A stretch of 64,000 nt of DNA, from contig NZ_PHQQ01000001.1 in the NCBI RefSeq assembly GCF_002909235.1, forward strand, positions 1 to 64,000, written 5' to 3'. Position 1 is the stretch's first letter, and each line of letters starts with the position of its first letter. Shown here one piece after another: positions 1 through 64,000 of the stretch. The notes below the pieces were generated by a model. That model was not told the DNA's origin. It was given only the letters and a program-made list of their open reading frames with translations, and made no database searches. Origin of the DNA: Arenibacter catalasegens (lineage in GTDB: Bacteria; Bacteroidota; Bacteroidia; Flavobacteriales; Flavobacteriaceae). A program made the position numbers and the translations under genes.

Positions 1-1
1 C

Positions 2-919
2 AACCTCAAGTCGGCCGTCAAACGTGCGAGCAGATATGAGGCCGACATCAACCGGAGCTTCAAGGACTTCGCCCATCATTACAATTGCGTGATCAATCCT
101 GCCCGTGGGTACTCACCGCAGGATAAGGCGTTGTGCGAGAACGCGGTGAACCTGGCCTACCAGCGCATCTATTATCCCCTGCGCAATATGACCTTCTTCT
201 CTTTGCAGGATCTCAACCGGGAGATAAGACGCCTATTGGGGTCCTATAACGACCTCTTGTTCAAAAGAAAACAGGCCAGTCGGCTGGAACTCTTCCAAAT
301 GGTGGAGCGGGAGTACCTGAAGCCTTTACCTGCCAGCGCCTATGAACTCAAGGATTACCGCAGGGCCAAGGTACAGAAGATGGGCTATGTGTACTTCTCA
401 CCGGACAAGAGCTACTACAGTGTCCCGTACCGCTATATAGGAAAGGAGACCACTATCCATTACACCGCAAGCATGGTAGAGGTCTATTACTATCATGAGC
501 GTATCGCTTTGCATGGACGTAATCCCTCCAATGGAAGCTACAATACCAATGCGGAACATCTCAGTAGCACCCATAAATTTTACTCCGACTGGAGTCCCGA
601 ATTCTTTAAAAAGAAGGCCGGTATCCATGGCAAGAACGTACTGGGCTGTATAGAGGAAATACTCAGGGCCGGGGACTATCCCGAGATAGGCTATAAACGG
701 GCCATGGGCGTCATTCAGCTTCATAAGGCCTACGGGTCCAAAAGGTTGGACGATGCCTGCAAACGGGCGCTTCGGGCCGATGCCGCCACCTACGGGCGCA
801 TCAAAAATATTCTGAAGAACAACCTGGATAAAAGCTCCCTGTTCTACCAGGACCTGGAAGAGGATAAACCTCATATTCCCGAACACGGAAATTTAAGAGG
901 AGCCTCCGCATACAAATAA
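2..919 (+). CDS. istA: IS21-family transposase IstA, C-terminal part (5' end outside window)
   Basis: The reading frame is open from base 2, so the gene begins left of the window and only the C-terminal ~305 residues are seen. The segment contains the end of the DDE integrase core, with the catalytic Glu probably in the stretch KALCENAV near position 130. A basic C-terminal DNA-binding region follows, rich in Tyr and Lys. IstA catalyses cut-and-paste transposition of IS21 elements. The istB helper gene follows 23 bases downstream, the standard IS21 order. A sampled line here is about 57% GC against roughly 37% in nearby chromosomal genes, which supports recent transfer. The first GTG at 89 is internal and not the real start. 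Confidence 0.9.
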   Translation, partial: NLKSAVKRASRYEADINRSFKDFAHHYNCVINPARGYSPQDKALCENAVNLAYQRIYYPLRNMTFFSLQDLNREIRRLLGSYNDLLFKRKQASRLELFQMVEREYLKPLPASAYELKDYRRAKVQKMGYVYFSPDKSYYSVPYRYIGKETTIHYTASMVEVYYYHERIALHGRNPSNGSYNTNAEHLSSTHKFYSDWSPEFFKKKAGIHGKNVLGCIEEILRAGDYPEIGYKRAMGVIQLHKAYGSKRLDDACKRALRADAATYGRIKNILKNNLDKSSLFYQDLEEDKPHIPEHGNLRGASAYK

Positions 920-942
920 TATTCACCATTAAATTTAAAACA

Positions 943-1683
943 ATGAACAACAATCAAACTATTGAAAAACTCAAACAAATGCGTTTGGGGGCTATGGCCG
1001 AGTTGCACCTTCAGCACGTAAAAAGCAACCGGCTCAGTGATATGACAGCAGATGAATATCTGGCACTGCTTATCGACCATCAATGGGAAGACCGGCAGAA
1101 CAGTAAGATCGGTAGGCTTTTAAAGCAGGCCGACTTTCGTCAGCAGGCATCTCTGGCAGATGTGGACTATACCCATGACCGCGACCTTGATAAAAATATG
1201 TTCCTGCGTCTGGGTACGCTGGACTTTATGGAAAGAAAGGAGAATATCATCATCTGCGGTCTCTGTGGGTCTGGCAAGAGCTATCTCTCCCAGGCCCTGG
1301 GCCACCAGGCGTGCATGATGGAATATAAAACCATTTATGCAAATACTGCCCGGTTGCTGAAAAAACTGAAGCTAAGCAAAGTAGATGGTACCTATTTAAA
1401 AGAACTGGCCAAGCTGCTAAAAGCGGACTTACTGATCCTTGATGATTTTGGGCTACAGAGCTTTGATAACCACGCCAGGGAAGCGTTAATGGATATTATC
1501 GATGACAGGTACAACAGGGCCTCCACCATCATATCCACTCAAATACCGGTATCTGCGTGGTATGAAATTATAGGTGGGGATGGTACTCAAGCGGATGCTT
1601 TGCTCGACAGGATCGTAAACTCCTCACATCGGATCGACCTTAAAGGAGAATCCTTAAGAAAAGGAAAATTAAAGAATTTATAA
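943..1683 (+). CDS. istB: IS21-family helper ATPase IstB
   Basis: The 246-residue protein is full length for IstB, the DnaC-like AAA+ ATPase that assembles with IstA and selects the target DNA. The N-terminal ~60 residues are the helical IstB domain. A Walker A motif (GLCGSGKS) lies at residues 106-113 and a Walker B (LLILDD) at 163-168. The C-terminus is basic. The gene starts 23 bases after istA and is followed within 40 bases by the terminal repeats of the element, so both genes belong to one insertion sequence. Nothing suggests it is inactive. Confidence 0.93.
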   Translation: MNNNQTIEKLKQMRLGAMAELHLQHVKSNRLSDMTADEYLALLIDHQWEDRQNSKIGRLLKQADFRQQASLADVDYTHDRDLDKNMFLRLGTLDFMERKENIIICGLCGSGKSYLSQALGHQACMMEYKTIYANTARLLKKLKLSKVDGTYLKELAKLLKADLLILDDFGLQSFDNHAREALMDIIDDRYNRASTIISTQIPVSAWYEIIGGDGTQADALLDRIVNSSHRIDLKGESLRKGKLKNL

Positions 1684-1718
1684 ACCTAATTTTTTTTATA
1701 ATTGTAGAATCTTTCAAA

Positions 1719-1761
1719 GTGGCGCAGTTTGACCGAAACAGGTGGCGTCATAACTCCGAAA
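1719..1761 (+). repeat. IS21 right-end terminal repeats
   Basis: Two 20-base direct repeats lie at 1719-1738 and 1742-1761. Both begin GTGGCG and end CCGAAA, with 13 of 20 bases equal. Multiple short repeats at each end, bound by the transposase, are typical of IS21 elements. The element probably ends with the CA at 1766-1767, because the bases after it read in frame into the lipobox of the interrupted esterase. The left end is outside the window, so the target duplication cannot be checked. Confidence 0.6.
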
Positions 1762-1789
1762 TAACCACGGCTCTTGTACAAAGGAAGAA

Positions 1790-2521
1790 ATGAACTTAGG
1801 TGTAACAAATGAATTTACATTACAATCCGTTACCAATGGAGCATCTTATAATATTAAGGTTGGATTGCCTTATAATTACAATCCGTCAGTTGAAAAATAT
1901 GAAACAATATATGTATTAGATGGTGAAGAAATATTTGGTTTCGTTGCTAACCGATGTAACGAGATTTCGGATAATTTTGGATTTAAAAATGTTTTGGTCG
2001 TAAGCATTGGATATGGTAAGGACCGTAGCATTGATTATACTCCAACAAAAGTTAGCTCAGTTACTGGTGGGGCTCCGCAATTTTTGAATTTCATTGAAAC
2101 TCAGTTAATTCCCAAAATGGAACAAGATTACAATGCTGATAATACCAGGGAAAGTCGGGTAATACTTGGCCATTCATATGGAGGTCTATTTGGAGGTTAC
2201 GCTTTTTGCACAAACAATAAATTATTCGGAAACTATATTCTATTAAGTCCATCTTTTTGGTTTGATGACTATGTTTCTCTGCAAATGGAAAAGGATAACA
2301 GAGCCGAAAATAAAAACAGAAGGCAACTGGTGTTCATGGGTATAGGCGAACAGGAAGAAAGAGACAGAATGTTGGATCCCTTCGAAGCGTTTCATCATTC
2401 AATTATGGACAACTATACCAATATTAAACTAACAAAAAATCTTGAAAAAAACCTGGATCATATGGGTTCAAGAAATCCAAATATTATTAATGGCTTAAAT
2501 TATTATTTTCAAAACAGATAA
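1790..2521 (+). CDS. Esterase-family alpha/beta hydrolase, N-terminus removed by IS21
   Basis: The 243 residues match the esterase D/enterochelin esterase-like family. A nucleophile elbow GHSYGG has Ser129, an oxyanion-type segment YVLDGEE lies at 41-47, and a likely catalytic His is in the final DHMGSRN segment. Relatives in this phylum are secreted lipoproteins. Upstream of ATG1790 the same frame reads G-S-C-T-K-E-E from 1769, which looks like a lipobox with the lipidated Cys at 1775. The hydrophobic signal peptide is missing and IS21 terminal repeats stand in its place. The start given is the first ATG after the junction, preceded by AAGGAAG. If expressed, the protein would stay in the cytoplasm, so the gene is probably a disrupted remnant. 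Confidence 0.72.
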   Translation: MNLGVTNEFTLQSVTNGASYNIKVGLPYNYNPSVEKYETIYVLDGEEIFGFVANRCNEISDNFGFKNVLVVSIGYGKDRSIDYTPTKVSSVTGGAPQFLNFIETQLIPKMEQDYNADNTRESRVILGHSYGGLFGGYAFCTNNKLFGNYILLSPSFWFDDYVSLQMEKDNRAENKNRRQLVFMGIGEQEERDRMLDPFEAFHHSIMDNYTNIKLTKNLEKNLDHMGSRNPNIINGLNYYFQNR

Positions 2522-2746
2522 GATTTATTCATTTAAAAATGTCACTTTGCCTGAAGTTTTTTCTTTTACTTATAAATTTCGCGGGCAACTTTACTTCTCA
2601 CAATCAATATGAAAGAGACTTGCCCGCCGTTTCCCTATTGACTAGACCTAACCCAAAACTGTACAATCAATTCCCAAAGAAGTATAACAACTACATCCTT
2701 GCATAGGCTACTTTTACTTCATTAAAAAACAATAAAAAACATAATT
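2522..2746. other. Intergenic stretch with an inverted repeat
   Basis: No convincing gene is seen. An 8-base inverted repeat (GCGGGCAA at 2581-2588, TTGCCCGC at 2620-2627) surrounds a 31-base spacer and may be an operator or a hairpin upstream of the metallothionein-like gene. A 56-codon ATG frame (from 2539) spans it, but it lacks a recognisable domain and looks fortuitous. Confidence 0.3.
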
Positions 2747-2869
2747 ATGAAATCAACAACAGTGAGCAAGAGTGCTCAAAAAACAGACAATGTAAAATGT
2801 GGAAATCCAAATTGTAAATGTGTTAATTGCAATTGCGGTTCAACATGTACTTGTGCAGATTGCATTTAG
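2747..2869 (+). CDS. Metallothionein-like Cys-rich microprotein (40 aa)
   Basis: ATG2747 to TAG2869 encodes 40 residues. Eight Cys are packed into the last 23 residues (positions 18, 23, 25, 28, 30, 34, 36, 39), giving C-x4-C-x-C-x2-C-x-C-x3-C-x-C-x2-C. Repeated C-x-C pairs, many Lys, Asn and Thr, no aromatic residue, and the small size fit a metallothionein-type protein that would bind soft metals such as Cu, Zn or Cd in the cytoplasm. A clear intrinsic terminator follows after 24 bases, which supports a real transcription unit. It is not an obvious member of the SmtA family, so the metal role is inferred from composition only. Confidence 0.6.
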   Translation: MKSTTVSKSAQKTDNVKCGNPNCKCVNCNCGSTCTCADCI

Positions 2870-2893
2870 ATAACGCTTGGTTAAATTTTAAAG

Positions 2894-2921
2894 GCCGTTC
2901 ATTAGTGGACGGCTTTTTTTT
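2894..2921 (+). terminator. Intrinsic terminator of the metallothionein-like gene
   Basis: GCCGT at 2894-2898 pairs with ACGGC at 2909-2913 around a 10-base loop, followed directly by eight T residues. Confidence 0.8.
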
Positions 2922-3060
2922 GTCTATTTAGATATGGGATATCCTTTGGATCTATTAAATTCAGGGTAACTTGAATAGGTCGTCTGTAATTGACGCCTTA
3001 ATGTCTGATATTAAATTTAGACTTGGCTTACCTTTATTAAATAGATTAAAACCCGAAAAT

Positions 3061-3975
3061 ATGCAAAAGGTCGCCTTTATTATTCCACCTACCGTTGAAT
3101 TACTTGACCTTGCAGGTCCGGTACAGGTTTTTACCGAGGCTAAATTTTATGGTCTTCAAATGGATATTGAATTTTATCAATTTCAGGATAAACCTGTAAG
3201 TACGGCAGGATTAGGGTTTGAAAAAATTAAGAACTATGGTGAAGCCAAATTAAATGAAGGGGATTTTGTATTTGTTCCAGGTATGCATTTTGATTACGTT
3301 AGCAGTATTGCTTTTAAGGCTGAAAAAGAATTTTTCAAATGGCTCAAAGATTGTTCTGAGACAGGGGTAATGGTGTGTTCCATTTGTAACGGAGCTTTTG
3401 CCTTAGGGTATGCGGGTTTATTAAAGGATACAGAATGTACTACACATTGGCGAAGAATAAATGAGCTGCAACTCCAATTTCCACAGGCCAAGGTTGTAGC
3501 CGATATATTATATATTAAGAGTAATAATGTGTATACCAGTGCCGGCATAAGTGCAGGAATCGATCTTGCCTTGGCCATTCTTGAAGCTTTAAAGGGGCCT
3601 CTATTTACGCATAAAGTGGCAAGAGGCCTTGTTGTTTATCACCGTAGGAGTGGAAAACACAGACAGCAAAGTATTTACCTCGATTATAGAAACCATATCA
3701 ATCCACATGTGCATCAAGTTCAAGATTACTTAATTGATAATCTTTCCAAAGAGAACGACATAGAATCCTTAGCTTCACTTGTTGGGATGAGTTCACGAAA
3801 TCTTAGCAGGGTATTTAAGGACAGGACGGGGTTAACTATTCTGGAATATCTTACCCTATTGCGAAAAGAATATGCCAGTACCATGCTTAATAACCCCGAC
3901 TATACTGTTGAATATATAGCTTCTAAATGTGGATTTAAAAGTGCAAGGCAACTACAAAGAATATTAAAAAAATGA
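3061..3975 (+). CDS. GlxA-family transcriptional regulator (DJ-1/PfpI domain + AraC HTH)
   Basis: From ATG3061 the protein has 304 residues. Residues 1 to about 180 form a DJ-1/PfpI fold, with an elbow Cys109 in CSICNGAF. The last ~95 residues are an AraC-type double helix-turn-helix. GlxA-type regulators control catabolic genes in response to small molecules; the ligand here is unknown. The frame stays open upstream to TTG2971 and also has ATG3001. ATG3061 was chosen because the domain begins there (MQKVAFIIPP), but a 30-residue extension is possible. The gene lies between the metallothionein-like gene and the Crp/Fnr block. Confidence 0.82.
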   Translation: MQKVAFIIPPTVELLDLAGPVQVFTEAKFYGLQMDIEFYQFQDKPVSTAGLGFEKIKNYGEAKLNEGDFVFVPGMHFDYVSSIAFKAEKEFFKWLKDCSETGVMVCSICNGAFALGYAGLLKDTECTTHWRRINELQLQFPQAKVVADILYIKSNNVYTSAGISAGIDLALAILEALKGPLFTHKVARGLVVYHRRSGKHRQQSIYLDYRNHINPHVHQVQDYLIDNLSKENDIESLASLVGMSSRNLSRVFKDRTGLTILEYLTLLRKEYASTMLNNPDYTVEYIASKCGFKSARQLQRILKK

Positions 3976-4288
3976 GCCACAGTAAAACTAAAACTAGCTA
4001 ATGGATTTTAAGGATAACTGCCTAAGCGAAAAAGTCCAAAATATTAGGATACCGCCTCAAAATCCTAAACCAACTTATATTGCACAACCCCAAACCAGCC
4101 TTAATCCCTTTTGCAGCTCGAGGTAAACGTTTTACAAACGAAATGCTAAAACTTATGAATAACCTCAGCTTTCTATGAACCTTTATGGTCGTCGGAGCTC
4201 TTGAAAACTAAGTAAAGGCTAACGCCTATCGTCTTTTTTGTTTTCCGCAGCTTAAGATCTCGCAGAAGTTAACCAGAAATAAATTAGA
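3976..4288. other. Intergenic region with repeat R1 and no gene
   Basis: I see no supported gene in these 313 bases. They hold R1 (4191-4255), a copy of the terminator-like module repeated at 10667-10731. Inside it AGGC-TAAC-GCCT can fold and is followed by a TTTTTT run, so it probably ends transcription of the GlxA-type gene. Confidence 0.5.
4191..4255 (+). repeat. Repeat R1, terminator-like module
   Basis: This 65-base segment aligns without gaps to 10667-10731 with 51 of 65 bases equal, and 37 of the last 40. The conserved part contains an AGGC-TAAC-GCCT hairpin, a T run and a GTTTTCCGC tail. The two copies lie in the same orientation and bracket the Crp/Fnr-SulP-icd block. Confidence 0.6.
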
Positions 4289-4969
4289 TCAATAAAAATT
4301 AGCAATCTGGATGAGACGTTCAATATTTAGCAATTGAATTTTACGACCATCTATAGCAATAAGTTTATCATGTTTAAAATCATGAAGTACACGTGCTAAG
4401 GTTTCAACTACTGTCCCAGCCATATTGGCTAAATCCGAGCGAGAAAGCATAATATAGGTGATTGCAAAATCCTTAACTTTATATTTATCATGTAAAATCA
4501 ACAAATTAAGAGCCACTCGTTCCCTCACTGTACGTTGAGATAATACCGCCATAAGATTTGCCAAGACACTAAATTCGTGGCTTAAACTTTTCAATAGCAA
4601 ACGAGAAAATGATGAAGAATTGTTAAGTATCTTATTAAAATCCTGTATGGTTATAAATGAGATTATAGCGTTTTCTATGGCAACTGCAGTATCTCCGTAA
4701 GTATTTTCACTTAAAACAGATGAATAGCCAAAAAACTCACCTTCATTGTAGATATAAATTATTTGTTCTCGCCCATCATTGTCTATTTTGTATTTTTTTA
4801 CTTTACCGCTTTGCAAATAAAAAATACCCGATGGCAAGGTGCCTTCCGTAAATATGGGTTGGTTTTTACGATACTTTTTATCAATCATTAATTCCTCAAG
4901 CAACTCTTTATCAGCTTGAGGTAATTCCTTTAAAATATACTGGCTATTGAATGTGAATTTAGTAATCAT
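4289..4969 (-). CDS. Crp/Fnr-family transcriptional regulator (first copy)
   Basis: The 226-residue protein has an N-terminal cyclic-nucleotide-binding-like beta roll (about residues 20-140), a dimer helix and a C-terminal winged helix with recognition helix ETLARVL. The E-x3-R spacing of that helix resembles FNR, which reads TTGAT half-sites. The FNR N-terminal Cys cluster is absent, so a 4Fe-4S oxygen sensor of the E. coli type is not expected. A perfect TTGAT-N4-ATCAA palindrome lies 41 bases upstream of the start, which suggests autoregulation. It is a distant paralogue of the regulator at 9883-10575. Confidence 0.88.
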   Translation of the reverse strand: MITKFTFNSQYILKELPQADKELLEELMIDKKYRKNQPIFTEGTLPSGIFYLQSGKVKKYKIDNDGREQIIYIYNEGEFFGYSSVLSENTYGDTAVAIENAIISFITIQDFNKILNNSSSFSRLLLKSLSHEFSVLANLMAVLSQRTVRERVALNLLILHDKYKVKDFAITYIMLSRSDLANMAGTVVETLARVLHDFKHDKLIAIDGRKIQLLNIERLIQIANFY

Positions 4970-5009
4970 AAGCGAGTCCTAAAGTTACGTCTTATTTATT
5001 TTTTAATTT

Positions 5010-5035
5010 AAAAGTTTGATTTAAATCAAACTTTT
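5010..5035. promoter_or_regulatory. FNR-type operator (perfect 26-bp palindrome)
   Basis: The 26 bases are perfectly self-complementary and are centred on TTGAT-TTAA-ATCAA (5016-5029), identical to the classic FNR consensus. The site lies just upstream of the minus-strand Crp/Fnr gene ending at 4289 and about 170 bases upstream of the small Cys-rich gene on the plus strand, so it could control both. Confidence 0.75.
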
Positions 5036-5201
5036 CCAAGATTCCCCTCAAGCACATTTATTTTTAGACATGGTAATTTTACATCCATGGTTTGCAATTA
5101 TTTATTAATGAACAAAATAACGATGAAATCTCCAATTGAATTCCCTTTCATCTAAAAAATTAATTCTATTTAGTTTGACAAAAATTAGTACATACGCAAT
5201 A

Positions 5202-5390
5202 ATGAGCTGTCCTATCTGCGGTTCTAAATACAAAGAAAAAATGCCACAGATAGGTAAACGTATTAATAGTAAGTGTGTGTTTTGCCATACTCTGTTTGGA
5301 ATAAACAATACGGATGACTGCTGTGTTTACTGCACATATAGTGATGAATTATGTCCAAAAGCACAAATAAAAATAAAGAAGAACAAATAA
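5202..5390 (+). CDS. Small Cys-rich protein, zinc-ribbon-like (62 aa)
   Basis: ATG5202 gives 62 residues with eight Cys at 3, 6, 25, 28, 40, 41, 44 and 51. The first four form two knuckles (CPICG and CVFC) as in zinc ribbons. The rest form a C-C-x2-C-x6-C cluster followed by a Lys-rich tail. The frame extends upstream to ATG5136, but that part is AT-rich and contains no Cys, so the internal ATG is preferred. The product probably binds a metal. I do not recognise the family. It shares the FNR-box intergenic region with the Crp/Fnr gene. Confidence 0.55.
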   Translation: MSCPICGSKYKEKMPQIGKRINSKCVFCHTLFGINNTDDCCVYCTYSDELCPKAQIKIKKNK

Positions 5391-5485
5391 AAATACTGGC
5401 AAATCGTATACACATAAATACGACTTGCAATTTTAACAACTAAAATAGCTATTGTTGCTTTATTGGCTAATCAAGTTTATACACA

Positions 5486-6082
5486 ATGATTTTTAAAAAT
5501 CTGCAATTAAATATTGACATTGAAGACCATCTTTTTAATTCACTTTATCCAATGCGGATCAAAAAGCTTTCTGAGCGCCATTGGACTCCCGTAGAAGTAG
5601 CTAAATTGGCGGCCGATTATTTAGTGGATAAACCAAAATGCAAAGTTTTGGATATTGGGTCGGGAGCAGGGAAGTTTTGTTTAATAGGAGCAGCTTCAAC
5701 AAAGGGCCTATTTTATGGTGTTGAACAACGAAAGGAACTTGTCAACTTATGTAAAAGTATAGCAAAAACACATCAAATAAATAATGTAGAATTTTTTCAC
5801 TCAAATATTACAGAAATTTCCTTTTCTGATTATGATGCCTTCTATTTTTATAACCCTTTTTATGAAAACATTGATAATTCCCTTTTAATAGACAACAAAA
5901 TCGTTTTAGACGAAAAATTATATTTTACGTATTCAGAATATGTAGAAAATCAATTAAAAAAAACGCCCGTTGGAACTCGTATGGTTACGTATTGGAGTAT
6001 GTGGGTAGAAATTCCAGAGGGTTTTGATTTAGAATTTACGGCCTACAATGGGAAACTAAACTTTTGGGAAAAGAAATTTTGA
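5486..6082 (+). CDS. Class I SAM-dependent methyltransferase
   Basis: The protein has 198 residues. A SAM-binding motif I (VLDIGSGAGKFC) lies at residues 54-65, an acidic strand 2 end (GVEQ) follows, and motif IV reads NPFYEN where many N-methyltransferases have NPPY. The substrate cannot be predicted. The next small gene starts 5 bases after the stop, so the two are probably co-transcribed. AT content is high, as in the rest of the block. Confidence 0.75.
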   Translation: MIFKNLQLNIDIEDHLFNSLYPMRIKKLSERHWTPVEVAKLAADYLVDKPKCKVLDIGSGAGKFCLIGAASTKGLFYGVEQRKELVNLCKSIAKTHQINNVEFFHSNITEISFSDYDAFYFYNPFYENIDNSLLIDNKIVLDEKLYFTYSEYVENQLKKTPVGTRMVTYWSMWVEIPEGFDLEFTAYNGKLNFWEKKF

Positions 6083-6087
6083 TAGCT

Positions 6088-6324
6088 ATGAATAAAAATT
6101 TGAACCACATTCAAAAAACTAAGGAAGCGCTATTGATACAAGGCGTAGAAAAGCTCAAAATCATTGGTTTTGCTAATGTTACCATACATAATATTTTGAC
6201 CGAGGAAATTTATATTCTCTACTTCTCAAGCTATTTGAAAAAAATATCAGATCCGAAAAACGATAATGAGATTATTGCCATAAATGAACTAAAATCATTC
6301 ATTACCAAACAACGCGAGATTTAA
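6088..6324 (+). CDS. Hypothetical small protein downstream of methyltransferase
   Basis: This is a 78-residue protein from ATG6088; the frame also has an upstream ATG6064 that would overlap the methyltransferase. It is Lys- and Ile-rich without membrane segments or a motif I recognise. The short distance to the methyltransferase (5 bases) is the main support for a real gene. Confidence 0.45.
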   Translation: MNKNLNHIQKTKEALLIQGVEKLKIIGFANVTIHNILTEEIYILYFSSYLKKISDPKNDNEIIAINELKSFITKQREI

Positions 6325-6434
6325 AAAAGGGAAGGTGGCAATTAATTGCCAAACAATAATTTATAAATATACTCGATAAACTACATATACAACTGGGTCT
6401 ATTAATAACCACACTGCGTTTCTAAAAACTAATC

Positions 6435-8084
6435 CTACAAGTTTTCTTTGGCCCTTTTAATGGCGGTATGTATATCTTCTACCACAAAATCTGTTGCTAT
6501 AAATGAGAATATTTCATTTTTTTTAAAATCCTTCCTCAAGGTTTTTCCAATACCCGAAATTATTACTTTGATTTTTCGAGCCTTGTAGGTTTTTATGATT
6601 TCCTTGATACTCTGATATCCGGTAGCATCGATTAATGGTACATAGCGCATTCTAATAATAATAACTTTGGGCTGTAAATGTGTATTGGTAATGGTTTCCT
6701 GAAATTGTCTGGCCGCTCCAAAAAATAGAGGTCCATTAATTTCATATAAAATAACTCCTTTAGGTAAATCCAATAACTCTTCATCAAAAAGATGCTCGCC
6801 ATTTCCATTTTCGGATGAAAAATCCTGAATATTAACAGATTCACTCATTCTTTTCATAAACATAAAACTGGATAACACTATCCCAATTTCTATGGCAATT
6901 ACCAAATCAAAGATAACGGTAAGAAAAAAGGTGGTCAGTAAGATAACAACATCCATTCTATTGCCTTTTAGAATAGATATGAATTGTTTCCATTCACTCA
7001 TATGATACGCGACAACCATTAATATACCTGCTAAACAAGACATAGGTATTAATTTGGCATAGGGCGCAAATAAAAGCATAATAGCCAATAGGACTAGAGC
7101 ATGAACGATACCGGCAATAGGGGTTCGCCCACCATTTTTTACATTGGTTGCAGTTCTTGCAATGGCCCCCGTAGCCGGGATACCACCAAAGAGAGAAGAG
7201 AAAATATTGGCTGCTCCTTGTGCTATTAATTCCATATTTGAACGGTGTTTACCTCCTATCATTGAATCTGAAACCACAGCGGAAAGGAGTGATTCTATAC
7301 TTCCTAATATGGCAATTGCAAATGCGGGTTGAATAAGCCCTTGAATGGTATCAAAATCAACCTTTGGTATATGGGGCAAGGCCAACTTATTTGTAATATT
7401 CCCAAAATTACTTTCAATGGTATCTACCGGAAGGTCAAATACAACTACAATTATGGTAGATAATATTATGGCAATTATAGACCCTGGAACCTTATTTACT
7501 ATTTTTTGAAAATAAAGTGTGATAAATATCGTTGCGACGGCAATGCTAATAGCATACCAATTGATTTTATGGAAATTACTAAAATACACGACCCATTTAT
7601 CTATAAAATCGGCAGGGACTTGAGAGATACTTAGCCCAAAAAAGTCATTAATCTGAGAGGAGAAAATAATAAGGGCTATACCACTAGTGAAACCCACAAT
7701 GAGAGAATATGGAATGTATTTCAGTAAATTTCCAAGTCGCGCCAATCCAAAACCGATAATAATAAAGCCAGCCATAAAAGTAGCGATGGTTAAGCCGTCT
7801 GTCCCGTATTGTTGAACAATACCATAAACAATAACAATAAAAGCTCCTGTAGGCCCTCCTATTTGAACCCGACTTCCTCCAAAAGTCGAAATAATGATTC
7901 CTGCTATAATTGCTGTTAAGATTCCCTTTTCAGGAGAAACACCAGAGGCTATCGCAAAGGCAATGGCCAAGGGTAAAGCGACTATCCCCACAATTAATCC
8001 AGAAAGAATATCTTTTGTTATTGTTTCCTTTGATATCCCTAGTTTTAAAAGAGAAAATAATTTTGGTATAAATTCTTTGCCCAT
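6435..8084 (-). CDS. SulP-family anion permease with STAS domain
   Basis: The 549-residue protein has about 11-12 hydrophobic segments in residues 15-420 and a cytoplasmic STAS domain in the last ~120 residues. An early GLIVGIVALPLA segment matches the SulP signature region. SulP proteins import sulfate or bicarbonate, often with sodium or protons; the substrate cannot be told here. It lies in a minus-strand series with the DUF983 and icd genes, 53 bases after the DUF983 stop. A bicarbonate role would fit the neighbouring isocitrate dehydrogenase, but that is inference. Confidence 0.9.
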   Translation of the reverse strand: MGKEFIPKLFSLLKLGISKETITKDILSGLIVGIVALPLAIAFAIASGVSPEKGILTAIIAGIIISTFGGSRVQIGGPTGAFIVIVYGIVQQYGTDGLTIATFMAGFIIIGFGLARLGNLLKYIPYSLIVGFTSGIALIIFSSQINDFFGLSISQVPADFIDKWVVYFSNFHKINWYAISIAVATIFITLYFQKIVNKVPGSIIAIILSTIIVVVFDLPVDTIESNFGNITNKLALPHIPKVDFDTIQGLIQPAFAIAILGSIESLLSAVVSDSMIGGKHRSNMELIAQGAANIFSSLFGGIPATGAIARTATNVKNGGRTPIAGIVHALVLLAIMLLFAPYAKLIPMSCLAGILMVVAYHMSEWKQFISILKGNRMDVVILLTTFFLTVIFDLVIAIEIGIVLSSFMFMKRMSESVNIQDFSSENGNGEHLFDEELLDLPKGVILYEINGPLFFGAARQFQETITNTHLQPKVIIIRMRYVPLIDATGYQSIKEIIKTYKARKIKVIISGIGKTLRKDFKKNEIFSFIATDFVVEDIHTAIKRAKENL

Positions 8085-8137
8085 TGGTTTACAGATTAAT
8101 CATTATATAAATAAGGCGCTTAAAATTTTATTATATT

Positions 8138-8515
8138 TTACCAATTTGTTGTATAATCTATGGTCATATTCAATAAAATAGCTCTTGAGATACGCATTAA
8201 TGGAATCTGTAACATAAAACTAAAGAGAATAATAAAGGGGTACATAATTTTAAAAAAGCCAGGTATACTATTCAAAGAAAATCCTAGTATTATTAATGGC
8301 ATAAAAATTATTAGTACAATAGGATAGCTAATCCATAAAGCAGCCGTATAAAACCCTGGTTCCAGCTTAAAATCTTGCTGACAACATGAGCATTTATTGG
8401 GCATTTCCAAGATTCTTGAAAACACAAATAATCCTGGATTATTAAATAAATTTCCAATTTGACAACGTGGGCATTTTAATTTTAAAATACTGTACAGCTT
8501 CGTCCCCCTTTTCAT
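8138..8515 (-). CDS. DUF983 family membrane protein
   Basis: These 125 residues have an N-terminal zinc-ribbon-like part with Cys pairs CPRC and CSCC, followed by the DUF983 hallmark of two hydrophobic helices (about 55-80 and 85-110). The family is common in this phylum, often near respiratory genes, and its function is unknown. It sits between SulP and icd on the same strand. Confidence 0.8.
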   Translation of the reverse strand: MKRGTKLYSILKLKCPRCQIGNLFNNPGLFVFSRILEMPNKCSCCQQDFKLEPGFYTAALWISYPIVLIIFMPLIILGFSLNSIPGFFKIMYPFIILFSFMLQIPLMRISRAILLNMTIDYTTNW

Positions 8516-8560
8516 TGACTATTCTCCTTTTTGTAGTGAACAATTTTTTCTCAGATAGAT

Positions 8561-9781
8561 TTACATATTATCAACTATAGCTTTCCCAAATTCAGAACAT
8601 TTAAGTAGCATGGCATCTTCCATTAATCTTTCGAAATCATAGGTGACGGTTTTGTTATGAATAGCGCCTTTCAATCCTTTAACTATAAGGTCTGCGGCTT
8701 CTTGCCAACCTAAATATTCCAACATCATTACGCCGGAAAGGATTTCGGAAGATGGATTCACCTTATCTTGATCTTTGTATTTGGGCGCTGTACCATGTGT
8801 TGCTTCAAATATGGAAACTCCCGTTTTATAATTTATGTTTGCCCCCGGTGCAATTCCTATCCCACCCACAATCGCAGCCAAAGCATCAGAAATGTAATCC
8901 CCATTTAAGTTTAAGGTTGCAATAATATCATATTGTTCAGGTCTCAAAATAATTTGTTGCAAAAAAGCATCGGCAATGACATCTTTTATAATTAGTTGAT
9001 GTCCACCGTTATCAATAACCTGCCAAGGACCACCTTCATAATCTTTCGCGGAAAATTCATCTATGGCCAACTGATAGCCCCATTCTTTGAATTTGCCTTC
9101 GGTATATTTCATTATATTACCTTTATGAACGATAGTTACCGAATCTTTTTTATGTTCAATAGCATATTGAATCGCAGCTCTTACCAAACGCTCTGTTCCT
9201 TCTTTTGAAACGGGTTTAATTCCAATAGATACGGTATCGGGAAAGCGAATGGCAGTTACACCCATCTCATTGATTAAAAAGTTTTTTACTTTTTCAAGTT
9301 CAGGTGTACCATTCATCCATTCAATGCCCGCGTAAATATCTTCAGTGTTTTCCCTAAAAATGACCATATCTACTTTTTCGGGATTTTTCACAGGGGAGGG
9401 TACGCCTTCATACCATTTAACGGGTCTAACACAAGCATATAAATCAAGTTGTTGTCGTAAAGCCACATTAAGGGACCGCATTCCACCACCTATTGGTGTC
9501 GTTAATGGCCCTTTAATGGCCACAAGGTATTTCTTAATGCTTTTAATAGTATCTTCTGGTAACCACTCCCCTGTTTTCTCAAAAGCCTTTTCACCTGCAT
9601 ATACTTCTTTCCATTTAATTTCTCTGTAATCACCATATGCTTTCTTAATAGCAGCATCAATTACCATTTTAGTGGCTTTCCAAATATCTGGACCAGTCCC
9701 GTCACCTTCAATAAAAGGAATAATTGGTTTATTTGGCACATGCAGCTTTCCATTAACAAGACTAATTTTACTTTCATTCAT
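8561..9781 (-). CDS. icd: NADP-dependent isocitrate dehydrogenase
   Basis: The 406-residue enzyme is of the E. coli homodimeric type and makes 2-oxoglutarate, CO2 and NADPH in the TCA cycle. The substrate loop SLNVALRQ (with the Ser that AceK phosphorylates in E. coli), the metal-binding Asp region, and [15 protein letters not shown] with the Lys-Tyr pair typical of NADP use are all visible. The start at 9781 was chosen because [11 protein letters not shown] begins the family N-terminus; an upstream in-frame ATG (9820) adds 13 unlike residues. A strong palindrome (9831-9854) lies 50 bases upstream, shared with the divergent Crp/Fnr gene. Confidence 0.95.
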
Positions 9782-9830
9782 ATTGTAAACTAAGTTAAAT
9801 TGAATACAAATGTACAACAAATGTTAATTT

Positions 9831-9854
9831 AAAACATAACAAATGTTATGTTTT
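9831..9854. promoter_or_regulatory. Palindromic operator between icd and Crp/Fnr gene
   Basis: Ten-base arms AAAACATAAC and GTTATGTTTT flank a 4-base centre. The symmetric core ATAAC-N4-GTTAT is a plausible Crp/Fnr-family site. It lies 50 bases from the icd start and 29 bases from the divergent regulator start, so it could control both. Confidence 0.6.
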
Positions 9855-9882
9855 TATGTGCTATTTATTATATATTTGACCG

Positions 9883-10575
9883 ATGAAAAATTTCTATTCC
9901 CAATTTGATTTTCAAAGTGAACAACTTTTTGAGGTATTAACCTCTGAGGAAAAAAAGTTAGTATATGATACTATGGAGCCATTGATCATCAAGAAAGGGG
10001 GACTCTTGTTTTATGAAGAAGGTGTCCCTACCGGTATCTTTCAAATTAAAAAAGGAAAAGCAAAAAAGTTCAAGCGCGGTTTTTCTGGAATAGAACAAAT
10101 TTTTTATATCTACACGACTGGCGATGTATTAGGGTATCACGCTTTATTTGGAGAAGAGCGTTATCAAGATTCCTGTGAAGCATTGGAAGATCTGGAAGTG
10201 AATTTTATAGCTAAGGATGTCTTTTTTAAGTTGTTATTGGATATTCCCGCTTTGCAACGCACTTTTATAAAAAATATAGGTCATGAGTTTGGCGTTCTAG
10301 CCAATATTATTGCTGTACTTGCCCAAAAAAATCTTAATGCACGATTGGCTATTAACTTGCTCATTTTAGAAAATAGATTCCAAAAGCATTATAAATCAGC
10401 TGGTATTGATTTAACAAGAGAAGATTTGGCCAATATTATTGGCACTTCACCAGAAAGTTTGGGTAGGAGCCTAAAACAGTTTAAGGATGAAGGGGTAATT
10501 GAAATAGATAAAAGAGTTATTTATATAAAAAATAGGGATATAATATTTGAACTGTTGAATATTGACTTGAGCTAG
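9883..10575 (+). CDS. Crp/Fnr-family transcriptional regulator (second copy)
   Basis: The protein has 230 residues with a cNMP-binding-like beta roll (about 20-140), a dimer helix and a winged HTH whose recognition helix reads ESLGRSL. There is no N-terminal Cys cluster. It is divergent from icd and shares the palindrome at 9831-9854, so autoregulation and control of icd are likely. It resembles the regulator at 4289-4969 in layout and in phrases such as FGVLANIIAVLAQ against FSVLANLMAVLSQ, so the two are old paralogues. Confidence 0.88.
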   Translation: MKNFYSQFDFQSEQLFEVLTSEEKKLVYDTMEPLIIKKGGLLFYEEGVPTGIFQIKKGKAKKFKRGFSGIEQIFYIYTTGDVLGYHALFGEERYQDSCEALEDLEVNFIAKDVFFKLLLDIPALQRTFIKNIGHEFGVLANIIAVLAQKNLNARLAINLLILENRFQKHYKSAGIDLTREDLANIIGTSPESLGRSLKQFKDEGVIEIDKRVIYIKNRDIIFELLNIDLS

Positions 10576-10666
10576 TGACATTGTGTACGCTCAAGTGCCT
10601 CGCTGTATTAATAATTAGGAACCAGTCCAGGATTACCCCACTCCGTTCGGTGAACCTATTTAGTGG

Positions 10667-10731
10667 GTCGGGGCTCAAGGAAATCCGACACAGGCTAACG
10701 CCTGTCGCCTTTTTTGTTTTCCGCTGCTTAA
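10667..10731 (+). repeat. Repeat R2, terminator-like module
   Basis: This is the second copy of the module at 4191-4255 (51 of 65 bases equal). ACAGGC-TAAC-GCCTGT at 10690-10705 folds and is followed by CGCC and a TTTTTT run, so it probably terminates the Crp/Fnr gene. The tail GTTTTCCGCTGC also pairs with GCAGTGGAAAAC near 10750, giving a second possible fold. Confidence 0.55.
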
Positions 10732-10762
10732 CCACCTAGTGGTACTACGCAGTGGAAAACAA

Positions 10763-10792
10763 AAAATCCGATCACATCTGTGATCGGATTTT
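10763..10792. terminator. Terminator hairpin next to the tRNA-Pro fragment
   Basis: AAAATCCGATCACA (10763-10776) pairs perfectly with 10779-10792 around two bases, and T/A runs on both sides allow termination either way. It directly precedes a 13-base copy of the tRNA-Pro 3' end. It therefore looks like the original downstream terminator of the tRNA before the integrase element entered. Confidence 0.7.
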
Positions 10793-10796
10793 CTTG

Positions 10797-10809
10797 GTCG
10801 GGGTGGCAG
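10797..10809. repeat. Putative att site, left copy (tRNA-Pro 3' end fragment)
   Basis: The 13 bases GTCGGGGTGGCAG are identical to 12896-12908, which cover the 3' end of the tRNA-Pro gene. The recombinase gene lies between the two copies. This fits site-specific integration into the tRNA 3' end, with the intact gene restored on the right. Confidence 0.55.
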
Positions 10810-11480
10810 AATGTTCTAAAGCCACACTATATATTTATAAATCAAGTAGTTACAATTTATTAATTAAGCTGGGTAACCGAAAAGGTAACATATTTGTTAT
10901 GACATTTTGTTTTATTTTGATACTAAGATAATGATTTTACTCCTAGTGTTTTTAATAGCATCATTAAGATATGAAGTATGTTTTCTAAAAATTGGCTAAT
11001 GAAAAAAAAAAAGAATTAATTGTTAATTGGAAGTTCATAAGTAATATGGATAGTATAAAACTAAAGGTTTTCTATGAAATAAAATCCCCAAATCTTACCA
11101 TAACTAACTTACGCATGGATCCTGTTGGATTTCTTTAGTGTTCGGGTTGATAAGCGTTAAAAAGAAATCCAACTGGGCGTAACTACTTTTTGATCTGTAC
11201 TCTTTTTACTTTGCGACCGTCGGGAGTAAAGCAAGTTTGTTTTTGTGGCAACAAAAACACATCTTGCGCCTTCTGACCAAGTCCTTTTTTTAGCACTGCC
11301 ATAAGTTTCTTTTTGATGGCTTTAAAACTAGGCTATTTCATCAGTTCATTGCTTTTACCAGTAGTGTGATTTTTTCGAGTTTTCCGGTATTCTGATAACG
11401 ATAGTATAGTTGTTATTCTTTTCTTCATTAGCCTCTTTTATTTCAACACGGACTTTTCAAAATAGTCATATACTTATCAC
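10810..11480. other. Gene-poor remnant inside the integrase element
   Basis: No full gene is visible in these 670 bases. One copy of a GGTAACCGAAAAGG motif lies at 10872-10890. On the minus strand 11183-11302 could encode a 39-residue basic peptide (frame open further upstream) that may be a decayed piece of a mobile-element gene. An imperfect long hairpin occupies 11109-11182. The stretch looks like a decayed cargo region. Confidence 0.4.
11109..11182. repeat. Compound inverted repeat
   Basis: Outer arms TTACGC (11109-11114) and GCGTAA (11177-11182) enclose perfect 12-base arms TTGGATTTCTTT (11125-11136) and its complement (11161-11172) with a 24-base loop. It could be a terminator-like fold or the mark of a small non-autonomous element. 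Confidence 0.45.
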
Positions 11481-12692
11481 CTATTCGTTAATTAAAAAGC
11501 TTTGCTCTAACTTTTGCATATCCTCACTTACCTTTCTTTCAATGACTTTGGCATAAATCTGGGTTGTCGATATTTTGGAATGACCTAATAATTTAGATAC
11601 TGTTTCTATAGGTACTCCATTACTCAAAGTGACCGTTGTAGCAAAAGTATGCCTGGCGATGTGAAAAGTTATATTTTTAGTTATTCCGCATACGTCTGCT
11701 ATTTCTTTTAAATATGAATTTAGCTTTTGATTCGATATCATTGGAAAAAGTCGATCCTTTATTATTGATTCTGGATGGGCTTCATATTTTTTGATGATGC
11801 ACAGTGCTTTTGAGAGTATTGGGATTTTCATGGGTATACTAGTTTTTTCTCGCTCGGCATAAATCCATTGTTTTCCATCGATACCAGTGCATAAATTTTT
11901 AGTCGATAAATTCATCACATCCCCATAAGATAATCCTGTATAGCAACTAAAAACAAACAAATCTTTAATCAATTGTAATCTAGTAATGGTAAATAGTTTG
12001 TTTTCTATGGCTTGTAATTCTTGTAGCGTCAAATAGGTTCTTTCTTTCTTCTCGTATTTGGCTTCAAATTTTATAAAGGGATCTTTACTTAGCCATTCCA
12101 TTTTATAAGAAAGGCTAATCATTTTCCTTAGACGTTCTATGTGTTTCATGACCGTATTGTTTCCCATAGACTTTTGACCTCTTAAATAGCGTTCAAAATC
12201 GATAATAAACTTATAATTCAACTCGCTTAAGAACATATCGGTGGTGCTATGTTTTTGCTTTAGAAAAAGAAAAATATACTTGTGGGTAGTAAAGTAGTTC
12301 TTCTGTGTTCCCCAGCGGAGGGTAGATTTCATATGCTCGTTATGATACTTGATAATATCTGTGATTGCATACCTATTTTGATCTGTTCCTAAAAAGTGTG
12401 CTTTGAGAAGATTTGAAGTAACAAACTTTCTTTCTCTTTTAAGATTTTGATAGGCTTCAAAAAGTTGAGAATTGACTTGTTTAAGATAAGTATTGACTTT
12501 TTTGATGTCATCACTTAATCCTTTTAATCGATTCTTCTTTGCATCCCAATCTGAAATTAAGATTTTTTGCTTTAATGAGAGCTCTGCTCTTTTACCATCT
12601 ATGGTAATTCTAGCATAAAGAGGTGCTTCTCCGTTTTTGGCACTGGCAAGTTTTAGCCAAAACAGAATACTGAAGGTGTTTAAAGTTTTCAT
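11481..12692 (-). CDS. Tyrosine recombinase / integrase, IntDOT-like
   Basis: The 403-residue protein has an N-terminal arm-binding domain (about 1-100), a SAM-like core-binding domain (about 105-210) and a catalytic domain. Catalytic segments seen are HIARHTF (His-x-x-Arg), LLGHSK (His) and QIYAKV (nucleophile Tyr). The usual first Arg is replaced by Ser in TGLSYGDV, as known for the Bacteroides integrase IntDOT. The gene lies 204 bases from the 3' end of tRNA-Pro and reads away from it. GGTAACCGAA motifs near both ends of the element are candidate arm-type sites. It is the only intact gene of the element. Confidence 0.92.
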   Translation of the reverse strand: MKTLNTFSILFWLKLASAKNGEAPLYARITIDGKRAELSLKQKILISDWDAKKNRLKGLSDDIKKVNTYLKQVNSQLFEAYQNLKRERKFVTSNLLKAHFLGTDQNRYAITDIIKYHNEHMKSTLRWGTQKNYFTTHKYIFLFLKQKHSTTDMFLSELNYKFIIDFERYLRGQKSMGNNTVMKHIERLRKMISLSYKMEWLSKDPFIKFEAKYEKKERTYLTLQELQAIENKLFTITRLQLIKDLFVFSCYTGLSYGDVMNLSTKNLCTGIDGKQWIYAEREKTSIPMKIPILSKALCIIKKYEAHPESIIKDRLFPMISNQKLNSYLKEIADVCGITKNITFHIARHTFATTVTLSNGVPIETVSKLLGHSKISTTQIYAKVIERKVSEDMQKLEQSFLINE

Positions 12693-12740
12693 ACGTTTTT
12701 GTTTTAAAAATTGAACATTAAAACAAAAGTCAAATCAATA

Positions 12741-12793
12741 CATTCGGTTACCTTTTTTATACATTTTAGGACTTGGTAACCGAATAGGTCACA
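12741..12793. repeat. Candidate arm-type recombinase sites
   Basis: GGTAACCGAATG lies on the minus strand at 12741-12752. A 19-base GGTAACCGAATAGGTCACA at 12775-12793 matches 10872-10890 at 17 of 19 bases. Copies sit just inside both putative att sites, as arm-type sites of tyrosine recombinases do; the function is inferred. Confidence 0.45.
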
Positions 12794-12895
12794 TTTTTAA
12801 TCAAATCAAACCAAATTAAATGATAGCCTTAAAACTACAAAAGCTTGATAATCATACGATTACCAAGCTTTTGTTGCTATTTGATTTACTAAAAA

Positions 12896-12908
12896 GTCGG
12901 GGTGGCAG
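12896..12908. repeat. Putative att site, right copy (within tRNA-Pro)
   Basis: This is the right copy of the 13-base repeat at 10797-10809. It overlaps the 3' acceptor and T-arm bases of the intact tRNA-Pro gene. Confidence 0.55.
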
Positions 12909-12971
12909 GATTCGAACCTGCGACCTCCGCGTCCCAAACGCGGCGCGATAACCGGGCTACGCTACACCCCG
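12897..12971 (-). tRNA. tRNA-Pro (anticodon TGG)
   Basis: The minus strand folds as a complete tRNA. The acceptor stem CGGGGTG pairs with CACCCCG, followed by discriminator A. The anticodon arm is CCGCG-TTTGGGA-CGCGG with anticodon TGG, and the T arm has loop TTCGAAT. CCA is not encoded. The gene is the intact member of a local set of three tRNA-Pro-like sequences and is the presumed integration target of the recombinase element at 10797-12908. Confidence 0.96.
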
Positions 12972-12995
12972 AACTAGTTATCTATTTTCTTTCCT

Positions 12996-13094
12996 GGGGT
13001 GGTCACGCCCTAAGCGTGACGACCTCCTCGTCCCAAATATTTTGTTTTAATGACCGGGCGAAACCTCACTTGCCTTCGGAGTGTTATCCCCGAA
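12996..13094 (-). pseudogene. Altered tRNA-Pro-like copy with substituted arms (copy 2)
   Basis: Read on the minus strand it keeps the tRNA start TTCGGGG, CCCGGT of the D arm, TTTGGGAC of the anticodon loop, GAGGTCG and a CCACCCC end. The T arm is replaced exactly by hairpin TCACGC-N5-GCGTGA (13003-13019). The D arm carries an imperfect palindromic insertion, and the anticodon stem is destroyed (AT-rich). The 5' half forms the last ~15 codons of the GIY-YIG gene. It cannot be a functional tRNA. Confidence 0.7.
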
Positions 13095-13322
13095 ATGGTC
13101 ATCTATATAACGTTTTGCTCTTCTTTTCTTTATCCTGTGTTCTAAAACAATTGCTTCCGAACGCGACAAGACCTCAATTTGCAAAACTAACACCCAAGGC
13201 GCTCCACCCTTTGTAGAAGGAACAACACCAAGGTTATGTCTTATCAATCTTTTTCTAATATCAGCAGTTTGACCTACGTAATATCTTGAACGTTTTTCGC
13301 TATATAAAATATAAACGAACAT
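13047..13322 (-). CDS. GIY-YIG nuclease family protein between tRNA-Pro-like copies
   Basis: The protein has 91 residues. A GIY-YIG domain is seen with FVYILYS and YYVGQT at the N-terminus, the conserved Arg in DIRKRL, and a probable catalytic Glu in IVLEHRIKKR. This is the small single-domain YhbQ/UPF0213-like type, related to UvrC and homing nucleases. The start is 15 bases after the 3' end of tRNA-like copy 3. The normal family end is reached near residue 76, and the last ~15 residues are encoded by tRNA-like copy 2. The gene lies in the same direction as tRNA-Ser upstream and tRNA-Pro downstream, so it may depend on tRNA promoters. Confidence 0.85.
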   Translation of the reverse strand: MFVYILYSEKRSRYYVGQTADIRKRLIRHNLGVVPSTKGGAPWVLVLQIEVLSRSEAIVLEHRIKKRRAKRYIDDHFGDNTPKASEVSPGH

Positions 13323-13336
13323 ATACTATCTTTCTT

Positions 13337-13452
13337 AGAGTGGTCACGCCCAAATCGCGACGACCTCCGCGTCCCAAACGCGGCGCGATAATAACGCCTT
13401 GCGTTACAAACCGGGTGAGACCTGCCACGCCTCAGGCGTGGTACACCCCGAA
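13337..13452 (-). pseudogene. Altered tRNA-Pro-like copy with hairpin insertions (copy 3)
   Basis: A 30-base block (13361-13390) covering the anticodon arm and variable region is identical to the intact tRNA-Pro (12921-12950), and TTCGGGGTGTA and CCCGGTT of the 5' half are kept. Three foreign palindromes occupy the arms: CCACGCC-TCA-GGCGTGG (13425-13441), TAACGC-CTT-GCGTTA (13392-13406), and an imperfect TCACGC-type hairpin in the T-arm place (13344-13360). The acceptor 3' strand is mutated. It directly precedes the GIY-YIG gene. Confidence 0.72.
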
Positions 13453-13490
13453 ATGGCAAAACCATCTCTACATTACTACATTAAAAAAAG

Positions 13491-13578
13491 CGGAGAGACA
13501 GGGATTCGAACCCTGGGTACCCTTTTGGGGTACGACGATTTAGCAAACCGTTCCTTTCGGCCACTCAGGCACCTCTCC
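13491..13578 (-). tRNA. tRNA-Ser (anticodon GCT)
   Basis: This 88-base class II tRNA has acceptor GGAGAGG/CTCTCC-G, an anticodon loop with GCT, a long variable arm TACCC-CAAAA-GGGTA and T loop TTCGAAT. It is intact and lies upstream of the tRNA-Pro-like cluster on the same strand. Confidence 0.96.
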
Positions 13579-13723
13579 AGTAATTTTAAAGATCTTGCAT
13601 TAAAAATGCGGTTGCAAATGTACTTTTTCATTCAGAAGAACGCAACAATTTTTTAATATTTTTTTCACTTCCTTTTGCTTATTGACCCTATCTTATTAAA
13701 CCTCAAACAATTCATAAAATCAA

Positions 13724-15772
13724 CTACTCTGGATATTCTACTCTTAAATGATAAATATTAATCAATTTTTGTTTTAAAATCTTCTTAATTGCCTCTATTT
13801 CCTTAAAAGTAATATTGGCATTTAAAAATTGATCAGCCTTAATTTGGCCCTCAATAATCTTTTCAACAAATTCATCAATTATCAAAAAAGTTGGATTTTT
13901 TAAACTCTTGGAAGCCGCTTCCACGGAATCCGCCATCATTAAAATGGCAGTTTCCTTCGAAAACGGAATAGGACCCGGATACCTAAAATCCTCTTCATTG
14001 ACCTCGCCTTCCAAAACCTCTTGCTTTTTGTAAAAATAAAAAACCAAAGAAGTACCATGGTGGGTCCTTATAAAATCTATTACACGGTCCGGAATCTTGT
14101 TTTTACGTGCAATTTCTATTCCCTCTATAACATGGTTGATTATTATGGCCGCTGCATCTATAGGTTCAAGATCGTCATGAGGGTTTACATTGGTAATCTG
14201 ATTTTCCGTAAAATAGGTTGGATTGTTCATTTTGCCAATATCATGATAAAGTGCCCCTACCCTAACCAACATAGCATTTGCTCCAATTTCATTGGCCGCT
14301 GCTTCCGCCAAATTGGCAACCTGTAAGGAATGATGAAACGTTCCAGGAGCCTTATTGGATAATTCCTTTAATAGTTTGGAATTGGTGTCGGATAATTCCA
14401 GCAGGGAAACATCGGAAACCAAACCAAATATCTTCTCATGAATATAAATCAAGGGCTGAACAAATAAGGTAATCATACCATTCAGGAAAAAATATCCAAA
14501 AGCCATCCAGTGTATATCATCCAAGTTGCCCTCGTGGATCATATGAAACGCAAAATAACCAACTATATAAATCAAAGTAATTTGGCCTACAGATATAAAT
14601 AAATTGGCCCTTTTATACAATTCCGACACCGACAAGATGGTAACAATTCCCGCCAAAGTCTGTAGAAAAATATATTCAAAACTGTTTGGCACTACAAAAC
14701 CTAAAATTAAAACGGTAAGTACATGAACAAAAAGCCCTAACCTGGCATCAAAAAAAGTTTTGAGCACCAAGGGTAGAATACACAAAGGAACCACAAAAAC
14801 ATACTCTACATTGTATTTCACCACCATTGTGGTCATAAACACCATGATTAGAATATTGACTACTATAAAGGTAACCTTGGTATTATCCTTAAAGATTTCC
14901 GGGCGATATTTTTTGAGAAAAAGAAAAAACATCATTAATACCATTGCCACCAATAAGGTGTACCCAAAAAGTATTAAGTATTGATTATTCTCTTCCCATA
15001 ACTCGGACTCAAATTCACTTTTCAGTGAATCCAACACCCTTAGGTCCTCTTCCTCTACTACCTCTCCCTTGGCTATAATAAGTTTGCCCTCATCTACATT
15101 GCCAATGGTATAGGAAATCTTGGAATATTCAGATTCCAACTCCTTGTTCGATAAATCGCTATCAAAACTTACATTGGGTTTAATAAAATTAAAGAACAAC
15201 TCCTGAAAGGAAGGTTCATAATCGGATAATCTAGTTTGCGTCAGTTTTTTTCTAATTACACTCTCTACATCCGATAAACTATAAACCTTGTCGAAATTCA
15301 ACCTTACAGCTTCATTATTCCTAACTAGGTACAGACTATTCTTATTACTTCTCCTCTCTATTTTGGATAAAATACCATTTGCATAGAGGTCTGTTAGAAC
15401 ATCTTTGGCCACACTCTTTATCCTTCCCAATTCGTATTTATCGAAAGAGGAGGAATTAAAGATCAAATTCAATTCGTTCTGTATTGTACTGTCTACCTCT
15501 GCTACTATGTTGGCATCATAATAATAGTAATCTATGTGATTGCTTTCTATTTTATCTCTTTCCTTAGTAATTTCATCCTCACTCTTATTTACCGAAAAAT
15601 CGAACGGAGCATAAAAATTATTGTATTGCCAAGGCTTGCCTTTCTGGTACTCATATTTAAACTTTCCTCCTTTAGGAAAAAAAAATACAATAAAGAAAAC
15701 AGCCAAGAAATATAAAAAATACTTATAAACTAGAGAATGATTTTTATAAAGCTTGTCCAAAAAAGTGCGCAT
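13724..15772 (-). CDS. PgpH-type HD-domain phosphodiesterase (7TM-HD)
   Basis: The ~682-residue protein has one N-terminal membrane helix, a large extracytoplasmic domain (about 45-270), seven membrane helices (about 275-460) and a C-terminal HD domain with FHHSLQVAN, YHDIGK and further His residues (HVIEG, THHG). This architecture is that of PgpH, a membrane phosphodiesterase that degrades cyclic di-AMP. The start at 15772 (MRTFLDKLY) is preferred over an in-frame ATG at 15793. It is divergent from the thiolase gene. It is likely a housekeeping signalling enzyme. Confidence 0.88.
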   Translation of the reverse strand: MRTFLDKLYKNHSLVYKYFLYFLAVFFIVFFFPKGGKFKYEYQKGKPWQYNNFYAPFDFSVNKSEDEITKERDKIESNHIDYYYYDANIVAEVDSTIQNELNLIFNSSSFDKYELGRIKSVAKDVLTDLYANGILSKIERRSNKNSLYLVRNNEAVRLNFDKVYSLSDVESVIRKKLTQTRLSDYEPSFQELFFNFIKPNVSFDSDLSNKELESEYSKISYTIGNVDEGKLIIAKGEVVEEEDLRVLDSLKSEFESELWEENNQYLILFGYTLLVAMVLMMFFLFLKKYRPEIFKDNTKVTFIVVNILIMVFMTTMVVKYNVEYVFVVPLCILPLVLKTFFDARLGLFVHVLTVLILGFVVPNSFEYIFLQTLAGIVTILSVSELYKRANLFISVGQITLIYIVGYFAFHMIHEGNLDDIHWMAFGYFFLNGMITLFVQPLIYIHEKIFGLVSDVSLLELSDTNSKLLKELSNKAPGTFHHSLQVANLAEAAANEIGANAMLVRVGALYHDIGKMNNPTYFTENQITNVNPHDDLEPIDAAAIIINHVIEGIEIARKNKIPDRVIDFIRTHHGTSLVFYFYKKQEVLEGEVNEEDFRYPGPIPFSKETAILMMADSVEAASKSLKNPTFLIIDEFVEKIIEGQIKADQFLNANITFKEIEAIKKILKQKLINIYHLRVEYPE

Positions 15773-16010
15773 ACGGAAAGTATATATAGTCAAAAATAGA
15801 AAAATATAAACTTATAATGACACTTTCCTTAAATAACACAGCAAAGCAAAAGAAACATTTATTAATTTATAAAGGACCGAAGCTTTTGTCCCCCAATTTA
15901 ACCCTCCGGAAATCACGCTGATAAATTCATAAAAAACTCGGAATATTACATCATTGCCCACCTCATTGCACATTAATTTATTAAATTCGCAAATAATAAA
16001 AATGAACTTG

Positions 16011-17186
16011 ATGAAAGATGTTGTAATCGTTTCTGCTGCAAGAACACCCATTGGAAGCTTTATGGGAGCGTTGTCTACCATAACCGCCCCTGAGCTTGGT
16101 GCTGTTGCAATTAAAGGTGCATTGAATAAAATAAAGTTGGACCCCTCCCAAGTGGAGGAAGTTATAATGGGCAATGTTGTACAGGCAGGAACCGGACAGG
16201 CTCCAGCTAGACAGGCCGCCATTTATGCGGGAATACCAAATACCGTTCCTTGCACAACTGTCAATAAAGTATGTGCCTCAGGAATGAAATCCGTTATGAT
16301 GGCTGCCCAGTCCATAGCATTGGGCGACAACGACATTGTTGTTGCCGGCGGTATGGAAAACATGAGTCTAATACCTCATTATATTCATTTAAGGAATGGC
16401 CAAAAATTTGGACCTGCCACCTTAGTCGATGGTTTGCAAAAAGACGGATTGGTAGATGCTTACGATCAGCAAGCCATGGGAACCTGTGCAGACGCCTGCG
16501 CTATTGAATATAAATTTAGCAGGGAAGATCAGGACAATTTTGCCATACAATCCTACCAAAGATCAGCGGAAGCTTGGGCACATGGAAAATTTGCCAATGA
16601 AGTAGTTCCTGTGGAAGTTCCTCAAAGAAGGGGCGAACCCATTTTGGTTAGTGAAGACGAAGAATTTAAAAATGTGAAACTGGACAAAATTCCCGGATTG
16701 CAACCAGCTTTTTCAAAAGATGGCACTGTTACCGCGGCCAATGCCTCAACCATTAATGACGGGGCAGCAGCTCTAGTTTTAATGAGCAGTGAAAAAGCAA
16801 AAGAACTAGGATTAAGGCCATTGGCAACCATAAAGAGTTATGCCGATGCGGCACAGGAACCAAAATGGTTTACTACCGCCCCAGCAAAGGCACTACCAAA
16901 AGCATTGACCAAAGCCGGTATAAGTATTGATGATGTAGATTATTTTGAGTTTAACGAAGCCTTTTCGGTAGTTGGCCTTGCCAATATGAAAATACTAGGA
17001 CTTAACGATAAAAATGTAAATGTGAATGGCGGAGCCGTTTCTTTGGGTCACCCCTTAGGTTGTTCCGGGGCTCGAATCATTATTACATTACTAAACGTAC
17101 TGGAACAGAACAATGCCAAAATTGGCGCAGCAGCCATATGTAATGGTGGTGGTGGAGCTTCTGCCATAATTATAGAAAAAAATTAA
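16011..17186 (+). CDS. Acetyl-CoA C-acyltransferase (thiolase)
   Basis: From ATG16011 the protein has 391 residues, the usual thiolase length. The nucleophile Cys88 lies in NKVCASGMKS, the active His in GGAVSLGHPLGCSGAR, and the second Cys in CNGGGGASA near the C-terminus. It condenses or cleaves acyl-CoA in fatty acid or ketone metabolism. ATG16002 is an alternative start 3 codons upstream. The next gene starts 22 bases downstream, so the two are probably co-transcribed. Confidence 0.94.
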   Translation: MKDVVIVSAARTPIGSFMGALSTITAPELGAVAIKGALNKIKLDPSQVEEVIMGNVVQAGTGQAPARQAAIYAGIPNTVPCTTVNKVCASGMKSVMMAAQSIALGDNDIVVAGGMENMSLIPHYIHLRNGQKFGPATLVDGLQKDGLVDAYDQQAMGTCADACAIEYKFSREDQDNFAIQSYQRSAEAWAHGKFANEVVPVEVPQRRGEPILVSEDEEFKNVKLDKIPGLQPAFSKDGTVTAANASTINDGAAALVLMSSEKAKELGLRPLATIKSYADAAQEPKWFTTAPAKALPKALTKAGISIDDVDYFEFNEAFSVVGLANMKILGLNDKNVNVNGGAVSLGHPLGCSGARIIITLLNVLEQNNAKIGAAAICNGGGGASAIIIEKN

Positions 17187-17208
17187 TAAGTTCTTGTAAA
17201 GCACGCCC

Positions 17209-17961
17209 ATGCAATACGGTATTTGCCACCTTAGTATTGTCCCAGTACGTTCCATAGCAGATGACACTAGCGAAATGGTTTCCCAACTTTTATACGGTGA
17301 ACATTTTAAGGTGCTGGAGCAAAGAAAAAAATGGAGCAAGATCCGCAATGCTTTCGACAATTTTGAGGGTTGGATAAGCAACCTACAATTTACCCTCATA
17401 GAGGATGAACTCTATACGGAATTGGATTGTTCGGAATCCACAAAAGTATCGTCTGAGCTTATCTCCTTTATAGAAATCGAAAACAATATACTTCTTCCCA
17501 TTGTTCTTGGCTCATCTATACAGCAATATTGTTTTTTGAACCACAAGTTCGATGGCTCGTATGCTATAGGCAAACAAGACAAAAACCAACTGGTTCATAA
17601 TGCCCTTCTCTATTTAAATGCCCCCTATTTATGGGGTGGTAAAACCACATTTGGAATTGACGGTCCTGGCTTTACCCAAATGGTCTACAAAATAAATGGC
17701 CATAGACTACTTAGAGGTGCCCAACAACAATCTACACAAGGGGAAGCCTTAAGTTTTATTGAGGAAAGTGAACCTGGAGATTTGGCCTTTTTTGACAACA
17801 ACGACGGGATTATAGATCACGTAGGAATCATCATGGAGAACAACTATGTTATCCATTCTTTTGGCAAGGTCCGGATAGACCGCATAGACCATACAGGAAT
17901 CTTCAATACCGAAACCAATACCTACACCCACAAACTAAGAGTAATCAAAAAGATCATATAA
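17209..17961 (+). CDS. NlpC/P60-like protein with catalytic Cys replaced
   Basis: The 250-residue protein has bacterial SH3-like segments in residues ~1-120 and an NlpC/P60 domain in ~125-250. Members hydrolyse peptidoglycan stem peptides with a Cys in the motif D-C-S-G-F. Here the same place reads IDGPGFTQMVYK, so Cys and Ser are replaced by Gly and Pro, while the downstream DHVGI His and IHSFGKVR remain. The domain may bind rather than cut. There is no signal peptide at the given ATG. It follows the thiolase gene by 22 bases and ends at a strong terminator. Confidence 0.82.
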   Translation: MQYGICHLSIVPVRSIADDTSEMVSQLLYGEHFKVLEQRKKWSKIRNAFDNFEGWISNLQFTLIEDELYTELDCSESTKVSSELISFIEIENNILLPIVLGSSIQQYCFLNHKFDGSYAIGKQDKNQLVHNALLYLNAPYLWGGKTTFGIDGPGFTQMVYKINGHRLLRGAQQQSTQGEALSFIEESEPGDLAFFDNNDGIIDHVGIIMENNYVIHSFGKVRIDRIDHTGIFNTETNTYTHKLRVIKKII

Positions 17962-17967
17962 AAAAAA

Positions 17968-17994
17968 GGGCCATCGCAATGCGATGGCCCTTTT
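17968..17994. terminator. Terminator between convergent genes
   Basis: GGGCCATCGC-AAT-GCGATGGCCC has 10 perfect pairs, with A residues before and TTTT after. It serves the NlpC/P60 gene and, in reverse, the TPR gene. Confidence 0.9.
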
Positions 17995-18015
17995 GTATAT
18001 TCAACCGATATCTTC

Positions 18016-19278
18016 TTACTCTCCAGCAAGCTTTTTAAGACGTAAAAAATTCTCATTATCTCCCAAGGCACCATAAATATTCTTTAACTGAGAAAGAATA
18101 CCTTGATTGTCAGGATTCAATTTCAAAGCATCTTCCAAGATAATTGCACCATCGCGGAACAAGCTATCTTTTTGCTCTTTTAGTTCATCATATCTAGCGA
18201 TATCTTTTTTGGAGTTTCCAAGAGAATTCATTTCATCAATCAAACCATTACCTTCATTAACGTAGGTTGTGGAAAGATTCAATTGTGCATTTACATATCC
18301 AGGATTAATCTCAATAGCTCTTTTATAAGCCTTTCTCGCATCTTCTATATTACCTTGTTCCATGTTGATAACACCAACATTGTAGAACAAATCTGGATTA
18401 TCCGGAGCCACTTCGGAAGCCTCCGCCATTAAAGCTTTAAATTTCTCCTTATCGCCCATTTTGTAGTAAAGGTTGGCTTCGTTCAAAATCAAGTTTACAT
18501 CCTTAGGATCTTTTGCCCTTGCATCCTTATAAGCTTCCAATGCCTTGTCATCTTGCCCCAATTGCGTATATATCAAGGCTATGTTCTTAACGATTTCCGT
18601 AGTTTTAGAAGGAGTTTTTTCATCTGTTGGATCCTTATATGCTCCAGATTTTACCATTAACTCTCTTTGTGTTTTCTCCATCTCTTCTGCCTCACCGGTA
18701 GATACATTGGTAGCTTTGTAGACTATACCACCTCCATCATAACCTAAGTCCTTTAACTCGTTATAGTATTTAAGCGCTTTTTCATAATGTCCTCCATTTA
18801 CCGCACTACTAGCTGCATAATAAAGATAAACAGTATCCATTGGACTTAACTGGTAACCCATATATAGTTTTCCAGCTGCTTCCTCATACTTTTTATTGTT
18901 ATTATCCTCTACTGCAGAATTGATAAGGTCGGCAGTCATGTTGGAAAGTTTTTCCTTGGCATCAGCCCCGTATTTTGCCTTTCCGCTTTTCCCTTCCACT
19001 TCACTTACTTTTTTAAAGGAAGAAATAGCTTCGTCAAAAGCACCAGCGGTGCCTTTTTTGGCCAAATCGGCATAAGCACTACCCCTTAAAAAGTAATATT
19101 GTGCCTGCATTTTTTCATCCGCACTACTAATTAGCGAAGATGCACCGTCCAAAGCTGTTTTAGCAGCCATGGCGTCACCAGACTTTAACGCTTTATCAGC
19201 CGTTTTTATCTCATCCTTTTGAGCAATTCCGACTACTGAACAGAACATAGTCGCGATTATTAAAATATTTGTTTTCAT
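18016..19278 (-). CDS. Secreted tetratricopeptide-repeat protein
   Basis: The 420-residue protein has a signal peptide (MKTNILIIATMFCSVVGIAQ) and many TPR units, clearest in the C-terminal half (for example NPDLFYNVGVINMEQGN and NPGYVNAQLNLSTTYVNEG). It is probably periplasmic and acts as a scaffold in a complex; no partner can be named. It starts 35 bases after gyrA on the same strand, a likely operon. Confidence 0.88.
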   Translation of the reverse strand: MKTNILIIATMFCSVVGIAQKDEIKTADKALKSGDAMAAKTALDGASSLISSADEKMQAQYYFLRGSAYADLAKKGTAGAFDEAISSFKKVSEVEGKSGKAKYGADAKEKLSNMTADLINSAVEDNNNKKYEEAAGKLYMGYQLSPMDTVYLYYAASSAVNGGHYEKALKYYNELKDLGYDGGGIVYKATNVSTGEAEEMEKTQRELMVKSGAYKDPTDEKTPSKTTEIVKNIALIYTQLGQDDKALEAYKDARAKDPKDVNLILNEANLYYKMGDKEKFKALMAEASEVAPDNPDLFYNVGVINMEQGNIEDARKAYKRAIEINPGYVNAQLNLSTTYVNEGNGLIDEMNSLGNSKKDIARYDELKEQKDSLFRDGAIILEDALKLNPDNQGILSQLKNIYGALGDNENFLRLKKLAGE

Positions 19279-19312
19279 TTCAAAATTAAATTTACGTGTT
19301 AGTGTTTAATTG

Positions 19313-21844
19313 TTATTCTTTGGTTTCCGGACTATCATTATCAAGAGCCGTGCCATCTTCTTCTTTAGCATCCACCTCTAGAGTTGTAACATCATCAATT
19401 TCATCCTCATCCTTCATCACTTTAGCTACCGCAGCAATGGAATCGTTACCTTTAATATTAATGAGTCGAACACCCTGTGTTGCCCTTCCCATTACCCTTA
19501 AATCTTCAACACTCATCCTAATGGCGATGCCCGATTTATTGATAATCATTAAATCATCTGAGTCAGAAACATTTTTAATGGCTACCAAGCCACCAGTTTT
19601 GTCTGTAATGGAAATAGTCTTCACCCCTTTACCACCTCTATTGGTAATCCTATAGTCTTCAATACTGGAACGTTTACCGTAACCATTCTCCGACACCACC
19701 AATATTTCTTCCTCAAAATTGTGTACGGCCACCATTCCAATTACCTCATCTTTATCATGTGCTAAAGTTATACCGCGAACACCAGAAGCATTTCTTCCCA
19801 TTGGTCTAGTTTTCACCTCTTCGAACCTAATAGCCTTGCCCGACTTTAGCCCTAGGAATATCTGACTGGCCCCTGTAGTAAGTTTGGCTTCCAAAAGTTC
19901 ATCATCCTCACGAACACCTATAGCGTTAATACCATTTTGTCTAGGTCTGGAGTATTGCTCCAAAGAGGTCTTTTTAACAATACCCTTTTTAGTGGCCATT
20001 ATTACATAATGACTGTTTACGTATTCCTCATCCTTTAAATCCTGAGTACAGATGAAGGCTTTCACCATATCATCATTTTCAATATTGATCAAATTTTGAA
20101 TGGCGCGCCCCTTAGAAGTTTTACTGCCTTCTGGGATTTCATAGACCCGCATCCAGAAACACTTACCTTTTTGGGTAAAGAATAACATATACTGGTGGTT
20201 GGTACCTACAAATAGGTGCTCCAAGAAATCTTCCGTCCTTGTGGAGGTTGCTTTCTGGCCTACACCACCTCTATTTTGTGTCTTATATTCGGAAAGCGGA
20301 GTTCTTTTAATATAACCGGCATGCGAAATGGTAATTACCACCTGCTCATCCGGAATCATATCTTCCATACTTAGATCACCACCTGCAAAATTTATTTCGG
20401 AACGTCTGTTATCCCCGTACTTATCCTTAACTTCCAGCAACTCATCCTTGATTATCTGCATCCTTCGCTCTTTTCTAGCTAGGATATCCTTCAAATCTGC
20501 TATGGTCAAGATAATTTCATCGAACTCTGTCCTTAATTTATCCTGCTCCAGCCCTGTCAAATGACGTAATCGCATTTCAACAATGGCCTTGGCTTGAATT
20601 TCACTTAGCTTAAAGCGCTCCATAAGCTTTTCCTTGGCCTCCTCGGCATTGGAAGAAGCCCTGATAATAGCAATAACCTCATCGATATTATCCGAAGCTA
20701 TAATAAGACCCTCAAGGATATGTGCCCTTTCTTCGGCCTTTTTCAATTCATACTCTGTACGCCTAACAACTACTTCATGACGGTGTTCCACAAAATAATG
20801 GATCATCTCCTTAACATTCAATAATTGCGGCCTTCCTTTGACCAAAGCAATATTATTAACACTAAAGGAAGTCTGTAATGAGGTATATTTATACAGGGTA
20901 TTTAGGACGATATTTGGAATAGCGTCCCTTTTCAGAATATAAACGATACGCATACCGTTCCTATCCGATTCATCCCTAATAGTAGATATTCCTTCTATCT
21001 TTTTTTCATTGACCAAATCGGCAGTCTTTTTGATCATGTCTGCCTTGTTGACCTGATATGGAATTTCGGTAACAATAATACTTTCCCTTCCCTGTACTTC
21101 CTCAAAACTGGCCTTCGCCCTCATCACAACACGACCACGTCCGGTATGAAATGCCTCCTTAACACCATCATAGCCATATATAATCCCTCCTGTTGGAAAG
21201 TCGGGCGCCTTAATATGTGTTATAAGCTCATCTATCTCAATATCGTTGTTTTCAATATATGCTACCGTACCATCCACAACTTCCGAAAGGTTATGTGGGG
21301 GCATATTGGTCGCCATACCTACTGCAATACCTGAAGCACCATTTATCAACAAATTGGGAATCCTAGTTGGCAGTACCGTTGGTTCCTGCAAAGAATCATC
21401 AAAATTTAGTTGATGATCTACAGTATCCTTGTCTATATCGGCCAACATATCATCCGCAATCTTACGCATACGGGCCTCCGTATAACGCATTGCTGCAGGA
21501 CTATCACCATCTATGGACCCAAAGTTACCTTGGCCATCGACCAACATATACCTTAAACTCCACTCCTGGGCCATACGGACCATGGAATCATAAACGGAAG
21601 TATCACCGTGTGGATGATACTTACCTAATACTTCCCCGACAATACGCGCGGACTTTTTATGAGCACTATTGGACCTAACACCTAACTCGTGCATTCCGAA
21701 CAAAACCCTTCTATGCACTGGCTTTAAACCATCCCTAACATCTGGCAGGGCACGTGACACAATGACCGACATTGAATAATCAATGTAAGCAGATTTCATT
21801 TCATCTTCAATGTTAATCGGAATTAATTTTTCTCCTTCTGCCAT
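19313..21844 (-). CDS. gyrA: DNA gyrase subunit A
   Basis: The 843-residue protein has the complete topoisomerase IIA breakage-reunion domain and a C-terminal beta-pinwheel with repeated GYGKRS- and RITNRGGKG-like blades. The start MAEGEKLIPINIEDEMK is typical of the phylum. The quinolone region reads HPHGDTSVYDSM, with Thr at the position of E. coli Ser83, which is wild type in flavobacteria. An acidic C-terminal tail is present. The TPR gene follows 35 bases downstream. Confidence 0.98.
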   Translation of the reverse strand: MAEGEKLIPINIEDEMKSAYIDYSMSVIVSRALPDVRDGLKPVHRRVLFGMHELGVRSNSAHKKSARIVGEVLGKYHPHGDTSVYDSMVRMAQEWSLRYMLVDGQGNFGSIDGDSPAAMRYTEARMRKIADDMLADIDKDTVDHQLNFDDSLQEPTVLPTRIPNLLINGASGIAVGMATNMPPHNLSEVVDGTVAYIENNDIEIDELITHIKAPDFPTGGIIYGYDGVKEAFHTGRGRVVMRAKASFEEVQGRESIIVTEIPYQVNKADMIKKTADLVNEKKIEGISTIRDESDRNGMRIVYILKRDAIPNIVLNTLYKYTSLQTSFSVNNIALVKGRPQLLNVKEMIHYFVEHRHEVVVRRTEYELKKAEERAHILEGLIIASDNIDEVIAIIRASSNAEEAKEKLMERFKLSEIQAKAIVEMRLRHLTGLEQDKLRTEFDEIILTIADLKDILARKERRMQIIKDELLEVKDKYGDNRRSEINFAGGDLSMEDMIPDEQVVITISHAGYIKRTPLSEYKTQNRGGVGQKATSTRTEDFLEHLFVGTNHQYMLFFTQKGKCFWMRVYEIPEGSKTSKGRAIQNLINIENDDMVKAFICTQDLKDEEYVNSHYVIMATKKGIVKKTSLEQYSRPRQNGINAIGVREDDELLEAKLTTGASQIFLGLKSGKAIRFEEVKTRPMGRNASGVRGITLAHDKDEVIGMVAVHNFEEEILVVSENGYGKRSSIEDYRITNRGGKGVKTISITDKTGGLVAIKNVSDSDDLMIINKSGIAIRMSVEDLRVMGRATQGVRLINIKGNDSIAAVAKVMKDEDEIDDVTTLEVDAKEEDGTALDNDSPETKE

Positions 21845-22101
21845 TTAAAATCTTCTATTTATTTTTAGTTAAAAAAGCACGACAATATACGTAAAATCGA
21901 TACTATACAAGTACTTAGGTCATACTTTTGTGAAGAATTTATTAACACTTTAAATTTTGACCTTGGTTAACAAATTCATTGTTAAAGTTTTTGTAATTCA
22001 TGGATTTTTTCGTCACTTAGACCGTCTTTATTGAATATTAGGTATAGTATTTGCCTTAGATTGGTATAGATTTACTATTTTTAAAGTTGAAAGGATATTT
22101 T

Positions 22102-24654
22102 ATGGACGACAATTTTTCCCCTAGAGTTAAAGATGTAATTGCTTACAGCAAGGAAGAGGCCCTTAGATTGGGGCACGACTTCATTGGTACTGAGCACTTA
22201 ATGCTTGGATTGCTGCGGGACGGTAATGGAAAAGCAATAAGCATTTTAGACGCATTGGATGTGGACTTGGATCATCTGCGAAGAAAAGTGGAGATATTAA
22301 GTCCAGCCAATCCAAACGCCGGCAATGCACAAAAGGACAAAAAAAATCTGCATTTGACCAGACAGGCTGAGCGCGCACTTAAAACAACATTTCTAGAAGC
22401 TAAATTATTTCAAAGTTCCTCCATCAATACGGCCCATTTATTACTTTGCATTTTACGCAATGAGAATGACCCGACCACAAAATTATTACACAAATTAAAA
22501 GTGGATTACGACGGAGTAAAAGACCAGTTTAAATCAATGATTACGAGTGATGACGATTATATAGACTCTCCTACATCTGAATCTTTCCCAAGTGATTCCG
22601 ACGAACCCAATGAGGAAAAAGAAGGATTTTTTGGAACTTCCGGGACCGGACAGAAAGGAAGTAAAAAATCCAAAACTCCAGTATTGGACAATTTTGGACG
22701 CGACCTTACCAAAATGGCTGAGGAAAACAAATTGGACCCTGTTGTGGGCCGAGAAAAGGAGATAGAAAGGGTTTCGCAAATCCTAAGCAGAAGAAAAAAG
22801 AACAATCCCTTATTAATTGGTGAACCAGGTGTTGGTAAAAGTGCCATTGCCGAAGGTCTTGCCTTGCGGATAATTAACAAGAAAGTCTCAAGAATTCTTT
22901 ACAACAAGAGAGTTGTAACCTTGGATTTGGCTTCTTTGGTGGCCGGCACCAAATATCGCGGACAGTTTGAAGAGCGTATGAAGGCGGTTATGAACGAGTT
23001 GGAAAAGAACGACGACGTTATTTTATTCATAGATGAGATCCACACTATTGTTGGTGCCGGTGGAGCAACCGGAAGTTTGGATGCTTCAAATATGTTCAAG
23101 CCAGCTTTGGCAAGAGGAGAAATTCAATGTATCGGAGCCACTACTTTGGACGAGTACAGACAATACATCGAAAAGGATGGCGCCTTGGAAAGACGTTTTC
23201 AAAAAGTAATCGTTGAGCCTACTACCGTCGCAGAAACTATTGAAATATTAAAAAATATCAAAGGAAAGTACGAGGACCATCATAATGTAATTTATACCGA
23301 CGAAGCTATCATTGCCTGTGTAAAACTTACTAATAGGTATATGACGGATAGATATCTGCCGGATAAAGCCATTGATGCCCTAGATGAATCAGGTTCGCGT
23401 GTACATATTGTAAATATGGATGTTCCCAAGCAAATTTTGGAACTTGAAAAACAATTGGAAGACGTTCGCGAACTAAAGAATACCGTTGTAAAAAAACAGA
23501 AATACGAGGAAGCGGCCAAGCTGAGGGATGATGAAAAAAGAATAGAAAAAGACCTCGCCATTGCCCAAGAAAGATGGGAAGAGGATAGTAAACTTCATAA
23601 AGAGATCGTCTCCGAGGATAATGTTGCGGACGTGGTATCCATGATGAGCGGTATTCCCGTGAACAGGATCGCACAAACTGAAAGCAATAAGCTGGCGGAA
23701 TTACCGAACCTTATTAAAGGCAATGTAATTGGACAGGATGAGGCTGTTTCCAAAGTAGCTAAAGCCATTCAACGTAATCGGGCAGGTCTTAAAGACCCTA
23801 ACAAACCTATTGGCTCCTTTATATTTTTAGGACAGACAGGTGTTGGTAAAACACAACTTGCCAAAGTATTGGCCAAAGAATTATTCGACTCCGAGGACGC
23901 TTTGATCAGGGTGGATATGAGTGAGTATATGGAGAAATTTGCCATATCTAGACTAGTAGGCGCACCTCCAGGATATGTAGGGTATGAAGAAGGTGGTCAG
24001 TTGACCGAAAAAGTTCGCCGTAAGCCTTATTCCGTTATTCTGTTGGATGAAATTGAAAAAGCGCACCCAGATGTATTCAATATGCTTTTACAAGTGTTGG
24101 ATGATGGTTATTTAACCGATAGTCTAGGTAGAAAAATCGATTTCAGAAATACCATCATTATAATGACCTCAAACATTGGGGCAAGACAACTTAAGGATTT
24201 TGGCCAAGGAGTTGGTTTTGGTACTTCTGCAAAAAAGGCCCAAGCCGACACTCATCAAAAGAGTGTTATTGAAAATGCCTTAAAAAAGGCCTTTGCTCCA
24301 GAATTCTTGAACAGAATAGATGACGTTATTGTGTTCAATTCCTTGGAACGTGAAGACATTCACAGGATAATTGATATTGAGTTGAATAAATTGTTCCTTA
24401 GGATTAAGGATATTGGGTACGATTTACAACTTACCAACAAGGCCAAAGACTATATTGCCGAAAAGGGTTTTGATAAACAATACGGCGCAAGACCCCTTAA
24501 AAGAGCTATTCAGAAATATATAGAAGATGCTCTAGCGGAAGAAATCGTAAATTCCAAACTAGAGGAAGGCGATACCATCCATATGGATCTTGATGAAGCA
24601 AAAGAAGAGCTTACTATTAATATCAAAAAAGCAGAAAAGTCGTCCAAAACCTAA
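22102..24654 (+). CDS. clpC: ATP-dependent Clp protease ATP-binding subunit ClpC
   Basis: From ATG22102 the protein has 850 residues. Two Clp N repeats (1-150) are followed by an acidic Ser-rich linker, the first AAA+ module with GEPGVGKS, a UVR-type coiled middle segment (KYEEAAKLRDDEKRIEKD), a second AAA+ module with GQTGVGKT and LLDEIEKAHPD, and a C-terminal D2-small domain. It unfolds proteins for ClpP. An in-frame TTG at 22087 would add 5 residues, but MDDNFSPRVKD is the family start. The gene is divergent from gyrA. Confidence 0.97.
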   Translation: MDDNFSPRVKDVIAYSKEEALRLGHDFIGTEHLMLGLLRDGNGKAISILDALDVDLDHLRRKVEILSPANPNAGNAQKDKKNLHLTRQAERALKTTFLEAKLFQSSSINTAHLLLCILRNENDPTTKLLHKLKVDYDGVKDQFKSMITSDDDYIDSPTSESFPSDSDEPNEEKEGFFGTSGTGQKGSKKSKTPVLDNFGRDLTKMAEENKLDPVVGREKEIERVSQILSRRKKNNPLLIGEPGVGKSAIAEGLALRIINKKVSRILYNKRVVTLDLASLVAGTKYRGQFEERMKAVMNELEKNDDVILFIDEIHTIVGAGGATGSLDASNMFKPALARGEIQCIGATTLDEYRQYIEKDGALERRFQKVIVEPTTVAETIEILKNIKGKYEDHHNVIYTDEAIIACVKLTNRYMTDRYLPDKAIDALDESGSRVHIVNMDVPKQILELEKQLEDVRELKNTVVKKQKYEEAAKLRDDEKRIEKDLAIAQERWEEDSKLHKEIVSEDNVADVVSMMSGIPVNRIAQTESNKLAELPNLIKGNVIGQDEAVSKVAKAIQRNRAGLKDPNKPIGSFIFLGQTGVGKTQLAKVLAKELFDSEDALIRVDMSEYMEKFAISRLVGAPPGYVGYEEGGQLTEKVRRKPYSVILLDEIEKAHPDVFNMLLQVLDDGYLTDSLGRKIDFRNTIIIMTSNIGARQLKDFGQGVGFGTSAKKAQADTHQKSVIENALKKAFAPEFLNRIDDVIVFNSLEREDIHRIIDIELNKLFLRIKDIGYDLQLTNKAKDYIAEKGFDKQYGARPLKRAIQKYIEDALAEEIVNSKLEEGDTIHMDLDEAKEELTINIKKAEKSSKT

Positions 24655-24676
24655 TTTGGACCATAATATAGACGTA

Positions 24677-24708
24677 AAAAAGAGTAGCCAATGGCTACTC
24701 TTTTTTTT
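24677..24708 (+). terminator. Intrinsic terminator of clpC
   Basis: AAAAGAGTAGCC-AAT-GGCTACTCTTTT gives 12 pairs around a 3-base loop and continues into a T8 run. Confidence 0.92.
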
Positions 24709-24857
24709 ATGTATTCACCAGTGTTTGTAAGAAATAAAACACAGTAATCCAATTTCCATTCCACATAAACGATTAAAGTGTCTTTTATCTAATAATTTTT
24801 TAAATAGAGGTACTTAATTCTACATTCGCCCCAGACACACTATATAAAATACGAAGA

Positions 24858-25268
24858 ATGAAAGTCGGACGACCCAAGAAGACTATAATCGTACGAGAAT
24901 ATCAACTGGACATTGGAAAGGTCCAGGTATTTGACGATTACATGGTTTCTATTTTTGATGAAGGAAGTACTATTACCAAAGAACGCGTTTTTCAAATCAT
25001 TGGTATTATGGAAATTCATTTCAGGAATAAAAACTTCGGTTACATAAGCTTAAGGAAAAACTCCTATGCCATTGATCCAATGGTCTACAATCAAATTAGG
25101 GAAATAGAAAATCTAAGAGCCTTTGCCGTAGTTTCCATCAAAGAAATAGACATGCACAATTTTAATATTGAAAAACTATTTTACAAGAAGCCGATGAAAT
25201 TTTTCATAGATCAGGACAATGCCCTGACCTGGATCAAAAGACGTGTTAAAACATCGAATATGGACTAA
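24858..25268 (+). CDS. Conserved hypothetical protein (SpoIIAA/STAS-like fold suspected)
   Basis: This is a 136-residue soluble protein. Alternating beta/alpha pattern, KNFGYISLRKNSYAIDP in the middle and a final DQDNALTWIKRR segment recall small STAS-like proteins common in flavobacteria, but I cannot name the family with certainty. It is flanked by the clpC terminator and a perfect palindromic terminator, so it is probably a monocistronic gene. Confidence 0.7.
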   Translation: MKVGRPKKTIIVREYQLDIGKVQVFDDYMVSIFDEGSTITKERVFQIIGIMEIHFRNKNFGYISLRKNSYAIDPMVYNQIREIENLRAFAVVSIKEIDMHNFNIEKLFYKKPMKFFIDQDNALTWIKRRVKTSNMD

Positions 25269-25271
25269 AGC

Positions 25272-25301
25272 ATGTCGTTATCAATTAATTGATAACGACA
25301 T
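25272..25301. terminator. Bidirectional terminator (30-bp perfect palindrome)
   Basis: The 30 bases are fully self-complementary (ATGTCGTTATCAATT and its complement) and lie exactly between convergent stop codons, so one hairpin can serve both genes. The T tracts are weak. Confidence 0.7.
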
Positions 25302-25302
25302 A

Positions 25303-26847
25303 TTATTTTCCACTTTCTTCTTGGACCACTTCCGGTTCTGCGACTTGAAAAAGATCTAAATAAGCCTTCCCAATATTATCAAGTATACCACTGGCTATTA
25401 AGGCCTGGAAACCACAGTTCTCTACTGCTATATCAGCTGCTTTACCATGAATGTACACTCCAAAAATAGCAGCATTTAATGGCGAATATCCCTGTGCGAT
25501 AAGCCCGGTAATTACCCCAGTTAGCACATCTCCACTTCCTCCGGTTGCCATTCCTGGATTTCCCGTAGTGTTAACATAGCCTTTACCGTCATATATAATG
25601 ATGGTATTAGCACCTTTAATAACAATGATACAATCGTATCTTTTAGAGAATTCCTTTGTCTTTTTAAGTTTATCAAAATCATCCGTCCATTTTCCAATAA
25701 TACGCTCCAACTCTTTTGGATGTGGTGTTAAAACGGTTTGGGGAGGTATTTTTTTGAATAAATCAGGATTCCTCGAAAGTATGTTCAAGCCGTCGGCATC
25801 TATCACCAAAGGAACCTTATTCCTATTCAATAATTCCGAAAACGTCTTTACGGTAGCGTCTGTTGTGCCCATGCCAACCCCAATACCTATTACACTTGGA
25901 ACCACACCAAAATCAATATTTGAAATTCCCAGTTCTTCAATATCTGTAATAACCATGGCTTCTGGCAAAGCTGTTTGCAATGGCAAATACCCACAATTGG
26001 GAACATAAGCTGTGACCAATCCGCTACCAGCACATAAACTACCTTTAGCCGCTAAAATAACCGCCCCAATCTTTCCATAGCTGCCTCCGATAATCAAAGA
26101 ATGACCAAAACTTCCTTTATGTGAATATTTTTCCCGTGGTATATACATGGACCGTGCTTCATTTTTGCCGATCAAGTCATATTCAGATGCCGTTCTGGAT
26201 AAAAACCCCTGGTCCAAACCTATATCCAAAATCTCCCAATGATCAATAAATATACCTGTTTCAGGAAGAAAAAAAACAAGCTTTGGCACTTGAAAAGTAA
26301 GCACATAATTTGCCCTTATCACTCCTTCGGCATTAGATATACTCCTTTCCATGAAGAGTCCGGAAGGCACATCAATTGACAGTACAAATGCATCGGAAAT
26401 ATTAAGATGATGCATTAATCCTCTCACCCAAATAGCAGGGACCCTGTTGAGTCCAATTCCGAAAATGGCATCAACCACAATATCCTCCTTCCCGATAGTG
26501 GGCAACTCGGATCCCTCATTCAAAAAATTGGGCCAGATTTTTATTTCTTTTAGCCTATCCAGGTTTATTAAAAAGTTTTTTGACCTTTTCTCACTATAGT
26601 TAACTATATGAACCTCAACGTTATATCCGTGCTCATGTAAATGTCTGGCAAGTACCAATCCATCACCCCCATTATTTCCTATTCCACAAAACAAATAAAT
26701 TTTTGTCCCTGCACCCTGCAATCTAGAATGTAACCAGTTAAAAATCTGAATTGCAGCCCTTTCCATGAGTTGCTCACTAGTAATCTGCTGCTTACCTATT
26801 GTGAATTTATCAGCATCGTATATCTGTTTAGCATTAAATATCTTCAT
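25303..26847 (-). CDS. nnrD: Bifunctional NAD(P)HX epimerase / ADP-dependent dehydratase
   Basis: The 514-residue fusion repairs hydrated NAD(P)H. Residues 1-210 form the YjeF_N epimerase domain (GNNGGDGLVLARHL). Residues ~225-505 form the ribokinase-like dehydratase with VIDADGLN, LTPHPKELERI and the catalytic NPGMATGGSGDVLTG. Length and order match E. coli YjeF/Nnr. It is divergent from the threonine operon. Confidence 0.95.
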   Translation of the reverse strand: MKIFNAKQIYDADKFTIGKQQITSEQLMERAAIQIFNWLHSRLQGAGTKIYLFCGIGNNGGDGLVLARHLHEHGYNVEVHIVNYSEKRSKNFLINLDRLKEIKIWPNFLNEGSELPTIGKEDIVVDAIFGIGLNRVPAIWVRGLMHHLNISDAFVLSIDVPSGLFMERSISNAEGVIRANYVLTFQVPKLVFFLPETGIFIDHWEILDIGLDQGFLSRTASEYDLIGKNEARSMYIPREKYSHKGSFGHSLIIGGSYGKIGAVILAAKGSLCAGSGLVTAYVPNCGYLPLQTALPEAMVITDIEELGISNIDFGVVPSVIGIGVGMGTTDATVKTFSELLNRNKVPLVIDADGLNILSRNPDLFKKIPPQTVLTPHPKELERIIGKWTDDFDKLKKTKEFSKRYDCIIVIKGANTIIIYDGKGYVNTTGNPGMATGGSGDVLTGVITGLIAQGYSPLNAAIFGVYIHGKAADIAVENCGFQALIASGILDNIGKAYLDLFQVAEPEVVQEESGK

Positions 26848-26900
26848 TCGATAAGATTATTTAGTAAAAATTGATGATTCTGCAAAAATCTATCCAAACA

Positions 26901-26931
26901 TTTGATTGGGCTTTCAAAAATACTACATTTG
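26901..26931 (+). promoter_or_regulatory. Bacteroidetes-type promoter of the thr operon
   Basis: TTTG at 26901-26904 and TACATTTG at 26924-26931 match the -33 TTTG and -7 TAnnTTTG consensus with exactly 19 bases between them. Transcription would start near 26937, only about 8-11 bases before the leader peptide ATG. Confidence 0.65.
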
Positions 26932-26944
26932 ATTCTTTATTATT

Positions 26945-27046
26945 ATGATGACACATAACAATCCGGACATACTACTACCTAATTCATCATTATTTGATGG
27001 TTGCATTGCTATTACCGTTATCAGCACCACTACCCCATTGGGGTAA
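26945..27046 (+). CDS. thrL: Threonine operon leader peptide (attenuator)
   Basis: ATG26945 (a second ATG follows directly) opens a 33-residue frame ending CIAITVISTTTPLG. The run I-A-I-T-V-I-S-T-T-T is rich in Thr and Ile codons, like ThrL of enterobacteria, and lies between a good promoter and thrA. A TACCCC-ATT-GGGGTA hairpin (27031-27045) overlaps its end. Stalling at these codons when Thr or Ile is scarce probably controls thrABC. There is no U-rich terminator after the hairpin, so the switch mechanism is open. Confidence 0.7.
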   Translation: MMTHNNPDILLPNSSLFDGCIAITVISTTTPLG

Positions 27047-27115
27047 GCTACTACATATACGTCCGTTACACAATTATATTAAAATACAGTTTTTATTACT
27101 TAATCCTATTGAACC

Positions 27116-29560
27116 ATGAAAGTTCTTAAATTCGGTGGTACTTCGGTTGCCAACGCTAAAAATATAAGTTTAGTAAAAAATATTATAGCCAACCTTGATT
27201 CGGATAAAACCGTAGTAGTAGTTTCAGCTCTTGGCGGAATTACAGACCTGCTTTTAAAAACTGCAGCTTTAGCTTCAGCGCAGGACCAAACTTATAAGAC
27301 CATCTTAAAAGAAATAGAGGACAGGCATCTGTTCACTATAAAGGAACTTATACCTATACATTCCCAAAGCAAGGTACTAAGTAAAGTAAAAAGTGAACTA
27401 AACACTTTAGAAACATTATTAGAAGGAGCTTTTTTAATAGGAGAGATTACCCCTAAACTTTCGGACAAAATCGTGAGCTATGGAGAACTTTTATCCTCCT
27501 ATATCATAAGCGAATATTTTGCTATTGAAGGAATAGCGGTAACCCATGCCGATAGCAGACAACTTATAAAAACCAATGCACAGTTTGGAAAAGCGACGGT
27601 GAACTTTGAACTGACAAATCGAAATATTACTACATATATCGCTGATTGCAAAAGCAGTGTAATGGTCATGGGGGGCTTTATTGCCTCTGCCGTAAATGGG
27701 GATTCCACCACTTTGGGAAGAGGTGGCTCCGATTATACCGCAGCCATCGTAGCCAATGCGATAAATGCCGAAGTTCTGGAAATATGGACCGACGTCAGTG
27801 GCATGTATACAGCCAACCCAAAAATAGTAAAACAGGCTATGGCCATTCCACATATTTCTTATGAAGAAGCAATGGAATTGTCCCACTTTGGGGCAAAGGT
27901 CCTTTATCCCCCTACAATTCAGCCAGTGCTTACTAAAGGAATTTCAATTATAATTAAAAACACCTTTGACCCAGAGGCACCTGGCACTCTAATTACCAAG
28001 AACAAAAATGGACAAGGTAAAACCGTTCGAGGAATAAGCCATGTAGAAAATATTGCATTATTATCGCTTGAAGGGCCCGGAATGGTAGGGATTACAGGTA
28101 TCTCCAAACGCTTTTTCGAAGTACTTTCAACTGCAGGTATAAGTGTCGTAATGATTACCCAGGCTTCTTCTGAACATTCCATATGTATAGGAATTGATAA
28201 TGAGGATGCGGACCATGCGGTACAAGTTATTAATGATGCTTTTGATATTGAAATTTCGCTTGGCAAAATAAAGTCTGTGACTGCCGAAAAGGATCTTGCA
28301 ATAATTGCATTGGTAGGTGATAACATGAAGAGCCATCAAGGCCTTAGCGGAAAGATGTTCAGCACCCTAGGCAAAAATAACGTTAATATACGGGCAATTG
28401 CCCAAGGTGCTTCTGAAAGGAATATTTCGGCAGTAATACTAAAAGAAGATGTAAAAAAGGCCCTCAACACTTTACATGAAGAATTTTTCGAAGAAAATGT
28501 AAAGCAATTAAACCTTTTTGTCATGGGGGTAGGCAACGTAGGTGCCAAGTTTTTAAACCAAATACAGTTACAAAAGAAGTATTTGAAGGAAAAACTAAAG
28601 CTTAATATAAGGGTAATTGGAATGTCCAATTCCAGGACAATGTTTTTTGATGAAGATGGCATTCCCCTTAAAAACTGGCAGGAACTTTTAAATAATGGCG
28701 AAGAAGCCAATCGGGATTTATTTTTTGATAAGATTAAAAAACTTAATTATAGGAATAGCATATTTGTTGACAATACGGCAAGTCATGAAGTTTCGGAAAC
28801 CTATAATTCCTATTTAAGGAATAGTATATCTGTTGTAACCTGTAATAAAATCGCCTGTTCTTCAGCCTATGACAATTATCAGGAATTAAAGGATTTGGCA
28901 AGACAATACAATGCACCTTTTCTATTCGAAACCAATGTAGGAGCAGGCCTACCTATTATAGACACCTTAAAGCACTTAGTGGCTTCTGGGGACAAAATAC
29001 TTAAAATCCAAGCGGTATTGTCCGGTAGTTTAAATTTTGTATTCAACAATTTTAGCGACACCACCACCTTTCACGATATTGTAAAGGAAGCCCAAGTAGA
29101 AGGTTATACCGAACCAGACCCCAAAATAGATTTAAGCGGGGTGGATGTTATGCGTAAAATATTAATTCTAGCCAGGGAAAGTGGAAATGTACTGAACATT
29201 GAAGATATCCAAAATAACCCATTTCTACCTAAAGAGAGTTTGGACACCACCAACAACGAAGATTTCTTCAAGACATTGATCAAGCATGAGGCATCATTTC
29301 AAGAGATGTACAAGAAGGCTGTTGACGAAGATAGCAAATTGAAATATGTAGCACAGTTCGAAGACGGCAAAGCCAGTGTAGGCTTGCAGCGCATCCCGAA
29401 AGGACATGATTTTTATAATCTAGAAGGTAGTGATAATATTGTACTGTTCTACACAGAACGTTATCCAAACCAACCTATGATTATAAAAGGGGCCGGAGCT
29501 GGAGCTGATGTTACTGCATCTGGAATATTCGCCGATATTATACGCATCGGTAATTTTTAA
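27116..29560 (+). CDS. thrA: Bifunctional aspartate kinase / homoserine dehydrogenase I
   Basis: The 814-residue fusion has an aspartokinase domain (KFGGTSVANAKN at the N-terminus), two ACT regulatory domains (about 310-460) and a homoserine dehydrogenase domain (about 465-810) with NAD-binding GVGNVGAKF. It catalyses the first and third steps from aspartate to threonine and is probably feedback inhibited by Thr through the ACT domains. It is the first gene of thrABC, downstream of the leader peptide. Confidence 0.97.
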   Translation: MKVLKFGGTSVANAKNISLVKNIIANLDSDKTVVVVSALGGITDLLLKTAALASAQDQTYKTILKEIEDRHLFTIKELIPIHSQSKVLSKVKSELNTLETLLEGAFLIGEITPKLSDKIVSYGELLSSYIISEYFAIEGIAVTHADSRQLIKTNAQFGKATVNFELTNRNITTYIADCKSSVMVMGGFIASAVNGDSTTLGRGGSDYTAAIVANAINAEVLEIWTDVSGMYTANPKIVKQAMAIPHISYEEAMELSHFGAKVLYPPTIQPVLTKGISIIIKNTFDPEAPGTLITKNKNGQGKTVRGISHVENIALLSLEGPGMVGITGISKRFFEVLSTAGISVVMITQASSEHSICIGIDNEDADHAVQVINDAFDIEISLGKIKSVTAEKDLAIIALVGDNMKSHQGLSGKMFSTLGKNNVNIRAIAQGASERNISAVILKEDVKKALNTLHEEFFEENVKQLNLFVMGVGNVGAKFLNQIQLQKKYLKEKLKLNIRVIGMSNSRTMFFDEDGIPLKNWQELLNNGEEANRDLFFDKIKKLNYRNSIFVDNTASHEVSETYNSYLRNSISVVTCNKIACSSAYDNYQELKDLARQYNAPFLFETNVGAGLPIIDTLKHLVASGDKILKIQAVLSGSLNFVFNNFSDTTTFHDIVKEAQVEGYTEPDPKIDLSGVDVMRKILILARESGNVLNIEDIQNNPFLPKESLDTTNNEDFFKTLIKHEASFQEMYKKAVDEDSKLKYVAQFEDGKASVGLQRIPKGHDFYNLEGSDNIVLFYTERYPNQPMIIKGAGAGADVTASGIFADIIRIGNF

Positions 29561-29596
29561 GGAAGCTCCGTAACTCTGAAATTATATCGATTTTAA

Positions 29597-30529
29597 ATGA
29601 AAACGAACGAAATAAGAATTTTCTGCCCGGCTACCATCGCAAATGTTTCCTGTGGTTTTGACGTATTGGGATTGGCCTTGGATTCCGTTGGCGATGAAAT
29701 GGTGGTTAGAAAAACCAGTGAAAAAGGCATAAAAATAACCAAACTTATCGGCCAGGACCTTCCTACAGAAACCTTACAAAATGTTGCTGGAGTTGCTGGT
29801 TTGGCGCTATTGGCGGAAAGTGATCATGTTGGCGGTTTTGAGATTGAAATCTATAAAAATATTAAAGCAGGTAGCGGAATAGGAAGTAGTGCTGCCAGTT
29901 CGGCCGGAGCTGTTTGGGCAATGAACCAATTATTGGATAAGCCTTTTAGCACCTCGGATTTGGTAAAATTTGCCATGGAGGGCGAACGCTTGGCTAGCGG
30001 AGTAGCGCATGCCGATAACGTTGCCCCTGCTCTATATGGTGGTTTTACCTTAGTACGCAGTTACCAACCCCTGGATATTGTGAAAATACCGACACCACCA
30101 GAGTTATATGCGACAGTTATACACCCGCAAATAGAAGTAAAGACATCGGACTCTAGGCGGATTCTGAAAACATCCATTTCCTTGGAAGACGGTATTAAGC
30201 AATGGGGCAATGTTGGTGGATTAATCGCTGGACTTTATACTAACGATTATGAATTGATCGGGAGGTCTTTAGTAGACCATATCGTGGAACCCATAAGATC
30301 CATCCTTATTCCAGGATTCGACAAGGTCAAAGAAGACGCCCTAAATGCAGGCGCATTAGGCTGTGGAATTTCTGGCTCTGGGCCTTCTATTTTTGCCCTG
30401 AGCAAAGGGAAAGAGAATGCAGTTAAAGTGGGCGAAGCCATGAAAAATGTGTACGAAAAAATAGGTGTTGACTATGACGTCCACGTGTCAAAAATAAATA
30501 CAGAGGGAATTAAAATAATAGAAAATTGA
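29597..30529 (+). CDS. thrB: Homoserine kinase
   Basis: The 310-residue GHMP-family kinase phosphorylates homoserine. The ATP loop GSGIGSSAASSAGA is near residues 93-106 and the C-terminal GCGISGSGPS motif is present. It lies 36 bases after thrA. Confidence 0.96.
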   Translation: MKTNEIRIFCPATIANVSCGFDVLGLALDSVGDEMVVRKTSEKGIKITKLIGQDLPTETLQNVAGVAGLALLAESDHVGGFEIEIYKNIKAGSGIGSSAASSAGAVWAMNQLLDKPFSTSDLVKFAMEGERLASGVAHADNVAPALYGGFTLVRSYQPLDIVKIPTPPELYATVIHPQIEVKTSDSRRILKTSISLEDGIKQWGNVGGLIAGLYTNDYELIGRSLVDHIVEPIRSILIPGFDKVKEDALNAGALGCGISGSGPSIFALSKGKENAVKVGEAMKNVYEKIGVDYDVHVSKINTEGIKIIEN

Positions 30530-30598
30530 AAAACAAGTTCTGAAAGAAGTTAGTAAACAGCACTTGAAAAATATATTTCACCTTAATAACAGTTACCA

Positions 30599-31894
30599 AT
30601 GAACTTTTATAGCCTAAACAAAAAAGCTCCAAATGTATCTTTCAAAGATGCCGTTATAAAAGGAATTGCCCCAGATCGAGGGCTATATTTCCCAGAGTCC
30701 ATCACAGCCTTACCTAAAGATTTTTTTGAGCATATAGAGGATTACACCAACCATGAAATTGCCTATTTAGCCATTCAACAATTTGTGGGCGAGGATATTC
30801 CAGAACAGGCCTTGAAGGAAATTCTTGCCGATGTATTGGATTTTGATTTCCCAATTGTAGAATTGGAAAACGAGGTGGCCACCTTGGAACTCTTTCATGG
30901 CCCTACCCTAGCCTTTAAGGATGTAGGCGCTAGATTTATGGCAAGATGTCTTGGATATTTTTCAACGGAAAACACCAATGATGTAACCGTATTGGTAGCC
31001 ACTTCCGGAGATACGGGAGGTGCAGTTGCCAATGGATTCCTAGAGGTGGACGGAGTTAAAGTGGTAATTTTATATCCTAGCGGAAAAGTCAGCGATATAC
31101 AGGAGAAACAGTTGACTACTTTGGGCAAAAACATTAAAGCTATTGAAGTAGACGGCACTTTTGACGACTGCCAAAATATGGTGAAAACAGCTTTTCTGGA
31201 CGAAGAGTTGATTCAGAACATGCAATTAACCTCTGCCAATAGTATTAATGTTGCTCGTTGGCTTCCACAAATGTTTTATTTTTTGTTTGCCTACAAAGAG
31301 ATGAAGTCCAAGGGTAAGGAAATTATATTTTCAGTTCCTAGTGGCAATTTTGGAAATATCTGTGCAGGTATCATGGCACAAAGGCTGGGCATGCCATGCA
31401 ATCATTTTATCGCTTCAACCAATGTAAATGATGTGGTTCCGCGTTTTATGTCAACAGGATCCTATGACCCTAAAGCTTCCTTAGCCACTATATCCAATGC
31501 CATGGATGTTGGGGACCCCAGTAACTTTATTAGAATAAGGCATTTATACAAAGATGATTTTAAAGAGTTGTCCAAAAACATATCTTCCTACTCCTTTACT
31601 GATATGGAGACCAAGGAAGCCATGTTAAAATTATATAATGATTTTTCTTATGTAGCCGACCCTCACGGTGCCGTTGGGTATTTAGGTTTAAAGAAGTATC
31701 AGGAAACCCATCCGGATACCTTTGGTATTTTTCTCGAAACTGCACACCCTGTGAAGTTTTTGGATATTGTAGAAGACACCATTCGAGAAAACATAGACTT
31801 ACCGGAAAGCATTTTGAAAATTATGGACAAAAAGAAAAAAGCAATTAAAATTGCTCGTTACGATGAACTAAAAGACTTTTTATTGGGGAAATAA
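30599..31894 (+). CDS. thrC: Threonine synthase
   Basis: The 431-residue PLP enzyme converts phosphohomoserine to threonine. The PLP Lys lies in LAFKDVGARFMAR, the phosphate-binding loop is SGDTGGAVANGF, and SVPSGNFGNI is conserved. The start lies 69 bases after thrB; no terminator is evident before the convergent glf gene, 11 bases away. Confidence 0.96.
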   Translation: MNFYSLNKKAPNVSFKDAVIKGIAPDRGLYFPESITALPKDFFEHIEDYTNHEIAYLAIQQFVGEDIPEQALKEILADVLDFDFPIVELENEVATLELFHGPTLAFKDVGARFMARCLGYFSTENTNDVTVLVATSGDTGGAVANGFLEVDGVKVVILYPSGKVSDIQEKQLTTLGKNIKAIEVDGTFDDCQNMVKTAFLDEELIQNMQLTSANSINVARWLPQMFYFLFAYKEMKSKGKEIIFSVPSGNFGNICAGIMAQRLGMPCNHFIASTNVNDVVPRFMSTGSYDPKASLATISNAMDVGDPSNFIRIRHLYKDDFKELSKNISSYSFTDMETKEAMLKLYNDFSYVADPHGAVGYLGLKKYQETHPDTFGIFLETAHPVKFLDIVEDTIRENIDLPESILKIMDKKKKAIKIARYDELKDFLLGK

Positions 31895-31905
31895 GTGAAT
31901 CGATA

Positions 31906-33003
31906 CTAGTCGAAAATATTTTTACATTTCACCAATGCAGAGGCAATTACCTGATGCATATCGTAGTACTTGTACTCTGCCAACCTACCTCCAAAAATAA
32001 TATCGTCCTTTCCGGACAATGCCTTGTATTTGGTGTATATTTCATTGTTCCTTACATCATTTATCGGATAGTACGGCTCCTTATTACCAGACCACTCCGT
32101 AGGATATTCTTTTGTAATTACTGTCTTTTTCTGATTCCCAAATTCAAAATGTTTATGCTCCAAAATACGGGTATAGGGTATTTCTGAGGCCGTGTAATTA
32201 ACTACTGCATTACCCTGGTAATTTTCCATATCCAAAGTTTCGTGCTTGAAATCCAAACTCCTGTATTCCAGCTTACCATAGCAGTAATCATAATATTCGT
32301 CAATTTTACCTGTGAAAACCAACTGATTTGCCAATGACAACAATTCAGCCTTATCCTTAAAGAAGTCGATCTCCAAACGAGTTTCAACACCTTCCAACAA
32401 TCCATCGATCAACTTGTTGTACCCCCCAATTGGAATTCCTTGGTATTTGTCATTGAAATAATTATTATCAAACGTAAATCGCAAGGGCAACCTTTTTATA
32501 ATAAATGCCGGTAGCTCGGTAGCTTTTCTTCCCCATTGTTTCTCCGTATAGCCCTTGATCAACTTTTCATAAATATCCTTCCCGACGAGGGACAAGGCCT
32601 GTTCTTCCAAATTCTTTGGATTCTTAACCCCCACTTCCCTAACCTGTTCCGCTATAATGGACTTGGCTTCCTCGGGTGTCTTTACCTTCCACAGCTGATA
32701 AAAGGTATTCATGTTAAATGGTAAATTATAAAGCTCATCATGATAATTCGCAACCGGGGAATTGGTATATCTGTTAAATTCCACAAAGCTATTTACATAA
32801 TCCCAAATTGCTTTGTCATTGGTGTGAAAGATATGGGCCCCATACTTGTGCACATTAATGCCCTCCACTTCTTCACAATAAACATTGCCCCCAAGATGTG
32901 TGCGTTTATCGATTACCAAGCATTTTTTTCCTTTCTTCTTAGCCTCATGGGCAAAAACAGCACCAAAAAGTCCAGCTCCCACAATCAGGTAATCGTATTT
33001 CAT
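31906..33003 (-). CDS. glf: UDP-galactopyranose mutase
   Basis: This 365-residue flavoenzyme converts UDP-galactopyranose to UDP-galactofuranose. The FAD fold starts with DYLIVGAGLFGAVFA, and conserved parts such as LGGNVYCEEVEGINVHKYGAHIFHT (described by its first and last motifs, GGN and GAHIFHT), YTEKQWGR and PYTRILEHKHFE are visible. The next gene, divergent 140 bases away, is a glycosyltransferase of the galactofuranosyl type, so the two likely build a Galf-containing surface glycan. Confidence 0.96.
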   Translation of the reverse strand: MKYDYLIVGAGLFGAVFAHEAKKKGKKCLVIDKRTHLGGNVYCEEVEGINVHKYGAHIFHTNDKAIWDYVNSFVEFNRYTNSPVANYHDELYNLPFNMNTFYQLWKVKTPEEAKSIIAEQVREVGVKNPKNLEEQALSLVGKDIYEKLIKGYTEKQWGRKATELPAFIIKRLPLRFTFDNNYFNDKYQGIPIGGYNKLIDGLLEGVETRLEIDFFKDKAELLSLANQLVFTGKIDEYYDYCYGKLEYRSLDFKHETLDMENYQGNAVVNYTASEIPYTRILEHKHFEFGNQKKTVITKEYPTEWSGNKEPYYPINDVRNNEIYTKYKALSGKDDIIFGGRLAEYKYYDMHQVIASALVKCKNIFD

Positions 33004-33143
33004 TTTAGGTCAATTAGAGAACTCTATAATTAATAAAAAAGTAAAACTAATGTATATTATAGTGTTTATGAATTGAATTCAAAAAAAAAATTCCCTTTGC
33101 AATAACATAACTATATTTGTTATGCTTAAACTATCAACCTGTA

Positions 33144-34187
33144 ATGACCAATTTATTTTACATCTCCAGAAATTACAAGGCCACCAACAGTGCAGCCTCC
33201 AAGCCCAAAACAGATTGCGAACGGATCTTGGATAACATCGGTTTCAAAAATTTAGGCTTTAAACAAACTACCTATGCCAGTTCAGCTATTGGAGCGATAG
33301 TAAGTTTTCTCGGAATTACAAAAGGCGTTATTCGCTTGCCAAAAAATTCCACTTTGGCCATGCAATACCCTCTCAGCAAATACTATAAATACATTACCAC
33401 CATAGCCGGAATAAAAAAATGTAAAATAGTGTTGATCATTCACGATGTTAAATATCTTATGGGCAAAAACAAGGATATTGCTCGGGAAATGAAGAAATTT
33501 TCTTGTGCCGATGTGATTATAGTTCATAATGACAATATGAAAAAGTGGTTCGAGGAACAAGGGTCCACTGCTAAATTAATACCGCTGTACATGTTCGATT
33601 ATTTGGACGACAGTAGCAACTATATAGCCCCTGAACTATCCAAGAACGGTATGTTCGATGTAGTTTTCGCTGGAGGGTTGGGAATGGCGAAAAGTGCATT
33701 TATTTATAAATTGGATGCCTTAAAAAACAATAGTTTTCATTTAAAATTATACGGTAGTGGTTTTATCAAAGAGGATATAGATGCCGCAAAGTCCATCATC
33801 AGTTTTGAGGGCATGTTTTCTCCCGATGACGTAGCAAAACACATAAAAGGTTCTTTTGGATTAGTATGGAACGGTAATTCCATTAATGAATGTGCCGGTC
33901 ATTTTGGGCAATACCTTTTATATAATAACCCACACAAAACATCCCTGTATTTGCTTTGCGGCCTACCAATTATTATCTGGAACAAAGCTGCAATTGCAGA
34001 CGTTATAAAAGAACGACACTTGGGAATTTGCATTTCCTCCTTGGAAGAATTGGACGGAAAATTAAAAAACTTGTCCAATCAAGATTACCAAGAAATGGTG
34101 AAAAATGTAGCCGAAGTTAGGAAAGAAATCATTTCCGGTGGATTTCTAAAAGCAGCCATGGACAAGGCCCTTGTGGAGCTTTCCTAA
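33144..34187 (+). CDS. Glycosyltransferase, probable galactofuranosyltransferase
   Basis: The 347-residue protein (start ATG33144, MTNLFYISRNYK; an upstream ATG33117 adds 9 unlike residues) resembles beta-1,6-galactofuranosyltransferases of the WbbI type. It has an N-terminal Rossmann part with IVLIIHDVKYLMG, a central VVFAGGLGMAKSAF hinge and a C-terminal donor part with LVWNGNS and LCGLPIIIW. No signal peptide or membrane helix is seen. Divergence from glf supports UDP-Galf as donor; the acceptor is unknown. Confidence 0.8.
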   Translation: MTNLFYISRNYKATNSAASKPKTDCERILDNIGFKNLGFKQTTYASSAIGAIVSFLGITKGVIRLPKNSTLAMQYPLSKYYKYITTIAGIKKCKIVLIIHDVKYLMGKNKDIAREMKKFSCADVIIVHNDNMKKWFEEQGSTAKLIPLYMFDYLDDSSNYIAPELSKNGMFDVVFAGGLGMAKSAFIYKLDALKNNSFHLKLYGSGFIKEDIDAAKSIISFEGMFSPDDVAKHIKGSFGLVWNGNSINECAGHFGQYLLYNNPHKTSLYLLCGLPIIIWNKAAIADVIKERHLGICISSLEELDGKLKNLSNQDYQEMVKNVAEVRKEIISGGFLKAAMDKALVELS

Positions 34188-34209
34188 TTCAATTCGAGAC
34201 AACCATCTA

Positions 34210-35823
34210 TCAATCCAATTGTGGCAATTTAAAATTATCCAGAGGACTGGGTAGTTTCATTGCCGCCTCTATTGCTTCGGTAGTCCTAGGAGCCATTCCC
34301 GATAAATTAACAGGACCATTTTTCGTAATTAGGATATCGTCTTCAATTCTTACCGCTATCCCCCACCACTTTTTATCACAATCACTACCCTTCGGTATAT
34401 AAATCCCCGGCTCCACCGTGATAACAGTGTTTTCCTTAAAGGGTTGATAAGTACCTTTATCATGAACATCGAGTCCCAAATAATGGGACGTGCCATGCGG
34501 AAAATATTTTCTGGCCCCTGCAGGACTGTCAATAATCCCAAGTTCCATTAATCCTTTCGCTACCACCTCATTGGCAGCCTGTCCAGGCGCCTGAAACGTT
34601 GCCCCTACCACGCTGGCCTTTATTCCCGCCTCTTGTGCATTATACACGATATCGTATATCTGTTTTTGTTCCTTTGAAAATTTTCCGTTGGCTGGAATTG
34701 TTCTGGTAACATCAGCAGTATATCCGTGATATTCGGCTCCCAAATCCATCAACACCAAATCGTTCCCCACTTTAAGTTTATTATTTTCAATATAATGTAA
34801 AATACAGCCATTGTTACCTCCTCCAACAATAGAAGGATAACCCTCGTATTCCGCACCGTACTTCTTATAGACAAACTCATGTACCCCTTGTATTTCCATT
34901 TCGGACATATTTGGGTGCATGGCCTTCATCACCTCTAATTGGCCCACGGCAGAAATCTCTACGGCCTTCTTTAACAGCACCAATTCTTCCTTGGTCTTAA
35001 TTTCCCTTAGGGTATTCATTATTTCCTCTAATTTGGCGCTTTCAAGATTATTGGATTTCAACTGTAGGACTACCCTTTCCTTAATTTCTTTACGTGATTT
35101 ATCATCAATGGCACCGACAAAATCAACTAGTAATGTATCAGATTTTAATTCCTCATAATAGTTCAAGTACCTCCCTAAGGTTTGAGCTACATTTGCACTA
35201 TTTTCTACTTCAGTAGACCTGATCATACCATAGAGCTGTTGTTTAGTGGCGTTATAATCAGATGGGTAATTGGATTTCTCCTTAAAACTCCTTACTAGAT
35301 CAAAAATATCCGCAGGGTCATCATTATCTCGAAAATCATTATTGAAATCGAAAAAAAGCACATTTTCAAACTTGGAGAAATCAATATCGGAACTTAAAAA
35401 CTCTTCGGCATTAAAGGCACGTCCAAAACCCAATTGTTTTTTTACCCCTTCCACTCCTAGTCGTTTTCCGTTCCATTGTTCCGCTTTTTCATCACGCTTT
35501 TGGGCGTATAGCACTTCGTCATATTCCATCCCATTATTATCGCTTTGCATTTCTGAATAAATAAGCAAAAGGGAATTGGGCTCTTTATAGCCTGTTAAAT
35601 AATAAAAATCCGGATCTTGATGATATATATAATCCACATCATTGGCCCTATTCCTTACCGGAGCGGCAAAAAATACAGCAATACTATTTGGAGGCATGGC
35701 CCTACGTACTTCCTGACGCCTTCCTTTATGAAAATCCGAAGGCAGAAAATCGTTTGGGACCTCCTGGGCTTGGAAAAAAGAAACACAAAAAAGAAAAAAA
35801 GAAAACACTATTAAATTTTTCAT
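34210..35823 (-). CDS. Secreted Xaa-Pro aminopeptidase (M24B)
   Basis: The 537-residue protein has a signal peptide (MKNLIVFSFFLFCVSFFQAQ), an aminopeptidase P N-terminal domain (about 25-240) and a pita-bread M24 domain. Metal ligands are seen as LMDLGAEYHGYTADVTR (two Asp), HGTSHYLGLDVHD (His), VEPGIY (Glu) and RIEDD (Glu). It removes N-terminal residues before Pro in the periplasm. It is convergent with the glycosyltransferase gene. The given start is the second of two near ATGs (the other is 35829). Confidence 0.92.
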   Translation of the reverse strand: MKNLIVFSFFLFCVSFFQAQEVPNDFLPSDFHKGRRQEVRRAMPPNSIAVFFAAPVRNRANDVDYIYHQDPDFYYLTGYKEPNSLLLIYSEMQSDNNGMEYDEVLYAQKRDEKAEQWNGKRLGVEGVKKQLGFGRAFNAEEFLSSDIDFSKFENVLFFDFNNDFRDNDDPADIFDLVRSFKEKSNYPSDYNATKQQLYGMIRSTEVENSANVAQTLGRYLNYYEELKSDTLLVDFVGAIDDKSRKEIKERVVLQLKSNNLESAKLEEIMNTLREIKTKEELVLLKKAVEISAVGQLEVMKAMHPNMSEMEIQGVHEFVYKKYGAEYEGYPSIVGGGNNGCILHYIENNKLKVGNDLVLMDLGAEYHGYTADVTRTIPANGKFSKEQKQIYDIVYNAQEAGIKASVVGATFQAPGQAANEVVAKGLMELGIIDSPAGARKYFPHGTSHYLGLDVHDKGTYQPFKENTVITVEPGIYIPKGSDCDKKWWGIAVRIEDDILITKNGPVNLSGMAPRTTEAIEAAMKLPSPLDNFKLPQLD

Positions 35824-36070
35824 AACCATTCATAAAATTTAAGGTTTAAAAATAATCAATTCCAATACCATATCCACTGACCGTTAACACTATTGGAAAA
35901 AAATAAACCCTTTCAACAAAAGATGGCATTGCATAATGTACAATTTCAGCAATTGGACCACTCACTAGCTAAACATTTAATTCCCAATTAACAATAAATT
36001 GTGCAAAACAAAAGTGTATAAATTTTCACATCTATTAATTTTCGATATTTTTACCCTTTAATAAATTCAA

Positions 36071-37156
36071 ATGAAAAATACAGCACTGACTAAGATTCAC
36101 GAGGCACTAGGCGCCAAAATGGTGCCTTTTGCAGGATATAATATGCCTGTTTCCTATGAGGGGGTTAACATAGAGCATGAAACAGTCCGCAACGGGGTGG
36201 GCGTGTTTGATGTATCCCATATGGGTGAATTTTTAATAGGTGGCCCCAAGGCATTGGACCTAATACAAAAAGTAACCTCAAATGATGCCTCGAAATTAAC
36301 CATAGGAAAGGCCCAATACAGTTGTTTACCTAACGAAACAGGAGGCATTGTAGATGATCTTATTGTCTATAAAATCAAGGAAGAACAATATCTGTTGGTA
36401 GTAAATGCCTCCAATATTGAAAAAGATTGGGACCATATAAGCAGCTACAACACTGACTTTGGAGCAGATATGCGCAATATATCGGAAGGGTATTCCCTTT
36501 TGGCCATACAGGGTCCAAAAGCCGTGGAAGCCATGCAAGCCTTGACTGCAATAGACTTAAGCGCAATCAAGTTCTATTCCTTTGAGGTAGCCGACTTTGC
36601 AGGAATTGAGCATGTAATTATTTCAGCCACAGGATATACAGGTTCAGGGGGCTTTGAAATATATTGTAAGAATGAAGAAGTAGAACAGATATGGAATAAG
36701 GTTTTTGAAGTTGGGGCTCCTTTTAACATAAAGCCCATTGGCCTTGCTGCTAGGGACACCTTACGATTGGAAATGGGTTACTGTTTGTACGGTAATGATA
36801 TTAACGATTCCACCTCGCCTTTGGAAGCCGGTCTTGGATGGATAACCAAATTCACTAAGGATTTTGTGAATAGCGAAGCCTTGAAGAAACAGAAGGAAGA
36901 AGGGGTAGCCAAAAAACTGGTTGCCTTTGAAATTGATGAAAAAGGAATTCCAAGACACGATTATGATATTGTTGATCAAGCAGGCCAGAAAGTAGGGGTC
37001 GTAACATCGGGAACCATGTCTCCATCCATGGGAAAAGGAATTGGAATGGGATATGTACCCACTGCCCAGTCTCAAAATGGAGGTAAAATCTTTATTCAAA
37101 TTAGGAAAAATATAGTTCCTGCTACCATTGTCAAGCCCCCTTTTTATAAGGTATAA
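36071..37156 (+). CDS. gcvT: Glycine cleavage system aminomethyltransferase (T protein)
   Basis: The 361-residue protein has full family length. Folate-binding and catalytic segments include [34 protein letters not shown] and [13 protein letters not shown]. It transfers the aminomethyl group to tetrahydrofolate. The other gcv genes are not in the window. It heads a plus-strand series with the epimerase, PCD and YebC genes. Confidence 0.97.
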
Positions 37157-37180
37157 CAATAGTAACGGTTGAGTTTTGCA

Positions 37181-37192
37181 AAAGGAGGTGAT
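37181..37192 (+). promoter_or_regulatory. Near-perfect Shine-Dalgarno sequence
   Basis: AAAGGAGGTGAT lies 3-4 bases before ATG37196 and is complementary to the 3' end of 16S rRNA over about 11 bases. Most genes in this window, as usual for the phylum, have no recognisable Shine-Dalgarno sequence. Confidence 0.7.
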
Positions 37193-37195
37193 AGA

Positions 37196-38014
37196 ATGAA
37201 CAAAATACTCATTTTAGGAGCAAGTGGTTTTATAGGTAATGCCATTTATAAGGAATTACATTCTTATTTTGACACCTATGGCACCTATTATTCGTCAAGA
37301 AGGAGCTTCGAGAACAATCAACAGTTCTTCAGGTACGATCTGGAAGAAGATGACGTTTTTGATATCTTGGATAGGGTAAAGCCCGATCTTATTATCTCTG
37401 CCTTAAGGGGAAATTTCCAAGCACAGGTAATGGCCCATCAACATATGGTAGAATACATTCAAAATAGGGATTGTAAATTGTATTTTATATCCTCTGCCAA
37501 TGTTTTTGATGCTTACAGCAAGTATCCATCCTATGAAAATGACAAAACCTTGTCTGAAAGTATCTATGGTCGACTCAAAATTAAAATAGAAAATATGCTT
37601 TTGAGGATACCTGTTTCCAAAATGGCAATTCTAAGGGTTCCTATGGTTTTTGGCAATAATTCACCAAGAATCAAAGAAATAAGAAATGCCTTGACCAATA
37701 ATGAATCTATTGAAGTATTCCCGAATTTGATCATAAATGTCACCAATGACGACAAACTAACACAACAAATACATTACCTTATAAATCATAATAAAACTGG
37801 GGTTTTTCATTTGGGAAGCATAGACTTAATTCACCATGAAGATTTTATAAAAGAAATTATAAACCGATTGGGCAATTACAGTCCTATCTACAAGAGGGTC
37901 TTTACCACAAATGAAGACCGTTATCTGGCCGTACTACCAAAAACCAACGGCCTATCCAAAGACTTAATATTTAATTATCAGGATATAATTGACCATCATA
38001 TCTTTAGTGAATAA
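37196..38014 (+). CDS. NAD-dependent epimerase/reductase (RmlD-like SDR)
   Basis: From ATG37196 the protein has 272 residues. It begins with a Rossmann motif ILGASGFIGNAIY and carries a shortened SDR catalytic region (ISSANVFDAYSKYPSYEN and SIYGRLK, Tyr-x3-Lys). It resembles dTDP-4-dehydrorhamnose reductases, but no pathway partner is adjacent, so the substrate is unknown. A near-perfect Shine-Dalgarno fixes the start. Confidence 0.8.
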   Translation: MNKILILGASGFIGNAIYKELHSYFDTYGTYYSSRRSFENNQQFFRYDLEEDDVFDILDRVKPDLIISALRGNFQAQVMAHQHMVEYIQNRDCKLYFISSANVFDAYSKYPSYENDKTLSESIYGRLKIKIENMLLRIPVSKMAILRVPMVFGNNSPRIKEIRNALTNNESIEVFPNLIINVTNDDKLTQQIHYLINHNKTGVFHLGSIDLIHHEDFIKEIINRLGNYSPIYKRVFTTNEDRYLAVLPKTNGLSKDLIFNYQDIIDHHIFSE

Positions 38015-38062
38015 GCCCATTTGAATTCTACTGTTTTAATTAACTTTATAAAAAATAGCGAC

Positions 38063-38350
38063 ATGAAAAAATTATCTGAAGAAGAAATTGAAAAACGATT
38101 GAAGGAATTGGATGGATGGGAGTATGTGGATGGTGCCATTGAAACTTCATTTGAATTTAAACATTTCAAGGACGCCTTCTCTGTAATGACCAGAATTGCC
38201 TTTGAATGTGAATCTCAAAATCATCACCCAGACTGGAGCAATGTCTATAATTCCCTAAACATACGGCTATCCACCCATGATGCTGAAGGAGTTACCGAAA
38301 GGGATTTTAAGTTGGCACACAGTATTGAAGAAATTATTGTAAGCAACTAA
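38063..38350 (+). CDS. 4a-hydroxytetrahydrobiopterin dehydratase
   Basis: The 95-residue protein is of PCD/DCoH type. The active-site segment ESQNHHPDWSNVYN with the His-His-Pro-x-Trp motif and STHDAEGVTERD are diagnostic. It recycles hydroxylated pterin made by aromatic amino acid hydroxylases; none is seen in the window. An in-frame upstream ATG38021 adds 14 unlike residues and is less likely. Confidence 0.94.
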   Translation: MKKLSEEEIEKRLKELDGWEYVDGAIETSFEFKHFKDAFSVMTRIAFECESQNHHPDWSNVYNSLNIRLSTHDAEGVTERDFKLAHSIEEIIVSN

Positions 38351-38417
38351 GGTTTACACTTGCAACAGGAGTAAAAATTATTAAATTTGTTTCATATTAT
38401 ACTAATAAAACCAAGAA

Positions 38418-39128
38418 ATGGGAAGAGCTTTTGAATTTAGAAAAGCACGTAAAATGAAAAGATGGTCCGCAATGTCAAAGGCCTTTACCAGAATAGGCAA
38501 AGACATTGTTATGGCGGTTAAAGAAGGAGGACCAGACCCGGGTTCAAATGCACGCCTAAGGGCAGTAATCCAGAATGCCAAGGCAGTAAACATGCCCAAG
38601 GATAATGTGGAAAGAGCCATTAAAAGAGCCTCAGACAAAAGCTTGGGCGACTTTAAAGAAGTACTTTTTGAAGGATATGCACCGCACGGTATTGCCATAT
38701 TGGTAGAAACGGCTACGGATAACAACACCAGGACTGTGGCGAATGTTAGAAGTTACTTTAACAAATGTAACGGTAGTTTGGGGACTTCAGGATCAGTTGA
38801 GTTCATGTTTGACCATACTTGCAACTTTAGAATCCCAGCCGAAGGTATCGACCCAGAAGAATTGGAATTAGAAATGATCGACTTTGGTGCTGAAGAAGTT
38901 TTTGCAGATGAGGACGGTATTCTTATTTATGCTCCCTTCGAAAGTTTTGGAGCCATTCAGAAAGAATTGGAAAACAAGGAAATAGAAATTCTCTCTTCCG
39001 GCTTTGAGCGTATTCCACAGGTTACCAAAGCCTTGAGCGAAGAAGAAGCTGCCGACGTAGAAAAACTATTAGAAAAAATTGAAGAGGATGATGATGTACA
39101 AAATGTATATCACACCATGCAGGAATAA
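38418..39128 (+). CDS. YebC/PmpR-family protein
   Basis: The 236-residue protein has the family start MGRAFEFRKARKMKRWSAMSKAF and GGPDPGSNARLRAVIQNAK. YebC family members were described as regulators and more recently as factors that help ribosomes through proline stretches. It is the last gene of the gcvT series and is followed by a strong terminator. Confidence 0.95.
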   Translation: MGRAFEFRKARKMKRWSAMSKAFTRIGKDIVMAVKEGGPDPGSNARLRAVIQNAKAVNMPKDNVERAIKRASDKSLGDFKEVLFEGYAPHGIAILVETATDNNTRTVANVRSYFNKCNGSLGTSGSVEFMFDHTCNFRIPAEGIDPEELELEMIDFGAEEVFADEDGILIYAPFESFGAIQKELENKEIEILSSGFERIPQVTKALSEEEAADVEKLLEKIEEDDDVQNVYHTMQE

Positions 39129-39148
39129 TTGTTTCCTTTCATAAAAAA

Positions 39149-39187
39149 ACTAAAAAGAGGCCTTAATAGGCCTCTTTTTAGTTTTTT
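39149..39187. terminator. Terminator after yebC
   Basis: Fourteen perfect pairs (39149-39162 with 39169-39182) around TTAATA, followed by a T run; A/T-rich flanks on both sides make it bidirectional with the convergent beta-helix gene. Confidence 0.92.
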
Positions 39188-39241
39188 GGTTCAATGCTTT
39201 TTATCCTTTGTATTAATTCTACTATTTGAAGATATCCAAAT

Positions 39242-40336
39242 TTAGTGCAGTTCTTCGTCAGTTTCTATCAGTTCTGATTTGTTCAAGGTAAGAAAAACCG
39301 TGCTGTCCTCTTCCGATGGGGAAACCGTTGCAATAAAATTGTTCTGTTGGTTTCCAGATGCTACAATAGGATTACCATACCACATATTGCCGTTGTTTAC
39401 AAAAATGTTATTCGTTATAGTAGTTTTGGAATCATGTTTAAAACCTCCACCAGTATTAATAATAGTTCCTGTATTTCCTTGAAATACATTCCCATTAAAA
39501 AGGGTATTATTAGCCCCTAGGGTATCAACGCCCCACGATGGGGTATCACCTATCTTACTAGAAAAGGTAAACAGCAGACGGCCTGTATTGTTTACAAAGG
39601 TCGAGTTTAATACCTGGTAGCGGTTAACCCCTCTAAAACTGGCAATTTGATCGTAATTCCCCCTAAAAGTACAGTTATCTATTTTCACATATCGCTCCGT
39701 TGAAAAAATTAAGCCGCGATTGTAACTAAAGGTTGACCCCGTTACCGTAATCCTATTGGTATAATCACTTTCATTTTCAGATGTAAAACTTGGAGTAGAC
39801 CCCCAATAACTTCTAAATAAGGTAGCAGAATTATTTTTAAAGATGGAATTGGAAATTGTGATGGTTGAATTGTCTCCTTTAGACCAAAACGCAGTATTGG
39901 AATCAATACCCGTAACTATTATCTCAGAGGCATTAACCGTTGAACCGGATACAGCGAGAATTGTTCCATTATTATAGTCATTGGCACTATCCGTAAAGGT
40001 GAATCCTGAAATATCCAATGTGAACCCAGATTCAATTACAAACATAAGGTATTCACTAACAGCAGAAATAGTAACCTTATCAGCCCCTGACCCCTTAATA
40101 ACCATGTTACTTGTCACATTCGGCAGGTTCGCGGTTAGGCTAATGGTACCCTTTAATGCTGAATCAAAAATAATTACATTGATTTTTGAATCTGTATTGG
40201 CGGTATTTATAGCACGGCGCAGAGTTCCTTCACTATTATCATCGGCCAGGGATGATACTCTTATTTCCCCCTGTGCAATGGATACTGAAAAACAGAAGAC
40301 GGCAATAAGAAAATATATTATTTGAATTCTTTTCAT
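39242..40336 (-). CDS. Secreted beta-helix protein, short paralogue without sorting domain
   Basis: The 364-residue protein has a signal peptide ending near SVSIAQ and a CSLREA-type start (VSSLADDNSEGTLRRAINTAN), followed by parallel beta-helix repeats. It aligns with the first ~340 residues of the 1230-residue protein at 41682-45368, then ends in a short acidic tail (ELIETDEELH). It has no thrombospondin repeats and no T9SS sorting domain. Its upstream region shares an element with the long paralogue. It may be a truncated or anchored-elsewhere form. Confidence 0.82.
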   Translation of the reverse strand: MKRIQIIYFLIAVFCFSVSIAQGEIRVSSLADDNSEGTLRRAINTANTDSKINVIIFDSALKGTISLTANLPNVTSNMVIKGSGADKVTISAVSEYLMFVIESGFTLDISGFTFTDSANDYNNGTILAVSGSTVNASEIIVTGIDSNTAFWSKGDNSTITISNSIFKNNSATLFRSYWGSTPSFTSENESDYTNRITVTGSTFSYNRGLIFSTERYVKIDNCTFRGNYDQIASFRGVNRYQVLNSTFVNNTGRLLFTFSSKIGDTPSWGVDTLGANNTLFNGNVFQGNTGTIINTGGGFKHDSKTTITNNIFVNNGNMWYGNPIVASGNQQNNFIATVSPSEEDSTVFLTLNKSELIETDEELH

Positions 40337-40703
40337 TCTAGGTGTAATTTATATTATCGCTGCCAGCTTATATAAAGCCTCTACTTGTTATAAATACGCT
40401 TGTACATTGTTCCTTCATAACGTATTGAAATCAAAATTAGTATTTCAAACCTATTAAAGGAATTATTCTAGCAGCAAAGATGTATAAGTGTTAAAAAATG
40501 TTGTGAAAAGCGCTATTAGTAAAGTCTTGTATTTTTTAGGAGTTACCAATTCCATGCCAAAAGCAGCTATCAGACTATAAATCAAGATTTAGTATTGGTC
40601 ATTTCTTTAATAGAGTTTTCGCAATTCTTTTAATACAAATTATTCTTTTGCACCTTAAAAATTTGGGAGAAATGCTTCTATTTCCATATCAATATGAATC
40701 AAA
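40337..40703. other. Promoter region of the short beta-helix gene
   Basis: No gene is seen. The stretch contains the 31-base element 40475-40505 shared with the long paralogue, and ACTTGTTATAA near 40385. Confidence 0.4.
40475..40505 (-). promoter_or_regulatory. Shared upstream element, copy 1
   Basis: On the minus strand the 31 bases begin CACAACATTTTTTAACA and end TACATCTTTG. They match 45514-45544 at about 26 of 31 bases. Both copies lie about 140 bases before the start codon of a beta-helix gene. Confidence 0.5.
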
Positions 40704-40735
40704 AAAAGGGCTATTGCATATGCAATAGCCCTTTT
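40704..40735. terminator. Terminator of the T9SS cargo-PorP operon
   Basis: The 32 bases are one perfect palindrome with arms AAAAGGGCTATTGCAT. T runs lie on either side, and it sits 24 bases after the PorP/SprF stop. Confidence 0.9.
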
Positions 40736-40758
40736 CACGCTAGTTTATACTTTGCTGT

Positions 40759-41646
40759 TTAAAACAAAAATCGCAACAAAAATTCATTGGTATTTTTGGC
40801 ACTGGCCAACTCGCTTCTAGTACTTACCTCATAGGCATATCCCAATAGCAGTCTTTTTTTAATACTGAAATTTACCAGTCCGGCGAACGCGCCATCGGTC
40901 CTATAACTGCCCCCGAACTCAAAGCTGTCGTCAAAGGAAAGCATAGCGTTGAAATCTACAGAGACGGGTGCCCCGCTTACATAACGGCCCATGACCGAAG
41001 GTCTCAACATAAGGTTGGAGGCAGGGTCTAACGGAACCTCATACCCGGCCGTAGCGTAGATATGCGGTTTGGCCATGGCGGCCGTTGCTACTCCATTGTC
41101 ATTATCGGCCCGGTCCGTAGACAGGAGACGTGGTACCGCGAGGGAAGCGTACCACTTGCCGCTCTTCAGTAAAGCCCCCACCCCCACATTGGGATTAAAA
41201 CGGGATATAGAGGAGATACTGGGATCTGAATTTACATTATAGGTCTCCAGTCCAGAAGTGTTAACGCTGTACGAGTTACCGCCCGCCTTAAGCCCGAGGT
41301 AAAGATCGGTCCCTTGGGACAACTGCAACCTATAAGAAAAATCGATGCCGGTAAAGGTCTGGCTCTCTACAAAGGTATTGCTGTTGTAAATGGATATCCC
41401 TATCCCCAGATTTTTGCCCAAGGTGGTCCCAAAGGATACCGCCTCTGCACTGGGGGCATCCGGGATGCCCGTCCATTGTTGCCTGAAACTGGCGGTCACC
41501 ATGGTTTCCCCGTCCACCCCAACATAGGCCGGATTATAGGAATTCATATGGTACATATAATTGGTGACCACCCCTTCCTGTTGGGCAAACAAATTTCCGC
41601 TCACCACTAAAAGTGCGCCTAGAATAATCTTATTTAATATCTGCAT
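40759..41646 (-). CDS. PorP/SprF-family type IX secretion membrane protein
   Basis: From the ATG at 41646 the protein has 295 residues: a signal peptide (MQILNKIILGALLVVSGNLFAQ), then QYMYH-like start VTNYMYHMNSYNPAYVG and a beta-barrel typical of PorP/SprF, ending in Phe (LLRFLF). Such proteins anchor or help deliver T9SS type B cargo. The cargo gene lies directly upstream on the same strand, 35 bases away. Sampled lines are 58-63% GC, clearly above most of the window. Confidence 0.93.
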   Translation of the reverse strand: MQILNKIILGALLVVSGNLFAQQEGVVTNYMYHMNSYNPAYVGVDGETMVTASFRQQWTGIPDAPSAEAVSFGTTLGKNLGIGISIYNSNTFVESQTFTGIDFSYRLQLSQGTDLYLGLKAGGNSYSVNTSGLETYNVNSDPSISSISRFNPNVGVGALLKSGKWYASLAVPRLLSTDRADNDNGVATAAMAKPHIYATAGYEVPLDPASNLMLRPSVMGRYVSGAPVSVDFNAMLSFDDSFEFGGSYRTDGAFAGLVNFSIKKRLLLGYAYEVSTRSELASAKNTNEFLLRFLF

Positions 41647-41681
41647 TTTGTTAATGTCTTTTGTTGTAATTAATGGTTTGG

Positions 41682-44600
41682 TTAATGTGAAGTGATATAG
41701 ATCCATCCGTCCTGGTCAACTTTTCCGTCGCCCTCAAAATCGATCTGGAAATAATACGAACCGGCATCGGGAAGTTTGGCTCCAAGATCTTTGTAACGGC
41801 CGTCCCAAGTATTCTGGTAGTTTCTGGCCGAGAAGACCTCTTTCCCCCAAGAGTTGAACACCCTCACTAGAGAATTGGGATAGTTCTCAATATTGGAAAT
41901 CACCCAGGTATCGTTTATTCCGTCCCCATTGGGGGTAAAGGCTTGGGAAGCGTTCAGCTCCACCGTATCGCATACATCACCAAGGCCATCACCGTCCCGA
42001 TCTTCCTGGCCCGGATTGGCTACCGCTGGGCAATTGTCCAGGGAATCCTGAACTCCATCGCCGTCGGCATCCTTTTGGGAATCCGAACAACCATTGGCAT
42101 CCGCTACCTCATCCGCAGGGGTATTTGGACATTCGTCCAGATTGTTGTTTACACCATCGTTATCATTGTCTTTTTGACTATCGCTACACCCTTGAGCATC
42201 CACGGCCTCATATTCAGGGGAATCCGGGCATTGATCTTCCGCATCGTTAACACCGTCAAAATCACTGTCCTTCTGGGAATCCGAACAACCGTTGGCATCC
42301 GCTGTTTCTCCAGCTGGGGTATCGGGACAATCGTCCATATCATTATTAACGCCATCGCCATCTGCATCTTTTTGAGAGGCGGAACAGCCGTTGGCATCCG
42401 CAGCTTCCCCTGTGGGAGTATTGTTGCAGGTATCAACATCGTCCATAACACCATCGTTATCACTATCCTTTTGGCTATCTGAACAACCGTTAACATCTAC
42501 TGTTTCTCCTGTTGCCGTGTTAGCACAAGTATCATCAGCATCTGAAACACCATCATAATCGGCATCTTTCTGACTGTCTGAACATCCATTGACATCTACC
42601 GTTTCTCCTGTTGGGGTATCAGCACAGGTATCAATAGCATCGGAGACACCATCGTTATCGGTATCTTTCTGACTGTCCGAACAACCATCGGTATCTGCCG
42701 TTTCTCCTGTTGGCGTATTGGCACAGGTATCAATAGCATCTGAAACACCATCGTTATCCCCATCTTTTTGGGTATCTGAACAACCGTTAACATCCACTGT
42801 TTCTCCTGTTGCCGTGTTAGCACAAATATCAATAGCGTCTGAAACACCATCATTATCTGCATCCTTTTGACTGTCTGAACAGCCATTGGCATCTGCGGTT
42901 TCTCCAGAGGGAGTATTTGCACAAATATCAATAGCGTCTGAAACACCATCGTTATCGGCATCCTTTTGACTGTCTGAACAACCGTTGGCATCTACTGTTT
43001 CTCCTGTTGGGGTATCACCACAAATATCAATAGCGTCTGAAACACCATCATTATCGGCATCTTTTTGAGAATCTGAACAACCGTTGGCATCTACTGATTC
43101 TCCTGTTGGAGTATCGGCACAGGTATCAATAGCATCGGAGACACTATCGTTATCGGCATCTTTTTGAGAGTCTGAACAACCATTAGCATCTACCGTTTCT
43201 CCTTCAGGAGTGCCCAAGCAATTATCCAAACTATCTTTTATTCGATCGCCATCTTCATCTGGACTAGGCGTACTTCTTTCATAACTAAAACCACCACCGA
43301 TACCATGATCATCCCATGATAAAATTTTAACATCAATATAGATATCATCTGTAATAAGATGAAGTACAAAATCTCTATTTTCAAAACAAGGTGGACACCA
43401 CTCTATAAACGACATATCATATGCCCAAGGTGAAAAATTAAGTGCTCCAAAATCTGCAGTGGTACCCTGTGCCCATTCAGTATCTATAGGAGATTGGTAA
43501 TTAAAATCATCGTAACTTGCTTCCTTGGCAATATTGAACAAGCTACCATTATTATCTCTTGTAAATATTACATTATCCGTTAAAAAATCCTGATTCTCCG
43601 CCTGAGTCCAATCAGTATTGGATATTTTTTCTACAATGAGTTTTGGCCCATCCCAGATAAAGGGCAATGTGGGTACATTGTTAATTATTGGACTGAAATC
43701 ACTTTCATTCCCCGCTAAATCATAGGCCGTTAAACTGTAATAGTAAGTAGTATTAGCAGTTAAACCTGTATGGTTAAATTCATAATAGCTAATGTGGGAA
43801 AGGTCTGCAATCAAAACCAAGGAGTTTTCATCGGTACCTCCGTATAAATGATATCCTACTGTATCTTCTGTATTGGAATCCCATTCTAGATGAATTTTAT
43901 ATGGACCAGCAGTACTTGTGAATCCAATGGGAGCAAGTGGCTCGGTAATATCTGTACATCCATCTTCTTCCACAATCTCTCCAGCTGGTGTTTCAGGACA
44001 AATATCCTCGTAATTGGCAACCCCATCCTCGTCATCATCCAAAAAATTTAAATTGATGGTACCATTATTCTGTGCAATACTTGCTCTATTCACATCTACA
44101 TCATAAATAGAAATCTCATCAAATGGGGATATAGTTAACTCCTCCGTTCCGTAAATAGTACCCACAATATCTATTCCTAAAACATAGGTATTTCCACTAA
44201 TAGATATACTAGTCGGTGATGAAGAGCCCAAGGTAGCATTGCCACTAGAAAGTGCAAATTGAAAGTCATTGGCCTCCAATGCACCAGTCCCCAAATCTGA
44301 ATTAAAAACGGGCCTGCTCATAGTTACCGACACCGTCCCATCATTGGGTGAATGGATAATGGATGTAATAAAATTTGACAAAGAATTTCCAGAAACTACA
44401 ATGGGATTCCCTGTATAGTTATTTCCATTATTTTCAAAAGTATTATTGGAAATGGTTGTTTTATTGTCATTGTTAGTACTCCAACCAGGATTAATAATGG
44501 TTCCCGTATTTCCGGTAAAGGTATTCCCGTCAAAAAGCGTGTTATTGGTTCCTAAGGTACTTGCGCCCCAACCGTTATTTATCGCACTATAAAAAGAAAA

Positions 44601-45368
44601 TAATTGATAGCCTGTATTGTTTGTAAACGTAGAGTTTAAAACCTGATACCTATTAAGTCCTCTAAAGATTCCTATTTGATTGGTATTATCCGTAAAAATA
44701 CAATCATCTATTTTCACATATCGCTCTGTATAAAATATGATACCGGTATTGGAACTAAAGGTAGATCCCGTTACAGTAATTCTATTGGTATAGTCCGTTT
44801 CAATATCGGAGGTTGTACTAGGTGTAGAACCATAGTCACTTCTAAACAAAGTGGCTGAATTGTCACTAAATGTAGAATTGGAAATATTTAATATTGAAGT
44901 GCCTTCCCTAGACACAAATGGTGTACTATTGGTTATGCCCGTAAATACTATATCACTTGCATTTACAGTTGACCTAGATACATGGAAAATGTTTCCCGAA
45001 CTAGAAGGACCACTTGCGCTACTGGTCAACGTAAATCCAGAGATATCCAGAACAAAGCCAGTATTGACAACAAACATTTTAAACTGATTATCTCCCGAAA
45101 TTGTAATTGCTGAAGGGCCAGGACCTGTAATAACCATATTACTGGACACATTTGGAAGGTTGGAGGTCAATGTAATTGTACCTGTTAACCCAGCATCGAA
45201 AATAATCTCATTGATATTGACATCGGTATTGGCGGTAGTCATTGCCCAACGCAAGGTACCTGGAGCACCATCATCGGTAAGCGAAGTTACTGTGGCAGTA
45301 GTTTGTGCCCAGGATGCCGTAAAACATAAAAGGGCAATTAAATAAGTTAAAACAGTGTTCTTTTTCAT
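41682..45368 (-). CDS. Giant T9SS cargo: beta-helix, FN3, thrombospondin-3 repeats, type B sorting domain
   Basis: The 1228-residue protein has a signal peptide to ~TASWAQ, a CSLREA/beta-helix region (~25-440), one TSP3 unit, a fibronectin III domain (~475-570), a non-repeat section (~575-700), twelve complete 33-residue thrombospondin type 3 units (DADNDGVSDAID-type calcium loops with two Cys each) and a C-terminal gliding-type sorting domain (AFTPNGDGINDTWVI, RVFNSWGKEVF, WDG). It would be exported by type IX secretion and attached outside, with repeats stiffened by calcium. GC content rises sharply toward the 3' end. The start is the second Met of MRMKKN. Confidence 0.93.
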   Translation of the reverse strand: MKKNTVLTYLIALLCFTASWAQTTATVTSLTDDGAPGTLRWAMTTANTDVNINEIIFDAGLTGTITLTSNLPNVSSNMVITGPGPSAITISGDNQFKMFVVNTGFVLDISGFTLTSSASGPSSSGNIFHVSRSTVNASDIVFTGITNSTPFVSREGTSILNISNSTFSDNSATLFRSDYGSTPSTTSDIETDYTNRITVTGSTFSSNTGIIFYTERYVKIDDCIFTDNTNQIGIFRGLNRYQVLNSTFTNNTGYQLFSFYSAINNGWGASTLGTNNTLFDGNTFTGNTGTIINPGWSTNNDNKTTISNNTFENNGNNYTGNPIVVSGNSLSNFITSIIHSPNDGTVSVTMSRPVFNSDLGTGALEANDFQFALSSGNATLGSSSPTSISISGNTYVLGIDIVGTIYGTEELTISPFDEISIYDVDVNRASIAQNNGTINLNFLDDDEDGVANYEDICPETPAGEIVEEDGCTDITEPLAPIGFTSTAGPYKIHLEWDSNTEDTVGYHLYGGTDENSLVLIADLSHISYYEFNHTGLTANTTYYYSLTAYDLAGNESDFSPIINNVPTLPFIWDGPKLIVEKISNTDWTQAENQDFLTDNVIFTRDNNGSLFNIAKEASYDDFNYQSPIDTEWAQGTTADFGALNFSPWAYDMSFIEWCPPCFENRDFVLHLITDDIYIDVKILSWDDHGIGGGFSYERSTPSPDEDGDRIKDSLDNCLGTPEGETVDANGCSDSQKDADNDSVSDAIDTCADTPTGESVDANGCSDSQKDADNDGVSDAIDICGDTPTGETVDANGCSDSQKDADNDGVSDAIDICANTPSGETADANGCSDSQKDADNDGVSDAIDICANTATGETVDVNGCSDTQKDGDNDGVSDAIDTCANTPTGETADTDGCSDSQKDTDNDGVSDAIDTCADTPTGETVDVNGCSDSQKDADYDGVSDADDTCANTATGETVDVNGCSDSQKDSDNDGVMDDVDTCNNTPTGEAADANGCSASQKDADGDGVNNDMDDCPDTPAGETADANGCSDSQKDSDFDGVNDAEDQCPDSPEYEAVDAQGCSDSQKDNDNDGVNNNLDECPNTPADEVADANGCSDSQKDADGDGVQDSLDNCPAVANPGQEDRDGDGLGDVCDTVELNASQAFTPNGDGINDTWVISNIENYPNSLVRVFNSWGKEVFSARNYQNTWDGRYKDLGAKLPDAGSYYFQIDFEGDGKVDQDGWIYITSH
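42000..43262 (-). repeat. Tandem 99-bp thrombospondin type 3 repeats
   Basis: Twelve complete 33-codon units and a thirteenth partial one follow each other without spacers. Units 2-8 (upstream) are very alike, with SDSQKDADNDGVSDAID almost constant; units 9-12 are more varied and richer in GC. The pattern suggests expansion by unequal exchange. Confidence 0.88.
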
Positions 45369-45374
45369 TCTCAA

Positions 45375-45749
45375 TGGTTATTTTAATAATAATTAGTTGG
45401 TTTTATTTGTAGTCTATTTCTTTAACATGGATACTCAACACTCCACAGATAAGATTAATTACAATGGGGCCAAAAGTAGTATTATACCGTTATAACAAGT
45501 AGTATATCCCAGTCAATGATGTAAAAATGTTAAAATACGTTGTGTACTATACTATTCCTGTAGTCGGAATTATTTGTAGGAAAATTAATCTCGTACCATC
45601 CCCCGGATTGTAGCTGATATCATGCATAATCAATGCCTAGATTATGAAATTATATCTATAATTCTGAAAATGAGATGGATAGAATCAAATAGTAGATTTA
45701 GGAAACAAAAATGAATCCTATAACAGGGAATAAATAAAATTTAGTTAAT
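45375..45749. other. Promoter region of the giant cargo gene
   Basis: No gene is seen in these 375 bases. They hold the 31-base shared element (45514-45544) and TTATAACAAGTAG at 45490. The remainder is AT-rich without clear structure. Confidence 0.4.
45514..45544 (-). promoter_or_regulatory. Shared upstream element, copy 2
   Basis: On the minus strand the 31 bases begin CACAACGTATTTTAACA and end TACATCATTG, matching 40475-40505. The distance to the start codon (about 146 bases) is almost equal for both genes, so they are probably controlled together. Confidence 0.5.
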
Positions 45750-46289
45750 TTAAAAACTATTCGCAGGAATCTTGCCTACCACTCCCTTAAAAAAGGCCTT
45801 ATATGTTGCAAAATCTTCCTCTTGGTTATCTGTAGGATAATGTGCTTTGGATATTTCAATCTGTTTTTTACCAAAGTCGAACGCTACCATTACTATAGGA
45901 ACTTCGGCCGATTTGGCAATAAAATAAAAACCAGTTCTCCATTCCGTAACTTTTTTTCTGGTGCCTTCAGGGGAAAGCGCCAATCTAAATGTTTTGTTTT
46001 GATCAAATATTTTGGTGATGGCACTAACGGTATCCAAATTTTTAGTTCTATCGATAGGCGCACCGCCCATCCAGCGAAAATACCAGCCAAATGGTGGCTG
46101 AAATAAGGCCTTCTTTCCTATAAAATGAATATCCTCATTTAATACCCGTCTAATCAATATTCCAAGAAAAAAATCGACCCAACTCGTATGCGGCACTACA
46201 ATAACAACACATTTGTCCAACTGCGGAAAAGAGCCCAGCAGTGTCCATCCTAAAATTTTAAAATATATAAATTTTGCAAGTGCCCGCAT
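45750..46289 (-). CDS. PlsC-family acyltransferase
   Basis: The 179-residue protein has the acyltransferase motifs HTSWVD (His-x4-Asp) and SPEGTRKK, and one hydrophobic N-terminal segment. It is shorter than typical PlsC (about 240) but like small bacterial members that acylate lysophosphatidic acid or related lipids at the membrane. It stands alone, with 120 bases to the next gene. Confidence 0.88.
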   Translation of the reverse strand: MRALAKFIYFKILGWTLLGSFPQLDKCVVIVVPHTSWVDFFLGILIRRVLNEDIHFIGKKALFQPPFGWYFRWMGGAPIDRTKNLDTVSAITKIFDQNKTFRLALSPEGTRKKVTEWRTGFYFIAKSAEVPIVMVAFDFGKKQIEISKAHYPTDNQEEDFATYKAFFKGVVGKIPANSF

Positions 46290-46409
46290 AAACCATCAAT
46301 TATTTAAAATATTTAAGACTAGTTGTTCAAAAAAGTAAAACTATCTAATTCCTATTGCTATAAGCATAGCGTTAATATCAACAACCAAATTCGCTTTATT
46401 GAATAACAA

Positions 46410-47489
46410 TTATATTTTTTTATAAATAGCCTTTAATTTTTCGGGGGTTATAATATTTCGCCATTCACTTCCCAATGCATTTTCCCATAAAGGCACAAGG
46501 CTTAATGCTACATTGATCATGGTATCAAAATCGCTATTGGTCAATTCCTTGCAGATGTCCTTTGGAAGTTGGATATGGTGTTTTTCCTTCATTTGATTAA
46601 AAAGTTCAACACCTTCCGGGTAAAATTCCTTTAAATGTTGAAAAACCAAACAGTTGCCAATTCCATGTCTAACCCCCAACAAATAAGACAAGCCATAGCT
46701 CATGGCATGGGCCACACCAACCTGCGAGTACGCTATACTCATACCTCCATGCCAGGAAGCCATCATTAATTTATTTCTGGCATCATCTTCCGTTAAATCT
46801 CCCAAATAAACTTCTTTGCACAATTCCAGTGACTTTTCCCCATAGCTCTGGCTAAAGGCATTTAAAAAAGTACCATTAAGTGATTCTATGCAATGTATAT
46901 AACAATCCATACCGGTATAAAACCATTGCTCTTTAGAGACTCCATGGGTTAAATCGGGATCTAGCAGCACTTGGTCAAAAGTGGTATAATCGGAGTTAAT
47001 TCCAAGCTTCTTCTCCGGCCCTAACAGCACGGTTGTTCTGGAAACCTCCGCTCCAGTACCACTAATTGTAGGAACACCCACATGATATATGGATGGTTTT
47101 TTTACCAAATCCCAACCTTGATATTCATAAGCATTGCCTTTATTGGTCAACATGATAGCTACTGCCTTTGCCAGATCCAACAGGGTGCCACCCCCTATTC
47201 CTATAATTCCGGATGGCAGATCGGTGAAATCATTTGTAATTTTCGCGACCAAAACATCCACCTGTTCCGTTTTTGGCTCTTCATCTGCCGAAATAAAAAT
47301 TATCTGATCGTTAAATAGCAACGGTATTCTAGAAATTAATGCTGCTCCTTCAAACACATCATCGACCAAAAAAATAAATGGGGCCTCGGAATGTTTCCGT
47401 TTGGGCATCAAAATCTCTGCCATTTGTCCAAAACATCCAGCGCCAAAAATGACTCGGGGCACCATTGGAAAGTTCTTATAATTCGTCAT
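46410..47489 (-). CDS. kdnB: Iron-containing alcohol dehydrogenase, KdnB-like (Kdo 8-oxidase)
   Basis: From the ATG at 47489 the protein has 359 residues. It is a group III dehydrogenase with NAD loop GIGGGTLLDLAKA and metal ligands in GMDCYIHCIES, GVAHAMSYGL and RHGIGNC. In Shewanella, KdnB oxidises the C8 hydroxyl of Kdo, and the aminotransferase KdnA then makes 8-amino-Kdo. Position next to kdsB supports this identity, but no kdnA is in the window. The upstream ATG at 47537 adds 16 unlike residues. Confidence 0.78.
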   Translation of the reverse strand: MTNYKNFPMVPRVIFGAGCFGQMAEILMPKRKHSEAPFIFLVDDVFEGAALISRIPLLFNDQIIFISADEEPKTEQVDVLVAKITNDFTDLPSGIIGIGGGTLLDLAKAVAIMLTNKGNAYEYQGWDLVKKPSIYHVGVPTISGTGAEVSRTTVLLGPEKKLGINSDYTTFDQVLLDPDLTHGVSKEQWFYTGMDCYIHCIESLNGTFLNAFSQSYGEKSLELCKEVYLGDLTEDDARNKLMMASWHGGMSIAYSQVGVAHAMSYGLSYLLGVRHGIGNCLVFQHLKEFYPEGVELFNQMKEKHHIQLPKDICKELTNSDFDTMINVALSLVPLWENALGSEWRNIITPEKLKAIYKKI

Positions 47490-47541
47490 CAATCCAGGGT
47501 GGCCAATTGTACTATTATTTTTACTCTTTACGTTCATAGAC

Positions 47542-48243
47542 TTATTTAAGATACTTCAATATATCCGAGATAGTACCTAAGGTAAGATGATCATTATTAT
47601 GATCCTCCTGCTTTACCTCTTCATGTTGCCATGTAGTATGAAATGGGATATGAACAGCTTGGGCCCCAATATTCAAAATAGGCAATACATCCGATTTCAA
47701 TGAATTTCCGATCATCAAAAATTCTTCAACAGGAATCTCCAAATGTTCAAGTAGGTTCTTATAATTTTCTTCCTTTTTATCACTTAAAACTTCTACGTGG
47801 TGAAAATATTTGGACAATCCGGATTTTTCCAATTTTCTTTCTTGGTCCAACAAATCACCCTTGGTCAATACGATCAAGCGATATTTATCCTTTAATTTTT
47901 CCAGCACTTCCTCTACACCATCCAATAATTCTACTGGCTGCAACAACATTTCCTTTCCCAGATTCAAAATATCCCAAATCCTTGCTTGAGAAATCCTATT
48001 ATTGGACAGATCCAGAGCTGATTCTATCATGGAAAGCATAAACCCTTTAATTCCATAACCGTATAATTCCAGGTTCTTTATCTCTGTTTTAAAAAGTTCC
48101 TGATCTATTTGATTTTTGGTTTCATAACTATCCAGAAGGCTGGCAAATTTTTCTTCTGCATGCCTAAAATAAGTTTCGTTTACCCAGAGGGTATCATCGG
48201 CATCAAAACCAACCACCTTAATTTTCTTAAAATCTATTTCCAT
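47542..48243 (-). CDS. HAD-family hydrolase
   Basis: The 233-residue protein has nucleophile motif FDADDTLW (DxD), a helical cap, ILTKGD and [10 protein letters not shown] in the third and fourth motifs. It is a putative phosphatase of the YjjG-like class. Its start overlaps the end of kdsB by 10 bases and its stop lies 52 bases before KdnB, so it is translationally coupled and might act on a Kdo-pathway phosphate; this is inference. Confidence 0.85.
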
Positions 48244-48962
48244 ACTTTCTTGGCTTTTTCCAAATCTTCGGGAGTGTCAATTTCTATTCCGCTCACATTG
48301 GTTTCTACCATCTTTATTTTTTTTCCATATTCCAGGTAGCGAATGGCTTCTATTTTCTCAGTAGCTTCCAAAATAAGCATGGGCAGTCTCTGGAAATCCA
48401 TGAGCGCACTTTTTCTAAAGGCATAGATTCCCTTATGCTTAAAGTAGGGGATATCCAATTCCCTTGATCTAGGATAAGGTATAGGAGCGCGTGAAAAATA
48501 AAGAGCAAAATTCTGATTATCAACAATTACCTTTACCGTATTAGGGTCATTGATTTCCACCCAATCGGAAATTCTTGTCATTAAGGAAGCCAGATCAATC
48601 TCCTTTGCTACATCATCTTTAAATACTTCAATTACGCTAACTAGGCTTTCCCTATCGGTAAATGGCTCATCTCCTTGAACATTAACAATAATATCCACAT
48701 CCATAGACTCCACAGCCTCGGCAATACGATCACTCCCACATTCATGTTGCTTTACACTCATAATGGCTTTGCCACCCAATCTTTTAATAGTGTCATATAT
48801 AGTGGTACTATCCGTAACTACATACACCTCTTGAAACAAGCCCGTATTTATTGCTGCTTCATATGTTCTTTGTATTACCGGTTTCCCTTGGAGGTCTTGC
48901 ATAAGCTTACCTGGAAATCTTGAGGCTGCGTAACGCGCCGGTATCATTGCAATGATTTTCAT
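48234..48962 (-). CDS. kdsB: 3-deoxy-manno-octulosonate cytidylyltransferase
   Basis: The 242-residue enzyme activates Kdo (or 8-amino-Kdo) as CMP-sugar. The start [16 protein letters not shown] and QGDEPF motif are diagnostic. In Shewanella the KdsB next to kdnAB prefers the 8-amino sugar; preference here is unknown. It is the first gene of a three-gene set with the HAD and KdnB-like genes. Confidence 0.95.
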
Positions 48963-48993
48963 ATGTATATATTTATTGCTTTTTAAACGTCAT

Positions 48994-49022
48994 ACCTGCC
49001 CGACTACGCCATTCAGGCGGGT
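48994..49022. repeat. Short REP-like palindrome
   Basis: ACCTGCCCG and CAGGCGGGT form an imperfect inverted repeat around GACTACGC, in the gap between kdsB and the DUF4126 gene. The GACTACGC core recurs in the palindrome array at 53400-53590. Confidence 0.4.
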
Positions 49023-49105
49023 GTAATACGCATATATTCATTGATTTTGCGACCAGTTTAGGGTCATGCTAATTTCACACGAAATTTATTTAAGATTAAT
49101 TTGGA

Positions 49106-49669
49106 TTAAGTTTTAGGTCTAAGTTTTCTATATATCCTAAAAATAACGATCATTATTATAATCACCAAGAAGACAGCCAGAATGGGAGCAAAAATTGAGG
49201 CAGTAGCCACTACGGCTGCGGTACCTGTTTCAACCAAACCAATAACGGGATTAGCTGTTCCACCAGTGGTGACGGTTGAAGCCAATCTCCCAGTGGCAGA
49301 GGCCCCCTTTATGGCAGAAGCCGTTCCACCTCCTGCAATTATAGCCAAGGTCCAGGTTATTATAGGGTCTAAATTGGATGCAGTAGAAACCATAACTGCT
49401 GTACCCGCCAACGCGGCCATGGGTATTGCTATACTATCCAATAAATTGTCTAACCAAGGAATAAAATAGGCGAAAATCTCTACCAGAGTAGCAACACCAA
49501 GTGTTAAAAGGGCTGTTAAACTACCTATCCATTCCCAATTTTCATTTAATTCCCATACATTAAAATAAGCTGACAAACTTAAAACAAACAAGGGTAAAAA
49601 AATTCTAAATCCCACAGAAGCAGCAAGCCCAATACCCAAAAATATGCTTAAAATGGTATCAAAAGTCAT
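49106..49669 (-). CDS. DUF4126 family membrane protein
   Basis: The 187-residue protein has four to five hydrophobic segments, with Gly/Ala/Thr-rich loops (GGGTASAIKGASATGRLASTV is abbreviated here by its GGGTASAIKG start) and NPVIGLVE typical of DUF4126. Function is unknown. Its start lies 33 bases after the helicase stop, so it is probably in the same transcript. Confidence 0.85.
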   Translation of the reverse strand: MTFDTILSIFLGIGLAASVGFRIFLPLFVLSLSAYFNVWELNENWEWIGSLTALLTLGVATLVEIFAYFIPWLDNLLDSIAIPMAALAGTAVMVSTASNLDPIITWTLAIIAGGGTASAIKGASATGRLASTVTTGGTANPVIGLVETGTAAVVATASIFAPILAVFLVIIIMIVIFRIYRKLRPKT

Positions 49670-49702
49670 ATTCCTTAATTATAAGGCAAAATTAGACTAT
49701 TC

Positions 49703-51136
49703 CTAATCAACAAAAAAATCGTTCTTAAAGCCAATAAGGTACAATTTATGCTTTGCCCTAGTAACAGCTGTATACAACCAACGAAGATATTCCTTATCGA
49801 TTCCGTTCGGTAAATAAGGCTGTTCTACAAATACAGTATTCCATTGCCCCCCTTGGGATTTATGACAAGTAATGGCGTATGAAAATTTAACTTGGAGTGC
49901 ATTAAAAAATTTATTGTTCTTTACTCCCAAAAACTTCTTGTATTTGGATTTTTCATCGGCAAAGTCCTTCATAACTTCTTGATAAAGTCGATTACCCTCT
50001 TCATAGGGTAAAGAAGGGGTCTCTGCCATAATAGTATCCAATATAAGTACGGTTTCAAAGGGTTTTTGATTGGGATAATCCACCATTTTCACCTTGACCT
50101 CAGCAAATTTAAAACCGTATAATTCCTTTATCGAAAATATCTCCAATACTTCAATGATATCCCCATTAGCAATGAAACCGGCTTCTGAAGTCGGCATTAA
50201 CCAAAAGTAATTGTTCTTCACGACCATCATGTAATCACCCACGGCCAACTCATTTTCAAGGTATAGGATTCTATTCCTAATATTCTCGTTATATAAATTA
50301 GCTCTCTTGTTTGACCGAACAATAATGGCGGTTTCCTCCTTGCCGTTTTGCGAATAGGAATCATCTATGGCCTCTTGAATATCATTCCCGTCTACCAGAC
50401 GAACAATATCGCTAAACCGACTTACCATAAATTTAAAGTCATCGAAAAATTCACCTTGTAGCTGCTCCCGTAGATTGGTAGCATTCACCAATATTCCGGA
50501 ATCCTCGGCTTGCCTTACAACCTCATCCAACTCCAACATTATCACTTCTTTATTATAATTCAATGATAATTGATTTTCGTCCAAGGCAGGACTAATATTT
50601 AAATGTACCGGTGGAAGCTGCGCCGTATCACCTATTAAGATCAGCTTACAATTATGCCCGGAATAAATGAACATAATAAGGTCATCCAAAAGGGACCCGT
50701 TCTCAAACAATTTTGAATCTGCAGGAGTATCGGGAATCATTGATGCCTCATCCACAATAAAAATAGTATTTCTATGCTTGTTGGGCGACAGAACGAACTG
50801 TACCCCTCCACCACTCTGCTTTTTTGGAAAATAAATTTTTCTATGAATCGTAAAAGCCTGTGTTCCGGAGTAATTGGACATTACCTTGGCCGCCCGACCA
50901 GTGGGAGCCATTAAAACAGCCTTCATGGTGGTCTTCCAAAGATTGGTGACTATAGTACCAACTATAGTAGTCTTTCCAGTACCTGCGAACCCTTTTAACA
51001 TGAAAACACTATCCTTTTCCTTGGATAAAACAAAACTTGCGAGTTTCTGCAAAGCAACTGACTGCATTGCTGTTGGATCATGCGGGAATTTGTCTTTCAG
51101 TAGTTTAAAAAAAGTAGCGTCCGTTATAGAAGTCAT
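49703..51136 (-). CDS. RecD-like ATP-dependent DNA helicase
   Basis: The 477-residue SF1 helicase shows Walker A GFAGTGKTTIVG, DEAS-type Walker B FIVDEASMI, GDTAQLPPV (motif III), and C-terminal ITCHKSQGGQW and LYTAVTRAKHKLY (motifs V and VI). It is a short RecD2-like form without the long N-terminal domain. It likely acts in DNA repair. Confidence 0.9.
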   Translation of the reverse strand: MTSITDATFFKLLKDKFPHDPTAMQSVALQKLASFVLSKEKDSVFMLKGFAGTGKTTIVGTIVTNLWKTTMKAVLMAPTGRAAKVMSNYSGTQAFTIHRKIYFPKKQSGGGVQFVLSPNKHRNTIFIVDEASMIPDTPADSKLFENGSLLDDLIMFIYSGHNCKLILIGDTAQLPPVHLNISPALDENQLSLNYNKEVIMLELDEVVRQAEDSGILVNATNLREQLQGEFFDDFKFMVSRFSDIVRLVDGNDIQEAIDDSYSQNGKEETAIIVRSNKRANLYNENIRNRILYLENELAVGDYMMVVKNNYFWLMPTSEAGFIANGDIIEVLEIFSIKELYGFKFAEVKVKMVDYPNQKPFETVLILDTIMAETPSLPYEEGNRLYQEVMKDFADEKSKYKKFLGVKNNKFFNALQVKFSYAITCHKSQGGQWNTVFVEQPYLPNGIDKEYLRWLYTAVTRAKHKLYLIGFKNDFFVD

Positions 51137-51237
51137 AGGTCATCAAAGATAATCAGTATTTTTAAGGTCAAATACTTTTACCATTAAAAAAAAATTGTAG
51201 ATTTGTGATAACCACTAAATAAAATAACACTTAAGAA

Positions 51238-51888
51238 ATGAAGACCATATTACAAATTTTTCTTTGGATAGTATCTATCGTGTTGGGATATATGATTTAT
51301 AATTCCGTGAACGGCCCTATTGAATTTAAAAAAATTAAGCAAGAGCGTTATGCTAAAGTAATATCCAATTTAAAGGACATCAGGAATTCTCAAGAAGCCT
51401 ATAAAACTGTAAATGGTAGATATGCGAAAGATTTTAACGCACTTATTAGTTTTGTAGATACCGGAAAATACACTATTACCCAGCAAAGAGATTCCTCCTA
51501 TTTGGAATACGATAAGAATTTTGGTATCGATATGTTGCAGGAAGTTAAAATAGTAGATACACTTGGTACTGTTTCTGTTAAGGATTCCTTATTCAAAAAG
51601 GACGATCGTTTCAAAACAATGATGAATGTACCCTTTGCCGCTAATGGTGAAAAATTTGAAATGAAGTCTACCATAATTGAAAAAAGCGGATACAAAGCTC
51701 CGGTTTTTGAAGCAAAAGTCAGTAAGGCTGTAGTGCTACATGATCAACCCAAAACTTTGTTAGCCAGGGAAAATGTCCAGATCAATGTTGATGAGGTAAA
51801 TGGTAATATAATCAAGGTTGGATCTTTGACCGAGGTAAGCACCAGCGGAAATTGGCCCTCTATATATGACAAACGAAACGACCAATAA
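51238..51888 (+). CDS. Conserved hypothetical protein with N-terminal membrane anchor
   Basis: The 216-residue protein has one N-terminal hydrophobic helix (residues 4-22) followed by a helical RYAKVISNLKDIRNSQEAY segment, reminiscent of pilin-like proteins, and a soluble C-terminal domain. It overlaps the DUF3822 gene by 23 bases, so the two are coupled. Function unknown. Confidence 0.8.
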   Translation: MKTILQIFLWIVSIVLGYMIYNSVNGPIEFKKIKQERYAKVISNLKDIRNSQEAYKTVNGRYAKDFNALISFVDTGKYTITQQRDSSYLEYDKNFGIDMLQEVKIVDTLGTVSVKDSLFKKDDRFKTMMNVPFAANGEKFEMKSTIIEKSGYKAPVFEAKVSKAVVLHDQPKTLLARENVQINVDEVNGNIIKVGSLTEVSTSGNWPSIYDKRNDQ

Positions 51889-52702
51889 AATTTTAGAAAA
51901 TTCTAAATCGGAATATCAGAAATTGTCCATTCAAGTTAGCTTGAATGGACTTTCTTTTTGTGTTCTGGACACACTTTCCAACACAATTCTTGCATCTGAA
52001 AGGCTGGTATTCGAAAACGAACTAACACCATATGCGGTTCAAAAGGAGATAAAGCAGCTTTTTGAGAAAATCAGGATAAAAGATGTAAAGTTTTCAGAGG
52101 TTGTAGTAATACATAGGAACAATCTTTTTAGCTTGGTCCCGCAAGCGCTTTTCAACAAAGAAGAACTCGCCAACTACTTAAAATTTAATGCCAAGATATT
52201 AGCCAACGATCATATAGAATATGATGAAGTAAAAAACTTGGACATGGTTAATGTTTATGTTCCTTTTATGAATATAAACAATTACATCTACGATCTTTTT
52301 GGCGAGTTTGAATTTATGCATCATGGCACTATCTTGATCCAGACCTTGACAAACAGCCATGGCAACCTTAGTGAACCCATTTGTTATGTTCACCTAATAG
52401 AGGGACATATGGACATAGCGGTAATTTCCCATAAAAAGTTGATACTATACAATAACTTTAGTTTCAATACAAAAGAAGATTTTATCTACTACCTATTATT
52501 TACTTTAGAACAATTAAAATTAGATACGGAAACTACCAAACTTAAACTTTTTGGATCCATTGAAGAAGGTGATGAATTGTATAATATGTGTCATGAATAC
52601 GTAAGGGATATTTCCATTTTTATTCCCTCCAACACATCATTTTATCATTTCGGGGAATCGGAAAAGGAAACTATAGACTTCACACTGCTAAACACCCTTT
52701 AA
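51866..52702 (+). CDS. DUF3822 family protein
   Basis: The 278-residue protein is of the DUF3822 type found next to rsmD in this phylum. The fold may be actin-like (ILASERLVFEN and EVVVIHRNNLFSLVPQALF), but this is not certain. It overlaps both neighbours (23 bases upstream, 1 base with rsmD), so the three genes form a tight operon. Confidence 0.85.
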   Translation: MTNETTNKILENSKSEYQKLSIQVSLNGLSFCVLDTLSNTILASERLVFENELTPYAVQKEIKQLFEKIRIKDVKFSEVVVIHRNNLFSLVPQALFNKEELANYLKFNAKILANDHIEYDEVKNLDMVNVYVPFMNINNYIYDLFGEFEFMHHGTILIQTLTNSHGNLSEPICYVHLIEGHMDIAVISHKKLILYNNFSFNTKEDFIYYLLFTLEQLKLDTETTKLKLFGSIEEGDELYNMCHEYVRDISIFIPSNTSFYHFGESEKETIDFTLLNTL

Positions 52703-53250
52703 TGCGAATAATATCTGGAAAAAACAAAGGTCAAAGGCTTACGGCCCCAAAAAAACTCCCTGTTCGCCCTACAACGGATATGGCCAAGGAAGCCTTGTTC
52801 AACATCCTTAATAATCAGTACCACTTTAACGAGGTAAGTGTATTGGACCTCTTTGCTGGTACCGGAAATATAAGTTACGAATTTGCATCCAGAGGCTCTG
52901 AAAACATAACGGCTGTAGATGCCGACCTAGGATGCATTAAATATATTACCAAGACATCTACAGATCTGGACTTCCCCATTGTTGCACTAAAGAAAGATGT
53001 TTTTCATTATTTGGAAACCAATCCCATAAAAGCCCATATTATTTTTGCGGACCCACCTTACGACTTAGCACCTGAAGAATTCGCTGCAATTCCCAAACTA
53101 GTTTTTGAAAAACAGCTATTGTTGGAAAATGGAGTTTTAATCATTGAGCATTCCAAACACACCAATCTATCTCAGTTGGAAAATTTCACCAACTCAAGAA
53201 GGTATGGCGGTAGTGTATTTAGTTTTTTTGAATGGACCGAGGGCAATTGA
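52702..53250 (+). CDS. rsmD: 16S rRNA (guanine966-N2)-methyltransferase
   Basis: The 182-residue protein has the RsmD start MRIISGKNKGQRLTAP, SAM motif LDLFAGTGNISYE and catalytic ADPPYDLA. It methylates G966 of 16S rRNA. Its ATG overlaps the DUF3822 stop (TAATG). Confidence 0.95.
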   Translation: MRIISGKNKGQRLTAPKKLPVRPTTDMAKEALFNILNNQYHFNEVSVLDLFAGTGNISYEFASRGSENITAVDADLGCIKYITKTSTDLDFPIVALKKDVFHYLETNPIKAHIIFADPPYDLAPEEFAAIPKLVFEKQLLLENGVLIIEHSKHTNLSQLENFTNSRRYGGSVFSFFEWTEGN

Positions 53251-53399
53251 AGGTTTATAGCCCAGAGTAATCAACCAATAGAACTTTAATCGACAATTAT
53301 GATCATATTGCATCATATGCAACTTAGGCTTTGGGGATAAATCCTATTTAGAAGTGAACTCTCTGAAGAGACCTTAAGCGGAAAAAAATTCTCCTCTAC

Positions 53400-53591
53400 T
53401 AGCATTAATCAACACGATACCAGTTGACATTATACCGCCTTCGGCGGCATTAATTCGACTACGCATTTACTCCTCCGCCAGCATTAATCAACATGACAAC
53501 AGTTATCATTATACCGCCTTCGGCAACATTATATTATCTCTATACCGCCTGCGGCGGCATTAATTCGACTACGCATTTGCTGCGCAAATGC
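53400..53591. repeat. Array of short palindromes (REP-like)
   Basis: Two imperfect units begin AGCATTAATCAACA (53401 and 53480) and end AATTCGACTACGCATTT. Each has at least one CCGCC-N3-GGCGG hairpin (53435-53447, another near 53547). The array ends with GCATTTGC-TGC-GCAAATGC (53573-53591), 10 bases beyond the T run of rnpB. The rest of the 350-base gap holds no gene. Confidence 0.6.
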
Positions 53592-53607
53592 TGTCTCATT
53601 AAAAAAA

Positions 53608-53920
53608 GCAGGTCATAAGCCGGATTCTGTTAACCTTGAAAAAATTCAAAATCTCCTTATCATTTATCTAGGCCAAAGGTTGCCCAATGGCTCCAACCGC
53701 CTACCCTTCAGCTCGAGCGTGCAGCCCTCAAACACTGATTTACATGGCGTTGCACCGTATAGAGTTTACCTGGTTTCACTACAGCATAACCTGTACATTC
53801 TTTCTGTTGCACTTGTCCTCATCTCTCGACGGACGGGCGTTACCCGCTATACTGCACTATGGTGTCCGGACTTTCCTCCCCCCGCAAAATACGTGGAGCG
53901 ATAAGGCGACCTGCTGCCGC
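53608..53920 (-). ncRNA. rnpB: RNase P RNA
   Basis: The minus strand contains the conserved P4-region GGGGGGAGGAAAGTCCGG, ends with a 3' ACAGAATCCGGCTTATGACC strand that pairs with the 5' part, and has GCAGCAGGTCGCC near the 5' end matching GACCTGC at the 3' end. Length about 313 bases fits a type A RNA. A T7 run (53601-53607 on the other strand as A) terminates it. Confidence 0.93.
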
Positions 53921-54050
53921 AAAGGTAATTCAATTGTTGATAAATAAAAGACTAAAGAAATTTAAATAGGCGCTTTAATGCTATCGTATTTTTATATTTG
54001 TACTTCACCCGTACGCGTATTATTTTTGCGCAGAATTTAAGTTAATAGCC

Positions 54051-55133
54051 TTGGAACCTTTTATAGTATCCGCCCGAAAATACAGGCCCCAAACATTTAA
54101 GGATGTTGTTGGGCAACAGGCTATTACCAATACTTTGACCAATGCCATAGAAAACAATCACCTTGCTCAAGCCTTGTTATTTACAGGTCCAAGAGGTGTA
54201 GGGAAAACCACATGTGCACGTATATTGGCCAAACAAATTAACCAAGACGGCAGATCTACTGACGATGAAGACTTTGCTTTTAATATTTTTGAGCTCGATG
54301 CTGCATCCAACAATTCCGTTGATGATATTAGAGAGCTTACCAGCCAAGTCCGTATTCCTCCCCAAGTAGGAAAATACAAGGTATATATTATTGATGAGGT
54401 CCATATGTTATCCCAGGCGGCCTTTAATGCTTTCTTAAAGACACTAGAGGAACCTCCTGCACATGCCATTTTCATTTTGGCCACCACTGAAAAGCATAAG
54501 ATAATACCTACTATTCTATCTCGTTGCCAGATATTCGATTTTAAACGAATTACAGTGAAGGATGCCGCGGAATATTTAAAATACATTGCGGAGAACCAAG
54601 AAATTGATGCCGAAGATGATGCACTCCATATAATAGCTCAAAAAGCTGATGGGGCCATGCGCGATGCTCTGTCTATTTTTGATAGGGTTGTAAGTTTCTC
54701 TGGCAAAAAATTGACCAGAAAATCCGTAACGGAGAATTTGAATGTTTTAGATTATGACACCTATTTCTCTACTACCGATCTTATTCTGAAGCACGATATT
54801 CCTAGTTTATTGATTCTTTTTAATGAAACCTTGGCTAGAGGTTTTGAAGGACACCATTTTATAAGTGGCCTGGCTTCACACTTTCGAGATTTAATGGTAT
54901 GCTTACACCCAGACACCATTGAGCTATTGGAAGTTGGTGAGGACGCTAAAAAGCACTATAACGAACAGTCCAAAAAAACTTCCAGCTCCTTTTTACTGAC
55001 CGCCATTGACCTGGCCAATGATTGTGATATAAAGTATAAATCCAGTAAAAATCAGCGCCTTCTCGTTGAATTGACCCTAATGAAATTAGCCTCTATCGAT
55101 TTTGATGGAGAAAAAAAAAATCTAATTCCCTAG
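54051..55133 (+). CDS. dnaX: DNA polymerase III gamma subunit (dnaX, first frame)
   Basis: The 360-residue product from TTG54051 covers the clamp-loader ATPase: Walker A GPRGVGKTTCA, Walker B YIIDEVHML, SRC sensor TILSRCQ and domain III. It lacks the Cys zinc module of E. coli DnaX, as usual here. The frame ends at TAG55131 just after a run of ten A residues (55111-55120). In the -1 frame the tau C-terminal part follows. So this product corresponds to gamma, and full-length tau (about 614 residues) needs slippage or a frameshift. A sequencing error in the A run would make it one long gene. Confidence 0.92.
   Translation: MEPFIVSARKYRPQTFKDVVGQQAITNTLTNAIENNHLAQALLFTGPRGVGKTTCARILAKQINQDGRSTDDEDFAFNIFELDAASNNSVDDIRELTSQVRIPPQVGKYKVYIIDEVHMLSQAAFNAFLKTLEEPPAHAIFILATTEKHKIIPTILSRCQIFDFKRITVKDAAEYLKYIAENQEIDAEDDALHIIAQKADGAMRDALSIFDRVVSFSGKKLTRKSVTENLNVLDYDTYFSTTDLILKHDIPSLLILFNETLARGFEGHHFISGLASHFRDLMVCLHPDTIELLEVGEDAKKHYNEQSKKTSSSFLLTAIDLANDCDIKYKSSKNQRLLVELTLMKLASIDFDGEKKNLIP
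55111..55120 (+). promoter_or_regulatory. A10 slippery run in dnaX
   Basis: Ten A residues in codons GAA-AAA-AAA-AAT allow ribosomal -1 slip or RNA polymerase slippage adding one A. Both lead from the gamma frame to the tau frame. A self-complementary ATTCCCTAGGGAAT with the gamma stop codon follows at 55125-55138. Confidence 0.6.
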
Positions 55134-55183
55134 GGAATGGTCGCAATAAACCAGATTTTATAATTCCAGCATCATTTTACAAG

Positions 55184-55894
55184 GTGAACCGTCCCACTGT
55201 GTCGGACAAGGGATTAATGCCCAGGAAAACGGAGACAGAAACGATTAATACAACTGCATTAGCTGCTGAAATCCCACTTAAAGAGGAGCAAGCGAATACT
55301 CCCCAAACTCCTACCTCCAATAATCCCAATCAACCTCACAATAATGAAGAAGAAGTCAACATTATTAAAGAAACGGTGGAAAAGAATCCAGATCCTACCC
55401 CTAGAAACAAGATTAATCTAAAATCGACCGATAGGAGAGTTTCAGGCCTATCGCTCTCTAGTTTAAAGGCAAAAAAAGAACATCAACTGAACAAAAAAGA
55501 AGTTGTTATTGATGAAAGCAACCTGCCTAAAACCATTTTCACAGAAGAGGAAATGCAAAAACATTGGGCAGTATTCGTAGACATTATGGACAATGATGGG
55601 CGGAAAATTTTGGCATCCAACCTGCATTCCGATGTTCCCAAGTTAACTGAAAACTTCACCATTTGGATAGAATTACCAAATGGCACTATGAAGAAAGAAA
55701 TAGAGCGGGATAAGTATGATTTAATGGAATACTTAAAACTCAAACTCAACAATCACTTTATTCAACTAAAAATAACCGTTAACGAGGCCACTGCCAAAAA
55801 GTTTGCTTTTACCCCTGAAGAAAAATATCAAAAATTAAGGGAGAAAAATCCAGTCATAGATCTTTTGCGCAAGGAGTTCGATTTAGACATTTAA
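55184..55894 (+). CDS. dnaX: DnaX tau-specific C-terminal part (second frame)
   Basis: This frame is in -1 relation to the gamma frame and is open from the A10 run through 55134-55183, where it encodes PDFIIPASFYK, a phrase expected inside flavobacterial DnaX. The 236 residues from GTG55184 hold a Pro/Asn/Glu-rich linker, RVSGLSLSSLKAKKEHQ and the conserved tau end (EEKYQKLREKNPVIDLLRKEFDLDI, cited by its ends EEKYQKL and FDLDI). It is best read as the continuation of dnaX rather than a separate gene. Confidence 0.82.
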   Translation: MNRPTVSDKGLMPRKTETETINTTALAAEIPLKEEQANTPQTPTSNNPNQPHNNEEEVNIIKETVEKNPDPTPRNKINLKSTDRRVSGLSLSSLKAKKEHQLNKKEVVIDESNLPKTIFTEEEMQKHWAVFVDIMDNDGRKILASNLHSDVPKLTENFTIWIELPNGTMKKEIERDKYDLMEYLKLKLNNHFIQLKITVNEATAKKFAFTPEEKYQKLREKNPVIDLLRKEFDLDI

Positions 55895-56245
55895 AGTCTT
55901 TCCTGGTATTCTAATCCGCCAAGCATAAAACATCATCACAAAGGCGCTTATTAAAAGCCCCAAGGATTCCCTAGCATGTTCTATATTACTTATATTTCCC
56001 CCATCAATGGAAACCCCTTCAAAGCGGGAAGGCCAAAATATATAAGCGCCTATAAAATAAGCGAAAGATAGTACTACGGGCACTACCAAAAACAATTTTT
56101 CCATTAAAAACAAAAATGACGCTATAGCAGCCAATCCATAAATACAATACCACAGCAAGGCATCGGGATCATTGTATTGGACAAATGCTGCCCAAATAAA
56201 CAATAAGGTGAAAACTGCGGAAATAATCTTGGATAATAGTCGCAT
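55883..56245 (-). CDS. TMEM220-like membrane protein, end of ebo operon
   Basis: From ATG56245 the protein has 120 residues with four hydrophobic helices and the WAAFVQYNDPDALLW motif typical of the TMEM220 family; function unknown. It starts 1 base after the eboF stop, so it is part of the ebo transcript. Its end overlaps the convergent dnaX end by 12 bases. Confidence 0.8.
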   Translation of the reverse strand: MRLLSKIISAVFTLLFIWAAFVQYNDPDALLWYCIYGLAAIASFLFLMEKLFLVVPVVLSFAYFIGAYIFWPSRFEGVSIDGGNISNIEHARESLGLLISAFVMMFYAWRIRIPGKTLNV

Positions 56246-56246
56246 A

Positions 56247-57623
56247 TTAAGAAGTTGTAAGATGGTTTTCAATAATGCCGTATACCTCTGTCGCCAACAA
56301 GGTCTCCTTTAATTCGGCACTTTTATTATTGGTAATCAGAATGGGATGATTATTGGAATCCTCTGGAATTCTACCGTGTGAACCTTTCACCAAAGTGGCA
56401 TCTAAGGGAATAATATCCATTACTATCCTGAAACCTAACTTTTTCTTCAATAATTTCCAAATGACCTTTGGCATTAACAATTTATCTTTCGGATCCGTTA
56501 GCATCTCTACGGGATCGTATCCTGGTTTCTTATGTATGTCCACCATTCTGGCATAATCAGGTGCCTTAGTATCATCTAGCCAGAAGTAATAGGTGAACCA
56601 AGAATCCTTATCTGCTATTACCACCAAATCCCCGCATCTGTCGTGATCCAATTGTATTTTTTGAATTTCACTTCCAGAAAGTACTTGTTCCACTCCTTTT
56701 ATTTTCTTCAATATATCTTTAACGGCATCAACATCCTCCTTATCCTTTACATAAACATGTGCCAATTGATGATCTGCAACTGCAAAGGCCTTGCTAGCTC
56801 CTGCATCTAATAATTCCAATCCCCTTTCCGTTCGGATATCAAGGTAGCCTTCTTGCCTTAGCTTCCTATTTAAGTGTATTGGATTGCTAACATTGGTTAT
56901 CCCATATTCCGAAAGCAAAATAATATGGGCAGATTTACTTTCATAATACTCCACCAGTTGTTTTACTACATTATCTATCTCTCTTAGGTCTTTTGCTATT
57001 TTACTTAAATCCGTACCAAACCGCTGCATATTATAGTCCAAATGCGGCAGATACACCAAGGTCAAAGTGGGATCATGTAAAACATCCGTCTTCAATGCGG
57101 CGTCCGCTATCCACTGACTGGATTTAATTGAGGTTTTTGGGCCCCAAAAATGGAAAAGCGGAAAAGTACCCAAATCACTTTGCAATTGATCGCGAAGTTC
57201 CGCTGGATAGGAATACACATCCGGAATTTTCCTGCCATCGGCCAAATAATTTGGCCTTGGAGTAACACTGTAATCCACATTGGAATACATATTATACCAC
57301 CAAAACATATTGGCGCAGGTAAAATTTTTATCCTGCCTTTTGAGTTTGTCCCAAATTTTTTCCGACTGGATCAAGTTATTGGATTGTCGCCAAAACTTAA
57401 CCTCTTGTTCTTCTTTAAAATACCAACCATTTCCCACTATTCCGTGTTCGGAAGGGGTTTTTCCGGTTAGGTAGGTTGCTTGTACACTACAAGTTACTCC
57501 GGGTAATTGTGGTGTAACTGTTGCCGATGTACCTTTTTCCAGAAAGGACTTTATAAAAGGAGTGTGCTCCCCTATCAATCCCCTAGTTAATCCGACTACG
57601 TTAAGTACTACGGTTTTCTTCAT
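56247..57623 (-). CDS. eboF: EboF: alkaline-phosphatase-superfamily nucleotide pyrophosphatase/phosphodiesterase
   Basis: The 458-residue protein belongs to the type I phosphodiesterase/nucleotide pyrophosphatase family. A nucleophile-type Thr lies in GVTCSVQATYLTGK, and later metal sites include LPHLDYNMQRFG, LLSEYGIT and GSHGRIPED. There is no signal peptide. In ebo clusters this gene is eboF. It starts 3 bases after the eboE stop. Confidence 0.85.
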   Translation of the reverse strand: MKKTVVLNVVGLTRGLIGEHTPFIKSFLEKGTSATVTPQLPGVTCSVQATYLTGKTPSEHGIVGNGWYFKEEQEVKFWRQSNNLIQSEKIWDKLKRQDKNFTCANMFWWYNMYSNVDYSVTPRPNYLADGRKIPDVYSYPAELRDQLQSDLGTFPLFHFWGPKTSIKSSQWIADAALKTDVLHDPTLTLVYLPHLDYNMQRFGTDLSKIAKDLREIDNVVKQLVEYYESKSAHIILLSEYGITNVSNPIHLNRKLRQEGYLDIRTERGLELLDAGASKAFAVADHQLAHVYVKDKEDVDAVKDILKKIKGVEQVLSGSEIQKIQLDHDRCGDLVVIADKDSWFTYYFWLDDTKAPDYARMVDIHKKPGYDPVEMLTDPKDKLLMPKVIWKLLKKKLGFRIVMDIIPLDATLVKGSHGRIPEDSNNHPILITNNKSAELKETLLATEVYGIIENHLTTS

Positions 57624-57626
57624 ACT

Positions 57627-58820
57627 TTATATGTTGCGCTTTAACCATTCCAATTCACGTACAATAGAATTGGACAGTTCCGTTTTAAGATTTATGGGCA
57701 ATACGTCCCAGGTATAGGTCTCTATCTCCAATTGATTAGAGAATTGATCCTTTTTAAGATATTCCAACACCTTGATTATTTGGTCTTGAGTTGAAAATAA
57801 ATGATCGTACTTCTCCAAAAATATAGGAACATGAAAATGGGACCTTAGCTCTGATACCTTCGGGCGTTTCTTCAGAACCTCGGCCAAATCTTTATAAGTT
57901 ATCACCTTATCACCAACTTTTTCAGTCACTTGATGCAAATAAGTTGGCTCATTAAACTGACCTAAGGAACTCCATATTTCCTCATTTTCCCCGTCTTTAA
58001 AAAGTATTTTAAGGGCAGAGCTCACTTGTATTTTACCAACCTTTATACCTGCCTTTCTGAATTTTACCAAGGTATGCTCAGGTTCTTCATAAGCCAAGGA
58101 AAAATGGCAAACGTCGTAACAAACCGTTATATGTCCTAAAATTAATTCTCTGGCCGTTTCTTTATCACAGCCCAAAGTGGAAGTCAATTTCTGAGTGGCT
58201 ATAGGTATTAGATAAGTTTCATAAAAATGGAGGACCTCATCACTATTCTCCATCATACCATCTGGTTCCGGCTCTATGTCCAAATGCAGATGTTTCCCTG
58301 TATTCCTTTCAATTTCCACCAACTGTAAAACAATCTTTGACATACTTTCAGCAGCTGTCCTAAATGCAACTTCCAGTGCATCCGACGTAGTATGCCAGTG
58401 TCTGTAACTTACCGGCGAGGTAGAAATACCTCCTGAAATACCTTCAGGAATTAAAAAAGCCAATTGATCAAAAAGTCGCTTGGTATAATCCAATCTCTCA
58501 GTGGTGGTCCAATCCGGGGCATGCACCATATCCTTTACCCGTTCGTTATGAAAGTTCCCATAAGGGAACCCGTTCATGGTAAATACATAAAATTGATTAT
58601 CGCCTAGCCAATCCTTAAAATCTTGCAAATTATTACCCTCATTAAGTCCCAAACTCGCAACATTGGACAAACGCAATCCAATTCCAAATGGGGATTCCGG
58701 GGAAACTTCCTTTTTAATTTTAGGGAGATATGTTTTTAGGCTATGCAAGGTCTGCTCCCAATCTTCACCAGGATGTATATTGGAACAATAACTAACATGA
58801 TATTTATCATTTACTAACAT
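57627..58820 (-). CDS. eboE: EboE: metabolite traffic protein, TIM-barrel
   Basis: The 397-residue protein is of the xylose-isomerase-like TIM-barrel type. Possible metal-binding residues are in LDIEPEPDG, TVCYDVCHF and SHFHVPIF. It begins inside the end of eboD (7-base overlap). EboE is one of the conserved ebo proteins; in cyanobacteria the cluster helps move a scytonemin precursor to the periplasm. The biochemical role is unknown. Confidence 0.85.
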   Translation of the reverse strand: MLVNDKYHVSYCSNIHPGEDWEQTLHSLKTYLPKIKKEVSPESPFGIGLRLSNVASLGLNEGNNLQDFKDWLGDNQFYVFTMNGFPYGNFHNERVKDMVHAPDWTTTERLDYTKRLFDQLAFLIPEGISGGISTSPVSYRHWHTTSDALEVAFRTAAESMSKIVLQLVEIERNTGKHLHLDIEPEPDGMMENSDEVLHFYETYLIPIATQKLTSTLGCDKETARELILGHITVCYDVCHFSLAYEEPEHTLVKFRKAGIKVGKIQVSSALKILFKDGENEEIWSSLGQFNEPTYLHQVTEKVGDKVITYKDLAEVLKKRPKVSELRSHFHVPIFLEKYDHLFSTQDQIIKVLEYLKKDQFSNQLEIETYTWDVLPINLKTELSNSIVRELEWLKRNI

Positions 58821-59995
58821 ATGCTACTGGATACTTGAGGTTTGTACTTTTCTTTTAACCAAACTATCGCTTTGCCCATGGTTGCAATATCAATTTCATG
58901 AACATCGTGCTTTACCCCTATTTCAGATATTAATGTTATGGTAAGCTCGCCACCCAAATGCTCTCTAAACTCCTGAATACCATTTAGCAACTCATTCAAT
59001 TCACTGTCCGTTTTAATTGGAATATATAAATCGAACCCAATTTGTTCCAATACATTTAATATACGAACTAGCGTTTCTTTGTTAATCAACCCTATAAAAT
59101 GGGCATAGACCAAATCCAAGGCCATACCAATAGCCACGGCCTCTCCGTGCCTTAGCTGGTAATTGGTCATATATTCCAGTTTATGGGCGGCCCAATGCCC
59201 AAAATCCAAGGGCCTAGAGGAACCATTTTCAAAAGGATCTCCTCCTTGGGCAATATGCTCCATATGCATCTCCGCGCAACGATAAACCAAGTACTCCATT
59301 GATTCCATTTCCCGTGTCTGAAGTCGCGTACTGTTTTCCTCTATAAACTCAAAGAAGGTCTCATCCTTGATCAAGGCCACTTTTACAGCCTCAGCAATTC
59401 CTGAAATCCAGTCGCGTTGATGTAGGGTGGTTAAAAAATTATTGTCATTTATTATGGCATATGCCGGGGCAAAAGTCCCCAGAAAATTTTTCTTTCCAAG
59501 AATATTAAAACTATTCTTAACGCCTACGGCAGAATCGTTCTGGGACAGTACCGTGGTAGGAATCCTTATCAGTTTCACACCCCTATGGGCTATGGCGGCA
59601 GCATATCCCACCATATCTATTACAGCACCGCCTCCAATTGCAACAACAAAAGAATGCCTACAAATGCGATTGTCGTTTATGGCCTTCAATATGCGCTCCA
59701 CATTGTGGTAGTCCTTCTTACACTGTTCTCCTCCAGCAATCTCCATTTGTTCCGTAAGATTTATCACAGAACTATAAGCCGTACAATAGGTTGTTATTTG
59801 TGAGTTTAAATTTGGATGACATTCTTGAACACCACTGTCTATAACAAAAAGCACCTTTACGTTTCCCTTATTATCGTAACCTTCAATGATGTCTTTGAAT
59901 AAGCTATTATCCGAGCTAAAAACATTTTCAGTAAAATGTAATTTATACTCATAAGATACTTTGAAGGATTGTTCTATTGGCTTATAATGTGACAT
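58814..59995 (-). CDS. eboD: EboD: 3-dehydroquinate-synthase-like sugar phosphate cyclase
   Basis: The 393-residue protein has the DHQS fold: NAD loop AIGGGAVIDMVGYAA, RIPTTVLSQNDSAVGVK, and metal ligands in SRPLDFGHWAAHKLE and RHGEAVAIGM. It is probably a sugar phosphate cyclase distinct from AroB. It lies 12 bases after eboC. Confidence 0.87.
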   Translation of the reverse strand: MSHYKPIEQSFKVSYEYKLHFTENVFSSDNSLFKDIIEGYDNKGNVKVLFVIDSGVQECHPNLNSQITTYCTAYSSVINLTEQMEIAGGEQCKKDYHNVERILKAINDNRICRHSFVVAIGGGAVIDMVGYAAAIAHRGVKLIRIPTTVLSQNDSAVGVKNSFNILGKKNFLGTFAPAYAIINDNNFLTTLHQRDWISGIAEAVKVALIKDETFFEFIEENSTRLQTREMESMEYLVYRCAEMHMEHIAQGGDPFENGSSRPLDFGHWAAHKLEYMTNYQLRHGEAVAIGMALDLVYAHFIGLINKETLVRILNVLEQIGFDLYIPIKTDSELNELLNGIQEFREHLGGELTITLISEIGVKHDVHEIDIATMGKAIVWLKEKYKPQVSSSIC

Positions 59996-60006
59996 ATTCT
60001 AGAAAG

Positions 60007-60909
60007 TTAGGTAACTGCGAACAGTTTGGATAAAAAAATCGATAAGGGCAATAGCAATAGGGTAATCAACCCTACCCACCAATGGGAAAATCCTACTGCC
60101 AAGGTGGCGTCCAAAACAATGATAGATATTACTCCGGCCATCACTGCCTTTTTTATATTTTGTGGTGAATTTTCCTTGTATGCCTTCAATAAAGGCCTAA
60201 ATACTAAAAAAGCAAACAGTAACAAAAAGGGAATAGATTCCAATAGATTCAAGTTGGAAATAGAAAAAAGAACTATAGTGCCCAAAATAACACTCGTATA
60301 TAATCCTCCTGCAAAAAGAATATGACTTTTATTGTTTCCATGTACTTCCCCTCTGCTAATAAGTGTAATAGCGGCAATATAAACCACTGGGAAAATGAAA
60401 TATCCCCAATTGCTAAAATCGCCCAAAATGGAAATTCCGAGCAACAAATTAAGTCCCCTGCAAATGCCCATATTAAGTGGACCAAAGAAGGAATGATGTT
60501 TCCCCAATGCATCGTACAAAAGAATAGCAAGCCCTAAAGCAAAAGCTATTATTCCACTTACGGAGCTCACCAGAAATGCACTCAGCACCCCCAAATTCAT
60601 TAAAACACCTCCAAAGATAGCTGCAGATTTCATCGAAATTAATCCCGAAGGAATGGGTCTTTCCGGCCGCTCTATTTTATCCAACTTATGATCAAAAACG
60701 TCATTGAGCACCACTCCTGCCGCATATAGAAATACAGAGGCTAGTATCAACAACAATACATTTACCATGTTAGTTGTTTCCCAAGCGCTATTAAAGGAAG
60801 TGCCTAAAAATAAGCCCGAAATAGCTACCCCTGCGAAAATATCGGCAGCCGCGGTTGGTAAATTTGCTGGTCTTGCCAGTCTTAAATATCCTTTAAATAC
60901 AGGATTCAT
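60007..60909 (-). CDS. eboC: EboC: UbiA-like membrane prenyltransferase
   Basis: The 300-residue protein has eight to nine hydrophobic helices and the UbiA aspartate motif NDVFDHKLDKIERPERPIPSG (cited by NDVFDHKLD and RPIPSG). It probably attaches an isoprenoid to an aromatic or cyclitol compound. Its start overlaps the eboB stop (TAATG). Confidence 0.88.
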   Translation of the reverse strand: MNPVFKGYLRLARPANLPTAAADIFAGVAISGLFLGTSFNSAWETTNMVNVLLLILASVFLYAAGVVLNDVFDHKLDKIERPERPIPSGLISMKSAAIFGGVLMNLGVLSAFLVSSVSGIIAFALGLAILLYDALGKHHSFFGPLNMGICRGLNLLLGISILGDFSNWGYFIFPVVYIAAITLISRGEVHGNNKSHILFAGGLYTSVILGTIVLFSISNLNLLESIPFLLLFAFLVFRPLLKAYKENSPQNIKKAVMAGVISIIVLDATLAVGFSHWWVGLITLLLLPLSIFLSKLFAVT

Positions 60910-61817
60910 TATACTATTTTATCTGCATCAACCTTGGGCTCTTGCCCTCGCAAAACACTATTGTCATTAAATAACTTTGTCTGATTGACGCCTTGTGGTT
61001 TCAACCAGTCGGATTCTTTCATCTTACCATTCTTTCCAAAAATTTCCAAGGCATTCTGGTAACAGGTTTTAACAACATCCGATTTGGCTATCCCCCTTTT
61101 CAACATTAGGGAAGCCGTTTTTGGCACGGCAAGTGGGTCACTAACCCCCCAGTCGGCAGAACTATCTACAATGATGCGATTGCTTCCATAATTTCTTACT
61201 ACCTCAACCATTCTTTCATTCCCCATTTTCGTTTTAGGATAGATCGTAAATGCAGCCCAAAACCCACGATCCAGCACATCCTTAACTGTTTCTTCATTGT
61301 TATGATCAATTACAACCATACTTGGATCTAATCCATGCTCCAAACATACCTCCATACTTTTTAAGGTTCCGGACTTTTTGTCCCTATGTGGTGTATGTAT
61401 CTGCACGGGTATATTTAATTCTTTGGCCAACTCCAATTGCATTCTAAAATATTTATCCTCTGCCGGAGTCTGGTCGTCATAACCTATTTCACCAATGGCC
61501 ACAACATTTTCCTTATGTACATATAGTGGCAACAACTCAATTACTTGTTCTGCCAATGCCTCATTATTAGCCTCCTTGGAGTTTAATCCAATTGTACAAT
61601 AATGATGTATTCCAAATTGGCTAGCTCTAAATGGTTCCCAACCTACAAGGCTGCTGTAATAGTCCTGAAAAGAACCAACCTGAGTACGCGGTTGCCCCAA
61701 CCAAAAAGAAGGCTCTATAATAGCCACTACACCAGCTGCTGCCATTGCCTCATAATCATCTGTAGTCCTAGATGTCATATGCACATGTGGGTCTATAATC
61801 ATCATTTTCTCTTCCAT
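60909..61817 (-). CDS. eboB: EboB: TatD-like metal-dependent hydrolase
   Basis: The 302-residue protein has the TatD fold with the metal pair DPHVHM, GEIGYDDQT, VQIHTPHRDK and IVDSSADWGVSDP. It is the first gene of the ebo set here; eboA, usually near it, is not found between this gene and the next upstream gene. ATGs at residues 5 and 6 are alternative starts. Confidence 0.86.
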   Translation of the reverse strand: MEEKMMIIDPHVHMTSRTTDDYEAMAAAGVVAIIEPSFWLGQPRTQVGSFQDYYSSLVGWEPFRASQFGIHHYCTIGLNSKEANNEALAEQVIELLPLYVHKENVVAIGEIGYDDQTPAEDKYFRMQLELAKELNIPVQIHTPHRDKKSGTLKSMEVCLEHGLDPSMVVIDHNNEETVKDVLDRGFWAAFTIYPKTKMGNERMVEVVRNYGSNRIIVDSSADWGVSDPLAVPKTASLMLKRGIAKSDVVKTCYQNALEIFGKNGKMKESDWLKPQGVNQTKLFNDNSVLRGQEPKVDADKIV

Positions 61818-62065
61818 AATAATATTGTATACTTTAATTGATAAACGTGTCTTAATTTAAATTGTTTCCCTGCTTCAATTGGACTAAATCATAATCAACC
61901 GAAAAACCCATGTTTTTAAAAGCAATTCCAACCGCTAAAGTTAAATAAATAATAGGGTTTAAAGCCTAAAACCATGCTATTTTAAAAGTGTTTTAACAGA
62001 ATCCCAATTTACAAACCTTAATTTTTACATGAAAAAATTATACTACACTAAACCCATTCCTTTCC

Positions 62066-64000
62066 TTAATATTTTAATATCATGGAGTTAAAGTTTGCTA
62101 TAATTTGTTCCTTATCCCCCTTGCCTTTAAACACCAAACATAAAACACCAAATTTAGAAGTTGGCCTTACTGGGACATTATATTTCTTCTTTGCTCCTTT
62201 TTCCTTATTAAAATACTTTAAGGTACTTTCCCCAATAAGGCTTCCGGTGGGACTATTCTCCCTTATTTCAATTTCACCTTCGTATGGATAGTCGGCCCCA
62301 AAATACATGGATAACTCTATATTTTTTAGCCCTTCCAAACCTATGTCATTAAATTTTAAGTAAGAATTATTTTTAATGGACCCCACAACTTCTTCCCCTT
62401 CTACTTCCCAATTACTCAAGCCTCCGCTTTTTTCATCAGCATGCACGCCTTCAAATTTTGGAAATTTAAAAATTATTTGATCTCTTGCCGACAAGGTAGC
62501 TTCTGGCTGTTCTTTGCTTCCCTTATCTGAATATGAAGCCATTAAAACATACTTTCCTTGACTTCTTTTAGCTTTATGGGCATTAAAATTAACCACTCCT
62601 TCCAATGGTAGAAGGTTTTCTTCTTTCGAGCCCTTTGGGTTTAATGAAAGTATATAGTCCACTATTTTATCTACCTCAGTAACCTTTAACTGAGGGTGTG
62701 CGGACATCATACTTTCTCCCCATACTCCAGAGCCACCTTTGATAATTTTATCTATCAGGTAATTTTTGTCTGCTGTCGTATAACGTGATGCAATTTCCTC
62801 ATAAGATGGCCCATTGACCTTAACATTTATGGCATGACAGGCCTTACAGTCTGTATCGTCCATAATTAATCTACCTTCTGGTATAGTGTTCTGTTGATGA
62901 CCTATGGTGGCCTTGACCATATCCTCACCTTCAGGAATATAATCAAAGGTAATTTTAACATCTTTGGGGTCAATAGCACCATTCATGGTACTACCATCCT
63001 GTTTATCGGTCACAACAACTTTGTAGGCCACTTTTCGACCATCCCAATAGTTTTTGTTCTTGGTGTCCAATTCTATTTTCAACTCGGGAATGTCATTTCC
63101 TACCAATATTTTTTGGGTCGATATATTCGTGTTTCCAGCCTCGTCCGTAACCTTTAAACGCACGGTATAGCTCCCTGGCTCCTTAAACGTAAAGCTTGGC
63201 TCCATGGAAGTATCCTGGACCTCCTCAGAGTTAAAGAACCATTCATATTTGAGTTGATCCTTATCAAAATCCTCAGAAGAACTACCAGAAAATAGTACTG
63301 TAAATGGCTGTGCACCTACCATTTTGTCCGATGTTATTCTAGACACTGGATTGCGGTTTCCGCTGCGATAACCAATCCTATTTAAACGTGCATCCATATT
63401 TTGGGAATTCCATTTTTGCCCATATTCAAGAACATAAAGATTTCCATCCGAAGCAAAAAGCATATCCATTGGATGTGAAAACTCATTGCCGGGCATAAAT
63501 GGATCTGCCTTTATATAATTGTGATTTTCATCTAAAGTCACTACATAGATCCAATCTCTCATCCATTCATACAAAAGAACCTTATTCTCAAAATACGCTG
63601 GAAATTCATTGGTAGCACTGGGATAGTTTGAAGAATGATAAATAGGCCCCGCCATAGGATTTACACCTCCTGAACCCAACCAAGGGAATTCTTCAGAAGC
63701 ACTATAAGAAAACCATATCATTGATTCCTGAGCAGGCGGAAGTTCTCTTATACCTGTATTATTCGGGGAATCATTTATTAATTTGGCAGGATTATATTTT
63801 TCCCCAGCCGTTTCGGTAGCAAAGTTATAATCGTTGTAGGGCTGATTATCCCCTCTTGTGTATGGCCATCCCCAATTCCCAGCTTTTCGAGCCTGATTAA
63901 ATTCTCCCATACCATGTGGTCCACGATTGGGGTCACCCTTACCCGCATCGGGACCAACGTCTCCCCAATAAAGATAACCCGTAGCACTATCAATAGAAAA
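62066..64000 (-). CDS. Secreted PQQ-dehydrogenase / PKD / cytochrome c fusion (5' end outside window)
   Basis: The frame is open to the window edge, so the N-terminus is missing. The visible part has, in order, the end of a PQQ-type sugar dehydrogenase beta propeller (SIDSATGYLYWGDVGPDAG), a PKD domain (SRITSDKMVGAQPFTVLFSG), a class I cytochrome c with the haem motif CKACH and Met ligand region SMMSAHP, and a C-terminal carbohydrate-binding-like beta domain. It would oxidise a sugar outside the cytoplasm and pass electrons through haem. It ends 249 bases upstream of eboB on the same strand. Confidence 0.88.
   Translation of the reverse strand, partial: FSIDSATGYLYWGDVGPDAGKGDPNRGPHGMGEFNQARKAGNWGWPYTRGDNQPYNDYNFATETAGEKYNPAKLINDSPNNTGIRELPPAQESMIWFSYSASEEFPWLGSGGVNPMAGPIYHSSNYPSATNEFPAYFENKVLLYEWMRDWIYVVTLDENHNYIKADPFMPGNEFSHPMDMLFASDGNLYVLEYGQKWNSQNMDARLNRIGYRSGNRNPVSRITSDKMVGAQPFTVLFSGSSSEDFDKDQLKYEWFFNSEEVQDTSMEPSFTFKEPGSYTVRLKVTDEAGNTNISTQKILVGNDIPELKIELDTKNKNYWDGRKVAYKVVVTDKQDGSTMNGAIDPKDVKITFDYIPEGEDMVKATIGHQQNTIPEGRLIMDDTDCKACHAINVKVNGPSYEEIASRYTTADKNYLIDKIIKGGSGVWGESMMSAHPQLKVTEVDKIVDYILSLNPKGSKEENLLPLEGVVNFNAHKAKRSQGKYVLMASYSDKGSKEQPEATLSARDQIIFKFPKFEGVHADEKSGGLSNWEVEGEEVVGSIKNNSYLKFNDIGLEGLKNIELSMYFGADYPYEGEIEIRENSPTGSLIGESTLKYFNKEKGAKKKYNVPVRPTSKFGVLCLVFKGKGDKEQIIANFNSMILKY

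What the first reader, a model, noticed from the sequence alone, without database searches (positions are those of the whole stretch)
12897..13452. GIY-YIG nuclease gene between two hairpin-substituted tRNA-Pro copies
Three tRNA-Pro-like sequences lie in one direction. The one at 12897-12971 is intact. The copies at 12996-13094 and 13337-13452 keep anticodon-region and 5' acceptor sequence; one shares a 30-base identical block with the intact gene. Their T and D arms are replaced by unrelated palindromes (TCACGC-N5-GCGTGA, TAACGC-CTT-GCGTTA, CCACGCC-TCA-GGCGTGG). The GIY-YIG gene lies exactly between the two altered copies: it starts 15 bases after one and its last ~15 codons run into the other. 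GIY-YIG domains are known in homing nucleases. The layout suggests a homing-like element that uses tRNA-Pro as its site and promoter, with hairpins that perhaps protect against re-cutting.
Basis: partly seen in the sequence, partly recalled or inferred. Interest (0 to 1): 0.85.

Follow-up and report, generated by a model that had tools for sequence, protein, structure and literature searches.

The report
Tiny nuclease element inside tRNA genes
A very small piece of DNA, carrying one 80-to-90-residue nuclease gene and a copy of a tRNA gene whose arms have been swapped for tight hairpins, sits next to the working tRNA gene in this bacterium, and similar pieces sit beside tRNA genes in many of its relatives, so it looks like a widespread and unusually small mobile element.

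Summary
The GIY-YIG gene lies between two tRNA-Pro-derived copies whose arms have become hairpins, directly before an intact tRNA-Pro; two more arrays (2 and 3 units, about 320 bp) precede other tRNA-Pro genes of this genome (Arenibacter, by inference). Of 96 homologous loci in the family, 81 have a same-strand tRNA within 500 bp (77 of 88 with full flanks), none an antisense one; UvrC control 1 of 30. Eleven isotypes are used; protein lineage tracks isotype (20 changes; shuffled minimum 49). The tRNA copy across the ORF is detectable in 69 of 80 testable loci; new hairpins occur in 64 of 93 remnant sides against 6 of 90 control stretches. In the aligned Pro(TGG) elements the T-arm hairpin stem is nearly invariant while its loop varies. 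Genus relatives show empty, ORF-less and occupied versions of one site. Best reading: a one-gene, target-regenerating homing-like element that amplifies in tandem. Cutting and mobility are inferred, not shown.

The parts
13490..13578 (-). tRNA-Ser(GCT), upstream neighbour; marks the syntenic Ser-Pro site used for the empty-site comparison
   Evidence: ARAGORN; Rfam 49.4 bits
13337..13452 (-). hairpin-swapped tRNA-Pro-like copy 1 (R1): tRNA 5' part with two hairpins in the D-arm region, intact anticodon arm (31 nt identical to the intact tRNA) and a degenerate hairpin in place of the T arm
   Evidence: not called as tRNA
13425..13441 (-). R1 hairpin replacing the 5' D-arm strand (CCACGCC-TGA-GGCGTGG on the minus strand)
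   Evidence: position
13392..13406 (-). R1 hairpin in the D loop (TAACGC-AAG-GCGTTA)
13343..13361 (-). R1 T-arm hairpin, degenerate form of GTCACGC..GCGTGAC
   Evidence: alignment A3
13047..13322 (-). GIY-YIG nuclease ORF, 91 aa (closest own-genome relatives 79 aa)
   Evidence: PF01541 E 5.2e-11; alignment A1; model pLDDT 89.2
12996..13094 (-). hairpin-swapped tRNA-Pro-like copy 2 (R2), decayed 5' half, overlaps the last 16 codons of the ORF
13003..13019 (-). R2 T-arm hairpin TCACGC-TTAGG-GCGTGA
   Evidence: related stems conserved in alignment A3
12897..12971 (-). intact tRNA-Pro(TGG), downstream edge of the element
   Evidence: ARAGORN; Rfam 67.8 bits

Best explanation
A minimal homing-like mobile element. 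One unit (300-389 bp in the family arrays measured) consists of a GIY-YIG endonuclease gene plus a partial tRNA copy in which certain arms are replaced by tight hairpins. It occupies a tRNA gene at a clade-specific place and leaves the target alive: a complete tRNA remains at one edge of the insertion (downstream in type I, upstream in type II). Proposed cycle: the nuclease breaks a tRNA gene lacking the element, repair copies the element from a donor using tRNA identity on both sides, and because an intact tRNA persists beside the element, later breaks and out-of-register repair build tandem arrays. The hairpins are most likely a working part, conserved in sequence, perhaps a structured DNA site for a branched-DNA-type nuclease. 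Shown: architecture, tRNA association, isotype specificity, empty/ORF-less/occupied alleles, arrays, hairpin conservation. Inferred: cutting, homing, role of the hairpins, expression from the tRNA promoter.
For: Three own-genome loci interrupt the tRNA at the same place (GGTCG|CAGGTTC). Family scan with one query, all 132 listed hits kept: 81 of 96 loci with a same-strand tRNA within 500 bp, 77 of 88 with full flanks, 0 antisense; named genomes 70 of 80 (the best 80 of 242); class 22 of 26 (from the best 30 loci, 4 of the window's family set aside); UvrC control 1 of 30. tRNA copy on the other side of the ORF above all 100 shuffles in 69 of 80. GC-rich hairpins absent from the tRNA, stem >=6: 64 of 93 remnant sides vs 6 of 90 and 6 of 88 control stretches. 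T-arm hairpin: 5 of 7 pairs never vary in 32 distinct sequences. Protein tree vs isotype: 20 changes, minimum 49 in 200 shuffles. Genus site: 13 empty, 3 ORF-less inserts, 2 ORF-bearing of 18. 25 of 96 loci are arrays, up to 6 units; 10 copies in one class genome. The same layout at a protein gene: 3 loci where the ORF separates a 5' stub of an epimerase/dehydratase gene from a long one with a near full-length domain. Closest solved sequences: UPF0213 and SLX1.
Against: No movement, cutting or expression was observed. The intact tRNA next to the element keeps the whole presumed target, so re-cutting needs an explanation. The plain anticodon stem of the Pro remnant matches the local tRNA in 39 of the 41 units where both could be read, which fits local duplication or gene conversion as well as import. 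29 of 93 remnant sides show no hairpin by my criterion, and 11 of 80 loci, among them all 4 His-type, gave no remnant signal. The T hairpin is absent in several Pro elements (L174, L177, L178, L184, L193, L195). Two of the three ORF-less inserts share only the first tRNA bases with the element (L065, L074), so they may be something else. The tree has few columns; 45 of 91 inner branches are open, and 21 locus labels were set by hand. At class and phylum level only 38 loci outside the family were checked for tRNAs, not all hits. An 80-aa lone catalytic domain has no evident DNA-recognition domain.
Confidence: 0.67

Rival explanations
1. A host-adopted tRNA-locus gene: the nuclease and the hairpin tRNA-like RNA form a regulatory or RNA-processing unit co-transcribed with the tRNA, for example a nuclease acting on RNA or tRNA precursors, spread by vertical descent and duplication.
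For: No antisense tRNA beside any locus of the three sets counted; in 26 of 45 type I loci the ORF stop lies inside the tRNA, so tRNA maturation and protein production may interfere; some Pro remnants keep complementary acceptor ends (L002, L009, L010, L013).
Against: Patchy within a genus: 13 of 18 sites empty; matches to the window protein in 55 of 199 family genomes; eleven isotypes; in type II the remnant is 3' of the ORF and, in several loci read, the ORF follows a terminator-like hairpin; a similar layout occurs at protein genes.
Confidence: 0.15
2. A REP/RAYT-like system in which the small nuclease mobilises short palindromes, and the tRNA copies are simply places where palindromes have collected.
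For: The nuclease gene is flanked by palindromes; other genomes' remnants hold TCCCGATAGCTATCGGGA and CCTGCCTGCCGGCAGGCAGG, and TCCCGA-N2-10-TCGGGA is dispersed in this genome (29 sites, control 2).
Against: The palindrome used by this genome's own elements is not dispersed (8 sites, 6 in the elements); palindromes stand in for whole tRNA arms or fill the D loop at places that go with the isotype (read); no Y1 transposase is in the unit, whose only Pfam family is GIY-YIG.
Confidence: 0.08
3. Ordinary by-product: tRNA-targeting islands or duplications left tRNA fragments, and a harmless GIY-YIG gene was carried along; hairpins are decay or terminators.
For: A tyrosine recombinase gene (11481-12692) adjoins the tRNA on its other side; some loci look, by eye, like distal island ends.
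Against: GIY-YIG genes beside same-strand tRNAs recur in class and phylum loci; the T hairpin stem is nearly invariant while its loop varies; remnants keep stretches 100% identical to the tRNA, unlike random decay; no second exact copy of the tRNA 3' end in the window.
Confidence: 0.05
4. Segmental amplification device: the nuclease serves to amplify or convert the tRNA locus (dosage or defence), as reported for phage SegB.
For: Tandem arrays in 25 of 96 loci; SegB amplifies a segment with tRNA-Tyr and segB (PMC13096335: abstract, one Results section and Discussion).
Against: In the own-genome arrays only one copy is an intact tRNA, though one hairpin copy is still scored as a tRNA (34.6 bits), so the dosage of functional tRNA does not seem to rise.
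Confidence: 0.12

Closest known systems
Free-standing GIY-YIG homing endonucleases of T-even phages, SegB in particular (PMC13096335)
   Same: Intron-less GIY-YIG gene beside tRNA genes; reported to drive tandem amplification of the tRNA plus its own gene.
   Different: Here a lone catalytic domain of about 80 aa in bacterial genomes, lineages tied largely to one isotype, with a hairpin-swapped copy of the target. The window protein (80 aa given) had no match in 50,697 phage records (tblastn, E<=1e-5).
Fungal mitochondrial mORF elements (Allomyces atp6; Glomus atp6, atp9, cox2, nad3; PMC3630166, passages read)
   Same: An endonuclease ORF inserted in a conserved gene together with a copy of part of that gene, leaving the displaced native part beyond the ORF.
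   Different: Protein-gene C-termini in mitochondria; no hairpin-swapped target copy in the passages read; here mostly tRNA genes, about 0.3 kb, in bacteria, with tandem arrays.
REP/RAYT systems (recalled)
   Same: Small nuclease-type gene flanked by short palindromes.
   Different: GIY-YIG domain instead of a Y1 transposase; the element's palindrome is not dispersed in this genome.
UPF0213 proteins and SLX1 structure-selective nucleases
   Same: Nearest solved relatives by sequence profile (E 2e-15 and 6.5e-9); by fold, one match at E<=0.001 (1zg2, 8.6e-4), then SLX1 at 1.9e-2.
   Different: SLX1 carries further domains and a partner (recalled); the UPF0213 entries found are named hypothetical.

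Membership tests
Free-standing GIY-YIG homing endonuclease | GIY-YIG catalytic domain with conserved residues | tested here: met
   PF01541; S8, Y15, G17, R25, H29, E61, K65 invariant in the 46 sequences aligned; model pLDDT 89.2. That these include the catalytic residues is recalled
Free-standing GIY-YIG homing endonuclease | occupied and unoccupied alleles of the same site | tested here: met
   13 empty, 3 with an ORF-less insert, 2 ORF-bearing of 18 genus genomes
Free-standing GIY-YIG homing endonuclease | cleaves the vacant allele and is copied into it | not testable with these tools
   needs biochemistry or crosses
Group I intron with endonuclease | intron RNA around the ORF | tested here: not met
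   no intron family listed in Rfam scans of the window and 19 other loci
Target-regenerating endonuclease element (mORF type) | ORF between a displaced part of the target and a complete target | tested here: met
   69 of 80 testable family loci; 3 epimerase/dehydratase genes
Target-regenerating endonuclease element (mORF type) | imported target part differs from the native part | tested here: inconclusive
   remnant and intact anticodon stems agree in 39 of 41 readable Pro units
REP/RAYT | Y1 (HUH) transposase | tested here: not met
   only PF01541 in the ORF
REP/RAYT | the same palindrome dispersed in the genome | tested here: not met
   8 sites, 6 in the elements
tRNA-targeting integrative element | integrase gene inside the element and att repeats | tested here: not met
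   the unit holds one ORF, a GIY-YIG gene; no second exact tRNA 3' end in the window; the integrase gene lies beyond the tRNA
SLX1 nuclease | similar GIY-YIG domain | tested here: met
   profile E 6.5e-9
SLX1 nuclease | additional C-terminal domain and SLX4 partner (recalled) | tested here: not met
   window ORF of 91 aa with one domain; lengths of the others; a partner was not searched for

The most novel reading that the evidence does not exclude
A phylum-wide class of roughly 0.3-kb autonomous mobile elements, among the smallest imaginable, in which a lone SLX1-like GIY-YIG domain recognises hairpin or cloverleaf DNA: tRNA genes are chosen because their DNA can fold, and the element carries tRNA copies whose 7-nt-loop arms were rebuilt as tight palindromes that serve as its own structured end.
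Probability: 0.3. Interest if true: 0.95.

Novelty: new variant of a known kind. Interest (0 to 1): 0.85.

Why it matters
If right, many small GIY-YIG genes in Bacteroidota are not stray repair genes but a mobile-element class that parasitises tRNA genes without killing them. Profile matches at E<=1e-8 are present in 197 of 295 genomes of the class draw and 92 of 148 of the phylum draw; I checked 38 of these loci outside the family for tRNAs and found one on the same strand for 32 of them. It would give a bacterial counterpart to the target-regenerating endonuclease elements of fungal mitochondria, a testable route to tandem arrays, and a natural set of tRNA-like folds with swapped arms. It makes a direct question testable: can a nuclease with no separate DNA-binding domain choose its target by DNA structure?

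Tried and rejected
Rejected: chance resemblance (genome-wide pattern count; shuffles); a group I intron (no Rfam hit); a phage-borne gene (no match in the phage collection; PHROG hits to homing endonucleases, E 1.5e-4 to 3e-6, for 2 of 6 proteins); a group I intron endonuclease by NCBIfam (partial hits under the cut-off in 4 of 6 proteins); a known defence system (partial PADLOC hits of 16.6-18.2 bits in 2 of 4 proteins, none for the window protein); purely dispersed palindromes; terminators (the T-arm hairpins of the Pro remnants read have no T run behind them; type II regions do hold duplicated terminators, which inflate the plain stem counts, so asks for GC-rich stems).

Literature: nine searches of the open-licence PMC library, eight aimed at this question and one (56) at the fungal parallel. 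Only the best 10-20 listings of each were seen (one search had none), and two papers were opened. None of the titles and abstract starts seen describes GIY-YIG genes nested in bacterial tRNA copies. Subscription journals and preprints are not held, so this is not proof of absence.

Led nowhere: tracing a donor tRNA half through anticodon-stem alleles (one search shows agreement, not direction).

Dropped rows: two truncated proteins (L131, L135) from the tree. One search tested 80 of 96 loci and one search used 93; the rest had no assigned tRNA or too little sequence. For alignment A3, 41 segments passed my search expression (32 items skipped, listed) and 33 of the 41 were aligned; the eight left out include two that are not remnants (L213, L217).

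Full report
What is there. On the minus strand the order is tRNA-Ser(GCT) 13578-13490, a tRNA-Pro-like copy R1 13452-13337, the GIY-YIG ORF 13322-13047 (91 aa), a second copy R2 13094-12996 overlapping the ORF end, and intact tRNA-Pro(TGG) 12971-12897. R1 keeps the tRNA 5' end, part of the D loop and the whole anticodon arm (31 nt identical), but the 5' D-arm strand, the D loop and the T arm are replaced by or filled with palindromes. R2 is decayed in its 5' half and has a clean TCACGC-TTAGG-GCGTGA hairpin where the T arm should be. The host is taken to be an Arenibacter: the best named matches are Arenibacter, and a genome of the window's own genus (G203) has a contig of the same length, 129,610 bases, as an A. 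arenosicollis record.

The same genome has two further arrays. On C25 two units and on C19 three units, about 320 bp each, run head to tail into an intact tRNA-Pro(TGG) and tRNA-Pro(GGG). In each unit the tRNA sequence stops at GGTCG, just before CAGGTTC of the T arm; in the TGG units a TCACGC..GCGTGA hairpin stands in for the T arm, and in the GGG units a hairpin with the same arms stands in for the anticodon arm. TCACGC-N2-6-GCGTGA has 8 sites in 5.45 Mb, 0 for the reversed control; 6 are in these units.

Generality. A search of 199 family genomes with the window protein gave 132 matches in 55 genomes; loci for all of them form 96 loci. A same-strand tRNA lies within 500 bp in 81 of 96, in 77 of 88 with at least 500 bp on both sides; no antisense tRNA. 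The 11 full-flank exceptions: L135 holds a tRNA hit of 35.3 bits and L021 one of 28 bits, just under the gathering score; L092, L116, L119, L141 and L143 show tRNA 3'-part-like pieces by eye; L120, L129 and L138 lie at a sugar-nucleotide epimerase/dehydratase gene; L123 lies at another protein gene. In named genomes a search with Pro-type members gave 242 relatives, of which the best 80 were kept (this set overlaps the family set); 70 of 80 have a same-strand tRNA within 500 bp and 68 of 80 a tRNA-Pro in the stretch held. In the class draw 197 of 295 genomes match at E<=1e-8; of the best 30 loci, 26 lie outside the family and 22 of these have the tRNA, while the other four show tRNA-like pieces by eye. 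A phylum draw matched in 92 of 148 genomes, and 10 of 12 loci outside the class have a same-strand tRNA. Control: UvrC, a housekeeping GIY-YIG protein, has any tRNA within 1.5 kb in 1 of 30 loci. Caution: the class and phylum searches used a profile of members from these loci and only the best-scoring loci were checked; the family search used the single window protein and kept all listed hits.

Two layouts. In type I the intact tRNA follows the ORF and a copy of its 5' part precedes it; in type II the intact tRNA precedes the ORF and a copy of its 3' part follows, in several loci with a duplicate of the terminator-like hairpin. My labels (21 set by hand) count 51 type I, 42 type II and 3 unassigned loci. 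The copy beyond the ORF scores above all 100 shuffles in 69 of 80 testable loci (42 of 45 type I, 27 of 35 type II); none of the 4 His-type loci did.

Hairpins. GC-rich perfect stems of 6 or more, not found in the tRNA, occur in 64 of 93 remnant sides, against 6 of 90 and 6 of 88 stretches further out; stems of 8 or more in 31 of 93 against 0 of 90 and 1 of 88. Read by eye, the place goes with the isotype: T arm for Pro(TGG), anticodon arm for Pro(GGG) and Val, D loop for Arg and Asn of type I. In 33 aligned Pro(TGG) remnants (32 distinct; 33 of the 41 segments that passed my filter) 5 of 7 T-hairpin pairs never vary and 99.6% of cells pair, although the loop varies. It is not universal: the Christiangramia and Gillisia elements read (L174, L177, L178, L184, L193, L195) lack it and have a TCCCGC..GCGGGA anticodon-arm hairpin instead. 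In the 41 units where a plain anticodon arm could be read in both, the remnant's stem matches the local intact tRNA in 39 (shuffled mean 20, maximum 29). So the remnant is part target-derived and part element-conserved.

Specificity and dynamics. On a 94-row protein tree with weak inner support the isotype changes 20 times (86 labelled rows, 12 states, one of them the epimerase gene) against a minimum of 49 in 200 label shuffles; layout type changes 9 times against a minimum of 22. At the Ser-Pro site of 18 genus genomes, the window's included, 13 are empty, 3 carry an insert without the ORF and 2 carry an ORF, one of these at a contig end. Of the ORF-less three, L073 keeps the complete hairpin copy; L065 and L074 share only about the first ten tRNA bases and some 90 bp of other sequence. 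25 of 96 loci are arrays of 2-6 units with neighbouring units 63-100% identical; one class genome has 10 copies about 457 bp apart. In 26 of 45 type I loci the ORF's stop codon lies inside the intact tRNA; cleavage by RNase P at the tRNA 5' end would remove it from the message (inference from known tRNA maturation).

A protein-gene version. In L120, L129 and L138 the ORF lies between a stub ending at the GGAGF motif and a long ORF with near full-length Pfam epimerase/dehydratase domains. The element ends form a short inverted repeat: ACCCGTGAAAT against ATTTCACAGGT (L120) or ATTTCACCGGT (L129), one mismatch each, and ACCTGTGAAAT/ATTTCACAGGT, perfect, in L123. This is the same logic without a tRNA.

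The protein. The model is confident (mean pLDDT 89.2). Nearest solved chains by profile are UPF0213 proteins and SLX1; by fold, a UPF0213 protein at E 8.6e-4, then SLX1 at 1.9e-2 and, weaker, I-TevI and UvrC catalytic domains. No domain beyond GIY-YIG was found in the window protein, which is why a structure-selective mode is considered.

Mechanism. Best supported is a target-regenerating, homing-like element: break in a tRNA gene, copying by recombination through tRNA identity, survival of the host because an intact tRNA remains, array growth because a target remains. Two literature parallels: SegB, a free-standing GIY-YIG enzyme of phage T6 that amplifies tRNA-Tyr with its own gene (PMC13096335; outline with abstract, the section on tRNA association, and the Discussion read), and fungal mitochondrial endonuclease ORFs that carry a replacement gene end (PMC3630166; passages read).

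Verdict. A real, recurrent and specific architecture, not seen described in the listings of eight searches of the open-licence library. It works like a homing element; membership is unproven because cleavage could not be tested.

Noticed in passing
window 11481-12692, minus strand; L008 about 2067 onward: A tyrosine recombinase gene with Arm DNA-binding domain adjoins the other side of the same tRNA-Pro; an ORF with a similar start follows the tRNA-Pro on C19 (by eye). One tRNA gene may thus be used on its 5' side by the GIY-YIG element and on its 3' side by an integrase.
   Followed up: partly
own genome, 29 sites (e.g. C2:109636, C25:10233): TCCCGA-N2-10-TCGGGA palindromes, several of them TCCCGATAGCTATCGGGA, are dispersed in this genome (control 2); the same sequence fills tRNA-remnant arms in other genomes.
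   Followed up: partly
L120, L129, L138 (and L123): GIY-YIG elements at sugar-nucleotide epimerase/dehydratase genes (L123: another protein gene), with end sequences forming a short inverted repeat in L120, L129 and L123.
   Followed up: partly
L092, L119, L141, L235: Some units lie next to isolated tRNA 3' ends, as if an island had inserted between the tRNA and the element (by eye).
   Followed up: no
G322:C9:906043-910392: Ten GIY-YIG copies with equal or nearly equal scores, about 457 bp apart, in one class-level genome.
   Followed up: no
window 53601-53917, minus strand: RNase P RNA (bacterial class A) gene, 205.1 bits; ordinary.
   Followed up: no
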